Assembly (NCBI GenBank): GCA_961205875.1
Contig: OY540809.1
Location: forward strand, 12,102,267 to 12,166,266
Reading direction: 5' to 3'
DNA from: Sialis fuliginosa
Lineage: Eukaryota; Arthropoda; Insecta; Megaloptera; Sialidae
DNA length: 64,000 nucleotides
The translations under genes and the position numbers were made by a program. Of this stretch, positions 1-64,000 are shown one piece after another; positions within the stretch are counted from its first letter, which is position 1, and each line of letters opens with the position of its first letter. The notes under the pieces are model-generated. The model had not been told where the DNA came from and made no database searches. It was given only the letters and a program-made list of their open reading frames with translations.

Positions 1-294
1 TGACGTTAATTCAACTGTGTAACGGGTGTATATCTTATGCACTGTTGGGCACAACTTTGAAGATTATTACTTCACTTTGAACTTCCATGCGTTACTGCTA
101 CTCATTCCGTATTCACAATGTTTGTTGTGCTTTATAAACTAGCGATATAATTTAAAACGCTGCCTACCTTTTTGTGTACGGTTGATTATTTCGCAAATAT
201 AAATATTCCATTTCCAATAAAATCAATACACTGGGATTTATTAAGAATTTATATTGTATATCTAATGTGTACCAGTGTACCCAAAAATATGATA
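1..294. other. Unassigned AT-rich DNA
   Basis: No gene, RNA or repeat with ends is visible here. It is the left flank of the hAT element that starts at 303. Confidence 0.5.
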
Positions 295-302
295 CTATAC
301 AG

Positions 303-934
303 CAGTGGTCCCCAACCCTATGCCCGCGGGCACCAACCGTTTTACGTGTACGACTACGATAAAACAAAACAAAAAATTGTTTTCTATAAAATGTTATTTA
401 AAATTTTTATTATTTTAAATTAATTAATTTTTAGTATTTAGTAACTATTTTTTTAAATATATATCATTTTAGCAATATTTCTTCTGTGAAAATATGTATT
501 GTATTTGTATACTTGTGTATTCTCAATCACAGTAAAATAATCTTCATTTCCAAAAATTGTTTAAAAAATATATTGTTACTTTTTCAAATTTGTATATTGT
601 TGTGAATTATTAAAGTAAGTGACACCAACCTAACCAACGTATGAAAAAAACTTTTCAAAAATTTGAAAGGTTTTGCAGTGAAAACTTTTGGTGAAATTGA
701 AAAATTATGAAACTTTTTTACTATATAAATTTTTGTATGTACTGTTCAGTAATTATTTATTTTACATATAAACAATAATTTTTATATGTTAAAACTATAT
801 TTTTGGAAAAAAAATTTTTATGTAATACTTAAATATTTTCAACTATAAATTTATCTTGAAAAAATAAATGGTGCCCGCCGCCTGACCGGTATTTTAGAAT
901 GTGCTCTTAGGTACAAAAAGGTTGGGGACCACTG
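303..934. mobile_element. Non-autonomous hAT element (MITE-like), 632 bp
   Basis: The ends are perfect 15-bp inverted repeats, CAGTGGTCCCCAACC and its complement. They are flanked by the 8-bp direct repeat ctatacag (295-302 and 935-942), which is the hAT signature. GC-rich patches lie next to both ends (gcccgcgggcacc, ggtgcccgccgcc); the middle is AT-rich with no transposase frame. The target site includes the first bases of the MITE at 940, so this element landed on that MITE's left tip. Confidence 0.93.
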
Positions 935-939
935 CTATA

Positions 940-1115
940 CAGGATGTTCATGGGAACCGAGTGATTATTGCTAACTGTTTGAAGCTAGAAGGTCGATTAA
1001 ATGGGCAAAGTATCAGTATTTTTCCGGGATGAATAATGGCGGTCTCAAAAAAACAATTGAATGTCGAATTTTAGAGATATATTGAAAAATAACGTTTTTT
1101 AAATGAAATATCCTG
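940..1115. mobile_element. Small TA-flanked MITE (CAGGATG family)
   Basis: The element starts CAGGATGTTC, ends ATATCCTG, and is flanked by TA (938-939, 1116-1117). A diverged partial copy of its interior lies at 63285-63430 (shared 'tgggcaaagtat'), and a similar right tip is at 22634-22646. The TA target suggests a Tc1/mariner-type mover. Terminal repeats are short, so the class is inferred. Confidence 0.6.
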
Positions 1116-1117
1116 TA

Positions 1118-1714
1118 CATTATTATTGGATTTTATAGCTAAGAATGTTCTCTTTATAAAAGTTTTGTACATGTATAGTGGTAAAATTGTTATAAAATAA
1201 GATATAACAAATATAAAATAAATATCGAAAAATAGTGTGCTTTGCTTTAATAAAATACAAACAATTGATTAAAATTTTTAAAACAATAATTTCAGGTATT
1301 TCAGTTTTGTTCGGAAATAAAGTTTTTCTTCAAAAAATAATATTAATAATTTAAACCTTAATTCTGGTGCAGGCGCTGGGGATATTTTTCGACGGTTAAA
1401 AAATTAAACTAATATGAATATGCGCATTGAATTGAATGCAATATTAAAGATGTGTTAAAAGGCATTAAGTTATAACACAAAAATTATGTTAAGTCATCAA
1501 ATAATTGATGTGGAAAAATTATTAAATTCCTTTTAAAATTCGAGATTACGATTTTTTTATTTGCTTAAGAGAGCACTTTATTTTCAGTAGCAACACATTA
1601 AATAATTTTTCGTCATTATCTCCAAGATATTTTTAGAATGTTTTTTTTTTTAATTTTTATCATTAAATTGATTACAAATATTATTCATTTTGAACAAATC
1701 GATTAATTTATGTG
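1118..1714. other. AT-rich DNA, nothing recognised
   Basis: No frame, hairpin or copy elsewhere in the window was seen between the flanking MITEs. Confidence 0.5.
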
Positions 1715-1716
1715 TA

Positions 1717-1948
1717 CACAGATAGAAACGTTGACTTAGGCCAAAAAAATTCTTGTTTTATATATAACGAAAACAATATTTTCTTAATATAAAAATATAT
1801 TCTTAATCCAAAAAATTATTGTTTCTCTTTAAAGCAATATTGTCAGACGAAAACAATAATATTATTATAGTTGTAATAAGAATATATTGTATTAAGAAAA
1901 TATTGTTTTCGTTATATATTCTTGACCCAAGTCACTTTTCTATCCGTG
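1717..1948. mobile_element. Palindromic MITE, TA target
   Basis: The left end CACAGATAGAAACGTTGACT and right end AGTCACTTTTCTATCCGTG are inverted copies. The match continues inward through 'tatataacgaaaacaatatt', so most of the 232 bp can fold back. TA dinucleotides flank both ends (1715-1716, 1949-1950). No coding capacity. Confidence 0.75.
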
Positions 1949-2115
1949 TACAATTTTGATATTTAAAATTCACAAAAAAATTTAAATAATAATAATTATT
2001 GTCTACAATTTTTATTCATAACATTATTTTCTATTGCGAACCGCTTTGGAAAATAACTAAAAAAATAGGAAATGCACACTGCACATTTATACCGTATACA
2101 AAAACCAAACGTTTA

Positions 2116-2977
2116 AAATTTCATGAGTCTTCACATGCAGACAAACACACATATCTACGTCATTGTGATAATGGCGTACGTGATTCAGGGACCCTCAAAA
2201 TGTATAATTTAGTTGAAAGTATTTTTATTTAATTAACTATAGGTTCCTATAAACAGCAAATTAATATAATTTTTAATTTACATTATTTTTAATACAATTT
2301 ATTTAACAAGGGAACAACCCCAGGTGCCACTCTCGGATTTTAATGAAACTTGGTAAAAATGTTCTTTGAGTAAAAATTAAGGACACGTATTTTTTTATAC
2401 GTGCCCGTTTTTAAGTTTAGGTGGTGAAATCGACTATTGAAAATGAGAGTTAAATTTTAAATTTTTAAATAGCTAATAAACCGCTTGGAATAGTATCTTG
2501 TGTATAATACAAAATTTGTTTGGTATTACAAGAGCTATAAAATAGTATAAATGTGGTACCCCCTATAATTTTTATTTGGAGGGTATAATGGGCACCCCTC
2601 AACTTAAAAAAAAAATGTTTTTTCGTAAATCAATAGAGTGTAGTATTCTGAATACAATGATATAAAATTTCAAAATAACGTGTCTTCAAACTTCGGAGTT
2701 ATCGGTACTTTTGTATTCCGCCACACTGTATAAACTATAAATTACATGGCATGCCGCGCCGCGCGCCAGATAAAGCTAGTAGAACACTTTTCAAAGTAGT
2801 GTGGTTCTATTATAAGTTGTGATATTAATTTGTAAGTTCTAAAGAATGGGTTTCAATTCTGTCAATAATCATGACAGCAACCATACCCAATTTGAAATAG
2901 ATATGTTCTTTTTCCTGGCTAGGTACCTTGTTCTAAATGATCCCCATTCTTCTTCTTTCTTTTTATCATTAGTATAA
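2116..2977. repeat. Dispersed repeat B, copy 1
   Basis: This copy matches 25885-26090 plus 32450-32646 (shared 'catgagtcttcac', 'gtgattcagggaccctcaa', 'ttctaaagaatgggt', 'cataccca'). It carries about 530 bp (roughly 2299-2830, beginning near 'aagggaacaacccc') that copy 2 lacks, probably a further insertion whose ends I could not fix. At 2851 it is uninterrupted exactly where copy 2 holds the CACTA-like element. Confidence 0.7.
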
Positions 2978-3202
2978 TCTATACTATAATATTATAAATA
3001 CGAAAGTATCTCTGCCTGTCTGTTTGTTACCTTTTCACGGCTAAACCACTGAAATTTGACAGGCAGATAGCTTGCATCCCGAGGAAGGACATAGGCTACT
3101 TTGTATCAAAAAATTTATTAGATAAAAATGGATGTGTGAGATTTGTACGCGCGATAGGTTGTACTTTTCTGGCGAAGACATCTAGCGTGCAAATGCGAAA
3201 TT
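2978..3202 (+). mobile_element. Helitron-like element, 5' part
   Basis: It begins TCTATACTATAATATTATAA and continues through 'ctgtctgtttgttacc', 'cacggctaaacc' and 'aggacataggctactttgta', the order seen in the other Helitron copies here. The expected 3' end (GGGTAACAGCTAG) is missing; the copy fades into AT-rich DNA after 'gcgaaatta'. Confidence 0.75.
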
Positions 3203-4585
3203 AAAAAGCTATTATAATAAATTAATTAATTATAAAGCATGTGATGGTAGCAGAGAAAGACGATGATTACGCTATAACATGCTTGTCATATAAAAAGAGA
3301 GTTTTTGATTTAGTTTGAATTATTACTGGTCAATATAAATAAAATGGGTTACACTACATTCTCATTTTAATCAATTACATAACCAAATCAATTACACAAT
3401 ACTAAACTTTGTTAATCAGCAAGATTAAAATATAATGCAATCTAATAATACCTCACAAACAAATTTTAATTAGTTGGTTACCCATTGGCGACGTTGATTA
3501 ATTAAAAATTACAGAAGATGAGTTATAATCCAGAATATCAAATTTGAAATGTTAATCTACAAGGTTTATTATCCACTGCAATTTATTGTATACAGATGGG
3601 TAATTTTTTTAAACTGTTAACATATGTCAAAATAAAAACAAATCTTCGTAAGAGAATATTTTACTACAAAAGTTGTGGTGACCTACTTTATATGTAGAAA
3701 ATTGAATGCTCTATAAAAAAGATTATATAAAAATTTCACGTAACATGTGTCGTTCTTTAGATATTTTGAAAAAATAACTATTTTGGGATATCACCCCTCC
3801 CCCTTACACACGATTTTGATGATTTTTAAATGGGACAGTCCTCTAGCTAGACAAAACGAACGAACCAAGTTTTATTAATATTGGTTTAGTGATTCATGAG
3901 TTATGCGTGTGGTATGGTTTCAGGGGACAGACACATACATGGAATAAAAAAAGGTATTTGTCTTGATCTGAAACGAAAAAATCAAGTGAAAATTTTGAAT
4001 TTCCATTTAAAAACTTATAGATCTATTATTTAAAGAATTCGTGATATTTTTTTCGATTTTATACAGATACTACTTTGAAGTTCATAAACAAATATTGCTT
4101 GAGAATGAACTTCACCGAGACATTTTGAGTCTAGTTTGGGAATAATCAGAATAGCACCTGAGAAGTTGTTAAATTCGGAACAAGAATTACCAATGTGTTC
4201 ACGAGTACATATGTACATAAAGATTTCAACAGACTTCAAAAGTGATCTTAAGCATGCTATATATAAGATTGTATACATATGAACTCGTATGCCATTTTCA
4301 ACATAGGTATGTATATCTCAAAGGGGTATACCTATATTTATTCACATCTTTTGATATTGATTTAAGGTTATTTGATCATTAGAGCAATGTATTTATAAAA
4401 GTCTAAAATTTTAATATGTTATTTATGCATAGCTCATATATTTTACTATTAAAAAAAAAATATTGGACGTATGGTTTTTGAGTAATTGGATATTAAAAAT
4501 AGGAGTTTTTAATACACGGTAAATGAGATAACTCGCCGTAAATGCTCTATTTATTGAAATTCTATACAGAGACGTTTTAAATACT
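3203..4585. other. AT-rich DNA with faint repeat traces
   Basis: No gene is visible. A segment near 3780-3960 ('tcacccctccccc', 'ggggacagacacatac') reads like a decayed dispersed repeat but has no second copy in this window. Short frames near 4030-4600 have no recognisable motif. Confidence 0.45.
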
Positions 4586-4589
4586 TTAA

Positions 4590-5609
4590 CGGCCGGTATT
4601 ATCAAGTTTAACTAAATGTTCCTTTAACTAACTATCCTTTAGCTTAAATGCACATTTAAATTTTATATCTTTTATCAACAGAAACAAGCATACATTTAGT
4701 TAAAGGGAGTTTAAAATTTACTGCACTATGTTTTTAGTTTTTTTTCTAAGAGTGTCTATGTTCACGACAATAAGAAATTAGCTGACGCATACGTTTCAAA
4801 TGAAACAATTGTTTGGATTGTTTGAATTCAGTTTGGATCAGCTTGGCGTTTATGTTCTACGTTATGATATGTTACCTATGTACATGATTATTGTATTGAT
4901 TACTGTTTTATAATACCGGGCAGAATTGAAGTATAGAAAAGTTTGATTTATTTAAAAATAATTATAATTAGAGTAAATTATAAAATATAATAATATGGAT
5001 ATAATATATAATACAATTTGTATCGTTTAATTGTAGGTTATAAAAATGAACATATTTATGCAGTACTGGAATGAATAGTGACTTTAGAATTAAAGCTAGC
5101 AGTAATTGTTGCATTGGTGATAGACAGGCATTTCTATAAAATAAATATGTGGTTATAAATACAAAAATGTAGCATAAATATAATATTAATTTGTAGTTTA
5201 CCTTAATGAGGAAAAAGTAATTTCATCTTTTATTTTTTCTAAAATCGATGAAAAAATTCTTGATCATTCAATTTTTCAAAATAATTTTTTCTATCTTTGA
5301 TATTTTTTTTGTTTCTTACTTGTATTAACTAATATTCATCTTCAGATGAATTTAAATAATCATCACTACTATTATGCATAATTATTGAGTAGAAAACTGA
5401 CAGAAAATTGTAAAATACAAAGCAATTTACGAATTGTTATGTGTTTTTAAAACCGCATTTAAAAGTTAAATGCTAGTGAAACTAGCATTTAACTAAATAT
5501 GATTTTAAATATCATATGACATTTAAATCACGTTGGTAATACACCAAATTTACTTTAAAGGAGCATTTAGTACTAAAGGAGCATTTAAATTGGTTGATAA
5601 TACCGGGCG
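4590..5609. mobile_element. TTAA-flanked TIR element, about 1.0 kb
   Basis: The ends CGGCCGGTATTATCAA and TTGATAATACCGGGCG are inverted, flanked by TTAA at 4586-4589 and 5610-5613. TTAA targets are used by piggyBac and Kolobok elements. The termini do not begin CCC as most piggyBacs do, so the superfamily is open. Subterminal 'aaatgctcctttaa'-type motifs recur. No coding frame survives. Confidence 0.75.
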
Positions 5610-5613
5610 TTAA

Positions 5614-6720
5614 AATTATAAAACACACACATTCACGTGTAGTTTCAGAATCAACATTTCCATGACAGGCGCGTTAAAGTAATAAAATGCGACTTACAGA
5701 CAAACAACGTGCGCAAGAGCAACAACTACAGTTGGCGAGGCCATAGTATATTTTAAAGATATTGTCTATATGTAGTGTGGAAAAGAGATAGTCAGTTATA
5801 TTTAACTGATTTTAAATATATATAGGCTTATTTAAAATAATATACTGCGGTTGCCAAACTATATTTAATTTTTTACTTTTTTATTACAAAGTAATTATTC
5901 GAAATCAAATCTTTTTTTTATTGAAAAAAAAACCGAATAGTTCACAACTTATGGGGTGCTAGGTAAATAACATTAATAAATGCTTAGTATTTGTTTGATA
6001 TTTTACACTTTAAGATGTATAATAACTTATTTTATCCTAAAACTGACAGTTCTAGTGTTATTTCCAAATAACTGATTTTAGGCAGCTTTGTAAGCCCTTA
6101 CAAAGTTAAATAAAATTGATCATCGTGATCTTTACTTCGAAATCTACCAATTCCTCGAAAAAATATACATACATCAGCCTTTTTTCGAGCTAAATTTTGT
6201 GACTAATACGTTTAATTTATGATAGATATGACAGATGTAATCCCAAAAAAAACTTCTATTACATAAATGATACAATTCCTAATTTCATACTACTAATTTT
6301 GAATCTGGTTCAACTTGAAACATCTAAATATCTTGTTCATGGCTCGAACAAGTAAAGGATACATAACACAATGTATGTATGTACATATATTAACTTTAAA
6401 GTTCTGTATTGTTTGTGTAATGGTTTGATTACCCCAAAGCCAAATCTAATCCCTTTATGTCCCCGCATAATGCAACTATATAACAAGCTCTTTCTCTTAC
6501 TATTTACTATTAAATGTGTATACTTCGATAACTATTTAGATCAATTTAATACAAACTTTGTAAAGTTTAGAACTTTGTGACAAAGAAATGTCAACTTTGA
6601 ATTAAATTAAATTAATATTAACGCAACTCTTAAGTACTTACATACTAGCAACATGTTATTTTAATGAAATTTAATTTTCAATGAATCGATACATTTGTTT
6701 AAAATTAATATTGTATTCTA
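5614..6720. other. AT-rich DNA with a tiny coding-like frame
   Basis: A TATAAAAC box near 5618 lies about 70 bases upstream of a 19-codon frame, 5687-5746 (MRLTDKQRAQEQQLQLARP, then TAG), which is less AT-rich than its surroundings. A small uORF, a decayed exon or chance are all possible. Nothing else is recognised. Confidence 0.3.
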
Positions 6721-9153
6721 GGCTGTGCAGGCTAAAACAGGTTTTTTAAAGTACAGTTTTACTACTCACAGGATTTGTTACAAATGGGTCAATCCATATG
6801 AAATGGTCCAAAATGAAATTAAATGGTTGCTTGGCCATTCTAAAAAAAAATGATTTTTTGTGTGTAATTATTTTAACATGTTGGTAGTTTGAAACGACCA
6901 TTATTTTAATTTTATTGTTTTTTGTTTTCGCGTGACGGTCATATTTGTTATACAGGTCGCAGCATTTTTTGTACTTTAAAGGGTTCGCGGAAACTAAAAT
7001 ATCTCAGCTTCTATCAAACCTTTCAACACGGGACTAAAAGCAAATTGTTGAGAATAAAACGGGCTACAAGATTACTTCTAGACATTTTCACCTAAATGTT
7101 ATTCTAAAGGGTGAAATATCAGCCTTAATTATAAGTTCTATTTTTGAAAAAATCCCATTTTCAAGGGGATGTTTTTGCAAGAAGGGGAAAAGTTAACAAG
7201 ACATATTATTTTTTACAAATAGGTGGGGACTAGTTGTATTCACACACCAAAGTTCAACCCTGAGACTTGCCCCCCTTTATTTAAAAAAATTCTCAAAATT
7301 TGAAAATTCGAGAAAACGGCACTTTTCAAAGCTAAATAACTCTGGTGGGGGACCAGATAAAATTCTGAAATTTTAGCCCATAATAGTACTACATAATGGT
7401 ATTATGTACCAAAAATTTTGAGATTGAGATTTGACTACAAGCAGTGGTATTGCAACCACAATATTCAATAGGAGTTCAAATGTTAATACAGAGTGTCAAC
7501 ATTAATATAATATCTATTACTATCTTTTTTCTTCTTGGAAATAGAAGAATGCTTGAATAAAGAAAAAAATTGTATTTTTTCTGAATGTTTTTAAAATCTC
7601 ATTTTTTATTTTCTGTCACTTCCGGTTGAACCGGAAATGATGTCAACTTTTGTTTTTCAAGGGTGACACCCTATATATATTTTATTTTTAGATAGAAAAT
7701 TAGGTTAGCTTTAAAAATGTATAACACATATAATAACTTAAAGTAACTCATAACAAAGATATAACATGTTTTAATTATTATTGAAACAAAATCACAACAT
7801 GTATACGCTCATTGAAACATGCATTTTTGTGTTTGCAATACCACTGCTTGTAGTCAAATCTCAATCTCAAAATTTTTGGTACATAATACCATTATGTAGT
7901 ACTATTATGGGCTAAAATTTCAGAATTTTATCTGGTCCCCCACCAGAGTTATTTAGCTTTGAAAAGTGCCATTTTCTCGAATTTTCAAATTTTGAGAAAT
8001 TTTTAAAATAAAGGGGGGCAAGTCTCAGAGTTGAACTTTGGTTTGTGAATACAACTAGTACCCACCTATTTGTAAAAAATAATTTGACTTGTTAACTTTT
8101 CCCCTTCTTGCAAAAACATCCCCTTGAAAATGGGATTTTTTCAAAAATAGAACTTATAATTAAGGCTGAAATTTCACCCTTTAGAATAACATTTAGGTGA
8201 AAATATCTAAAAGTAATCTTGTAGCCCGTTTTATTCTGAACAATTGCCTTTTAGTCCCGTGTTGAAAGGTTTGATAGAAGCTGAGATATTTTAGTTTTCG
8301 CGAACCCTTTAAAGTACAAAAAATGCTGCGACCTGTATAACAAATATGGCCGTCACGCGAAAACAAAAAACAATAAAATTAAAATAATGGTCGTTTCAAA
8401 CTACCAACATGTTAGGGTAATTACACACAAAAAATCAATTTTTTTTAGAATGATCGAGCAACCAGTGCTGGACCAGTTCATATGGATTGACCCAAATGTG
8501 GTTTAGAATAATATCCTAAGTTTGCTCCGATTTGGTTTTCTGCATCAGAGGTAAACCATGGTTTAATTGTAACTTTTTTTTTGCTAAAAAGGGGTCTAAA
8601 TAAGTACTATACAAATAAAAGTTGTTCGCTATAAAATTCTCTTAAAAAATTCATTTGTTTATCCGCTACGCTGAAAAAAATGGCCGAAAACACGTTTTTT
8701 TAAGCTGATACCCCTGGAAAATAAACATTTTGTAGTACAGAACATTAACTGAAAATTTGGACCTGATATCTTCAATTGTTATTGTTTTATTAAATTATTA
8801 ATAATGGAATCATGCTTGTCTTTGATTAACAATAAACGTTTTTGTACAATTGTTTGTATGTATTCTCAAACTTTATTAGTTGTTACAGCTTAAAAAATCA
8901 TATTTTCAGCAATTTTTTTCAGCGTAGTCGATACACAAATGAACTTTTATAATTTTTTCAAAATGTAGGTTGTATGGAATTTTATAGCGAACATTTTTTT
9001 GTATTTATAATCCTTATTTAGACCGCTATTTAGCAAAAGTCAGTAAATCTGAAGAATTTTGCATTTGAACCATGGTTTGCCCCTGACATGGACAACTAAA
9101 ATCGGAGCAAACTTATACCCTAACCATATTTATAACTAATCCTGCGACAGCCT
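6721..9153. mobile_element. Long-TIR element Q, interrupted
   Basis: The outer arms are inverted copies: 'ggctgtgcagg' at the left against 'cctgcgacagcc' at the right, then 'gtttgctccgatttt', 'ggtaaaccatggtt' and 'cgctataaaattc' in both arms (left to about 8745, right from about 8870). The left arm is split by the fold-back element 6786-8493. A third partial copy at 24450-24562 is uninterrupted there. No coding frame; class not determined. Confidence 0.7.
6786..8493. mobile_element. Fold-back element with about 660-bp inverted arms
   Basis: The two arms (about 6786-7450 and 7845-8493) are near-identical inverted copies starting GGGTCAATCCATATGAA. AAAT flanks both ends (6782-6785, 8494-8497). 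A related empty site near 24486-24489 reads 'acatttata' on the + strand, confirming the 4-bp duplication. The 390-bp centre has no coding frame. A 4-bp AT-rich duplication with very long arms does not name a superfamily. Confidence 0.88.
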
Positions 9154-10592
9154 GAACTATTGATACTACATTGTAAATAAAATTTGTAGTCCGGTAACTA
9201 TTATGGTTTCAAACGGAAAAATTCAAAGTAAGCTTTTACCTATTATTTTCTAATGACATTTGTATACTAATTACCAATGTACATATATTAAATTGTTTCT
9301 TAACTTTAGTGTATGTGACAAATTATGTAAAACCACAGATTCTCCATTTTCAGCAATTGTAATAGGTACTCTGTATATTTACAATTTAATTTTACATAAA
9401 TTTACATTAAATACATTTGCCAGAACACACAATGCATACATATGTACGTAGCCAGAGGAGATAGAAAAAGGGTTGAGGTGGGGGGGGGGGCTTGCCCCTT
9501 TCTAGCTTGTGAACAAGAGTACTCCCCGCAAAATAAAAGTACACTGTTCCGTTTAAAATATTGAATTTTAGAACTTTGAATTTTTTAAAGGACATTCTAT
9601 ATACATACAATAATAAAATTTGTGCATATTTAAAAATAAATCTCCAAAATTAAGCCCAAAATGATTTGACAAAATGTCTAAAAACATCAACTTTTTGAAC
9701 TCATTAACTCCTAAAATATTGTACCACTATATAACCCCCCTTAAACCGAAGTTACATAATTAAGGTAAAAGCAATAAATGGGTCTTTGAATTTAAATAAA
9801 TATCATTTATTATACACCTTTCTTTGGAGCCACACTGTATATTTCTATATAATTGAAAAATTGTTTCTATCTCTATATTTAAAGGATGAGGTATAGAAGA
9901 ATTCGCTTTGTAATCATCCTGTATAAGTATGTATTTCAATTTATTACACGCTCAATTGATGTGAACATAATATTGCACTGAGTTTTCCAATAAAGATGAT
10001 CTTATGTTAAATATATTTGAAATCAAATTAAAGTTTTCAATCGCTATTACAAATTGTTTTACAGATTTTATCAAATACCAATTTACGAGCTGTCAATAAA
10101 AAAGAAACTTTTTATTATCTTTAAAAGTTTTCAACTTTTTCATTTATTGACATCTCTACAATTTCACATCTATTGATTATGTTTGTACCTTGTAAAAATA
10201 AAAAATACTTTATTGACCGGTATTATAGAAATGCACATAAAATGTTTAATTAGATTTACATAAATATGCACATTGCTCCCTTTCTAGGATGTTTCCTTAA
10301 CTTCGTCTGCGTTAATTCCGAAATTTAATCCTTTTCATTTTTATCATGAATTCTTATTAGAAAATATAATTTGTAATTTTTCAAAAAAAAAAAAAAAATT
10401 TCATCTTTCTGTGTCTGTCTCTTCAATCCTTCTCACATATATATCTCATGAACTACTGAATCGAATCTTAATTGTAAATAGTCAAATATAAAAAATCATT
10501 AAAATAAAGTGTTGGAGGAAGGAGTGCAGTCTTAAGAAGTTACAAATTAATATAATTATTGTGTAATATTTTTAACAATCCCGACAACCAAA
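9154..10592. other. AT-rich DNA, small repeat traces
   Basis: It contains an 11-G run near 9480 followed by 'cttgcccctttc', a right tip CATCCTG/TA near 9910 like those of the CAGGATG MITEs but with no matching left end, a 'ccggtattat' tip near 10215 similar to the 4590 element, and a poly(A) run near 10382. No gene is recognised. Confidence 0.4.
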
Positions 10593-11352
10593 AGGCATTT
10601 ATCTTGAAACTGCTTAATATCTGGAAAACTACGGATTTTTACGGAAAATATTTAGTACAAAAGTTTCAGGATTTGGAGGGGCAAAACTAATCGAGGTAAC
10701 AATTTTGACCATGAGTGGAGGTCTCAAGGTAATTTTGGGGTCAAATAACTTTTTTCAAATTGAAACCTATTTATTGTTTTGCAGATTTGGATTTTGCAGA
10801 AAAAATGAAACAACTATTACCTGAAAAGTTTTTTTTTTAAACTTCAATTTTACTGCAATTTTTTTACATAAAAATTTTTTTTTGCGTTTAAAATTTCTTT
10901 TTTTTTAACTTCTAGGAAAATAATTACAAAATTTTTGAACGCAAAAAAAATTTTATATGTAAAAAATTTTTTTGTTAAAATTGAAGTTTTTAAAAAAATA
11001 GTTGACCCCAGAATGACCTTAAAACCTCCACTCAAGGTCAAAATTGTTACCTCCATTAGTTTCACCTCTCCAAATCCTGAAACTTTTGTACTAAATATTT
11101 TCCGGAGAATAATTACAGAATTTTTTAACGCAAAAAAAATTTTATATGTAAAAAAAATTTTTTTGTTAGAATATAAGTTTTTTTTTAAAATAGTTGACCC
11201 CAAAATGACCTTGAAACCTCCACTCAAGGTCAAAATCGTTACCTCCATTAGTTTTGCCTCTCCAAATCCTGAAACTTTTGTACTAAATATTTTCCGTAAA
11301 AATCCGTAGTTTTCCAGATATTAAGCAGTCTCAAGATCAATGCCTCATCCTG
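10593..11352. mobile_element. TIR element E, copy 1 (with internal duplication)
   Basis: The right end (gcctcatcctg followed by TA) and the left end are inverted over about 100 bp, including 'atatctggaaaactacgg' and 'aaagtttcaggatttgg'. The right-arm block with 'ccactcaaggtcaaaat' occurs twice in tandem (about 11000 and 11200). The reading frames across 10850-11309 on both strands are by-products of this repeat. A second copy is at 60969-61623. TA target inferred. Confidence 0.75.
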
Positions 11353-11785
11353 TATATGTAGATATTACGCTGTAGATCTATTTTGTATGAATAAAACTAA
11401 TTTTTTAAATTAAAATAATATATACCTATTTCTAACGTTTATCTAGATTTTAAACTGTTGGAAATTTTGATTATCGGGATTTTGATCGGCACCCACGTAA
11501 TGCAGGAATATAAATAATAATCTACATATGTAGGTAAACAACCTACGTACATACATATATATATGTATGTAGGTATACATACGTTTTCATTAACGACATC
11601 CACAAGGGAATGAAATACAAAATAAAATATTCACTGAAGGTACTCACTCTGTAATCCTTTTAAGATACATTCTTACAATCGTCTATACGCGACTTGAATT
11701 AAATACGATGTATCGTCCGAAATTTTAAATAGTTCATACTCGTATAGACCGAAGATAAATAAGTAGACTCATAGATACTTTTTCC
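11353..11785. other. AT-rich DNA, nothing recognised
   Basis: It holds only simple tacata/tatgta stretches and no repeat with ends. Confidence 0.45.
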
Positions 11786-12560
11786 ATTTCCATGGCTACT
11801 ATGTTTTTAATACCTAAATGACAGTTGCAGGGGTCAAAACTGGCCAGTAAAAGTCAGTTTTTTATAACCCGGTCAGTTAAAGTCAGTTTTTTGGTAAAAT
11901 GGTCAGTTTTGTCAGTTTTTTGGGTTGAGTACTCAGTTTTCACATTGGAGCCCTATTTATCGTGAAAAAACTCACTATTTAAATTCAAAACGACACAATT
12001 GCCGTGAAAAATATTTTCAAATTATAAATAATGTTATATTTTGTTTACTTATTTGTATTGTTTATTACCAATTTTAGAAGATATTTCACCCTAGCATCTG
12101 GCTATGCCAAGTTCGGTGAGAAAAATTAACAAAAATTAACTGTAATGTTTGTTATTTTTGTTATGAACATAATAAAAAGAGGGAAATTGTTGGCTAGGGG
12201 GATGGTGGAGGCCAATAATTATAAAAGTATTTTTTTAATACATAACACCTACATTTTTTAATTCGGTTCAGATTTTCAGATAGTCAGTAAAAGTCAGTAT
12301 TTTTAGATTTCTGTGTCAGTAAAATCAGTATTTTTGAACAGTGACCTGTGCAGTTGTATTCTGTTACATTATGGAAACAAAGCACCACTTGTGAAGATTT
12401 TTTTTAGTCTTTTGATGTTAGGTTTTTATAAAATATTAATAGCCACGATACTGCTCAGAAAATTTTTCTAAATATTGGTGAAAACCACATTGAAATTAAG
12501 AATTCCCGAATCTACTAGCCTCATACAAACGAACATTCATTTTTATATATTAGATAATTA
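11786..12560. repeat. Dispersed repeat L, copy 1, carrying an insertion
   Basis: It matches 50739-50996 ('ttccatggcta', 'cctaaatgacagttg', 'ttagtcttttgatgtta', 'tattggtgaaaac', 'acaaacga.attcattttt'). Copy 1 is split at 'cagttg' by the element at 11828-12350; copy 2 is not. Confidence 0.75.
11828..12350. mobile_element. hAT-like non-autonomous element
   Basis: It starts CAGGGGTCA and ends TGACCTGTG. The flanks are cagttg at 11822-11827 and 12351-12356; two neighbouring bases differ, so an original 8-bp duplication is possible. The empty site is visible in repeat L copy 2 at about 50786. Both ends carry repeated 'gtcagtaaaagtcagt' motifs. No transposase frame. Confidence 0.72.
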
Positions 12561-13485
12561 TTTATTGTAGCAAAAGTAGTACAATTTAATTTGACCATTA
12601 ACTAGCCATAATATACTTTCAGTTCACTATTTTATTTAAATATTCGTTCAGAAATGTTTCTCCGTACAGGGAAAAACATCCCCTGCATATGTATTATTTA
12701 TACGCGCCTTACTTCTGTCCTCCTCACTTCGTTTTCTTTCTCTTTCACACAAATACTAAATAAATATTGTAGTACGTGGATAACTGTATTCCACCTGAAA
12801 CCCGTTGTGTTACTAAGGTCATTTTATTTCAGTAATGTAGATAGATCATTGCGACGGTGATTCCTGAATAATTTTTTAAAAGAGGGCGTAAATTAAAAAA
12901 AAGTGAACATAGATAATTCATATTTAAATTCTGTATACAAGCTTTTGAAATTCTCTTTTTACTTCCATGTTCTGAAATAAATGAAAGTATTGTAATACCG
13001 TCGAAAAATCCTGTCCGAGATAAGAGCAGATTCTGATTGTACTACCTTCAAAACTTAAAGAAAAGTTGATTTCCGCATGGCGGCTGTGCGTGTATCCGTG
13101 TGTCTGGATGTAGAATTTTCTTTCGTTCACGATAACTACTGTAAAAATACACCGATTTGAATTATTTTTGAGTAAAATGTTTATCTTAGTGAGTACTTTA
13201 GACCTGTTGATTTTGGTGCTAATCGGATTAGGGGTTTTGGAAATATTCGAAATTTTGTAATTTTTATCGTCTAAAAAGTGAACGTTTTATCTCACTAATT
13301 TTAATAAGAGTTGGTACATTTATAGTTCAATTGAACCTAAGAGACACTTATTATTTGTACGTGTATAAACAGCTATTGAAAGGTTGAAAACCACCCTCAA
13401 AATTTGAATTTTAAATACTAATTAATACGTCACTACTTCATGTTGCCTTGGAAACAAATGCAACTAAATTCAAACTGTCAAATTA
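12561..13485. other. Unassigned AT-rich DNA
   Basis: No recognisable gene or element. Small frames at 12654-12860 (+) and 12924-13130 (-) show no domain. Confidence 0.4.
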
Positions 13486-13487
13486 TA

Positions 13488-13601
13488 CTCTATTTCATTT
13501 AAGAATGCTACTAGCAGTGGTTGCTGGGGTTTTGACGTTACGATTCGGGCATTTAACCGTCAAAAACCACGGCAACCACTGCATTCTTAAATGAAATAGA
13601 G
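13488..13601. mobile_element. 114-bp palindromic MITE
   Basis: The left end CTCTATTTCATTTAAGAATG is repeated inverted at the right end. Inner arms 'cagtggttgc' and 'gcaaccactg' extend the hairpin around a loop of about 20 bases. TA flanks both ends (13486-13487, 13602-13603). Confidence 0.85.
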
Positions 13602-13675
13602 TATAGTTATTCTACGCATCTGTTTTATGTTTTCCACATTAGGACATTAGAAAATTAATATTTATAATACAAAAG

Positions 13676-13785
13676 TGAGTTTTATTTCTGACAAATCCAT
13701 TGAAATTTTTCATATATTAAAAATTATTTAAAAATATATTTAAGAACATGGAAGTCATGTATGGCACTCCATACCGATATTTTTT
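13676..13785 (+). repeat. Dispersed repeat M, copy 1
   Basis: 'gttttatttctgacaaatcc' through 'ccata.cgatattt' recurs at 36156-36260 with small differences. Nature unknown. Confidence 0.55.
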
Positions 13786-14134
13786 TCAAAATACAACACA
13801 AAAGTATGTTAAAATATATACACGGATCTATAATGTATGTATATCGTTCTTTTGATGGTAAAAAGGTATTTCAGGAGTAACATAAGCTGTCAGAAATGAG
13901 ATGGTTTGAGTGTCAAGGAAAAATAAATGTGTGTGTTTTTTTACATAAGTATCATGGATGTTCACAACGTGTGTAAATGTTTGCAGAGGCGTACTGGTTA
14001 TTTTTTTTATCAGTTAGTAATAAACCATTTATACAGTGGTGTAACTACCGTGAAGTTATTTGGACAGGTTGCTTTAGGTGCACGATTACTGAAGGCGCAT
14101 TGGACCCAGATACAAATTTAATGTTTAATAATTA
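13786..14134. other. Unassigned DNA
   Basis: No element ends are visible. The 64-codon frame at 13927-14121 has no recognisable domain. Confidence 0.35.
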
Positions 14135-14333
14135 GACAGCGCACGCGAATATATCTCTCCGATGATTATTTTTTTACGACTTCATGAAAACATTATACAC
14201 CGAAACCTTCCTCGTGAAACACTATATCTATTAGCGAAAACCGGAATGAAATCCGGTCAGTAGTTACTGAGAAAATCGTACACAGACAGACAGACGCAGC
14301 AGGAGACTTTGTTTTATACTATGTATAGATAGA
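14135..14333 (+). repeat. Dispersed repeat C, copy 1
   Basis: It has the sequence order 'cagcgcacgc', 'tctccgatgatt', 'ttatacacc.aaaccttcc', 'gtgaaacactat', 'cagtagttactgagaaaatc', 'gggactttgttttat'. Copies are at 36886-37096, 38558-38665 (3' part) and 50250-50455. Common insect genomes carry similar short repeats ending 'ttttatactatgtatagat'; SINE or Helitron origin is not settled. Confidence 0.65.
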
Positions 14334-14346
14334 AATAAATCTTGAC

Positions 14347-14986
14347 TAGAGCTGTACATAAGTACAAAAAAAATTTACTTAAGTACAAGTACAATTACAT
14401 TTAATAACTGTATTTAAGTACAAGTTTAAAGTACTTTTTCAGTATTTAAATACAAGTACTTAAGTGCAATATATGTTTAAAAAAAATAAGAAAACATCAA
14501 AATGTGATTGCAATTTCATATATTATATCTAGTACAATATTATACTAACTGTATTGGTCTATCAGCAACTTCCCATTCCATCTTGTGTCATATACACATA
14601 CAATACACGCACTACACATTCTCCAAAATAAAAACCAACCACGAAGGAGCTGTCTGAAAAGGCCAAGCCAGCAGACATAAATGGATGAAGAAGAATAATA
14701 CTTACTGTTATGATTTAGAAATATCGTCTGTAAAATTTGTTTGGGACCTCATCAGTTCTGTATTTCTTACACGAACTTTCGAGGCTTATGTCTCCTTGGC
14801 TTTTTGTTACATTCGTAATTTCTGTACGAGTATGTACACCGTATGTTAATATACATATGAAAGTAGCTAATATTTTTCAAACGTGTTGTGTTTTAGGTAG
14901 ATTCCTTTTGATACTAAAACAGTTTTCAAATAATTTCTATTTAATTATTTTTTATATAAAAAGTTTACAGTAACTTTACAGCTCTA
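14347..14986. mobile_element. Probable hAT-like element
   Basis: TAGAGCTGTAC at the left and TTACAGCTCTA at the right are inverted. The left subterminal region is an array of 'aagtacaagtac', seen in some hAT elements. I could not match an 8-bp duplication across the ends, so limits are provisional. Confidence 0.5.
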
Positions 14987-15309
14987 CCATTAACTGTAAA
15001 ATTACTTAAGTTTTTCTACATTATTAGGCTATATTTAATTTTAACACAAATTGCTTTTATTTTAATGACATTTTTTTTACATATTATGTTATTGCGTCAA
15101 AACTTTTCTGGGTATTGCTTTGTGTAAATAAAATTGTTTTCCACTTTTAATTATTTTTATACATGCTTCATTCAATACCTTTATGGTATTCAATAGCTTT
15201 CATATCAATATCCATGATTTACATTGCCAAAGTCGACGAAATCGACACAAATAAAATTGTATTGTATTTTTGGTGTTTTGCTAATATTTAGTATAACGTT
15301 TGAATGTGA
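14987..15309. other. AT-rich DNA, nothing recognised
   Basis: A short gap between a possible hAT element and repeat G. Confidence 0.4.
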
Positions 15310-15720
15310 TCCTTTATATAGATGCCTTTCAAAAAATCAGCTTGTTCATCTGGTTATTCAAAATTTAATCTTAATATGTATATACAAATTTTGGTAATAT
15401 ATATCATATGTATCATCAACACGCCTAAACCATTGGACGTATCGAAACCATATTCACACCATATGTTCGTTTGGTCCTCTGATAAGTTTATAGATTTTTT
15501 GGACCCGGTAGGTGGCGCTGAGGTCGAAATATTTCGATTAATTTGTATGTATGGTTCGATTTGGTTCATATTCAGAATATATGTTAGTTACGTAGAAAGA
15601 TATGTATATAAAGAAATAATGGACCCGATAGCGCTAGAGTCGAGATATTTACGAAAATGTGTATTTATGGTCTGATTTTTAAACAAATTATTTTCGGGCA
15701 GAACAATGTTTGCCGAGTCA
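15310..15720 (+). repeat. Dispersed repeat G, copy 1
   Basis: It matches 18590-19000 in inverted orientation: 'gacgtatcgaaaccatattc', 'accatatgttcgtttgg', 'ggacccgatag.gc.ctagagtcgagatattta', 'gggcagaacaa.gtttgccgagt'. Within each copy a block of about 190 bp is repeated ('ggacccggtaggtggcgctg' and 'ggacccgatagcgctagag'). The frames on both strands here are by-products of the repeat. Confidence 0.65.
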
Positions 15721-15735
15721 GCTATTATTGCTATA

Positions 15736-16142
15736 CAGTGTATTGCAAGTTGATTAAGCCATAGGAAATTTAACATGGGGACAATTAGAAGTGTTGTAGT
15801 AACCTTTGATCGAATTTAACGATGTGTGATTGGTGCATTTTGAAATGCCGCCACAAAATTTTGTAAAATTGTTTAGTATTTTGTTTTCAATTTTATATCT
15901 GCCAAAAAATATTATTATAATTTTATCTAGGATGCTTACTTTAATTTCATTAATGTATTTTATTCTTTATTAATGTTGAAAACAAAATACTGTTGATTAA
16001 TTTAAAATTTATCAGTTAGTTTCGAGGCGGCATTTCAAAATGCACCAATCACACATCGTTAAATTTGACCAAAGGCTACTACAACATTTCTAATTGTCCC
16101 CATCTTAAATTTCCTATGGCTTAATCAACTTGGAATACACTG
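15736..16142. mobile_element. 407-bp MITE with about 118-bp TIRs
   Basis: Both ends start CAGTGTATT and stay inverted-identical to 'gcattttgaaatgccgcc' with few mismatches. TA flanks (15734-15735, 16143-16144) point to a Tc1/mariner-type source. It sits at the edge of repeat G copy 1. No coding frame. Confidence 0.9.
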
Positions 16143-16144
16143 TA

Positions 16145-17296
16145 TATGTATACAGAATCTAATTCGATTCTAACTTGAATACGATTGAATGTAAGAGACA
16201 AGTCATTAGATAGTTATCTAATGATCCTATTATTGAACTTTTATTATTTTTTATCTGTTTATGACATGTTTTTGTACAATTATTGTGACAGCTGATAACA
16301 TATTTTATTTGCTTAATATATTTTTGTATTTTTATTTAAGATATTATATTCTTGTCATTGAGCCAAATTCTTGTAATTCATAGTTTGTATAGTTCAATAT
16401 TTTAATTAAGTTCCCTTTTTCTGTTTAATACCCGGTTTCACCAACAATATCTAACAGTTATAGGTTTGGACAATTAAAACCCTTCTGAGTTGAAGATATT
16501 TGCTTGAAAGAGACACAAAAAACAGTTGCTCTAGTCAGAAATGATCTATTTTTTAATTGAAACCGCGGGCATTTTAGTGTGGATTTTTTTTTCAAAATGT
16601 AAACTACATCTTCACATTCACCCAATTATTTATATTATATTTTAGGTTCTTAGATCTATATAATATGTTATTTTACTTTTTTTTTATAAAAATGAAAATG
16701 ATTTTATTTTGAAATAAACGCGGGTGAAAATGCAGGAAGTTACTAGCTAACTAAAAATTGCCTTTCTTATGACCGGATTACAGCCGAGCTAACAAAATTT
16801 TCTAGCTTGCTAGTACTTTAAAACGGAGTATCCAACTTATTTGACAGTTCTCTTGAAAATTCATGAGGTGTCTGACAAATTTCGCGCACGCGTGATGAAT
16901 AAACACCAACGGTATTAAAACAGTGATGTGATATGAAAATTATCTTGTACAACCAGAGTCGCCAACTGTGTTACAATAAGTTGAAAACTTATTGAAACTT
17001 TTGTAAAAAAAAAATTTCAATACAATTTCATTAATATTCAACGAAACTAGAGCACTTTAAATAAAACCTTAAAATTTGAGAACAAGTCGCCATTATTTCT
17101 AAACAATTGAATGTATGAAAAAAAATTTTTCACAAAAGTTTCTTACTTTTTTATGATCTTTAAAATTATGTACTTTTGGATATACCGTTCTATTTGATTT
17201 CGCTGAGAAACGGGCATGTACCCCTCAAACTACCCCTCAAGGGGGGTTTTAAGGGGTTGAAAATATTTTCCTGAATTTCTTTAGGGTCGATATATA
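16145..17296. other. AT-rich DNA with a lone repeat tip
   Basis: 'taatacccggtttcaccaac' near 16428 looks like a single MITE end, but no partner was found. Otherwise nothing is recognised. Confidence 0.4.
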
Positions 17297-17419
17297 CACT
17301 GAGAAAAAAAATATTTATTATTATTAATTTACAATACGTAATAGAAATTTCGGACACTGTTTATGAATAAAACTTCCAACACATTTCTTGTAAATTTGAC
17401 TCGGAAATTTTTGACAGTG
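17297..17419. mobile_element. Miniature relative of the CACTA-like element
   Basis: It starts CACTGAGAAAAAAAATATT and ends TTTTTGACAGTG, with TA either side. Read from its right end, CACTGTCAAAAATTTCC, then 'ttacaagaaatgtgttggaa', parallels the right end of the 26091-32449 element (CACTGTCAAAAATTTCT, then 'ttacaaaaatgtgtaggaa'). An internal CACTGT is also present. It is 123 bp with no coding. Confidence 0.65.
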
Positions 17420-18589
17420 TATGTATTATATAGTAATTTTTTTATCATAAAACTCTATCTTCAATAGTTTCGGCGTACAACATAGTGGAACACCCGGTAA
17501 ATGCATTCGTACTACATATGAGAAACAAAATACATCCAATATGATGTTCTGTTAAATGATGACGGGCAGCCAACATTGGTCTCTCGAGAATTGCAAAGAT
17601 CAATATTTGTATATATGGGTTTATAAAAAGTTTTTACCCAACAAGTTGTAATAATTTTTTAACCCGTACCGAGGTGAAAAATAAAAATTGATCTCTGCGG
17701 CAGTGTTATATGATATGACTATAAATAGAACGAATTCAAAAATCACTGTTGTATAATTGATTCAATACTTATTAATGAGCTTTCCAAAATTTTGAAAATA
17801 TTAAAACTTTAAGAAGCCGAACGGTTTGAGATACAAACCTGCGGTTTGAAAATTTCAACTTTCCATGTCATTTTCTATGTAATGAACATACTTTTAACGA
17901 AATCTAAAACCCAAAAAAAATTCGTCAAATTACATGATTCAAAAACAAATTTTCATAAAAATCAACTTAAAGATAAGAAAATAAGATCAACATCATAATT
18001 TACTATATATAATATATATTTTAAATTTTATAATCATCGAGGGGCCCGATGATTATAAAATTTGGTTGCCCTTTTTGCCCATAATATAACTCACCACTCG
18101 ATATGTCTATATGTATGTATAATGTATATTAAAATTAAATAAAATTTTAAAATAATTAACAATAAAATTAAATTGACAGTTTATTTTTTTAAGGAAAGTA
18201 TGATAGAAGACTCGGAGAAATCGACACTTTTTATTAATGAATCTTTCATATATTATAAATAATTTTAAAAGTTATTTAAAAAAACACAATTAATTACAGG
18301 TAGTAATTTGAAAAAAACTGTAATAAAATATGAGCGTCCACCGCGTGTATTTGACAAAATATGTTTCTTATGGATCCTTGACAAATTATAACAAAGTGTC
18401 AAGTACAGATATGTCGTGTCCGTAACACAAAGCATGTTAAATACGAAATGGAGACAAGTCTTTCTGGATATTATCGTTTTATAAACGCATGAAATATTGT
18501 TATTTTAATACAATAAAATAAAATAAAATATTCATAAACAGGTACAGATTCAATAAACGAACAATGATCAACTTTCTGTTGATAAATGT
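17420..18589. other. Unassigned AT-rich DNA
   Basis: It includes the inverted pair 'ttttataatcatcg' and 'cgatgattataaaatt' around 18027-18061 (hairpin flanking ggggccc). No gene is recognised. Confidence 0.4.
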
Positions 18590-19000
18590 TGTTCTTTATA
18601 TCCATGCTAGTTAACTCGGCAAACGTTGTTCTGCCCAAAAATAATTTATTTAAAATACACATTTTCGTAAATATCTCGACTCCAGCGCCATCTATCGGGT
18701 CCAAAAAGGATGAACTTATTGGAGCACCAAACGAACATATGGTGTGAATATGGTTTCGATACGTCCAGTGGTTAGGACTGATGATCGCACATACTAAAAA
18801 TCAACGTTTTGATATATTTTTTATATAGAAAAAATTTAAAAAATCGAAATATCTCGACCCCAGCTTCACCTACGGGGCCCAAAAAATCTATAAACTTATT
18901 GAAGCATCAAACTAATATATGGTGTGAATATGGCTTCGATACGTCCAGTAATTTAGGCCTGATGAGGTACGCATCAACGTTTTTATATATTAAGATTTTG
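18590..19000 (-). repeat. Dispersed repeat G, copy 2 (inverted)
   Basis: This is the reverse complement of the block described at 15310-15720. It again has the roughly 190-bp internal duplication, with 'gacccgatagatggcgctg' and the 'catatggtgtgaatatgg' motif appearing twice. With copy 1 it forms a large inverted pair about 3 kb apart. Confidence 0.65.
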
Positions 19001-20760
19001 ATATCCGCCCAATTCAAGTTGAGAAACCTTAAAATAACAAATGTAATTACAAATTTCTTATAATTATACACCCTAAACTTTTAGGTAGTATGGATATACA
19101 AACTGAAAACATTTAATTAAATATTTTCTCTTACTTTAATAAAAATAAATAATCATTTATTTTCTATTATTATAAAAAAATACGAACCCTACCAATATTA
19201 TTTAAATTTCAAATAAGAACATGTAGTCAAGGAAGCAAAAGATAAGCTCTCTCTCTACTCTATCTGCGAGGTATTAAATATAAATGACAACCCATTGATA
19301 GTTCTAATCAATGTACATGAATGATCTTGACGCATGCACGTTAAATATAAATCAGCAATTTAAAATAAATTATGACAAGTTAATCTCATATAAAATACAT
19401 AACATTTACATAATTATATAATTATTACCACGGCTCTAAAATCCCGAACAAATTAAAACGATTTGACACCTAGCAGATAGCGTTAGCTTAGACTTAACTT
19501 TTTCTCTCGAGCAAATTCTTTATAATACCGGAAATGAAAGTATTTGCACTTACATGTTTATTTACTTCAGCAGTTACATTTGTTTTTTATCTGGTCTTTA
19601 AAGATCAACTATCATGCCTTCGAGATAATAGGTTTATAATTATTTATTAATGTCTCTAATCATAAAATATTTAACGAATCGATACTTACACTTTTCTTGT
19701 ATAATTCATACAATTCATTTTTCTGTCTAAATATATTTGGCTATTGATTATACCGGAAAATAAGAAGTAGAAAGGGACAATTGCGTTAAAGGGTTTTTAT
19801 TGTTTTATATGTTTGTTTGACATCTACAAATGATAAAATCACAAAGGGGGTGAAAAACTTTTTATGGAAAAAAATATTTTTTGTTGAGTGTTTTTACAGT
19901 CATTCGAGTCAACAACCAAAAATATTTTTCCCATAAAAACTTTTGCATCCCCTTGCAACCCCTAAGGGATTGATTTTTGGGAAATTTTGAAATACGTGTT
20001 TCATTATTTTATTATTTTAGAGTATCAAGTAAATTCTACAAAAAAAAAATTGTTTTCCCATACAAATTTGTACACCTTCTTTCACCATCGTAGGGGTTGA
20101 ATTTCGAAAAATCCTTTCTTAGTGAGTGCTTACGTAATAAAAGGAAGACATCCCTGAAATTTCACGTTTTTAGATAAAAAAAATATTTTTTGTGCATATC
20201 GACATATGAGAGCAAATGCGGTAAAAAATGACAAAAAATAATAAATTTTGAATTTCTATATCACAGCCAATTTTCATCAAAAAAAAAATTTTCGACTAGC
20301 CGTTTTGACGGGCGTGGCTTCTACTTTTCTTTTCTCAAAACATCTCCTATAACCTATCTTTACTCAGAACAAAGTTATGAGCTATTTAGTAAATATTTGA
20401 AAAATTTGTGATTTTTTTATATTATTTTTATTTGTTTTTTGAATATTTCTTGTATATATATTTTTTTTTTATTTTAAATTTTCCATTTTGATGGGAAATA
20501 CAATTTTCTACAAAAAATTATTTTTGTAGAAATTGTCCAACTGAGTGGCGTATCTTCGAAATCTATTCAAATTCTGATAAAATTTAAATGGGACCACACC
20601 GTGAGTTACTCTTTAAAACAAACAAAAATCATCCAAATCGGTGCATACTTAACAGAGTTATGCCCGAACATTCATAAAAAATACCTATTGTCGAATTGAG
20701 AACCTCCTATTTTTTTTAAGATAAATATTTAACGTAAACTTATATCACTTACATATAGTA
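19001..20760. other. AT-rich DNA with diffuse repeats
   Basis: From about 19840 to 20340 there are repeated 'cataaaaacttttgcacccc..' and 'aggggttgaatttcgaaaaa' phrases typical of decayed dispersed repeats. 20530-20690 matches 58500-58650 ('gagtggc.tatcttc', 'atcggtgcata', 'agttatgcc'). No gene is recognised. Confidence 0.45.
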
Positions 20761-21098
20761 GAGGGAATAGAAACAAAATAAAGTGATGAATAGTGATGCA
20801 TTCGGGAAGTTGGATTTTGGCATGTGTTCACAAGAAAGTATATAAAAAAAGTCTACAATTAAAATTATAATTATTTTAATTTTTTTTTTATTTTCCTACG
20901 ACCTATAGAACCGGAGATATTTCAAGAAAAGTGTAGCGATACACTCGAAATGTATCAAAAATGCACAATTATGCAATTTTCCTGGGACGCACATGGCCGA
21001 TTTTACAAAAATTTTGATTTTCAATATACACATATAAAGAGAAAATCCAAAAAAATTCAACATCCCGAATGCATCACTTCAAAATGCTAATTTCCCTC
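20761..21098. mobile_element. 338-bp TA-flanked MITE
   Basis: GAGGGAA at the left pairs with TTCCCTC at the right, followed inward by 'gtgatgcattcggga.gttg' in both arms. TA lies on each side (20759-20760, 21099-21100). No coding frame. Confidence 0.8.
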
Positions 21099-22199
21099 TA
21101 CAAATAATAAGTATGTTACCTATTTACTCAAAATCTAAAAACGGATTAGAAGTACTAAATAAAAATAGCTTTGTTTTGAAACATTTGCAATATTTTTGGG
21201 TTTTCAATAATACATGTCGGTATTTTATTTGTAACGACTTCAGAGGTAAAAAAACACTTGACGAAGCAATGAAATGTCACTAATAACAAAGATCCTGTCC
21301 TTTTGTATTTGCGTTTGAACATTTTGTGTTGTTTTCATTCCATCAGTACAAAAGAAATGATTTGATTGTGTTTTTCTAGAGTTCCTTCTTTTGAAGTTAA
21401 ATAATTTGAATAAAACGCGGTATTGCATTTATTAGACTCAAAAAAACTTATTTCGACGAATTAGTTATTTTTTCTTTGGGAAGGGGGCTTTGGCAACCAA
21501 TTTGAAACAGATGCTCTCTAAAAATTGTTAATTATATTTGTGTAATTCATTAAAATAAATTTAAATACAATATACGAGTATATTCGAATTATGTTATCTT
21601 TTTTGAATTTTGGTCGTTGTTTATGTATTTTTTTATATTGTTTCAGATGTCTGTGGCATCGATGCTGCGAAACGTCAAATCGTAACGTAAGTAAAATCAT
21701 GGAATTTTTAAGATGGTTGATTATATAAAATGTTAATTAATATCATTCAATAAGTATCTTAAATCTTAAATGTGTGTAAATCCAGAATACGTAAATACTA
21801 CACATTTTTAGTTTCTTTTAAAAAGTAATAAATTTGTAATGTACAATGTAATACATTCTCGTACTCATATGTTTCAACTTTAAACATGTAAAATAATTTC
21901 ACATGCTCGAGAAATATTGTCAATTCGTGATGTAGAATTTTATTTGGAATTTCTCGCTATTCTCACCGTTCGCAGTCATAATTCTTATCTAACGTTACTC
22001 CATTTCCTTGTTAAAACGTAAATATTCACTGCAACAACTTTCTAAACATTCAGATTCTACAAAATTATGTAACTCTACATTATGTAGGTATGACATTAAT
22101 AAGGATTAGTTATTCTAATTATATGATCAAGCGGAATTGTCTGAAACGAAAATTATAATGTCACTTATTAAAATTGTACAAATTATTGTTTAAAATATA
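21099..22199. other. AT-rich DNA, nothing recognised
   Basis: The short minus-strand frames at 21240-21700 have no domain or second copy. Confidence 0.4.
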
Positions 22200-22512
22200 C
22201 TCACTGTTACCCGCGGCTTCGCTCGCGTGGATTTCGAAACCCCCATACCCATTTTTTTCCGCCGGATCAAATAAAACTAATTACAACCCTTCACATGTAA
22301 CGGGGAGTAAAATATCAATTACTAAAAAAAAAATTCCCTATACAAATTTTTCCGCCCCCTTCCAATTCCTTATGGGTTGAATTTTCAAAATACGAAGTAG
22401 CCTATGTCCTTCCTCGGCATGCTAGCTATCCCACTGCCAAATTTCATCAAGATCGGTTCAACGGTTTAGCCGTGAAAAGGCAATAAACAGACAGAGAGAC
22501 AGTTAATAAACT
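22200..22512 (-). mobile_element. Helitron-like element, minus strand, 5' end changed
   Basis: Read on the minus strand it has 'cacggctaaaccgttgaacc', 'gatgaaatttggca', 'aggacataggctactt', then the 3' hairpin 'cgcgagcgaagccgcg' and GGGTAACAG. The terminal tetranucleotide is altered (GTGAGT). The usual TCCATACTAATATTATAAA start is absent. Confidence 0.72.
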
Positions 22513-22551
22513 AGTGTGTGCTTTATAATTTTTTTTCTAATTTTTATTTTG

Positions 22552-22614
22552 ACTCGTGGAATCCCCGAACTACCGAACCCCGGGGTTCTTCGAAGCACAG
22601 TTTAAAGACCACTG
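22552..22614. mobile_element. hAT right-end fragment
   Basis: It ends CACAGTTTAAAGACCACTG, preceded by 'gaaccccggggttc', like the ends of CAGTGGT-type hAT elements. No matching left end was found. Confidence 0.5.
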
Positions 22615-23039
22615 ATTTAGGACGATTAAAATGGAACATCCTGTACATTATCTGCGGTATCCTGCAACACATCTAAATATAAATTTATATAATTAGTTAG
22701 TTAATACAAAAATAAATAGTGTAGCAATGCACCACAAAAAATTGAATAGTAATTAATGTTGGGCGGAACAAACAACTTGTACCCCGGATGTTTTTCACGA
22801 AGTAGTGGCAGAAAGAAAGCAAAATGAAATGTAGTGCTTTTAACAAGCAAATATATCGACGCGATCTTATATATTTTTTGTTTTTCTCGTGATTCCCTCT
22901 TATCGGTTCTATTATACTGGCTTCATTGAATGAGAAAATTGCATTTACTGAACCATTTCTTCAATTCAATGTTTTTGTTTTCATTTTTGATTTTTAAATA
23001 AATCATGTATATGTCTATAATGTGTTGTTTATTTTTTTA
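22615..23039. other. Unassigned DNA
   Basis: It begins with a tip 'gaacatcctgta' like the right end of the 940-1115 MITE. The rest is unrecognised. Confidence 0.35.
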
Positions 23040-23041
23040 TA

Positions 23042-23396
23042 AGGTACTGGTACCAGTCTTGGATATCACCTCTGTAATGGCTATTTTTAAATTAAATGTA
23101 CTTAATTAGAAATATTTGTTGATATTTGATTACTACCATTTCTGAATATTAATCTATTTTTCTGCTTTACATTGTTTCAAATTTGACGATTTTTTCTTTT
23201 ATATTTTTGTATCGTAATACTTATCATTTTGTAATCATTACCAATTGTCCATAACTGGGTATCTATTAATGGTTTTACTTTATCCATTACCGAAGAAACA
23301 ACATAAACAAAACAAAAAACTATAATTAAAAAAAAAACTTTATTTGCGGACTTTTGTACCTTGCTTTGAAAGGATCCAACACTGATGCCAGTACTT
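23042..23396. mobile_element. TA-flanked MITE H, copy 1 (355 bp)
   Basis: The ends AGGTACTGGTACCAGT and ACTGATGCCAGTACTT are inverted, with TA outside. The interior ('tacttatcattttgtaatca', 'tggttttactttatccatta', 'tatttgcggactt') is shared with 47985-48539, a longer copy. Confidence 0.85.
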
Positions 23397-23398
23397 TA

Positions 23399-24449
23399 TA
23401 TAAAATAATATGCTGCATAGAATGTTATACCTACTCGATTTTAAAATTCACTGATGTAGAAAACATATGAAATAACTGTTAACCCTTGAATACACGGGAT
23501 ACGTCGCTACATAGAAATTGAATTTTTAAAATATGTATCTGCTATAAATATACCTATATATACTTTAAATAAATCGATCTTTCAAAAAATACTCACCAAT
23601 TTTTTCTTTACCAATAATAAATTAATTCTTAACTGATAGCACCATTTTTCTAGGAAATAATTTCTTTAAAAACTTTTACTAATGAATATTTTAGAAAATA
23701 TAAGCAATATTCCGTATTTTTTACTCACCCTGTATAATTAAAACACTACAGCGTATAAGAAAGTCCTGTGTCACCCATGGGAGATTTTTTCTATAGGTTT
23801 GCTCAAAATTCAAAATGGTATATTTATTAAAAATATGATGTATAAAACCTAAAAATAAAAATATACTTACCACAGTAAACATATTCCTTGTATTGATTTT
23901 ACAAAACATACATTGTCGCTACCTTTAATTAATATCCGGCCTCATTTCTCAGAACAGTATTTATATTTACGTACTGTTATTTATATTAGAACAATACAGG
24001 AATATCATAACCATAGATATCGATGCTAGCGCCGGAAAGCAATTTTGCTGTAGGCGGCAAAACCCAATTTATAATTACTAACGGTTTTTACTCCTTTAAT
24101 AATAATATAATTATTGCATTCCATTATTTGATAACAAAATTCCTACAACAATTTTTAGATAAAACAAGTAGTTAGAGAACAATCTTTTTTCAAAAAATTT
24201 TAATATTTTTTTGTGTCTAAAATTGTAATTTTGGCATTTACAGCAAAACTTCCAGCATCGATATGTATTTAATTTTTTACTTACATTTTGTTTTGTTTTT
24301 ACATTTTTATATTTACATAAACTGTATAAAAAAACTGTTATAATCATGAAAAAATACGAACGGAACTATACGTGTTGCGGATCCCTGAATCACAAACAAC
24401 CATTATCTTAATGACATCTGAGTGTCTGTCTGTGAACATCTTACAGCCA
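23399..24449. other. AT-rich DNA, possible lone piggyBac-like tip
   Basis: TTAACCCTTGAATACACGG near 23481 resembles a piggyBac left end, but no mirrored TTAA end follows. Small minus-strand frames (23721-23909, 24111-24347) show no domain. Confidence 0.35.
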
Positions 24450-24562
24450 AAATCGGAGCAAACTTAGGGTATTATTCTAAACTACATTTATAACATCCTG
24501 TGAGTAGCACAACTGTACCTAAAAATTCCTATTTAAGATACTTTTTAGCCTATACAGCCTGG
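24450..24562 (-). mobile_element. Fragment of element Q (minus), empty site
   Basis: It is the reverse complement of 6721-6785 joined to 8498-8530: 'aatcggagcaaacttagggt', 'attctaaactacatttata', 'cctgtgagtag', 'cctatacagcct'. It lacks the fold-back insertion and so serves as its empty target. Confidence 0.72.
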
Positions 24563-24633
24563 ACTATACCGTTCAAGTAAATATACATATCATATCAATA
24601 AAGACATACCAAATACATAATATGTATACTTGG

Positions 24634-25086
24634 CATACGTTTTAGCTTTGGATCAAAAATTAACTGTCCCAAAATTTCAGACTCATAGACCAAACCTGTG
24701 GACGACCCAGACCGAGTCTTAACATGGTAAAAATTACTTTTTTACTTGGGCGTGAATATCTCGTTGAAAATTTTTTTTTTTTAATTCTCAGAGCAATATT
24801 TTGTAGAGAATTAAGTGCTCAATTCATAAATCCAATAAATTTTAAGAAATATTTGTTTAAAAGCACTTAGAATCTTTTTTGTAAGAAATTTAATTCTCTA
24901 TGATATACTGCTGTAAGAAATCAAAATAAATAAAAAAATTAACGAGATATTCACGCATAAGTAAAAAAGTTTTTTTCCGCAGGTTTGATCTATGAGTCTG
25001 AAATTTTGGGACAGTTAACTTTTGATCCAAAGCTAAAACATAGGCCAATGGGACCGAAAAAATAAAAATTAAAAAAAACACCCTAA
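24634..25086. mobile_element. Fold-back element I, copy 1
   Basis: Arms 24634-24775 and 24938-25075 are inverted ('ttttagctttggatcaaaa', 'cccaaaatttcagactcata', 'gtgaatatctcgtt') around a loop of about 160 bp. The right arm continues to 'aacaccctaa'. One arm recurs alone at 58655-58849. No coding. Confidence 0.7.
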
Positions 25087-25392
25087 TGTATACATAATAT
25101 AATGACAACATTTCCATTCTAACATGTACATAATAGGTACTTGCTTCCAATGAATAAAATAACTTGAACGAAAATAAACACACGTACGTGCATAACGTTC
25201 AACGAGATAGAATAGATTAAAACAACCCAAAACTTCTTGTCTACGTCTAATCCATTTAGAGTATGTGATAATAGCTTAAATAAAGATAATAGCTTAACTA
25301 AAGGTACCATTTACGCCATTTGCAAAGCAGGAGCGGCCGGTGTGTTTTAGAGAAAAAGGAGGTTTAAAGAAATTGTTAACATTACTGTATGT
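25087..25392. other. Unassigned DNA
   Basis: Nothing recognised. A short GC-richer string 'gcaggagcggccggtg' lies near 25327. Confidence 0.35.
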
Positions 25393-25393
25393 A

Positions 25394-25774
25394 CAGTCGC
25401 CTGCATTAATGGTCTTGCAGTTTGTATTCATTTTCGTTTATCACAAACTTAGTAGGCTCCTCCCATTTGATTATTATAATATTTAAATCATTTCTCCATG
25501 TATCAAACAGATATTTTGAAATTCATTTGCTAGATAAAGAACTACTCTTCGTTTATAGTAGTCATATATATTTGTGCAATTAAATTATTATGTAATCTAT
25601 TGAAAATTGTATACGTAAATTTTATGGCAATAAATATTTGATATTCCGAATTTTAGTATTTAAATATATTAAACTTGATAGAAAAAGATAACCGATGATG
25701 TTTGTCTTTAAATTTGGAATCTGTTGTATGCGATTCTAGCCTTTAGGGTGCCAGACGAGTTCTGCAGGTGACTG
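25394..25774. mobile_element. 381-bp mariner-type MITE
   Basis: CAGTCGCCTGCA at the left and TGCAGGTGACTG at the right are inverted, with TA on both sides (25392-25393, 25775-25776). The interior is AT-rich and non-coding. Confidence 0.85.
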
Positions 25775-25798
25775 TACAATAGTATGCGTTATATTTTA

Positions 25799-25884
25799 AT
25801 CCATACTAATATTATAAATGCGAAAGTGTGTCTATCTGTCTGTCTGTTTGTTACCTATTCACAGCTAAACAGATCCTGATGATT
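25799..25884 (+). mobile_element. Helitron-like 5' fragment
   Basis: TCCATACTAATATTATAAAT, then 'gcgaaagtgtgtctatctg' and 'cagctaaac', stopping at 'cctgatga', where repeat B begins. The matching continuation ('tgatgaaatttcatagggag') is found 6.8 kb away at 32647. Confidence 0.78.
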
Positions 25885-26090
25885 TAAAATTTCATGAGTC
25901 TTCACTTATCTACGTCATTGTGATAATTAATGGTCGTACGTGATTCAGGGACCCTCAAAATGTACAATTTCGTTGAAAGTATTTCATGATTACTATACTT
26001 TATTAACTATAGGTTCCTAAACACGGTAAATTAATATAATTTACATCATCTTTAATAAGTACAATTAATTTGAGTTCTAAAGAATGGGTG
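25885..26090. repeat. Dispersed repeat B, copy 2 (left half)
   Basis: It matches repeat B copy 1 from 'tttaaaatttcatgagtc' to 'tctaaagaatgggt'. The right half resumes at 32450 ('tgtcaattctg') and runs to about 32646. The CACTA-like element separates the halves. Confidence 0.8.
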
Positions 26091-26304
26091 CACTGTTAAA
26101 AATTTTTGTAAATTTACTACATTTTTACTAAGCAGTTGCTTTGTAAAATTACAAACTCTCGTATTGTATTGCAATTTTCAAACGCATTCGTAGTAATATT
26201 GCAATTTGTAATAACAAGAGTACTAAGCAGGTTGCAATTTTACAAATTTTTTGTATTCGTCAGAAACTAGTTGTAATTTTACCATTCAAAGTTGTAGAAT
26301 TAAA

Positions 26305-27120
26305 TCTAAAGTTTTGTAAAATTTCCATACATATTCGGAATTTAATTTTACCACAATTATCTGTAAAATTACTAACCAAAATTTGCAATTACAATCTCAA
26401 GAAGTGATTGGAAATTTACAAATCATTATTTATTTTTTCAAATTTTGTTTGCATTTTTACAAAAATTCATTCAAGTCATGAGCGCTATGTATTTTTACAA
26501 GTCTTGTTTGTAATTTTAAGTCTAAAACTTTGTAAAATTTCTACACATATTCGGAATTTAATTTTACCACATTTATCTGTAAAATTACTAACCAAAATTT
26601 GCAATTACAATCTCAAGAAGTGATTGGAAATTTACAAATTATTATTTATTTTTTCAAATTCTGTTTGCATTTTTACAAAAATTCATTCAAGTCATGAGCG
26701 CTATGTATTTTTACAATTCTTATTTGTAATTTCAAGTCTAAAACTTTGTAAAATTTCTACACATATTCGGATTTTGATTTTACCAAGATTAATAGTAAAA
26801 TTACTAACCGAAACTTGCAGTTACAATTACAGGAAATTTACAAATCATTACTTTTTTTTTGAAAATTCTGTTTGCATTTTTACAAAATTTCTTTCAAGTC
26901 ATGAGCGCTATGTATTTTTACAATTCTTGTTTGTAATTTCAAGTCTAAAATTTTGTAAAATTTCTATACCTATTTGTAGTCTAATCTTACTACAGTTATC
27001 AAAAAAATGACTAACTGAAATACGTAATCCAAATTGCAAAAAGTGATTGAAAAATTGTAAAACTTTAATTACTTTAGATTTGTTTATATTTTTACTAGTG
27101 TCTCTTACAATCATATAGTT
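26305..27120 (+). repeat. Left subterminal tandem array, 216-bp units
   Basis: Unit starts ('tctaaa.ctttgtaaaatttc') fall at 26305, 26521, 26737 and 26944, giving periods of 216, 216 and 207; the last unit is partial. Each unit carries several 'gtaaaattac' or 'tttacaa' motifs. Because 216 is a multiple of three, one stop-free frame repeats through it; the resulting 71-128 residue frames are not genes. Likely role by analogy with CACTA elements: binding sites for the element's own protein. Confidence 0.88.
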
Positions 27121-27707
27121 TTATGTAATCTTCTAATTCTGCTGTGTAGTTTCAAGTATAAAACTTGGTATATTTATTTTGCATTTTTATAAAATTGTGA
27201 CTTATGCAGATTTAAAATTTAATTTGAATGCAGTTCTAAGTAAAATTAGTAGCAAACATTTATACTTGAATTGCAAGTATGAAGTATAGATTATAAAAAA
27301 ATATTTTTTTTTTATTAAAATGTTTTAATATACATGTTGTTTCTGAATATGAAATATGTTAGTTTTATAAAAAAAACCTCATAGAATCGATCAAGTGTAT
27401 AAAAAAAATTGTGAAAGAACCGAATTATTCACTGTGGTAAAAAATAGTGATAAAATTTAATTGTAAGTGTAATAGGGTATGTTCAAATCTGCATATCAAC
27501 ATTTTTTATATTTGAAAGTAAGTAAATCTTTGCTAATTATTATTTATGAATTATATATAAACTGGTCAAAATGCCTAAAACAACCTTTATAAATGCTCCA
27601 TATGCCGGTGTAAAACAACCTTTAATTTTATTCGAATTTGCAAGTCCCGACCAGCATAGAAAAAATCATTGTTGCGTTTCTTTTGACATGCCGACACAAG
27701 TATAGAA

Positions 27708-29514
27708 CAGTGATTCTCAAAGTGTGGGTCGCGACTCCTAGGAAGGTCGCAGAAAAATTGATGACATAAACCGAGTTTAGTAAGCAAACAATTATTTTTT
27801 ACTTGGTGTGAAAACAGTGTCCACTATTCGCTGAATTAACAATGACAGTTCTCTTGCCATTTGCAACCAACTTATTTATAGGCGAGCGGATTATCGAGTC
27901 TAGCTCGCTTAGAAATGACAATAACCGACCAATCGACGTTCTAGTGGCTAAAATGATTTTATTAAATTCTTTATATTTTTCTGAGAAAAAACATCTATAT
28001 ACATGATATTTTTTTATGCGGTCCTTCAATAGGTACACACATTTTTTTGTTTAATAAATCTAAATCTGCATTAAAAAATCTGAAAAAATTATGTAAGCTT
28101 CATTGGATTAAAATGAACATTTTTTGTCTCATAAACTTTTTTTTAAAATCAATTGTTTTGAAGATAAAAAATATTTATACTTTAAAAATAGCGAAAAATT
28201 CGTATATTTGTGATTTTTTTTCTCGGAAACTAATTGTTCAATCAAAATAAATCAAAAACAAAAAGAATCAGCCAACTTTGAACTATAACTATATTTTTTT
28301 TCATTTTGATCATTACTGTAATTAAATGTAAAAACTTCATTAGAGCCGAACTCACTCTTTGCGCCGTAAATCGATACCATGGCTGGCTACAACATTCATT
28401 TAATAATAATTGAAATATTTAAATACTGGGATGAATGCATCAATAAAAACACTTTAGAATATTTTTATTGCACATTTATTTGTCACGATTATTTTCTTTA
28501 TTATAATATTATACTTATCAGAACATCTACAAAAAATATTTCTGTTCTTGTTGCGGAAAATTTCCTTGTACAGCTAAAACATGCTCTTGTATGGATTTAG
28601 ATTTAAAATGTTGTTCAGTTTGTAGATGTTTTGATAAGTGTAACAATAAAGAAAATAATTGTAACAAATAAATGTGCAATAAAAATATTCTAAAGTGTTT
28701 TTATTGAAACTTTCATCCCAGTATTTAAATATTTCAATTATTAAACGAAAATTGTAGCCAGCCATGGTATCGATTTACGGCGCAAGGAGTGAGTTCGGCT
28801 CTAATGAAGTTTTTACATTTAATTACAGTAATAATCAAAATGAAAAAAAATCTAATTATAGTTTAAAGTTGGCTGATTCTTTTTGTTTATGTTTTATTCT
28901 GATTGAACAATTAGTTACCGAGAAAAAAATTCACAAATATACGAATTTTTCGCTATTTTTAAAGTTAAAATATTTTTTATCTTCAAAACTATAGCTTTAA
29001 AAAAAAAGTTTATGAGACAAAAAATGTTTATTTTAATCCAATGAAGCTTACATAATTTTTTCAGATTTTTTAATGCAGATTTAGATTTATTAAACAAAAA
29101 AATGTGTGTACCTATTGAAGGACCGCATAAAAAAATATCATGTATATAGATGTTTTTTCTCAGAAAAATATAAAGAATTTAATAAAATCATTTTTAGCCA
29201 CTAGAACGTCGATTGGTTGGTTAGTGTACTCGAAATAGCTGTAATCCGCTCGCCCTATTATACGAAATGGTATTTTCAGTACTGACCAACATCAAAACAA
29301 AGCCGCGCTCACTCATCACATTAAATTTAATTTAAAATATTTTAAGTAAACTCAATTAGTTAGTTAAGTTAATGTCGAAAAATATACAAATAATATTTTG
29401 TTCAAAGATGTACTCGAGATAAGTTATTAACTTGTTATTAATTATTATTGATATTAAATTTCGCTATTAATCACAATTATGAGTGATTCAATTCAAAAAG
29501 TTTGAGAAATACTG
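27708..29514 (+). mobile_element. Fold-back hAT element, 1807 bp, nested
   Basis: The ends CAGTGATTCTCAAAGT and AGTTTGAGAAATACTG are inverted with 3 mismatches. The flanks carry the 8-bp duplication gtatagaa (27700-27707, 29515-29522). Most of the interior is one large inverted repeat: arms about 27924-28530 and 28618-29221, loop about 87 bp. The right arm plus loop keep the 3' end of a protein gene (28543-28671); the left arm is an inverted duplicate. No hAT transposase frame remains. The target was the exon-1 donor of the DUF4806-like gene. Confidence 0.93.
28543..28671 (+). pseudogene. C-terminal fragment of a cysteine-rich CXC/tesmin-like protein
   Basis: The frame reads CSCCGKFPCTAKTCSCMDLD, then LKCCSVCRCFDKCNN and a short Asn-rich tail before TAA at 28669-28671. 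Twelve of the first 33 residues are cysteine. The spacing (CxC, x4-5, C, x4, CxC, x6-7, C, x3, CxC, x3, C) resembles the TSO1/tesmin CXC zinc-binding fold found at the ends of several transposon proteins. 'aataaa' follows 10 bases after the stop. No start codon or upstream exon is present: the open stretch begins at 28507 inside the inverted arm. It is a remnant of the parental element's protein, not a complete gene. Confidence 0.55.
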
Positions 29515-31981
29515 GTATAGAACATAGTTTCATGTGAACGCGCTGGCGGAAGGGGTAAATTTTGTTACATTTTATTTTCTCACGATGCTAAGCTACTGCG
29601 TATGAGCAATAATACGATTTTTGAACAGTCGTTATTAAAAATTTGTTGTGTAAAGATTGATGCTGCTACAAGTGATTTTTTATAATTCTGTTGTTTAATC
29701 CAATAATTGTTTTTAACGTTTATTGAATATATATCTGTTATAATTCAGGTAACTTTTTCACCTACTTACATCTTTAAGCTGTAGCCATTTGTCTAAACAA
29801 ATGATTTTTATTTTTGGAGTTAAAATTTTAAGGCAAAAGAAATATTTTCTTGTTTCAAATAATTTTTTTCCAAAACTAAGATTTTAATATTTGAAATGTG
29901 TAATCAAATTTTGATAAGTGTTTTAAAATTTCACGACAAATAAGTATAACTTCTAACGCGTGTACATAAGTACACATACCCACTTTTTGTTTTGTTTTTT
30001 ATAGACATGGATCATAAATATCGTCTTATATTATATTATATTATATATACATGGCTTCATTTTGAAGAAGATTCTGATAAGGCATATTGCAAATATATGC
30101 CAGGCCTGCTTGATGATCCAAATGTATGCGAAGAACTGCAAGAAATGGTGAAAAATTTAGAACCACCCAAATCTACATAGCCAACATTTCTAGTGGATAT
30201 TCGCGGAAGTGCTCGTAAGTAATGATATGTTATTTTAAAATAAATTCTTTACCACAATATTAATTTTTTTACATTTTATTAATTTTTTATGAGCAAAAAA
30301 AATATTTTGACATATTATTAATCAATTTTTTAGATACTTATAAAGAAGCTGAAAATAAAATCGTTGAGTTAGAAACAAAACCATATGTATACTCGACAGC
30401 AAATGAAGAATCTGCAAAAAAAAAGCAGATACTGATAAGAAGGCTCTGAAGCGCAAATTTGTTGCAAAGAATAAAGAGCTCATTAACAAACAATTTAGTC
30501 AAGCAGCATTGAAATGGACAGACGATCTTGGTATAAAAATTCGTAAGTAGTTTTAATTTTTTTTGGTAAAATTTTTTGTTATAAATATGCAACAAATATA
30601 TTTTTTTTAATGTTAGATTCATCTAATCCTAAAAGTCAACACACAAAAAGAAAAAAATTGAATTCTAAATCGATTTCAATCCCAAGTTGTCACCCATCTG
30701 ATGACACTGACATTAAGTCAACTTCAACGGAATTTTCCAGTGATGAAGACAACACTAACGGATTAGATCCAAACAATATATTAAATCCAAAAAGGATTGT
30801 AAAAAAAAAAGCTGAAGAAAAACTCGAGACCAGTGCAAATCAACCAATGACAATAGGTAAAAACATACATCGTTTTTTTTTTCTTTAATGTGTATTGGAA
30901 ACGTGATTTTTTTTGTTACAGAAGATCTGCATCAATTCATATCGAGCTGTTTTGTAAGCATCGGCAAACGTTTGTCAAATTTAGGAAGTCAATTAACCAA
31001 TTATTCAACCAGATTACAAAGCCTTGAAAATGTCATTGAAAAACTTCATAATTCAACAAGCATTTTGAGTGACGAAATCAGTAACTCTGAGAGTGAATTT
31101 GACATGATTCTTCCACTACAAAATGAAGAAAGTTTTATTAAATTTAATGATAAAATTAAAAATGATGTTGATTTTAAAAAAAAATTGGTAAGTAATCACA
31201 AATAAAATTATTATTTTTTTATATAAGCCCTATTTTATATAATTCGTTTATAAGACATGAATAATAATTTTCTTTTTTTAGATTTACAAATTGTTATGCT
31301 AAATAAACAAGACAGTAGATATAACCAAGAATATTGGAAAGATACTCCGTGCCTACATTACTCGTGATTTGGCAATTAATTATGTGGCAATCAAAACGTC
31401 AGAATAATCTTCAAAAAAAATTTAAAATTTGTGTTAGCATTAAATTATGTTATTATTTTCATAATATAAATTATTGATAACACTGTTATAATTAATGACA
31501 TATGTTTAATTGTTAATTAAATAATTAATAAATTAATATTTAATAAATATTTTATATTTAACACTAAAATACGCTGTTGTAGCATTCATTGATTTAACAA
31601 TTTTTTTCAGTAAAATTACAGTCTGATATTGAAATAAAGCTATGCAAGTTATATCCCGATGCATAGTAATATTGCAACGAGCGGTTTGTATTTTTTTCAA
31701 ATTGACTTGATGTAAGTTGGGTAGTAAAAATTCAATACTGCAACAAATAGTTTGTAATTTTTCGAAACTAAATTGGTATTAGTTGGGTTGAAAAATTACG
31801 ATATATGGTTGTAAAATTACTAAATGTATTTAATCTAATTTGTTTAGTAAAATTCCGACTATTGTATTGTAATATTACTAAACAATTTTTTAATAAAGGT
31901 TAGTAATATTGCAACAAATAGTTTGTAATTTTTCTAAACTAAATTGGTATAAATTGTCTAGTATAATTACAATAAATTTTT

Positions 31982-32419
31982 GTAAAATTACTAAAATTAT
32001 TAGAAACATTTGGCTTAGTAAAATTACGAATAATGTACAGTAATATTACTAAACATAAGTCTAGTAAATGATTAGTAATTTTGCGACAGATGATTTGTAA
32101 TAGTTTAAAATTGAGTTGTGATAAATTGTATAGTAAATTTACAAAACTGTGTTCCATAATTCCGAAAATTGTGGTGCGTAAAAACTTCCTACACATTTTT
32201 GTAAAATTACTAAAATTATTAGAAACATTTGGCTTAGTAAAATTACGAATAATGTACAGTAATATTACTAAACATAAGTCTAGTAAATGATTAGTAATTT
32301 TGCGACAGATGATTTGTAATAGTTTAAAATTGAGTTGTGATAAATTGTATAGTAAATTTACAAAACTGTGTTCCATAATTCCGAAAATTGTGGTGCGTAA
32401 AAACTTCCTACACATTTTT
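31982..32419 (+). repeat. Right subterminal tandem array, two 219-bp units
   Basis: Two essentially identical 219-bp units (31982-32200, 32201-32419), each beginning 'gtaaaattactaaaattatt', then the terminal repeat. Their identity implies a recent duplication. Motifs 'agtaaaattacga' and 'agtaatattactaaa' occur in both orientations. The 158-residue minus-strand frame across them is a by-product, because 219 is divisible by three. Confidence 0.9.
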
Positions 32420-32646
32420 GTAAAATTACTAAAGAAATTTTTGACAGTGTGTCAATTCTGTCTATAAGAAGAAAGCCATACCCAGAAAAAAATTATCAGA
32501 ACCAATTTGATCCAAATTGATAGTATGTTCTTTTTTCCTGGATAGGAATTATGTGCCTTGTTCCAAATGGTCCCCATTATTTTCCTTTATTTATTCGGAA
32601 CTGCTTTTTCTTGAAAAATCATAATTATCAATAGTATAATCCATAC

Positions 32647-32868
32647 TTGATGAAATTTCATAGGGAGATCGCTTGCATCCTGAAGAATGACATAGGCTAC
32701 TTTGTATCCCAAAAATGTATTAGATAAAAAATGGGTGTGTGGAATTTGTACTATAACGTATGTTATAGGTTATACTTTTTTAGAGAAGACATCTATGCGA
32801 AACTAAAAATCCGTTTTAACATAAATCTGTATTACTACACGGACAAAGTCGCACGGGTAACAACTAGT
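32647..32868 (+). mobile_element. Helitron-like 3' part
   Basis: 'tgatgaaatttcatagggag', 'gacataggctactttgtatc', 'attactacacggacaaagtc', then GGGTAACAACTAG followed by T. It joins in sequence to the 5' fragment at 25799-25884. Confidence 0.78.
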
Positions 32869-33462
32869 AATTAATAAATTTTAGTTTGGGCTTATTGTTA
32901 GTCATTAAGGAGTCCCTATGACCACCTCCATCATCATATAAACTCGATGGTACCATACATATTATTGAATTATCACCAGAGTTGCAGAAGTTTGCAGTTT
33001 GAAATCGATAGGTACGACAGAAATGGGTGAAAAGTGAGTTGTAAGATTTGCTTACAACGTTGTCAAGCTAATAAAAGCGTGTTAAAAATATAGCTGAATA
33101 TATGTGATCTAAGGGCAGAATGGGTTTGTGTTTTACGTTCCCGAAGGTTTTTAGCGACCTGTAACCAAACCCGTTTCCCAAATTGCTCATTTAGCTCACA
33201 CTGAGAAAACTGTATATGGTCTTTATACTACCAGAAACATGATTTTATACTCCCTCTAGGAATAATGATGTGACTACCTTATTTTGTTTCTGATAATCAG
33301 AAAATATTACTATAGTAATATTTTTATATAATTTTGAGAGACATATCATTATATCTCTGCTGTAGCTGTATTCACGCTGTATTTGTCTAATCCGTGCGAT
33401 TTATAGTATCCTTGAAGTGAAACTTGTCTAACAATCTTATATTAATTAAAGTTATAAAGTTA
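32869..33462. other. Unassigned DNA
   Basis: It contains a lone tip CACTGAGAAAACTG near 33199, similar to CACTA-type ends, without a partner. No gene. Confidence 0.35.
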
Positions 33463-33531
33463 ATAATAATAATAATAATCTTTATTCTGTAAGTCGTTAA
33501 GACATAGATGGTGTCAATACAAAATAATTCA

Positions 33532-34066
33532 GGCAAGACATACACGAGTGTATGCCATAAGGGTTCCGAAGTTCGTACTACGGGGAATGTTTGGAGTCAT
33601 GCATTTTTGAGTAAAAATATAAAAAAATGTCAAGTTCTACTAATTGAGATCTATATTTTGACACCCCACTTGCCTAGATATCAAAATAAAAAAATCTATG
33701 ACGCCCCTCCCTATAATTCCAAAATTTAAAATTATATTGTTGACTTTAGTATTTATCGTTGGTAGTCCCACCAAAGCCTTGTTTTTTTCAGATTTTTTGA
33801 GCCAGTAGTTACAGAGTTAGAGGAAGGGAAACAAAATAAAATACTGCTTTTAGCTCCCTACAGGCGCCATTTTCGAGTTAGAAAAAAATAAAAAATATGA
33901 TCATGTTCTACTAATTGAGATGTACATTTTGACATCCCACATGCCCAGATATGAAAATAAAAATTAAAAATTTTATTACACCCCTCCCTTTTTTTCCAAA
34001 ATTTAAAATTATATTGTTGACTTTAGTATTTGTCGTTGGCAGTCCCACCAAAACCTCGTTACGTAT
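33532..34066. repeat. Repeat K dimer inside the LINE
   Basis: Two roughly 270-bp units share 'gttctactaattgagat.ta.attttgaca', 'cgcccctccct', 'atattgttgactttagtatt' and 'ggtagtcccaccaaa'. Related single copies are at 44680-44940 and 60291-60480. The junctions lie between LINE coding sequence (YYAYIRN) and LINE tail, so K inserted into the LINE or replaced part of it. Confidence 0.6.
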
Positions 34067-34310
34067 ATATGCGTAATAAATAGTGAGAAGAATATTATCC
34101 GTGACGATTTCATTTAAAGCTCTAAAAAGATAGCAATATTTTGATAATTTGGTTGTTAGTAACTCTATGTGATTGCGCCATTTCAAATTCTTGTCGATAT
34201 TGAGACCTAAAAATGTAACGCTGTTGACAATAGGTATATCGTTATTATCGAAGGGAATACTGTTGAAGTGTTCACCGAAATCTCCAAATTTGATAATTAT
34301 GTTTTATTAA

Positions 34311-35577
34311 CCCTCCGTTAGGCGCGTGGCGTACATGCGTAGACCACTACTATAAAAACTGTAACAATACAAACCACGCTTTATTTTAGCACGTGCCCTT
34401 TTGAGTAGCTGTCGATTACATATCCTTATATATTATTAGTTACTTAGTTGCAATTTTTAAGCCCGATGTTTTGAGTTATAGCGAATCAAAAACGGCTGGT
34501 CTACGCATGTATGCCGCGCGCCTAACGGTGTAACTATTTTTGTAGTGCTTCGATTTTTTATTCATATCATTTTTGTAAGAAATAGTGGTTTTATTTTATG
34601 GGCGTGTATTATATTTTACTAATTTCAAAAATATAGACATGTTTAACCCAAAAAAACTTTGCGTGGGAGTATTTAAAGCCCCACAAAGAGTTTAGGACAA
34701 TACCGAGCGTACGGGATTTTCATAATTACAGAACGCCACACCATTATAGGCATGGGCGTTCATAGGGAGGGGATGGGGCTAATGGGGTACTTACCCCCCC
34801 CACCCCCCTTGAGGGATCGATAAAATTAATGTAATATTTTATTCTATAATGTACTTGGGAAAAAAGTTTTTGTTTTTTTTTGGGGGGGGGGGGCTAAAGC
34901 TAATTGATTGTTTTGGTTATTGAAAGTCTACACATGGTCATGCCTGCCCAAAGTAGCGAAAAGTGAAAAAAAATACCTAGTGATCTTTTTTTTTGGTCAA
35001 TGCGATAAGGTCTAGGTCATCACCCCACCCCACTCCCCTCGGAAAATTTTCTTCGACTTTTCTGAAAATAGGCTAGGTGATTATGTCGGACGGTGCATTT
35101 ATTCTAAAAATCACAATAATTCGGCAAATATGTATAAAAAGACCATATGATATATATTCGCACTGTATTTTTACCTAAATAAAAATATCCAATTTTGATC
35201 GCCATTTTCATACTTTTCTTTGCAACATTTTCATTGAATTTTTGTTGTATTTCTATATATTAATCATAATTAACATATTTTGTTTATCATATTTTTATTT
35301 AGACATAGTATGTTTATTTTTTAAATTAATATAGAATTTATGACAATAAAACGTCTAAAAATGATATTTAACTTTGTTTATTTTTCCACAACAAAATATA
35401 TAAAAATTATAATAAAAATTATGTGTTGTATACAAAAGTATATATCAATAAACATCATAGTTCAACTCATTTGAAATAAAAATCAAATTCAGCTATTATA
35501 GACCCTATTGAAAATGGTCTACGTATGTATGCCGCGCGCCTAAACTCGCGACAGTAGTAAGCGCGCCTAACGGAGGG
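34311..35577. mobile_element. piggyBac-like non-autonomous element, 1267 bp
   Basis: The termini CCCTCCGTTAGGCGCG and CGCGCCTAACGGAGGG are perfect inverted repeats, flanked by TTAA (34307-34310, 35578-35581). A motif 'ggtctacg.atgtatgccgc' followed by 'gcgcctaa' recurs subterminally near 34499 and 35515, with an inverted relative at 34330, as in piggyBac internal repeats. GC-rich and G11/C8 stretches lie near 34790-34880. No transposase frame. It interrupts the LINE between motif C and the thumb. Confidence 0.93.
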
Positions 35578-36155
35578 TTAATATTGATCTTAAGACCGTT
35601 GCTGTCAAACCACCGATTGAGCTTAACTACTAAAATATCAAATAATTATTTTTTCGTCCTCACCTCATACACGACAGATATGTCGTCGGCAAAAATACAT
35701 AAACTATTATTTTTTAACACGTTTGTAAGATCATTTATGTACAAAAGAAAGAGTAAGGGATGTAGTAGGGAGCCTTGTGGTACCCCTTTCTTAATTGTTG
35801 TTATGTCAGAGTTAATTATTGTATGGAAATTATTAATTTCATGTTTCAGTTGTACATATTGATTTCTATCTGTCATGTATGAGGCGAAGAGTTGGAGAAC
35901 AGTTCCTCTAATTCCATAGTTATTTAGTTTAGTTAAAAGTATGTCCTTATTAACTGATTGTGAGTCGAAGGCCTTGGATAAATCAAAAAACGCATTATTG
36001 ATGATTAAAATTATATATAAACTAAAAGAATGGAAATTTCATGAATATATTAAAGTATTCACAAGTAAGTATACCATTTTTTTTTTGTTACTTTTTGCTA
36101 GAATGTTTCTAACGAACGTTAATGAAATTTTAAATAACATAACCTATCATTTATG

Positions 36156-36260
36156 GTGAGTTTTATTTCTGACAAATCCCATTGAAATTTCTCATATACC
36201 TTTTTAAAATTATTTAAAAATTCATGTATGGTTTTCCATACCAATATTTAGTTTGATTAC
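36156..36260 (+). repeat. Dispersed repeat M, copy 2
   Basis: It repeats 13676-13785 ('gttttatttctgacaaatcc', 'cattgaaatt.ctcatat', 'catgtatgg'). Confidence 0.55.
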
Positions 36261-36885
36261 GGTAAGAAAATAGAACGAGACAAATGTTTTGAATGCTTCT
36301 TCCGTCCCTGGTTACACCATTAGATTATTAGAGAATATAAATAGAGAAGGATTTAGAACACTTATCGTTGAATAAAACGAGTAGCTATTTATGTAAAGTA
36401 CGATCAAATTTAATATTATATAAATTAAGCTTATACATACGCTTTATGGATTATTCATAGTATTACGTAACACTGAATAAACAGGGTACTAAACATAATA
36501 TAATGTGTTTGCAATGATGTAGTTGCTTTGTTCTCAAATAGCAAACACTATAATCAGTTTTGGAAGTGATGATTGCTACAAGATCACGTAATTTTATTTG
36601 TTCGCCAATAAAATGTCACGTAATCTGGGAGCAATTGTTAAAACGAACTGAAATTTTGTAAAAGCCTTTCAAAATAATTTCAAACTATCATCAGTGACGT
36701 ATATGTTCCTTGAAAACAAGGTGTGAAATTGAAAATAATGATAAAAATTAAATTTTGTGTTTCTAGATAATTGATTTAAACTGCATTACTAGCTGATATC
36801 CTTTTTGATGTTTTTTTTTACATAACCTGTTTACATAAATTTAATCTTTAATAAACATTGTTTTCAGTTATCGCTAACTATTTAC
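36261..36885. other. AT-rich DNA, nothing recognised
   Basis: No ends, frames or repeats were identified between M and C. Confidence 0.4.
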
Positions 36886-37096
36886 GCAGCGCACGCAAAG
36901 ATAGATCTCCGATGATTGTTTTTTTCGACATCGTGAAATTTACTCAAAATATCCACAAATTATACACCTAAACCTTCCACGTGAAACACTTTATCCATAA
37001 GTAAAAATCAGAATAAAATCCGTTCAGTAGTTACTGAGAAAATCGTGCACATACAGACGCGGCGCGGGACTTTGTTTTATTCTATGTATAGATAGA
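36886..37096 (+). repeat. Dispersed repeat C, copy 2
   Basis: A fuller copy of the repeat at 14135-14333. It additionally carries 'tttactcaaaatatccacaa', shared with 38558 and 50350. It ends 'attctatgtatagatagat', directly against the element at 37099. Confidence 0.65.
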
Positions 37097-37098
37097 TA

Positions 37099-38555
37099 CA
37101 CAGAGAGAAAAGTCATGATAATTTTTATACAGAAAATCTTAGAAAAATTACTGTGCTCTCTTATAATGCGTGCGCAATCGACGATACAAGTAAAAAATAT
37201 TTATACGTCCATATAAAAATTATCAGTGCTTACATTATATAAATTGCTTTTTTATCACGGTAGAAATTACGGTGCTAGCATGGTAATTTTTGGAACGCTG
37301 TATCAGAAAACTGCCTTACCGGCCTTACCGATTCAGTAAAATTTCTATAGCTTATTATTTTTTTTTTCAAACAGAAAGGTAAAAACAATAAAAAGCAATT
37401 TCATTTTAAGAAAGTTATCGATTTATTTATATAATATACATTGTTTTGAATTTTACAACTAATAATAGTTTACAAATATAGTTGTAGAACAATTTACATA
37501 AAGATATGACAACCAATACATGTGCAAAGAGACCGATTCACAGAACAAATTAAATATAAAATAACGTATTTTCAATATCTAAAATCTAAACTAACCTATA
37601 TCTGTCAAAACTTATTTTACAAATAAAACTTCTAAAAATAACACATTAAAACCGAACAAAACATTATTGTAAAACATTTATCACCCACATTCATTTAAAA
37701 TTCGCACAAAACAATAATTTTAATAAAATAAAAACAATCATAGCCATTTTAAATCTAAATATGCTACACGTCCCGCTTTAAATATTATTCACACTAAAAA
37801 CAATTTTGAATATAAATTAAAATATAATACTTTAAAATCACGATAACATAGAAAAATATCTTTAAAATAGAAAACACTACACAATTACAATATGTACTTT
37901 TAAAACAAATATACATTCTAAATATGTATGTAACTGTCAGCTTATAGGCCGTCGGAAGATCGAAAATAGCCGACTGTACTCGAACCTTACTACCTTGTTT
38001 ATGCTGATAGTAAAATTTGCTTTATATCCTAACTTTCCATTAAGATATATCGAAAACCATAAATCTGAGATCTAGACATGATGCGTATGATTTTTAGAGA
38101 ATCGTTTTACAAACAAAATAAAACCATACATACATCTCCACGATAAACAGTTAATGAGATATCACATTTTTAGTTTTTGTGTTTTCAACATAATTGGTAT
38201 CTTCTGTCTTTTTCTTTCTTTCTGCTTTTGCCAGATATCTTTGAAATATCATTGAATTTTATAAGTCAGTATTGTAAAATTTATCAGACCGCCTAATAAT
38301 TTACATCAACTTAAATAGCATTTTTTTTAAGAAAAACAATTAAAAAATACAAATTTGTCGAGATAGGAACTTTTTACTGTGCTGTTTTATAAATTTCGCT
38401 GGCCTGTATTTTAAAAAATACTATTGTGTCCTTTACTTTTTATATTATGAATTTTAATTTTTCTTATTTTACCGTATAAAATTGACCATATTCGACTTTC
38501 GCACATCGTTTATAGTGCAGAGCACAGTAATTTTTCTAAGATTTTTCTCTCCGTG
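37099..38555. mobile_element. TIR element, 1457 bp, CAC-ended, TA target
   Basis: The left end CACAGAGAGAAAA and right end TTTTTCTCTCCGTG are inverted. Inside them 'cttagaaaaattactgtgct' is mirrored by 'agcacagtaatttttctaag'. TA flanks both ends (37097-37098, 38556-38557). The left terminal region has extra bases ('gtcatgataatttttatac'). CAC...GTG ends and 'aaattactgtg' subterminal motifs recall the CACTA-like element, but TA also fits Tc1/mariner. No coding frame. Confidence 0.7.
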
Positions 38556-38557
38556 TA

Positions 38558-38665
38558 ATTACCCAAAATATCCACAAATTAAACACCTACACTTTCCTGG
38601 TGAAATACTATCCATAAGTGAAAACCAGAATAAAATTCGTTCAGTAGTTACTGAGAAAATCAAGT
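38558..38665 (+). repeat. Dispersed repeat C, copy 3 (3' part)
   Basis: 'cccaaaatatccacaaatta', 'acacctacactttcc' and 'cagtagttactgagaaaatc'. It begins exactly at the right flank of the preceding element. Confidence 0.6.
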
Positions 38666-38795
38666 AAAGAGTTTTTTTAGCGCAAGTTAGTCTAGAAAAC
38701 AGCTGGTTAAAATTGTCATCAGTTACGTTTGATTATTGCATTAGTCCGATGAATATTATTGAGATAACGACATCGTTTTCACATTGTATTCTTAA

Positions 38796-38890
38796 TAGCC
38801 TGACGATGATTCTGTGAATCGAAAGCTTGCGTTTATTTTAAGTAATGTATTTTCTGAAGTTTAGATAAACAAGTTGTTTTTATTTTTATT
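38796..38890 (+). repeat. Retroelement 3'-end repeat N with hammerhead-like core, copy 1
   Basis: CTGACGA, then the hairpin GATTC-TGT-GAATC, then GAAAGCTTGC. CUGANGA plus stem II plus GAAA is the conserved order of the hammerhead ribozyme core, which Penelope-like elements are known to carry. It is followed by 'gaagtttagataaacaagtt'. Related copies at 46262-46330 and 57830-57910 share GAAAGCTTGC and 'gacgttta.aca'. A full stem I/III was not identified. Confidence 0.4.
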
Positions 38891-39149
38891 TGATAGATAC
38901 TTACTATCGGTTATCTGAATACTGATGAATAAAATTATTTAGGTAAGGATAATCTGATGTGCTAGTGCATTCCCATTTACTTTATAGAGCACATAAATAT
39001 ATAAAACATACGGTAATGTATATTTTATTGAGATATGCTTTCTAAATGCTTTTAACTATAAAATAGGCAAAGCGCATATTTTATTTATTATAACAATTCG
39101 AATAAATAGGTATGCACTTTATAAAACACTTGCATTGGATATTTAGCTA
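38891..39149. other. AT-rich DNA
   Basis: Nothing recognised. Confidence 0.35.
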
Positions 39150-39151
39150 TA

Positions 39152-39860
39152 CAGGATGGTCCGGTTTGGGTTACAAATATTTTAAGAGCTGATTCTTTGG
39201 CTTATTGTGAGTAAAAAATTGTACGGGAAGGTGGGGTCTATCTTCAACACTCTCTGAGCTACAGGTGTTTAAAAACTTCCTTCAGAGTAACACTTGCAAA
39301 TAAAGATTATCTCATAACTTCAAAAGTAACGTATCTAGAGCAACCACAATGAGTCAGTTTTATAGGTAATTAACTAAGGTATTTTTCAGTATTAGTGTTA
39401 TTGCTAGCCGTGCTTCTAGTTCAGAGTTATTATTCATCAAAGTAAAAAAATATGTTTATTTTTTTGAAATTTTTTATATAAATGACATTTTTCCCCAAAA
39501 GTACCTATAATATGTGGTATTTTTTAACATTATTTTGGTGTGTCATAATGTTTCCTACAAATTTACTACACTAAGTTTGGACCTGGGTCATACAGTTTTC
39601 CAGTTACATATAAATTTATTTAAATAATCCTCAAAGTGATTATTTTGCTACCTACCCTATTCAATGGAACAGTCATATTTTTTTTTGTTGATAATTACAT
39701 AATTTTATTGCTTATGTTAATTTACATAATTATAAAACCAACTATTTTTGTAACTCAGAGGGTGTTGAAGATAGACCCCATCTTCCCGTACAATTTTTTA
39801 CTCACAATGAGCCAAAGAATCAGCTCTTAAAATATCTGTAACCCAAACCGGACCATCCTG
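39152..39860. mobile_element. 709-bp TA-flanked element with about 117-bp TIRs
   Basis: CAGGATGGTCCGGTTTGGGT at the left and its complement at the right; inverted identity continues with few mismatches through 'gtgagtaaaaaattgtacgg' and 'ggggtctatcttcaacac'. TA flanks (39150-39151, 39861-39862). The centre is AT-rich and non-coding. Tc1/mariner-type by target. Confidence 0.93.
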
Positions 39861-39862
39861 TA

Positions 39863-40687
39863 TATATTGCTTCAGCTCCGTAACATTATATTAAATACAT
39901 AACTGAAGCTAGTTAAGTCGTTACAATTCTATTAAATCGTAAAAATTTAAAAATCAAAAGGCGCCGTTAAAATAAAATTTTACACACGATTTTTCCATAC
40001 TTTTATTTTATTTTAAATACCTTTTTTCGGTTTTTATTTATTGTTATCTAGCTTTAGAAATAAACATAAAATAAATATAAAATTATTTTTAACGAAGATA
40101 TAATAGTTTTTTTTAAGAAAATGAAAAACCCTTTAATTTTTAAAAGAATATGTATAATAAAAATTACTGTAGTTTAATATCATCTAAATCTAATTTCCTT
40201 ATAAAACTTCAAAATTATACGGGCATACAGACAGACTCGTGCACAACCACTATACGAAAAAGCACTTTTATTTACGGTTTTAAAGGCATTACAATCGGAT
40301 ACGATTATTTGGCCCTTAAATACTTCCATTTCCTTCGGAACATGAAAGTAAAAATGTTCAAGATATTTCCAGATATTCTGAATTTCACACACATTGGTTT
40401 CAATAATACAACCGACTACCCGATTTATCGATTTCGAAATGTGTAATTGAGAAGCTAAAGAATACAAAACATAGGTACCTACATGTTGTAAACTAGAGCG
40501 GATAGCGGTACATTGTATTTTGCAATGCCGTAATTAAACTCTGTAACAACAGTAACAATGCACAGAGAGTGCACATTTATTGTCAATGACATATAATAGC
40601 TGCAACTATGTTACAGGTACTTTTGCAATATCTAATACGAGTACATAGCAAAACTAAAATCTGATTGTAGTGTAACATTTGTTAAAT
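39863..40687. other. Unassigned DNA
   Basis: Frames of 95-98 codons overlap on opposite strands at 40150-40467, but neither shows a known motif. They probably reflect locally lower AT content or a decayed repeat ('gggcatacagacagactcgtg'). Confidence 0.4.
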
Positions 40688-41138
40688 AATAATAATAATA
40701 AATAAACTTTATTCAATTTAACTTTATACAAGTATCTACTGAATAAGTCAAGGAAAAAAGCCAAAACAAATACACAATATACATGAATGAATAGAAAATA
40801 AAATGAAGTATACGAAATAGTAAACAATAATACAAATAATAATAAAATAATATATAATATCACTGAGAAGCATATTCATTGATACTGTAATAACATTTTT
40901 CTAACATTAATGTTTTTAATTATATTTTAATTTTTTTTAATTCTAATGTTTCTAAACGACTAGGTAAATAATTATAAATTTTGATAATTTGATTGATCGT
41001 ACCTTTAAAGACAATTGCGGATTGTTCGAAAAGGACATATAGATCTTTTTTATTTCTAGTGTTGTATTTGTGGTTTGTTGTATATTCTTGGAAGAACGAC
41101 CAGTTGCTCTTTACAAAGCAGCAAGTCTCGTATATATA

Positions 41139-41933
41139 GAGGTAAAGGTGGTATTATGGGCACCTGAGGGCAATATTGGCACCCTTAATATCTGAAGAAG
41201 AAGCAAATGTATTCTAGAGGAAACGGCCTGAACTTGTAGTAGTAGTTCATATAAAAGTATATATGCGCGCTGGCGTCGACATCTCATTCAGTTAAAGAGT
41301 TGCTACAAGTTTTGTGTTTGTGCTCTAACGAAAACTTTGAAAGTAAATATTTATACTGATTTAAAAACCATTATACATAATTAATTGCATGGTATTAGTC
41401 ATACTGTATATTGTGGACATACTAATATTGTATTACAGTAATTTTTTCTGCGATTTGAGGTTAAAGTTAATTGTTGGTGGTCTTTTGTTTTCCAATATGA
41501 CGAGGGTGGTAATTTGGGCATTTTTTGTGCTGGTATTATGGGCCCCTACTGTAAGGTGCCCATATTATAACCTCTAAAATTAAATATTTTGTTTTATTGC
41601 AGATGCCACGTTAACAACTAACCCCACCCAGGAAAAAATCCATTTTTTGTAATTTTTTATAATAAAACTTTGTTTTGTACCATAAAATTAGATTTATTTC
41701 GGTATTTACCATGGTGCCCATATTACCAGCACAATTCGGAATTTTCTCGAAGAGTACTTAGTTTAATTTTTTTATAGCTCATTAAGTAGTAGGCCTATGA
41801 CATAAATAACAACATAATGTGTTAAACAAATGTCATAGTATGCTTTCTTTAAATTTTCAGATTGATTGAAGAGTTATTGTACTTTTTATTGTAAAAAAAA
41901 CAAAATGAGTGCCCATAATAACACCTTTACCTC
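41139..41933 (+). mobile_element. pogo/Tigger-like derivative, 795 bp, with retained promoter and start codon
   Basis: The ends GAGGTAAAGGTGGTATTATG and its complement (25 bp, about one mismatch) lie within TATATA on both sides, so the target is TA or slightly longer. The interior is not random: a TATA box, a GC-richer leader, a possible donor (GTAAAT near 41342), and an acceptor 'ttttattgcag' immediately followed by ATGCCACGTTAA (Met-Pro-Arg-stop) near 41603. Pogo-group transposases often begin MPR. This reads as an internally deleted copy keeping the 5' gene parts. Confidence 0.68.
41248..41345 (+). promoter_or_regulatory. Possible transposon promoter and leader exon
   Basis: TATAAAAG at about 41252 is followed 35-40 bases later by 'tctcattcagttaaag', which contains arthropod initiator-like TCATT and TCAGTT. 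The spacing is slightly long for a standard TATA-initiator pair. A leader of about 50 bases then reaches 'tttgaaagtaaat'. Confidence 0.4.
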
Positions 41934-42320
41934 TATATATTGAAGGTAGTGTTAATATTTTAAGATCTATAAAGAATTGGCGACATGGCTATCTGGGTTT
42001 GGCATTCATTAACACTCTTATACATTTTTTTTGTAACCGAAATAAGTCAATTGCATTTGAGGCACTGCTCCAGAAATTAACACCATATTTTAGATTAGAA
42101 TATATAAAAGAATAATAAGCAATGATAGCCGTTCCTCTATTAGCAATATTAGTTAGTCTTCTTAAAAGATATGTACCTATATTTAGAAATTTTGTTTTTT
42201 AAGAATAAAATATGTGCTTTATAGTTGAGTTTAGAATCAATGAAAATACCCAAGGTTACATACGTACCTCCAGCGCTGGTGAAATTAATACTTTTCAGAT
42301 TGTATTTTAAGAAGGTAATT

Positions 42321-44679
42321 GATAAAAATAAGACAAAATATTAATTACACATTATTAATTGATCATTTATAAGTAATGAAAAAAAATTTTATCATAAATT
42401 ATATATGTAAAATGGAATTCTTTAGACACTGTTTGAAAAATGATGCCTCATTTTGCGTTGGTCGATCGATTTGAAAATTTAAAAAATATTCTTGTACAGT
42501 AAATGAAAAAATAAGCATTTTATGACATTTTGAAGATAAAAAAATTATTTCCATCTAAAAATTTGTTATTTTATGGTTATACAGAATTTATTAAATAAAA
42601 TATCAATAAATGACTCGACAGACTATAGAAAAAATATTTTGGAAAATTTAAAAAAAAAGAAACATTTAAAATATTGAAATATTTTTGAGTTATCGTGCAA
42701 ACCGCATAGAAAAAAGTAATTTCGTGAAAAACGCGTTTAAAGTTTTGAACGTAAAAATCTTAATAAATTGCAGTGAACTTTGTATATTAAATATTTGTGG
42801 TTAACTTGCGTTTAATCTGTCATTCTGTTGATACTGTATTCCTTCTTCTTCTAAATTTTTATATTCTCTATGGTTTTTTTGAAATCAGGATTTAAAAAAA
42901 ATACAGGCAATTTCATTTTAAATTGCTTTATAACGATAAAATTAATATTTTGTAATTAATTGTAAGTTACTAATAATAATAACTTTACCATATAAATTAA
43001 TTTTTTTTTTAAATCAGTATTTAAAAATAAAGCCAATAAAAGTAACACCATAAAAATTGACATTGTAAAAATTTCTGATTATCGTTTAGAGATTTATCTG
43101 GATTTTCACAAACCATTGTTACCAACTCAAAAGAGATTCAACCATAGAATCTCTTTATGTATACGATAAGAAAATTATCTTCACCAATAGCAGGTAAATG
43201 CAACAATTTAACCTTCGAAAACTCTTTACAAATGATAAATATATAATTGTGACTTTTCGAATGGTATATTTAAGTTTTTACTTCAATGGATTTGAAATTT
43301 TTAATGAAAAATGTATATTATGAAAAATTATTAGATATATTATATTACGATTCCTATCGAATGTGTATTTTTACTTTTGAGAAAAGTATTGAGTTGAATA
43401 TTTACATTTCCAGTCAGAAATAGACGGGCAAACTAGCCGAACAATCTCGGAAACGGCCGTGTTAAAAAAATAGTTTCTTCATTTTAATCCGATTTCCTTT
43501 TTTACCGGAAATATAGATTTAAAATGGTTATTGACAATTAACCGATACTTTTTTAAGAAGTTTGGATTATAAACAAACTAAATTTGTATCGATCTGTGTG
43601 TCTGTTCGGCAAACTAGTCGAATGATTTCAGTGTCGGCTTATTATACTAACTTACATATTATGTAGAAAAAAGATACTTTTTTAATCAACTTTAATTTTT
43701 GAAAAATAGTTTAAATAGCTAGGAAAACAACTACCGTCATATCAACAAAATTATAAACACTTTTACCGCATCGTTTTTTTGTAATAATTAATTTCATAAA
43801 TAATTATTACTAAAATAATAACAGTTATAAGTTTGGCAACGATATTCAATATTTGATTGTTTATGTATATACGTGAAAACTTACACTATTTGTGTGGTAG
43901 TTTAGAACTGTGCTAGGAATTGAGCGCGAAATATGAAAAGAATAAATAGAAAATTAAAATTAAAATATTTTTGATGGAGAAATTTAAATTAGTACCACTT
44001 TGGTACTAGAGTCAAATGAGCGATTGAGAGCATCATTACTCAATATTTTTTTTAAATAATCAAATGTATTATAAACAAAAAAATGCCCAACATGATCTCA
44101 ATGTACTATTAAATTTTGTATACATCAAATACAAACTTTTTCATGCTTACATTAATTTTCTAATATATCCTACACTTGACTCATAATTACTAGAAGAACC
44201 TCCTTAAAGCATTCAGTATTTTTATTCTAAAATTGTCTATTAAATATTTTTTTACCTTCATTTGTAAAAACTGTCACTTCTGAACAGACTTTTTAAACGA
44301 ACAAGTATCAAATTGTAAAAAATTTAAATTTGTTCTACTCTTTAACGCCATTCCCTTCTGAATATATGTATTTTTTAAATCCATATTAAAACTCAACACG
44401 TTTTATAAAATCCATTTAATATTAAAATTTCCATATCCTTTGTGCCTGTATAAATCGCTAGAGATTTTTTTTGTGAATTAAATATATCAATGTAACGTAC
44501 ATTATTGCATTAACATTTTAGAATTTATAAAATGATCAGAAGTTAATCTAACAATATGATTGATTTTTTTTAAGTATTAGATATGGAGATATTTCTTTGT
44601 ATGTAAGTAGAATATTTTAAAATATAAGAATTTTTAAAGTATTATAAATGAATATAGAAATGCCATTATAGCAGTCTGA
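42321..44679. other. Long AT-rich stretch, no gene
   Basis: Only poly(A/T) runs and two related phrases, 'ggcaaactag.cga' (about 43428 and 43610), are seen. No frame, ends or second copies in this window. Confidence 0.5.
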
Positions 44680-44940
44680 CAGATATTGACAACGACAAAT
44701 ACTAATATCAACAATATCATTTCATATTTTTGGGAAATAGGGATGGGCGTAAGTGAGTTTTTTTTCATATTTAAACAAATGGAATGGCACAATGTATATC
44801 TTAATCAGTAGAATTTGACCCTATTTTTCGAAAATGGCGCCTGCAAGGAGCTTCAAATAATTCACGTAGTACGTACCTTCGGAACCTTAGCATACATCTG
44901 TGTATATCTTGACCGATGTTAGATAGATAGATATTTGAAA
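44680..44940. repeat. Repeat K, diverged copy
   Basis: It shares 'gacaacgacaaatacta', 'tcgaaaatggcgcctgcaag' and 'ccttcggaacctta' with the dimer at 33532-34066. Confidence 0.5.
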
Positions 44941-46225
44941 ATCAAAAAAAAAAATTACTTAAACAACCAAAACATATCAATAGAAAAACTATAATAATTT
45001 TACAATTTTTGAAATTCTTGACGGACCTCGTAATTTTTTTAATCGTTCTTAAATTTTAAAGGACTAATTAATTATAGAAAACTAAAAACAAAGTTAAAGG
45101 TACCGAAAAATAAAAAAAATAATTTAAAACCATTCCGATTTTTTGAATAGCTTTTAGAGTATTATATCATCAAACATCAGATGAAGTTTTTTATATACTA
45201 CATATATTAAATTATTCATTATTTTTCTAATATTAGAACCATAAATTTGAAGTCAAAATGAACACAAAGTTATGAAAAAAAACAATGAAATACAACTATA
45301 AGATAAGATAATGTATCAAATATAAATAACAAAGGTGTACTAAATACGTATAAAATGTCAAAAAAATCCTCCACAATATGTAAAGCTGACAGAAACAAGT
45401 ATAGGAATTTCATCAATAACATGTTATACGTTTTTTTCAATATTTGTTTACACTGATATATGATATATTTTATAATTTTGAGAGGATTTTTGTTTATAAT
45501 GTCATATAAAAACAAATCAATATTTGAAAATAAACAGTCGTGATCTTTGGTATTACATTTCGAAAATTTTATATGTGTATCTCTTATGTTTATAAAAAAA
45601 TTAATGCGTACTTTTATATGAAATATATAGTTATCAAAAATATATTTACTTTTAAAGTACCTATGTATTATAAATTTATCATTTTTTGTGTGCGTAGGTA
45701 GGTATACCAGACGTTCAAAATTTACTTTTTCTACAACCGTTTAAAAAAGTAGGATTTTTCATTGACATTTCAGTGTGTAAAGTAGTACTTTTGCGCTCGC
45801 CGTTCGTAAAAATTACTTTTACGCACGGCGTGCGCAAAAGTGTTTACTGTTTTCATAGTAACACGTACATTTATACATTTTTTTACGATTAATGAATTTT
45901 ATAAATACTACTGTATTATAGTATTAAACAAATTACTAAAATTTAAACACTATATTAACTATTGTAATAAAAAAAATTATTAATAAAATTAAATAAATTA
46001 TAAACAAATTAAGGTTTTTTTCTTGGTACAATTCATGGTATTATGTGTAATTTTCATATATCAATTTAGAATTTGCAGATAGTAAACTTAAAATTACAGA
46101 ATTTGCAGCTTCTGATATCACTGGTGGTGCACACTTATGTTCTTTTCCAATATCACCACTTATCCATCTTATATTATAGAATAACAAATTAAGAAACACA
46201 TTTTAATAAAAATAGAACTGTCCAA
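44941..46225. other. AT-rich DNA, no gene
   Basis: A GC-richer dyad at about 45785-45842 ('gcgctcgccgttcgtaaaa', 'acgcacggcgtgcgc') may be a small hairpin or decayed repeat. The 81-codon minus-strand frame at 45270-45515 is hydrophobic with no motif. Confidence 0.4.
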
Positions 46226-46261
46226 AGCTTACTTGAGTCGAATTTTAATATTAATATAGCA

Positions 46262-46330
46262 AAATACGAAAGCTTGCGGTTTCCTCTTCTTTAATAAATT
46301 TTGACGTTTAAACAAACAAGTTTGTTTTTA
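46262..46330 (+). repeat. Retroelement 3'-end repeat N, copy 2
   Basis: 'acgaaagcttgcggtttcc', 'taataaattttgacgttta' and 'caaacaagtttgt'. The hairpin upstream of GAAAGCTTGC is not preserved here. Confidence 0.4.
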
Positions 46331-46875
46331 AAATACGAAGTATATAAATTAATTATTATATTATATTATTGTTACTATTATATAATAACTAGGGTTGTAG
46401 AAAAAATATTGTGTGCACCTCGGGTGTGAAAAACTATCATTTTACACCCTAGATTCACAAATAACCATTTTTTTAAGTGATTTATTAGTGTGTATTATTC
46501 CTTCCCGGCAGTCGGGGTGGTTTAATATAGTTTTCAATTTTTTTTCAAAACATGAAATTCATACCTAGATATACTCAAATACTGTTGTTATATTATGTAC
46601 AAAGTACCAAACTTTCAGTGAAAACAATTTTTGTTTTGGTTTTTTAATATTTTTATACAGAAAATTTTATTTTCTTAAAAATGTATGAACCCTCCCCAAC
46701 TCACCCTACACAACAAATGTATTATTTAAAAAAAAATTCACCCCATAAATGGTACGTATAAAAAATAATTTTGTACATCAAAATCAGTGAGTTACTTCTA
46801 ACTCTATTTAAATAACAAAATTACAAGTATCACAATAACAAGACAATAAACATAAATATATTTTGATTGACTGAC
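46331..46875. other. AT-rich DNA
   Basis: Nothing recognised apart from 'acctcgggtgtgaaaaac' and 'ttttacaccctag', a short inverted pair near 46418-46453. Confidence 0.35.
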
Positions 46876-46891
46876 CATTGTATAGAGGGCA

Positions 46892-47014
46892 CTAGCGTAG
46901 CTCCCACGTCGAACTGTTCTCCAACAACAGCATGTCTTCAGAATTGCCATTTTCTTCAGCGCCGCCACCAACTCCGTATTTCCATAAACATCGAACTAAT
47001 CTCCCATGAGGCAT
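46892..47014 (-). CDS. Small coding-like frame in a GC-richer island
   Basis: ATG (47014-47012) to TAG (46894-46892), 40 residues: MPHGRLVRCLWKYGVGGGAE then ENGNSEDMLLLENSSTWELR. The island at about 46876-47100 is clearly richer in G+C and has codon-like texture, unlike its neighbours. On the plus strand an overlapping frame MSSELPFSSAPPPTPYFHKH then RTNLP starts at 46931. An in-frame TAA directly precedes the minus-strand ATG, and no strong splice acceptor is obvious. It may be a small ORF, a terminal exon of a host gene, or a captured exon fragment. Not recognised. Confidence 0.25.
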   Translation of the reverse strand: MPHGRLVRCLWKYGVGGGAEENGNSEDMLLLENSSTWELR

Positions 47015-47100
47015 TTAAAAACTACTTCGGGTAGAAAAAAAACGCACACATCTCCGTCCCATCCATGTCTCTCTCGTTCCAAACTACATACTCAAAGTTT

Positions 47101-47982
47101 TTTTTTCTCCTACTTAAACAAACAAAACTTCATACTAAAAATACATCAAATATATTTTCTTTTCGGTTACAAATTTTCACCATGACATTGATTGTTTGTT
47201 TTTCCTCTGATAATTTAATTGTTCTGAAATCCTCATAAATTATCCACTATTTCACAATTTGACACCCACATTATGTAAATTTTTCGTCTATATATCAACG
47301 TTTTGTTATAGAATGGCCATACATAATTTAAACTTTCAACATTGTTTTTATGCAAATGTCGACCAAGCGACGCGGACACTGAGATTTAATCAATATCTAT
47401 TTTATTTTTGTTGTAACAAAAAACACAATTGTACTATGAAATAGAGTAGGTACCTACATCTTTTACAAGTTATTTAAACTGACTACTTTGAGTTCAAGAA
47501 ACACTGCGATGCGACCTTCTGAAACAAAAAGAGAAAATGTGCAATTAGTTCATTAATCTTAATTATTGTTAGTTTTTTTTGTTAATGATGATTTATTGTA
47601 TACCATTTGTTTGTATAATTGTGACGTCCATGATGTCAGATGTGTCGTTACAGATTTTGTTAACTAATTTGTCATTGAATATTCAATTAGATTATTTAAT
47701 AATATTTTTTTAGCAAATGATTGATTTTATTGGTAGTCTTTGTAAATTGATATGTTATTATGATAAATATTATGTTGGTATACATAAATCAGATGATATC
47801 AAATACATGTTATGTATTTGATATGTATGTATAATGTATGTATATATATATTGAAAATGTGATATTGTTATATACGGAATTAATTTTAGATAAATAATGT
47901 ATGCGTTAAAACAGATAATTTCAGTGTCTACAATTTATAACATGAAATAAATAAATAATTATAATACATTTAACTTACAAGA
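47101..47982. other. AT-rich DNA
   Basis: No element ends and no recognised gene; simple tatgta repeats near 47820-47850. Confidence 0.4.
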
Positions 47983-47984
47983 TA

Positions 47985-48539
47985 AGGTACTGGCACCAAT
48001 CTCGGATATAACCCCATTAATGACTATTTTTTAATTAAATGTATTGAATTAGATTATTTTTTTACTAGCATTTCTAAATATTGATCTATATACATTTAAC
48101 TGTCTTACAGCGTAATTTGATGACAATCGACCAATAGGTGTCAAAATGGTGGACATTTAAACTAATTATTAGTATAATTTATTTATTAATTATTATATTA
48201 TCATAGAAACTGTTTTACATTGTTTCTTTGACGATTCTTTCTTTTATATCTTTTGTGTCGTAGTACTTATCATTTTGTAATCATTAGCAAGTGTCCATCA
48301 CTGCGTGCTCATTACTGGTTTTACTTTATCCATTACTGGAGAAAAAACATAAACAAAATAAAAGGCTTTAATATAAAAAAACAAACTATATTTGCGGACT
48401 TTGGTAATTAAAGTTATTAAATAAAGTGTTACTTGTTTTATTAGTAACATGAGTTCTTGAGAATTACAAAAAAGAAGCCCGTAAATAACAAAAACAGTAA
48501 ACTTTACTTTTATATCGGCCATAACTGGTGCCAGTACCT
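47985..48539. mobile_element. TA-flanked MITE H, copy 2 (555 bp)
   Basis: AGGTACTGGCACCAATCTCGG and, inverted at the right, AGGTACTGGCACCAGTTATGG. TA outside (47983-47984, 48540-48541). It is a longer sibling of 23042-23396, with about 200 bp more in the centre. Confidence 0.88.
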
Positions 48540-48811
48540 TATTATTACTAACAGCCACTGTGCCATAAAAATTTCCAAATAAAAACACTGCAATTCAACG
48601 CGAATTGAAATCTCTATACGCATTCTCTTCGTTTGACAGAAACCCAAAAACTATTTATTTTTGCCGCACGGTGGCGCTAGGAGTATTACTATGCTATTAT
48701 ACGATGCTAGGTGAAATAAACAAACAGCGAGAGGGGAAATAATGTGGGTATGTTAACTTTATATTTCCTGCCTTAGTACTTTTCGAATGGTATAAGTTTC
48801 ATTCACCTCCA

Positions 48812-48842
48812 TCCTTAATATATATATAAAGCTCAACGTCTC

Positions 48843-48884
<42 letters not shown>

Positions 48885-49713
48885 CGTTAGTTACCTTATC
48901 ACTCGAGAACCACTTATCCGATTTACGAGTTTTTTTTTTTAATTCATAGGTACGTTCTCTGGCCAGGTTATAGGCTATATTTTTTTACGTTAGGTAACAT
49001 AACAACAAAGCAGTGACGATAATAGTAAATCAAGTCGGAAAAAATTTTGCCGTCGGCGCGCTGTTTTGTAATACGCTGCCTAAACCGTTCAATATAGAAC
49101 AAAATAATGTATTAAAGAATTGTGTAGAATCAAAAGTTCTACAATTAAGTCAGCGACACGATATGTCTAACTTTTATATTTAAGCCACAATGACTGCTTT
49201 TATGTTACAAAGAAAACATAAAATATTTGGGTTTTGTTTACATGGACTTATGACCTGCAAAACATTAATCCATATCGAAATAAATGATTTCATCGTCATA
49301 AGTACTTAATGTAGATATAGTTTGCCATTTACAGCATCCAATTTGGACGTATAGTTTAGAAAATATCTTAAAATATATTTATAAAGATAATATCTTAAAT
49401 GTATGGTGTCGTGCCGCATCGAAGCGAGTACATCAGACTGGATTCGCGTACGCTCGGTAGATATTCGGAGTCCCTCGGCTGATCGTTTGTGTTTATTTTG
49501 TTTTCAATAATTAACATTTAAATTTAAACAGAACACAAATTATTTGTACTTTTTTCTTCTGATTCGTTTTTGTTAGGTAATTTAGGTATTGATAAATTAT
49601 TATTACAATAATAACTAATCGTGTTTGTACTTAATTAATTAAACTATATTTTTCAAAAATCCTAAACAATAATTCCGTAGTCTACGCGAGCGAAGCCGCG
49701 TGGGCCCAGCTAG
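48812..49713 (+). mobile_element. Helitron, 902 bp, complete ends
   Basis: It starts TCCTTAATATATATATAAAG and ends with the hairpin 'cgcgagcgaagccgcg' followed by TGGGCCCAGCTAG. It lies between A (48811) and T (49714), the Helitron A/T target. It carries a (CTGT)n microsatellite (48843-48884) and the phrase 'ggttataggctat'. A GC-richer block (49405-49500, 'gcatcgaagcgagtac', 'gtacgctcggtagatattcg') in the middle may be a captured host fragment. No Rep/helicase. Confidence 0.9.
48843..48884 (+). repeat. (CTGT)n microsatellite
   Basis: About nine uninterrupted CTGT units just inside the Helitron 5' end, the usual position of such tracts in this element type. Confidence 0.95.
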
Positions 49714-50249
49714 TTTATAATAAATACGAAAAAAAACGTACGACAATTTTAGTATATTTAGTATATTTTTAACTGTATGAGGTATATTTTTTTTTTTTAA
49801 AGTAATTTCCTATATAAATCATCTAGTTCGAAAATACAATATAATATATATCTGACAGTTTATTATGATCAATGTTAAAATATAAATATTAATTTATATT
49901 CACAAAGCATAATTTATTATTTGTTGCTTGTACATGTTCTATCCGCAGAGATTAAACATGTTTTTCATTTACAAGCTATACTTTAAATACAAACTTTTTT
50001 CGTTCGATATTTTCATGGGTAAATATTTAGTTATATCTTTTGCATTGTAAATAATTTTCTAAAATATGCTATACCTTTCATAATTAGAAAAGTCTAATGA
50101 CCGGTTTAAACCCAATAGACAAAATAGCAACAAAACTTATACATTTTTAAAAATAACGTGTTGTTGTTTTGTCTTTTTGGTTTATTTTTCTAATTTTAAA
50201 GGTTTAAATTTATAAAATTTTGAAATACTAGAATATATTTCAAACTAGA
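49714..50249. other. AT-rich DNA
   Basis: Nothing recognised. Confidence 0.4.
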
Positions 50250-50455
50250 GCATTGAATCCGGTGTTACCCGGGTTAATATCCACAAAATCATAGTGACCT
50301 AAAATATTCAACATGCTCACAACACACGGTTCACCACGATTTTTTTCGACGAAATTTACACAAAATATCCACAAATTATATACCTAAACCTAACCTATCC
50401 ATTAGTGAAAAGCGGAATAAAATCCGTTCAGTAGTTACTGAGAAAATCATGTAAA
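50250..50455 (+). repeat. Dispersed repeat C, copy 4
   Basis: 'gtgttacccgggttaatatc', 'acacaaaatatccacaaatt' and 'cgttcagtagttactgagaa', in the same order as copies 1-3. Confidence 0.6.
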
Positions 50456-50738
50456 ATAAATTAAATTTCCAAACTCCCAGGAAACAACAAGTCCCGTCTT
50501 AGAATTTGTATAAAAATCAAAAAATAAAAATAAATAGGTTAGCAACAATCTTAATCAATTTCGATATTTTACCTTTCATGGAAGTGAAATGTTTCTTTAT
50601 ATTCCAATTTTTAATCAATATAGATATTTGAAATATACAAAAATCATCCAATTGTTCGACAAAATTTGAGAGACGTGATCATAGTAACCTAAATTAATTT
50701 TTTTTAAATATTGAAACGGTAAATTATAGAATTCTGTA
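50456..50738. other. AT-rich DNA
   Basis: Nothing recognised. Confidence 0.35.
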
Positions 50739-50996
50739 TTCCATGGCTAGGTACTATGTTTTTATATACCTCCTAAATGACAGTTGTATGCAGTGACATC
50801 ATGGAAACGAAACAGAACTTGATAAAGATTTTTTTAGTCTTTTGATGTTAAATCTTAGGTTTTCATAAAATATCAATAGCCATGATACTGCACAGAAAAA
50901 TTATCTAACTATTGGTGAAAACTGCATTGAAATCCGTTCTGTAATTCCCGAGTGTATAAGCCTCCTACAAACGAATATTCATTTTTGTATATAGAG
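50739..50996 (+). repeat. Dispersed repeat L, copy 2 (empty site)
   Basis: A copy of 11786-12560 without the insertion: 'aaatgacagttgtatgcagt' is continuous at 50775-50794. It shows the target of the element at 11828-12350. Confidence 0.78.
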
Positions 50997-51603
50997 ATAG
51001 TTGAAAAAATAAATAAATTTATTCTTTCCAAATAAAAATGTTTCTTACAAATACCGATATTACGATTTTGGTCCAGTATTACGTTTATCTATAGATATAT
51101 TGTGGAGTACCTAAAACGTAAATTATATGTATGTATTTACGTTGATATCAATTTAAATTATAGAGCTATAATTCGTATATATGTATGTAGAAGGTATATG
51201 AACATCTAAGAGATATCCTTCACATCAAATTAAATAGAGTTCATTTTAAACGCTTTGATAGCGTATAGAATGACCTCTTCAACCTTATGTTGTTGACCAT
51301 CAGGTGCCTATACATAAATAATTACTTCATCAGCATTTTAATTGCTCCTAGACTTAATTAAGTTTATGTTAAAAATATTCCATATTTCTATCAAAGATTC
51401 AGGCGGATTTTTTTATACATTGCAGAGATGTAAAATTCAGATGGGTTGAAACCGAGATTAAGAAAAAAGGAGTAATAAAATGATAATTTTAAACCCATAA
51501 AATTCTTTTGATTTTTTTTACGTTCTAAAATTTCTTGCGGCTTTAGCCGCGTTAATTTAGTTATCAAGTATTATCCTCGCTTATATATTCGTATTAAGAA
51601 ATC
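50997..51603. other. Unassigned DNA
   Basis: No gene or ends. 'cttgcggctttagccgcg' near 51533 forms a short GC hairpin. Confidence 0.4.
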
Positions 51604-51606
51604 AAT

Positions 51607-52160
51607 GAGTATGTTTACACAGCACTTTTATTCCGGTTTAACTATAACCGATGTAATAAAACCGGGTGTAAAAGTCCGTGTAAACGGCACTTTACACCCA
51701 ACATAACTAATCGGGTTTAGTTATGCTATTCCTCTTGGTCTACAGGAATAGCATAAGTAAACCGGAATAGAGCAGGAATAAAAATACGTGTAAACTGCAT
51801 GGACATAGTTATACCTATTTAGCCAACCTCAAAAAATATAAGTATCTACGGAGTATAGGTATTTCATTATAATGCACTTTGCATTAACATTTGTAAGAGC
51901 GTCGTCAGTTAAAATATGGTTAAAACACCTGAGACGAAGAGATGGAAAACAGAAGAAACGTGATTCATGGGACATAAAAGAGACGAAATATTTTTGAGAT
52001 TTCTTGTTGGTACACCATCGAACTTATACCGTATTTCAAATCGGAATTATAATTCCAGCTGACGTCACTTATTCTCGTATGTGTAAACAGCACCACTTAA
52101 AACGGTTTAACTACATCGGTTATAATAAAACTGGAATAACGGCGCTGTGTAGACGTACTC
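51607..52160. mobile_element. PIF/Harbinger-like TIR element, 554 bp
   Basis: The left end GAGTATGTTTACACAGCAC and right end (inverted) GAGTACGTCTACACAGCGC continue for about 60 bp, including 'tataaccgatgta.ttaaac'. AAT flanks both ends (51604-51606, 52161-52163), a 3-bp duplication that with GAG/GGG-type TIRs suits PIF/Harbinger. 'gtgtaaac' motifs recur inside. No transposase. Confidence 0.75.
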
Positions 52161-52165
52161 AATAA

Positions 52166-52847
52166 TCCATACTAGTATTATAAATGCGAAAATGTGTTAC
52201 ACGAGTAAACCGTTGAACCGTTCTTGATGAAATTTGGCAGAGAGATAGCTTGCATCCTGCTGAGGAAGGACATAGGCTACTTTGTATCTCTAAAATTTAT
52301 TAGATAAAAAAATGGGTAACAAACGGTTATACTTTTTTGGCGTAGAAATCTAGTGTGCAAATACGAAACTAAAAACCTGTTTTATCGTCTATCATCATCT
52401 TAGATTAGGAAAGACTATGGATACATAACAACCAATGCTAGCCCGTATATAAAAGTGTTACCAAAATTTTACGGCGGCCATCTTTTCTTTATTGTCAAAA
52501 TCGCATATTATCCCAGAGGCGTCAGTTGAAAATTTATAATATGCAAATATATTTTAAATTACAATTGAATTTAGTATGTATGAGAGGTGATAGTTCCAAA
52601 TAGACATTTCTCTGTCTATACTCACTGAAATACTTTTAAAGACAATATAAAACATTTATTATTAATTAATTTTATAATTCAAAACAATTGATATTTATTT
52701 TAAAATCTGAATGATACGCCATTGACTCGTGGAGCGATATGGTAACAACGCTAGGTAATGTGTTATTTGTCCTTTATCTTTCCTTGTCTAAGATCATCAT
52801 AAACGAAATATGTATTACCACGTGGACAAAATCACGGGTAACAGCTA
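52166..52847 (+). mobile_element. Helitron-like element, complete ends, with nested MITE
   Basis: TCCATACTAGTATTATAAAT start, 'gatgaaatttggcagagaga', 'aggacataggctactttgta', and 3' end GGGTAACAGCTAG. It is 288 bp without the insertion at 52399-52792 and its duplicated target. No Rep/helicase. Confidence 0.85.
52399..52792. mobile_element. 394-bp MITE with 8-bp duplication
   Basis: The ends CTTAGATTAGGAAAG and CTTTCCTTGTCTAAG are inverted (2 mismatches). The duplication atcatcat is at 52391-52398 and 52793-52800. An 8-bp duplication suits hAT or P-type elements; the terminal bases are not typical of either. No coding frame. Confidence 0.88.
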
Positions 52848-53768
52848 GGATATTATACATTTTTCTTATAACGTGCTTGACCTAATAACTCAAAACGAAA
52901 TTAAATTAGAAAAATATCAAAAATTGTAATATTTCCTTAGTATGGACTTCTCTAACCAGAAAATGACGAAACAGGCCCCTCGATGGGGACACAAGGCCCA
53001 AAGAGGCTGAAAAATAACCTATTTTTAGGGGCGCCGATCCGAAAATATAATGAGCAAAAAAAAGTTATTAAAACATAAAATAAAAGATAAACGGGAGCTG
53101 AAACAAATCCTTGCAGGGGGTGCAGTAACTCCTAGCTACGCCATAAAAAAATTTAAATGTAGATAGGTGTGCGGTGAATTAAATTTATATAGTTTCAATA
53201 TTAAAATAAGTTTAAATAAAATAGGTTAACAAATGAACTCGGTCGATTCCTTGGGTAAAACTAATCCTATAATAAAATCAACTATCGCTTTGGATTCTAT
53301 GTGAAAAATGTCTTATTATTAAACTTGTTTTGTAACAGCTGACCATATCGCATTAAATTCAATATACTTTTTAATACAGTCGCACGAGTAAATAAAGCAA
53401 TTTATATTCTACGCCCTCGGCTCTCAACGATCCTTCGTAAATCGCATTTTGTACATTTTTCTCTTTTTTCAAATATGGGCAAATTTAAATTTATTTGTTT
53501 TTATATGTTGACAATAAGTAATATGTATTTTAGTTCGTATGTTTTTTGCAATGTATGAAACAAATATTGAATATACATATTATAATAATAAGTAAGATCA
53601 GAGACGTGAACCTGAATTTATTTATGGTTCTGATTAATTTTATAAATTACAGGTTAATTTATTTAGATTTAAAATAGGGTGCGAAATGATTATTATCGAT
53701 GATATATGTATTTTTATTGATAATAAAATATTGTAGGTACAGTAAAAAAATTAATTAATAAATGTAAA
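52848..53768. other. Unassigned DNA
   Basis: A phrase near 52930-53110 ('gatggggacacaaggccc', 'ctcctagctacgcc') resembles decayed dispersed repeats. No gene. Confidence 0.4.
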
Positions 53769-54034
53769 TCCATACTAATATTATAAATGCGAAAGTGTAT
53801 TTGTCTGTTTGTTACGTTTTCGCGCCTAAACCGCTGAACCGATCATAATGAAATTTAGCAAATAGATGCATAGATGCATAGATGCATAGATGCATCCTGA
53901 GGAAGGACATAGATTACTTTGTATTTCAAAAAAATTATTGGATACAAAAACAGGTGTGTGACATTTGTACGCGTGAAGGTTGTACTTTTTTGGCGTAACC
54001 TTAATTCCACGCGAAAAAATTACGGGTAACAGCT
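53769..54034 (+). mobile_element. Helitron-like element, 266 bp
   Basis: TCCATACTAATATTATAAAT, 'taaaccgctgaaccgatc', a small gatgcata tandem (53874-53900), 'aggacatagattactttgta' and GGGTAACAGCTTA (CTAG altered). Sibling of the copies at 2978, 25799/32647 and 52166. Confidence 0.82.
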
Positions 54035-54249
54035 TATTTTATTTTATTATAATCCTTAATTCAAATAAAATGGCCAAGTGCGTGTTGGGCATGCACATGA
54101 TAGGGTTTGTAGTCATTCTCACTACGATTTATAAAAAATAATTAATCAAAAATATTTCATAAACTATTTTTGATATAATGTTCGTTATAATTTTCATTGA
54201 ACGTATTACATTCTGAAATTTTCTCAGATTTTTTTTCTCTTAACAAAAG

Positions 54250-54482
54250 ATCATTTGACATTTTTTGTTGACCTATCTAAAGACTCTCCACTCAATGAGA
54301 TAAGTGAAAAAAAAACTTTGAATTTACTTTTCAGTCTATTGGAAGGGGGTCAAAAAAATATCTTCATTTCTATTTTTGGGTTATCAATCTTCGTCCGTAT
54401 ACCAAATTTCATCTTAGTCGGTATAAAATTTATATAGACGGACGGACGGACAGAATGAAACTGTTTTCTACGGAACCCTAAA
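54250..54482 (+). repeat. Dispersed (GACG)n repeat, copy 1
   Basis: 'ccaaatttcatcttagtcgg', 'gacggacggacggac', then 'ctacggaaccctaaaaac'. This order is a widespread insect short repeat. An inverted copy is at 56278-56405 and a partial one at 60644-60712. Confidence 0.6.
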
Positions 54483-54654
54483 AACGGAAAATTCCCAGCA
54501 ACCTATTAAACATAATCAAATAAATAAAAAAACTATTAAAAAAAATAGTTAAAAATATACTGCTTTTTGTAATTTAAATATTCCTCTAATTAAGTTAATT
54601 CTTAACTGTAACTACAAATGACTTTTTCAGTTACAAAAACTGAGACGTGTGCAG

Positions 54655-55615
54655 TAGGGTGGAGTGAAAAAAATATTTTTTGGAATCTTCGAAACGCTAT
54701 ATACGGAAAATGTGGATTTGTATATCCTTAAAACACCTTATGAAGGAATTTGTAATTGGATATCATCCTGAGGTTCCTAAATGATTTTCTTTATTAGAAA
54801 AAAACATAAATTTTTGGGCTTTATATCTCGGTAACGGGGTAAGATATTTGAAAGCGCAATAGTTTAAATTAAAGAGACATTTAGTACCTTTAAAATGATA
54901 TATAACTGTCAAACATTTATTATTATAGTTAATCGTTTGAAAAATGCTCTCAAAAAAAGATTATTTTTATAAAAAAAAAAAAAAAATAAACATCATTTAA
55001 AAAAAAAATGATTAACTATAAAAAAAATTACAGTTACATATTATTTTAAAGACATTGGATTGCTCTTTAATTTAAATTATTGCGCATTCAAATATCTTTC
55101 CCCATTACCGAGATATTATACTCTAAATTCTAATAATTTTATGAAATTAAGGTGTTATATCTCGGTAATGGGGAAAGATATGTGAATGCGCAATAAATTT
55201 AATTAAAGAGCAATCCAGTGTCTTTAAAATAATATGTAACTGTAATTTTTTTTTATAGTTTATCATATTTTTTTTAAATGATGTTTATTTTTTGGTTTTT
55301 TTATAAAAATAATCTTTTTTTGAGAGCAATTTTCAAACGGTTAACTATAATAAATGTTTGACAGTTATATATCATTTTAAAGGTACTAAATGTCTCTTTA
55401 ATTTAAACTATTGCGCATTCAATTATCTTACCCCGTTACCGAGATATAAAGCCCAAAAATTTATGTTTTTTTCTAATAAAGAAAATCATTTAGGAACCTC
55501 AGGATGATATCCAATTACAAATTCCTTCATAAGGTGTTTTAAGGATATACAAATGCACATTTTCCGCATATAGCGTTTTGAAGATTCCAAAAAAATATTT
55601 TTTCGCTCCACCCTA
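54655..55615. mobile_element. Fold-back hAT-like element, 961 bp
   Basis: It is a near-perfect palindrome: arms of about 470 bp from TAGGGTGGAGTGAAAA inward ('cttatgaaggaatttgtaat', 'tatatctcggtaacggggta') around a very short AT-rich centre. The 8-bp duplication gtgtgcag flanks it (54647-54654, 55616-55623), which rules out a simple TA target. TAG ends with 8 bp suit hAT. No coding. Confidence 0.9.
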
Positions 55616-55623
55616 GTGTGCAG

Positions 55624-57233
55624 TCCTAGCATCTACTATAATATTTCATTAATTTTACAGTAAACAATACTTATAAAATACACCATTGTGTTTGTGTATC
55701 ATAAATATCAAAGTTTCGCCTCGTGTACATCGTACTGGCCATATTTCTCGGATTTATTCCGGTAGTTGTTGACTGAAATACACAACCCCGTACGCACATT
55801 CTTTTATAGACACCTAACACAATTTCATAACAGCGGTCAAGTCGCTAGTGGCAACCGTAAATTTTATTACAGCGACCAAAATATTTCATTGTAATATTGT
55901 GTGTATTCTCTACACAAAGTAATGTGGTGAATAGTTGAATACAAAGGTACATTCTGTAATAATTCTGTTTAAAAATATCAAATTACATACATTATTTAGT
56001 AACGGTCAACCTTAAAGTTAATTACTGACCGAATGAATTGTTAAAATGTGAAAAATTTGGATGAAGAGGTTTTAATTTCTCGTTTAATTATGAAATATGA
56101 TCTGTTTTTGTGAGTAAATTACGCTGGAAAATATTTTAAATTTATTCCTTGACCCTTATTATGTATTCTCATATTACTATATTATATTAAATTTTCATAT
56201 TTTTCGTAAGGATGATTTTGGAAATTTTCAATGCCTCCCTTTTTTATAAGGTTTCGTAAGTACTATGCGACCCTCCTCCTCCTTTTTAGGGTTCCGTAAA
56301 AAACTTTGAACCTTTCTAGTTTTGCTCTATCCGTCCATCCGACCGTCTATATAAATTTTATACCGATTAAGATGAAATTTGGTATACGGACGTAGATTGA
56401 TAACCCAAAAACAGAAATAATAAGAAATGTTTTCACTTAATCCATTCCATTACCCCCCCCCCCCCCCTACAAATAAAATAACCTAACGAAAACTAACCAA
56501 CCTAACTAAGGACAGTTTAACTTGTATTTTATTAGAACATCAACGTACGATTTCTAAATAAAAAAATATATTATAGAAATTAATGAACAAAAAGTATTTT
56601 CTTAACTCTAGTTTATATTAACTATTGCTAAAACACAGAAAATACTCTTCAATACTGTTTACAATTGCTTTAATAGTTTATTAAGTGTTAGAATAGTTTA
56701 TTTAATGCTCTTCGCTATTTCTCATTTCATTTAAAATAGTGCGCGTTTAATTTATTCCCATTAATATAATAAGTTATAATAAATTTTGAAGCCATTTAAT
56801 TTATTTTCACAAACTCTGCTTGACCATAAAACAGAAGCCAGTCTACTAAAAAAGAATAGCAGTTTTATAAAAAAACAATGTCTGGATTTATGTTGATAAA
56901 TGAGCGAAATTTAATTCAAAAACAACCGGTTTATATATTTTTAGTTTATTTTATGATTCTCTATAAAAACCACTTACACACAACAATAATATAAAAGATA
57001 TAAGCATACCGGCCTTATATTTATATTTTACATTGGCATAATAGAAAGATTTAAACAAAATTTATTTTGACATTTCAATTATTTTTAAGATGGTAAATAA
57101 CTTTTTATTTAAGTAAAAATAAAATGTTCAAAATTGCAAGAATGTGGAACCTCTAAAAGGAATGTCTTCAAAATCAACGTAAACTATATAGATACTTAGA
57201 TCTAAAAAAATAAATAAAAAAATAAAAATTGAC
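55624..57233. other. AT-rich DNA with one short repeat
   Basis: 56278-56405 is the inverted (GACG)n repeat ('agggttccgtaaaaaac', 'gaccgtctatataaatttta', 'gatgaaatttggtatacgga'). A C16 run lies at about 56453. The rest is unrecognised. Confidence 0.45.
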
Positions 57234-57235
57234 TA

Positions 57236-57396
57236 CGTTAAAATATTTTACTAAAAAGTTATAAATATGTCTTCAAAAGAAATAAGTTTCACAGAAAAGA
57301 CGTCATTTATATGAAATTTGTTTTAGAGTGCGACTATACTATTTCTGTGAAACTTCTTCTCTTTGAAGACAACATGTGTATAAACTTTTTTTAACG
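57236..57396. mobile_element. 161-bp palindromic MITE
   Basis: CGTTAAAATATTT and 'gtttcacagaaa' at the left are mirrored by 'tttctgtgaaac' and TTTTTTTAACG at the right, with 'tgtcttcaaa' and 'tttgaagaca' also paired. TA flanks (57234-57235, 57397-57398). Confidence 0.78.
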
Positions 57397-57829
57397 TAGT
57401 TGGGTTAATTTAATGATATTGTGTCTTAAAAATTAATAGATTATTTTATATAATTTTCTAACAAACATACGAGTCCATTTCAAACATCTTAAAAATTGTT
57501 TTTTAACAGAATTTCTATATTTATTCTTTGTATCAAAGTTTTTCTGTATTATGTATGAACATACAAATTAAAATGGTTTAAATAAGTTAACATTAGATTT
57601 CGTTAGGGATCAAATAGTTAACTACATACATACATACTGTATCAGAACACCTGTAACTGATTAAAATGTACAACATAAGTTTGTATTTAACGAATGAGAT
57701 ACAAGAAAACTGCACAACATAACGATGAAACGACTAGTCGTTTCTTCATTGGCTCCAATTACAGTACGGATGTATTTAATTGTAGAAAGAGAGAACTGTC
57801 TTTCGGAGCTTAAATGAAAAAGGTGTCAA
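57397..57829. other. AT-rich DNA
   Basis: It contains an 18-bp perfect palindrome gaaacgactagtcgtttc (57727-57744); no other feature. Confidence 0.4.
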
Positions 57830-57910
57830 TTGAAAATGATGCGATGATTTTGAAAATCGAAAGCTTGCAATAAAAATTTTCTTCAATAAATTCTTGACGT
57901 TTAGACAATT
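57830..57910 (+). repeat. Retroelement 3'-end repeat N, copy 3
   Basis: 'gcgatgattttgaaaatcga' then AAGCTTGC and 'ttcttgacgtttagacaa'. The hairpin GATTTT-G-AAAATC differs in sequence from copy 1 (GATTC-TGT-GAATC) yet stays paired. Confidence 0.42.
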
Positions 57911-58499
57911 ATTATTATTTATTATTTAGAAACATGACTATAGTATAGACATCAAAAAAATCTTAAAAATACTGAAAAGTATATATAATTATAGGCATGA
58001 TGCCTAATTTTTAAAAACTATTTTATGATGATCTTACGTGTCTCTTATTTCCAAAAAAATGCTTATTTCTGCAGAAAATAAAGGTTTAATCACAAAAATT
58101 TACTCTTTTAAAACTAATTTTGAGTTTGACGCCAAAACGCTGGCAGGTGTCATGGCGCATTTTTGACAACACGCCTATGTAAACACTCCTTGTCAACTAT
58201 AATAAATCCATATTTCGTCGCTAATGTTTCTCGGTTTTACTTTTGGTAACACAAAACTGAGCAAATTGATAATTTAAAACCACAAAATAATTTATAAACA
58301 GTGCAAATATTAATGAAACAAAAATGACGTTTACGTAGCCGTGACGTCACCCACTCTGACTGGTGTTTTATCAAACATGGCGGATTGCTGTATTTTGTGT
58401 TTTTATTTTAACAAAAATCATATTAATCTCGCTTTTAATATAAAAATAAATACATTTTTCATGCCTATTATATTTAACGGTTGTATTTTATTTTTTAAA
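57911..58499. other. Unassigned DNA
   Basis: GC-richer phrases at 58130-58180 ('gccaaaacgctggcaggtgt') and 58335-58385 ('cgtgacgtcacccactctg', 'acatggcggatt') have coding-like texture but no clear frame. Nothing is recognised. Confidence 0.3.
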
Positions 58500-58650
58500 G
58501 TTTTTTATTTTTGCATTTTGAGTGGCATATCTTCAAAGTCCATGGTCAGAGTCTAATAAAATTTGTATGGTATCACTTCGGAAGTATACACTTTGAAACA
58601 AACAACAAAAAAACGTCGAAATCGGTGCATATTTGTCAAAGTTATGCCTG
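58500..58650 (+). repeat. Dispersed repeat J, copy 2
   Basis: It shares 'gagtggc.tatcttc', 'ataaaattt', 'atcggtgcata' and 'gttatgcc' with 20530-20690. Confidence 0.5.
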
Positions 58651-58654
58651 TACA

Positions 58655-58849
58655 TTAGGGTGTTTTTTTTATTTTTATTATTTCGGTCCCGCAGGCCTAT
58701 GTTTTAGCTTTGAATCAAAAGTTAATTGTCCCAAAATTTCAGACTCATAGATCAAACCTGTGGACGGCTCAAACTGATTGTGAGTCTTTTTCCTATTTGA
58801 TTAACATGGGAAAAATTACTTTTTTACTTATGCGTGAATATCTCGTCAC
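58655..58849 (+). mobile_element. Element I, single arm
   Basis: 'ttagggtgttttttttattt', 'cctatgttttagctttgaat', 'cccaaaatttcagactcata', 'gcgtgaatatctcgt'. It matches one arm of 24634-25086. It ends where the next repeat starts. Confidence 0.62.
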
Positions 58850-59040
58850 ACATTGCAGTAAACATCTTCAGGGCTCTTCTAAACACTCTAAGTAATTTTA
58901 GAAGAGTTCTGAAGATGTCCACTGCAATGTGTGATGAAACGTTGGCCGATAACACCACTAAATCGACGTGGCTTTCACCGGAAAGTCAAGATCCATACTA
59001 AGATCACCGCGGAAGCCTTAAAACTTGTAAAATATCTGTT
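58850..59040 (+). repeat. Retroelement 3'-end repeat with CTGAAGA...GAAACG core
   Basis: 'ttctgaagatgtccactgca', 'atgtgtgatgaaacgttggc', then 'cgacgtggctttcaccggaa' and 'ccgcggaagcctt'. CUGANGA followed by a potential stem and GAAAC again follows the hammerhead order; the stem is imperfect here. The block contrasts in G+C with its surroundings. Possibly a Penelope-like or other retroelement tail. Confidence 0.4.
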
Positions 59041-60290
59041 AATTAGTGTAAATTAACAAAATTAAGTTTTATCAACATTTTTTAAATATTTGGTCTTTCA
59101 TTTCTATTTTAGCCAATTCTACCAATATCGCTATAACCACATAGGGCTCGGTAAACCGTAAACCACAACAGTGCATTGTTATTTGAAGGACTGCGTAATT
59201 AAATTCCACTACCTTACGTTACACTGATAAAGTACATTTATTCAGCATAAAATTGACCCTGTTTGAACAATAAATGCAGATTTCAAATTAATAATGAAAA
59301 ACCTTTAAAATATCATTTTTAGGTTTTCGTAGATCAAAACCTCATTAATATCACTGCAAAATATCTCGAATTTTTAATTTTACTGTGCAATTTGTTAAAT
59401 TTCCAGTGCAAACTAAAATTTTTGTATCACACTTTAGTTTTTATTTTAAATGCAAAATGTTTTATAACCTTTTGATTTTAACCCTTCAGTAAATGTCGTT
59501 ATCAGAGCGTCCCCCCCCCCACTCTTATTTCTAAACTATCAATTCAAAAAATCCGAAAAAATTTCAGCATTTCCACGGACCCCTACCTATTATGTGCGTT
59601 CCCAACACGCACTTGGCTGTTTTATTTAATAAACAAAACAATCGAAAGGTCTACAAATAAGGTCTTTCAAATACATTTACTCTCGAAGAAACTTCTAATA
59701 TTGCATGTATTTTTTTTTCGATATTAATAATATTGGCTAGATCAAATTCCTTTATTAATACTAATTACTGTTAACCTTTGATGTGGAATTTAGTATTATA
59801 ATTAAATTTAATTAGGTAAATTTTCAATGTAAAGCACAATTAGGAGGATATAGAGACTAATAATGAGTAGAACACAAACAGAATTTTGATGTGTATTAAT
59901 ATATATTCAACTTAGCATATTCTGTATAAATATGAGATGTTATATGGTACATATGTTCTATATACACATAAATCAAGTACGAGTGTATATTAATGTAAGT
60001 AAAGTGCAAAACCAGAAACTAGAATCATCATTTTAATAATAATTATAAATGAATCATTTTTCATTGATTTAAAATTTACCTACAGAAGAACGCTTCCAAT
60101 TCGCAAAAAAAAACATGGTCAAGTTCATTTATTTTTTCGAAGTTTTAGCGAGACTAGTGAATTGGAATAACCTCGACAGATTTTAACGATGAAACGCTAA
60201 GGAGAAAGTGTGCATATGCGTGGATAAATGTATAAGAGAAAGATGGACGAATAGCGTATGCAAACAACTCACTTTACGTCGGTTATTTTT
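59041..60290. other. AT-rich DNA
   Basis: It contains a lone TTAACCCTTCAGTAAATG tip near 59479 (piggyBac-like, no partner), a C10 run near 59511, and otherwise nothing recognised. Confidence 0.4.
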
Positions 60291-60715
60291 GAATTAGAAA
60301 AAATATAAAAAATAGGGTCAAATTCTACTGATTGAGATCTACATTTTGATATCCCACACATCTAGGTATACAATTTCTTTGTTATCTTTGGATTTGCTTT
60401 AAAACCCTCTGCAGGCGTATTTTTTGATTTAGAAAAAAAATAAGAAAAAGGGTCAAATTACATTGTTTTTAGTTATACATTTTGACGTGCCACATACCTT
60501 GGTGTAAAAAATTTTACATAGCTCCTTAGCACCCTTTCTGAAAAATTATTTTTTCAAAAAGTCTGTACATATTTTACTAAAGGGCATCGTTTTACATGTT
60601 CTGTGAACATTTCAAGTTTCTAGCTTATATAGTTTACGAGATATTTTGCTTTAACTGACGGACGGACGGACGACAAAGTGAGATTAATAAGGTTTCTTTG
60701 CAACCCTAAAAATAT
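60291..60715. repeat. Repeat K copy followed by (GACG)n repeat
   Basis: 'gggtcaaattctactgattg', 'agatctacattttgatatcc' and 'ctctgcaggcg' match repeat K. 60644-60712 adds 'gacggacggacggacgacaa' and 'caaccctaaaaat' of the (GACG)n repeat. Confidence 0.5.
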
Positions 60716-60751
60716 AATTAATAGAAAATTTAATATCACATAATACGAGTA

Positions 60752-62012
60752 TATGAGCCGTTGATTTTGAAAGTGGCCTAACTCCATTTTTCAAATTTTT
60801 TTTGTTGACTGTAGTAACGTGTATAATTAGAAGTAAACTATCATAAAAAACAATTTTTGGTTAAATATATTCAAAGGAAAAAAATTTTTTGAACACATTA
60901 ATTTTCACAATTAATTTCAAGTTAAAAAGTTTATTTTGAAAGTGGCCTAACTCCACTTCATTATTAATAACGGTGTTTTATTTATCACAATAGCTGGAAA
61001 ACGAAAGCTTTCTATGGAAAATGTTTGGTACAAAAGTTTTAGGTTTTAGCGGGGCAAACCCAATTTAGGTAACAATTTTGACCTTGAGTGGAGGTTTTAA
61101 GGTCATTTTGGGGTCAGCAATTTTTTTTTTAATAGAAACTTAGTTATTTTTTTGCAGATTTATATTTTACAAAAAAATCGAAATAACTTTTGTTTGAAAA
61201 GTTTTTTTTTATTTTAATTTTAACGTTATTTAAAAAAAAATTTACATCAAAAAAAATTTTTTGTGATCAAAAATTTTGAAATTATTTCTTAAATGTTTGA
61301 GGAAAAATTTTAAAGCAAAAAATTTTTTTTTAATGTTCCAAAATTTAAATAAATATGTTAATATTGAAATTTTTTATAAAACATTTCAGACAAAAGTTAT
61401 TTCTTTTTTTCTGCAAAATACGAATCTTCAAAAAAATAAATAGATTTCTTTTGAAAAAAAATTGTTGACCCCAAAATAACCTTCAAACCTCCACTCAAGG
61501 TCGAAATTGTTAACTCTATTGATTTTACCCCTCTAAATCCTGAAAATTTTTGTACCAAATATTTTCTCTAAAAATCCATAGTTTTCCAGATATTAAACAA
61601 TCTCAAGACTTAAAAATCACCTGTATACATACTTAGATTTCCTGAATTGTATAATTTTTTTAAGAGTTATAAAGAAATAATATAAATTAAAATGAGTGTT
61701 TGTTTTTTTTTCAATTTGAAGCATTTTAACTAACTACAAATGGAGTTGAGTTCATTTAAATTAATAACAAACGTAATTGTTGATTTTGAAAGTGGCCTAA
61801 CTCCATTTGTGGTAAAAAAACACATATTATTCATTTAATAATCGGGGTTATTTTAATAGTAATTATAAATTTAACTCCCTTAGAAACACTTAATCAATGT
61901 GGCAAATTGATATCTTACACGTATATTTTTAATTTTATTGAAATGCAAACTCTTTAATATCTCAGTTTAAACATAAATGGAGTTAGGTCACTTTCAAAAT
62001 CAACGGCTCATA
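60752..62012. mobile_element. 1.26-kb TIR element with repeated internal motif
   Basis: TATGAGCCGTTGATTTTGAA at the left and its complement at the right continue through 'gtggcctaactccatt'; TA outside (60750-60751, 62013-62014). The motif 'ttttgaaagtggcctaactc' occurs four times: left end, about 60933, about 61783, and inverted at the right end. An E-type element lies inside. No coding. Confidence 0.82.
60969..61623. mobile_element. TIR element E, copy 2
   Basis: Arms contain 'ccttgagtggaggttttaag' at the left and 'cttcaaacctccactcaagg' at the right, with 'atattaaacaatctcaagac' and CACCTG before TA at the right end. It is older and more diverged than 10593-11352, and nested in the 60752-62012 element. 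Confidence 0.7.
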
Positions 62013-62524
62013 TACTGAATTCCAGAAATCTTGGTTTCCGACTGAAAACGATAAGGGAAACTTCTATGGACAGTGTTTTGTCATAATATCAATTAAAAAC
62101 CAATTAATTATATTTTATCATGAGTTGGGCGTTTGCTTGTCACATATTGAATATACTATCTAGTGGTGTTTGTAAACATATTAAATAACATGAACTGGTT
62201 TGTGTGAAATAAACTGCGAGTAAATCAATAACACAGTACAATGTGAAAATGCATTTTTATTATTATATATAATACCTATTATAACCAAACTGAACTACAT
62301 ATGTATATAAATAAACTGAAATATATAGATAAATGTTGTAGAAGGATACAAAAAGTATTTATAACAATTTTTTATCAAGTATTTTGTACCGGTTGATTAA
62401 AAAAGGGTGTTATGTTGGGTAATATACCTACATTGTACCTATTCTGTTGATATCAAATACATAAACTCAAAACTGATTAATAACACAGCCACACACACAA
62501 AAATTCATGTACCAGAGACTAGAC
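62013..62524. other. AT-rich DNA
   Basis: Nothing recognised. Confidence 0.35.
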
Positions 62525-62900
62525 CAGGGATGGAGAACCTGCGGCCTTTTCAATACTTCATTGCGGCCGGTAAATATTTCAATTATTTATACTATATAAT
62601 TTTTCTTCTCAGTTTATTTTTAATTTTATTCTGCCAAAAGGCAAAAACAAAAATGTTTGAACAAATAATTATTTAATGAATCTAATCTGAAACTTCCCCA
62701 GAATTGAAAAAAATGACGTCACAGTATACAGACGTAAATTAAAATTGGCTATTGCGCATTTCCGGTATATTCTGAAGTTATTTGATATGAACTTCCTAGT
62801 GGAGATATATTTCACGACTAAGACTAGTTCAAGAAAGACAGTAAGTATGCGGCCTGCTTATTATTTTTAAATTTAAATGTGGCCTTCTATGCATTTTTAT
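62525..62900 (+). mobile_element. hAT-like element, left end and remnant
   Basis: CAGGGATGGAGAACCTGCGG then 'cctttt' and 'ttgcggccgg' resemble CAGGGGTGGCCAACCTGCGGCC-type hAT ends. 'gcggcctgcttatta' and 'tgtggccttctatgcatttt' near 62850-62895 look like the subterminal right part. The right tip and an 8-bp duplication were not found. Confidence 0.5.
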
Positions 62901-63823
62901 ATTTTCGGGATCTCTGAAATCGAATCTGGCTCAGAATTGCAATATCAGGTCACAATTTCAAGATGTTTTGAAATGTGAGTGACTCCCTTCCAAAAAAAGT
63001 TTAAAAATAAAACAAACCTGATGATTATCAGCCTTTTACCCCGAGTGTAACTGGGAATATTTCTCACTTTTTTCAATTCTAAAAACTACCCCCTTCAGAG
63101 GGTTGAATACTTAATAAATCCATTTATCTCTTTCTTGAGGCTTTAAAAATAGTTTTCTTGCATGCGTATGTTGTGAGCCGTCTACTGAATATTTAAAAAA
63201 ATTGTCAACACCTATCCAGCCCCTTATTGAAAACCACCCATCTGGAGGGATGAATATTTGAATTTTGTGTGTGGCTATGTAATCATTGTTAACTTTGTCA
63301 TTATTGGATAGAATTATAAGATCTAATGAGTGGGCAAAGTATAATTATTATCTAGGACGAAAAATTTCGTTGTCAAAAAACAACTGTGCGTTGAATTTTA
63401 TAGAGGTATTTTGAAAACAATTCTAGAATATAACTTGCAGCAAAACAAGATATCAGATAAACGAATGAGTCGTGATGAAACGTGATGAGTCGAAATAAAA
63501 CGGAATGAGACACTTCAATGTTGCAGCTGGCTGTAATAGTGACAACTAACAATATACCTATATAAACAACGACTTAGAAACTAGGTCACTGTCTTTCATT
63601 CTTTGTACTTTAAATCAATAATATTTATAATTATTATAATAATTAAATAAAAAATTAGATAAGTTAAGTCTTCAACATTTTACGGCCTTTGGGACACTTC
63701 TAGCTGAAGATTATTTTAAGAACACGAATTTTGGCAGGTTTAATATATCTTAAAAGCTGTCATGGGTACCACAGGATTTTCTTATACATACATACGTATA
63801 CACTGAATATACAGTGTTGTACA
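62901..63823. other. Unassigned DNA with a MITE fragment
   Basis: 63285-63430 is a partial copy of the interior of the 940-1115 MITE. 'cgtgatgagtcg' and 'aacgtgatga' short repeats lie near 63467-63490. No gene. Confidence 0.4.
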
Positions 63824-64000
63824 CAGTGCCGGCCTTAGCAAATCTGGCGTCCTGGGCGAGATTTATTTTTCCGCCCTCTCTCCCCCTAAAAAAATGTTTA
63901 AAAACACCGGAAATGTCAATTAAAATTGACAAATTAACAAATAAGTTGAATAATTAATATCTCAGCTTGGCGCGATCCTACACACTCAAACTTTTATTTT
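63824..64000 (+). mobile_element. hAT-like element, cut by window end
   Basis: CAGTGCCGGCCTTAGC followed by 'ctggcgtcctgggcgaga' is the start of a hAT type common in animal genomes. The rest lies beyond the window. Confidence 0.6.

Follow-up and report, generated by a model that had tools for sequence, protein, structure and literature searches.

A decayed CACTA-like transposon with a DUF4806-like pseudogene between its subterminal arrays

The window, i.e. the whole 64,000-nt stretch of Sialis fuliginosa DNA that was analysed, holds a CACTA-like element with the termini CACTGT...ACAGTG, flanked by a TG target-site duplication (TSD). Motif arrays lie inside both ends, and a second transposon is nested between them. 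The ends, arrays and nested element are placed as follows:

26091..32449, unstranded: whole CACTA-like element, 6359 bp at its present length, 4544 bp minus the nested hAT and one copy of the hAT TSD
26089..26090, unstranded: left TSD copy, TG
32450..32451, unstranded: right TSD copy, TG
26091..26107, plus strand: left terminal inverted repeat (TIR), CACTGTTAAAAATTTTT
32433..32449, minus strand: right TIR, CACTGTCAAAAATTTCT in its minus-strand reading
26305..27015, unstranded: left subterminal array, period 216 bp, 3.3 copies
31734-32144, unstranded: right subterminal array, first part, period 171 bp
31976-32433, unstranded: right subterminal array, second part, period 219 bp, 2.1 copies
27708..29514, unstranded: nested hAT-type element, with the 8-bp TSD GTATAGAA at 27700-27707 and 29515-29522

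The left and right TIRs are identical at 15 of 17 positions. When the 46 CACTG and 35 CAGTG sites of the window were paired at spacings of 60-12000 bp, requiring an identical flanking dinucleotide and at least 15/17 TIR identity (the value observed here), the 26091/32449 ends were the sole pair to qualify, and no such pair arose in 200 dinucleotide shuffles. A looser TIR pattern, allowing up to 3 mismatches, was matched 35 times in the window, where shuffles averaged 21.5; with 0 mismatches it found only the two element ends, as it must by construction, and with 1 mismatch only 17403-17419. The termini, the TG duplication and the subterminal arrays at both ends, which the initial annotation had read from the sequence, were thus confirmed.

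The same annotation had pointed to an uninterrupted target near the start of the window:

2824..2962, unstranded: paralogous empty target site, junction 2851/2852

The element's flanks, joined with a single TG, align across the 2851/2852 junction with gaps on the right side, and the empty site reads TT where the duplication is TG. At the junction, the left flank matches the empty-site copy over only 28 columns (E 5e-5). Farther from the junction, 2112-2304 is matched by the left flank (E 5e-37) and 3050-3222 by the right one (E 2e-30). What lies at 2.1-3.2 kb is thus a paralogous copy, with ~0.5 kb that is absent from the element's site. The uninterrupted target at 2851 is therefore borne out as a paralogous copy with one mismatch.

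No transposase was detected by Pfam at E<=0.1 in the 70 stop-to-stop ORFs of at least 40 aa from the element (10 families were listed), in a scan that is weak for split or decayed exons and that missed DUF4806 as well; to this extent the absence of a transposase noted earlier holds. What was found is CAC...GTG TIRs, a 2-bp TSD (TG/TG) and a repeated subterminal motif at both ends, and the one CACTA feature not seen in this copy is a CMC-type DDE transposase (Transposase_21 or a relative). We therefore filed the element as CACTA-like by its ends alone, and the class, which rests on these ends and the 2-bp TSD, is well supported. It seems quite improbable that the element belongs instead to one of the other superfamilies whose ends are CACTG-like (Chapaev, Mirage, Transib or piggyBac), even though this copy carries no transposase that could decide. 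Transib has a 5-bp TSD and piggyBac a TTAA TSD, both incompatible with TG; Mirage may fit. Chapaev, the nearest alternative, has the same 5'-CAC/GTG-3' ends, but its TSD is described as 3-4 bp, TWA for Chapaev3 (PMC4079192), whereas the duplication here is TG and the three flanking bases are GTG on the left and TGT on the right. Animal CACTA elements have been described that have 5'-CAC...GTG-3' termini and duplicate 2 bp of their target (PMC6004678).

The arrays differ in unit length but have the motif GTAAAATTAC in common, and the two adjoining 219-bp copies of the right array are identical. Allowing up to 1 mismatch, the left motif-rich zone (26091-27290) has 18 GTAAAATTAC sites (10 plus, 8 minus) and the right zone (31600-32449) has 19 (15 plus, 4 minus), compared with shuffle means of 0.42 and 0.62, the motif having originally been picked from the same two arrays in which its sites were counted. 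There are 0 sites in the 2085-nt gene region and 0 in ~2.1 kb of either flank. For cross-validation, the extra tandem copies were removed, and the top five 10-mers learned on one array were counted on the other against 500 shuffles. Four of the five left-learned 10-mers were enriched in the right array and all five right-learned ones in the left array, each with 0/500 shuffles reaching the count; the remaining left-learned 10-mer had no clear right enrichment (47/500 shuffles reached its count), and several of the learned 10-mers are also present 1-4 times in the gene region. Within the right array, 16 of the 18 steps between GTAAAATTAC sites measure 21-22, 35-36, 58 or 68 bp. These repeated spacings follow in part from the tandem units themselves.

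The hAT superfamily is characterized by an 8-bp TSD and CAG...CTG ends. The nested element has the 8-bp duplication on both sides and CAG...CTG ends (CAGTGATTCTCAAA...TTTGAGAAATACTG), with palindromic arms at ~27878-28533 and 28619-29258. The earlier statement that only a DUF4806-like gene lies between the arrays is thus right as to the gene, but 1.8 kb of the span is the nested hAT. The gene was modelled in five exons:

30005..30214, plus strand: predicted exon 1, one in-frame stop
30334..30542, plus strand: predicted exon 2, one frameshift
30617..30856, plus strand: predicted exon 3
30922..31187, plus strand: predicted exon 4, possibly a coiled-coil region, then the first half of the DUF4806-like domain
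31282..31407, plus strand: predicted exon 5, second half of the DUF4806-like domain with an in-frame stop, followed by the terminal stop

The predicted introns, of 119, 74, 65 and 94 bp, are all GT-AG with consistent phases. With three lesions, i.e. the stops in exons 1 and 5 and the frameshift in exon 2, the gene in this copy is a pseudogene, and therefore no working protein can come from it. An ORF at 27550-27702 was considered as a possible first exon, but had no family match and was left out of the model.

The profile check proposed with the initial annotation gave a match to PF16064, with E 1.8e-4 and 22.2 bits for a 73-residue C-terminal stretch, below the 25-bit gathering score, and because of this shortfall we call the domain DUF4806-like. 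The 73 residues were trimmed after an initial 130-residue match that scored 20.5 bits, and the full 349-residue read-through gave E 0.0076 and 17.0 bits, with an unrelated family at 0.0091. What was claimed as a DUF4806-type gene with introns thus stands as a five-exon GT-AG model with a weak PF16064 match, and the gene itself is decayed. The match could be due to chance, the gene of the CACTA-like element not being DUF4806 at all: the score misses the cut-off, the longer read-through scores worse, and unrelated ORFs of the element reach E 0.0014 by chance, leaving a margin of about eightfold at best. However, when these 73 residues were shuffled 9 times, PF16064 was never matched (one shuffle matched another family at 0.0082), and the matching stretch spans a predicted intron across which its two halves join in frame, so that we consider a chance match very improbable. 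The sequence upstream of the domain presumably resembles other DUF4806 proteins. A search of solved structures returned 12 rows at E<=5, the best a decarboxylase at 0.0036, which we took as coiled-coil or composition matches and not as relatives. No relatives of the gene's protein were present in the viral contig or genome-contig collections, which are viral and prokaryotic with little animal sequence expected, and tblastn against the phage collection gave a single chance-level match, to a Microviridae record (E 0.5).

Plant CACTA elements capture gene fragments, and it can be hypothesized that the gene here is likewise cargo, i.e. a DUF4806 fragment captured from the host or from another transposon, with the transposase, or another protein, binding the arrays. 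The gene model is intron-bearing and decayed, as captured genomic DNA would be, and a single gene-bearing copy was seen in the 64-kb window. Nevertheless, leaving aside the arrays and the hAT, the core measures 2.5 kb, of which the gene span takes up ~1.4 kb, with ~900 bp before it and ~190 bp after it. DUF4806 genes also appear to have multiplied in a transposon-like manner in some lineages: a table that includes transposase domains as well gives counts of 69 and 54 for two Hydra, but of 6, 0, 1, 0 and 0 for its five other species (PMC7642931). Capture seems unlikely. We regard as distinctly unlikely the proposal that the gene is the element's own coding piece with a job other than array-binding, such as a regulator or a portion of a longer split transposase gene that has lost its catalytic exons by deletion. 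It is location alone that ties the protein to the motif, and several spliced products are described for SmTRC1, a CACTA element of animals (PMC1636069); on the other hand, the shared motif fills both element ends, and DUF4806 is reported to be DNA-binding (PMC11075544).

The reading that we prefer, and to which we give nearly even chances, is that of a dead, non-autonomous animal CACTA-like transposon whose own accessory gene encodes a putative array-binding, end-pairing protein. The DUF4806-like gene would be this accessory gene, encoding a protein that would attach to GTAAAATTAC sites in both arrays by its DUF4806 (BEN-type) domain and perhaps multimerise through the region before that domain. 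The two ends would thereby be paired for a CMC-type transposase supplied by another copy, as TNPA does with TNPD in maize En/Spm. A longer element with two genes probably gave rise to this copy by deletion. Following insertion, the gene of this copy would have decayed, and the copy would have received the hAT. A TNPA-like array-binding role for the DUF4806 product is plausible and gains indirect support from the motif common to both arrays and from the reported DNA-binding nature of DUF4806, which one sentence names a BEN subtype, citing Pan et al. 2023 (PMC11075544).

A second family end elsewhere in the window bears on movement:

17297..17419, unstranded: presumed 123-bp relative, CACTG...CAGTG with TA/TA flanks, left boundary less sure

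Its right end, 17369-17419, is 86.5% identical to the element's right end over 52 columns, and the right-end boundary of the element recurs identically at 17419. The left end of the relative, CACTGAGAAAAA, recurs with one mismatch at 33199, which is at chance level (9/100 shuffles reach 2), and folding of the 123 bp gave no structure beyond that of shuffles (z 0.07). A DNA pattern built on the right end recovers the two known ends, by construction, when run on the window, and had no match in the viral or genome-contig collections, where little animal sequence is expected; no transposase-bearing relative was seen in the sequence covered. The second family end at 17369-17419 suggests mobilisation in trans. 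The 123-bp relative would have to move with a transposase made elsewhere, which makes the same plausible for the present copy. The copy may equally have had its own transposase at insertion and lost it later by deletion.

Plant CACTA elements have a 3-bp TSD, and the 2-bp duplication here differs from maize En/Spm in this respect. Further differences from En/Spm are that the gene is DUF4806-like with no claimed TNPA homology, that no transposase was seen, and that the motif here lies within 171-219-bp units, the plant motifs being compared by description only. The element and En/Spm have in common the CACT-type ends, terminal regions in which a motif recurs both as direct and as inverted copies, a multi-exon gene (here predicted) whose protein is not a transposase, and, plausibly, movement in trans of copies that have suffered deletions (PMC2613891, PMC1636069). 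TNPA is described as binding subterminal repeats, with TNPA and TNPD both required and both able to act in trans; the TNPA-like protein of one element may be unlike that of another, and a soybean CACTA element is given a 3-bp TSD (PMC2613891). With SmTRC1 and the animal TRC elements, the element shares the 2-bp TSD and a tandem-repeat region, whereas the TIRs of SmTRC1 begin CCC and those here CACTG (PMC1636069). For the short spliced products of SmTRC1 without a transposase domain, to which we liken the gene here, its authors proposed a TNPA-like role and found no relatives of the accessory proteins (PMC1636069). The elements ENS1_Cis, CMC-NA_1 and CMC-NA_2 are similar in having CAC...GTG ends, a 2-bp TSD and short relatives alongside, their TIRs being compared by description only, but the animal CACTA MITEs are miniature elements that carry no gene (PMC6004678).

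A broader generalization would assign to the DUF4806 proteins as a group the part of array-binding accessory proteins in animal CACTA elements, a BEN-fold replacement for plant TNPA. The swollen families of Hydra, fish and insects would then be genes belonging to such elements or their domesticated relics. We hold this to be doubtful. The gene here resembles the DUF4806 genes of Hydra, zebrafish, beetle and mosquito in its weak C-terminal domain match, and those sources give gene models or domain counts with no mention of CACTA in the parts available (PMC7642931, PMC11075544, PMC13270666, PMC11445403). Within its main text, the zebrafish paper mentions neither CACTA nor EnSpm (PMC11075544), and the 2025 Hydra genome paper, as far as its text was available, has CMC-EnSpm among the transposons, with 'DUF' and 'BEN' absent as whole words (PMC12220107). 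No link between DUF4806 and CACTA appeared among the literature matches listed, from a coverage that leaves out most subscription journals and Repbase. If DUF4806 is indeed tied to the arrays of an animal CACTA-like element, the missing accessory protein would gain an identity, and a domain of unknown function that has multiplied in some animal genomes would gain a function.

For the rest of the window, an Rfam scan at the gathering threshold and a tRNA scan, both run on the whole window, gave no match. Among the 42 ORFs of at least 75 aa not wholly inside the element, a set that includes one overlapping it (31942-32451, minus strand), a reverse transcriptase was the one clear match (E 9e-12); the other 7 families listed were at E 0.0038 or worse.

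The element at 26091-32449 is CACTA-like by its ends, formal membership requiring a transposase-bearing relative. From 26091 it begins CACTGTTAAAAATTTTT, the reverse complement of its right end (32433-32449) is CACTGTCAAAAATTTCT, identical to the left end at 15 of 17 positions, and TG flanks it on either side. When CACTG...CAGTG pairs were sought 60-12000 bp apart, with the same flanking dinucleotide and at least 15/17 identity (a threshold equal to the observed value), this was the only pair in the window, and 0 of 200 dinucleotide shuffles gave one. The position, termini and TG duplication of the initial annotation were borne out. It placed the uninterrupted target at 2851. Flanks joined with a single TG align over the junction to the repeat 2824-2962, with gaps on the right side; TT stands there at the place of the TG duplication, and the pre-insertion site is therefore supported with one mismatch. 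Immediately left of the junction the match covers only 28 columns (E 5e-5); farther out, the left flank resembles 2112-2304 at E 5e-37, while 3050-3222 resembles the right flank at E 2e-30. The repeat is therefore a paralogue, and it contains about 0.5 kb of sequence missing from the filled site. Animal CACTA elements with CCC ends and a 2-bp target-site duplication (TSD) are on record (PMC1636069, PMC4298943), as are others whose TSD is likewise 2 bp and whose ends read 5'-CAC...GTG-3' (PMC6004678), which the present element resembles in both respects, whereas the 3-4-bp TSDs given for Chapaev (PMC4079192) are unlike its TG duplication.

The DUF4806-like gene, which had been read as the only content between the arrays, is present, but a hAT-type element also lies inside and had gone unmentioned:

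26305-27015, left array
27708-29514, nested hAT-type element, with ends CAGTGATTCTCAAA... and ...TTTGAGAAATACTG, flanked left and right by GTATAGAA as an 8-bp duplication
about 27878-28533 and 28619-29258, palindromic arms of the hAT-type element
30005-31407, plus strand, predicted five-exon DUF4806-like gene
31734-32433, right arrays

The duplication and ends of 27708-29514 are a hAT signature. Most of this 1.8-kb element, about 1.3 kb, is one long palindrome, whose loop is overlapped by a cysteine-rich ORF on the plus strand (28507-28668). Without the hAT-type element and one GTATAGAA copy, the CACTA-like element measures 4544 bp.

The predicted gene has four GT-AG introns (119, 74, 65 and 94 bp) with consistent phase across the joins, and it is dead, with in-frame stops in exons 1 and 5 and a frameshift in exon 2. 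In a profile search of the exon model, the C-terminal 73 residues, spanning the last intron, matched PF16064 with E 1.8e-4 and a score of 22.2 bits, short of the 25 bits set as gathering score, this query having been trimmed after an initial 130-residue match at E 5.9e-4. None of nine shuffles of the 73 residues matched PF16064, one matching another family (0.0082). The 349-residue full read-through gave E 0.0076, with an unrelated family close by at 0.0091, and chance matches among the 70 ORFs of the CACTA-like element went down to E 0.0014. The intron-containing, DUF4806-type gene first described stands in its predicted introns and weak domain match, but on account of the score, the trimming, the read-through value and the chance level we call it "DUF4806-like" and not a proven member.

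No transposase was seen: none was among the 10 families matched (E up to 0.1) by the 70 stop-to-stop ORFs of at least 40 aa inside the element. The scan is weak where exons are split or decayed, as the escape of DUF4806 itself shows. Applied to ORFs outside the element, a scan of this type recovered a reverse transcriptase (E 9e-12). By coordinate sums, about 900 bp before the gene and about 190 bp after it lie outside the arrays and the hAT-type element, leaving little room for a transposase.

Long subterminal arrays are indeed present at both ends, with units of 216 bp on the left and of 171 and 219 bp on the right. Two adjacent 216-bp units agree at 206/216 positions, the left-array units having diverged; the adjacent 219-bp units at 31976-32413 are identical (219/219), either because they were duplicated in tandem late or through an effect of the assembly. 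Both arrays share the motif GTAAAATTAC. With up to one mismatch allowed, there are 18 sites on the left, 10 of them plus and 8 minus, where shuffles average 0.42. On the right there are 19, with 15 plus and 4 minus, where shuffles average 0.62. The 2085-nt gene region has none, nor do the flanks over about 2.1 kb each. Because these same arrays had supplied the motif and tandem copies raise its counts, extra tandem copies were removed, the 171-bp relation inside the right array being retained, and 10-mers learned on one array were tested on the other against 500 shuffles. Four of the five top left-learned 10-mers were enriched on the right (0/500 shuffles at the count), the fifth not clearly (47/500), and all five right-learned ones on the left (0/500); the 10-mers overlap mutually, so these tests are not independent, and several also occur in the gene region, 1-4 times each. 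Right-array sites follow one another at steps of 21-22, 35-36, 58 or 68 bp in 16 of 18 cases, a regularity that stems in part from the tandem repetition of the units. GTAAAATTAC is nearly palindromic, which would suit a dimeric binder.

In maize En/Spm, the subterminal repeats are bound by TNPA, and the putative transposase is TNPD; the two proteins are both needed, both can be supplied in trans, and TNPA-like proteins of different elements are described as having little common sequence (PMC2613891). For the animal element SmTRC1 a TNPA-like protein was proposed by its authors, who report no detectable relatives (PMC1636069). DUF4806 itself has been described as a subtype of the BEN DNA-binding domain (PMC11075544). 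Joining these precedents, the simplest reading is that the DUF4806-like protein would be, by analogy with TNPA, the array-binding partner of a transposase, and that 26091-32449 would be a deletion derivative mobilised by the transposase of another copy. The literature searches made found no DUF4806-CACTA link. DUF4806 counts of 69 and 54 are tabulated for two Hydra, with 6, 0, 1, 0 and 0 in the table's five others (PMC7642931), and an ambrosia beetle gene set is reported as enriched for DUF4806 (PMC13270666); expansion of this kind, limited to certain lineages, fits a gene carried by transposons, without proving it.

The right end of the CACTA-like element recurs at 17369-17419 (86.5% identity over 52 columns, same terminal base), in a presumed short relative:

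17297-17419, 123 bp, with CACTG at 17297 and TA/TA flanks

Its right end is the firm part, since the left end resembles that of the large element in nothing but CACTG and a weak stretch of 16 bases, and TA/TA flanks are not rare in such sequence. An element of 123 bp could only move in trans. Elsewhere outside the CACTA-like element, two 192-bp units that match at 90% form a tandem pair of their own at 10915-11301, and 33914-36038 (minus strand) is probably a broken LINE, its RVT_1 match (E 9e-12) coming from one of 42 scanned ORFs, which the residues suggest is 35649-36038.
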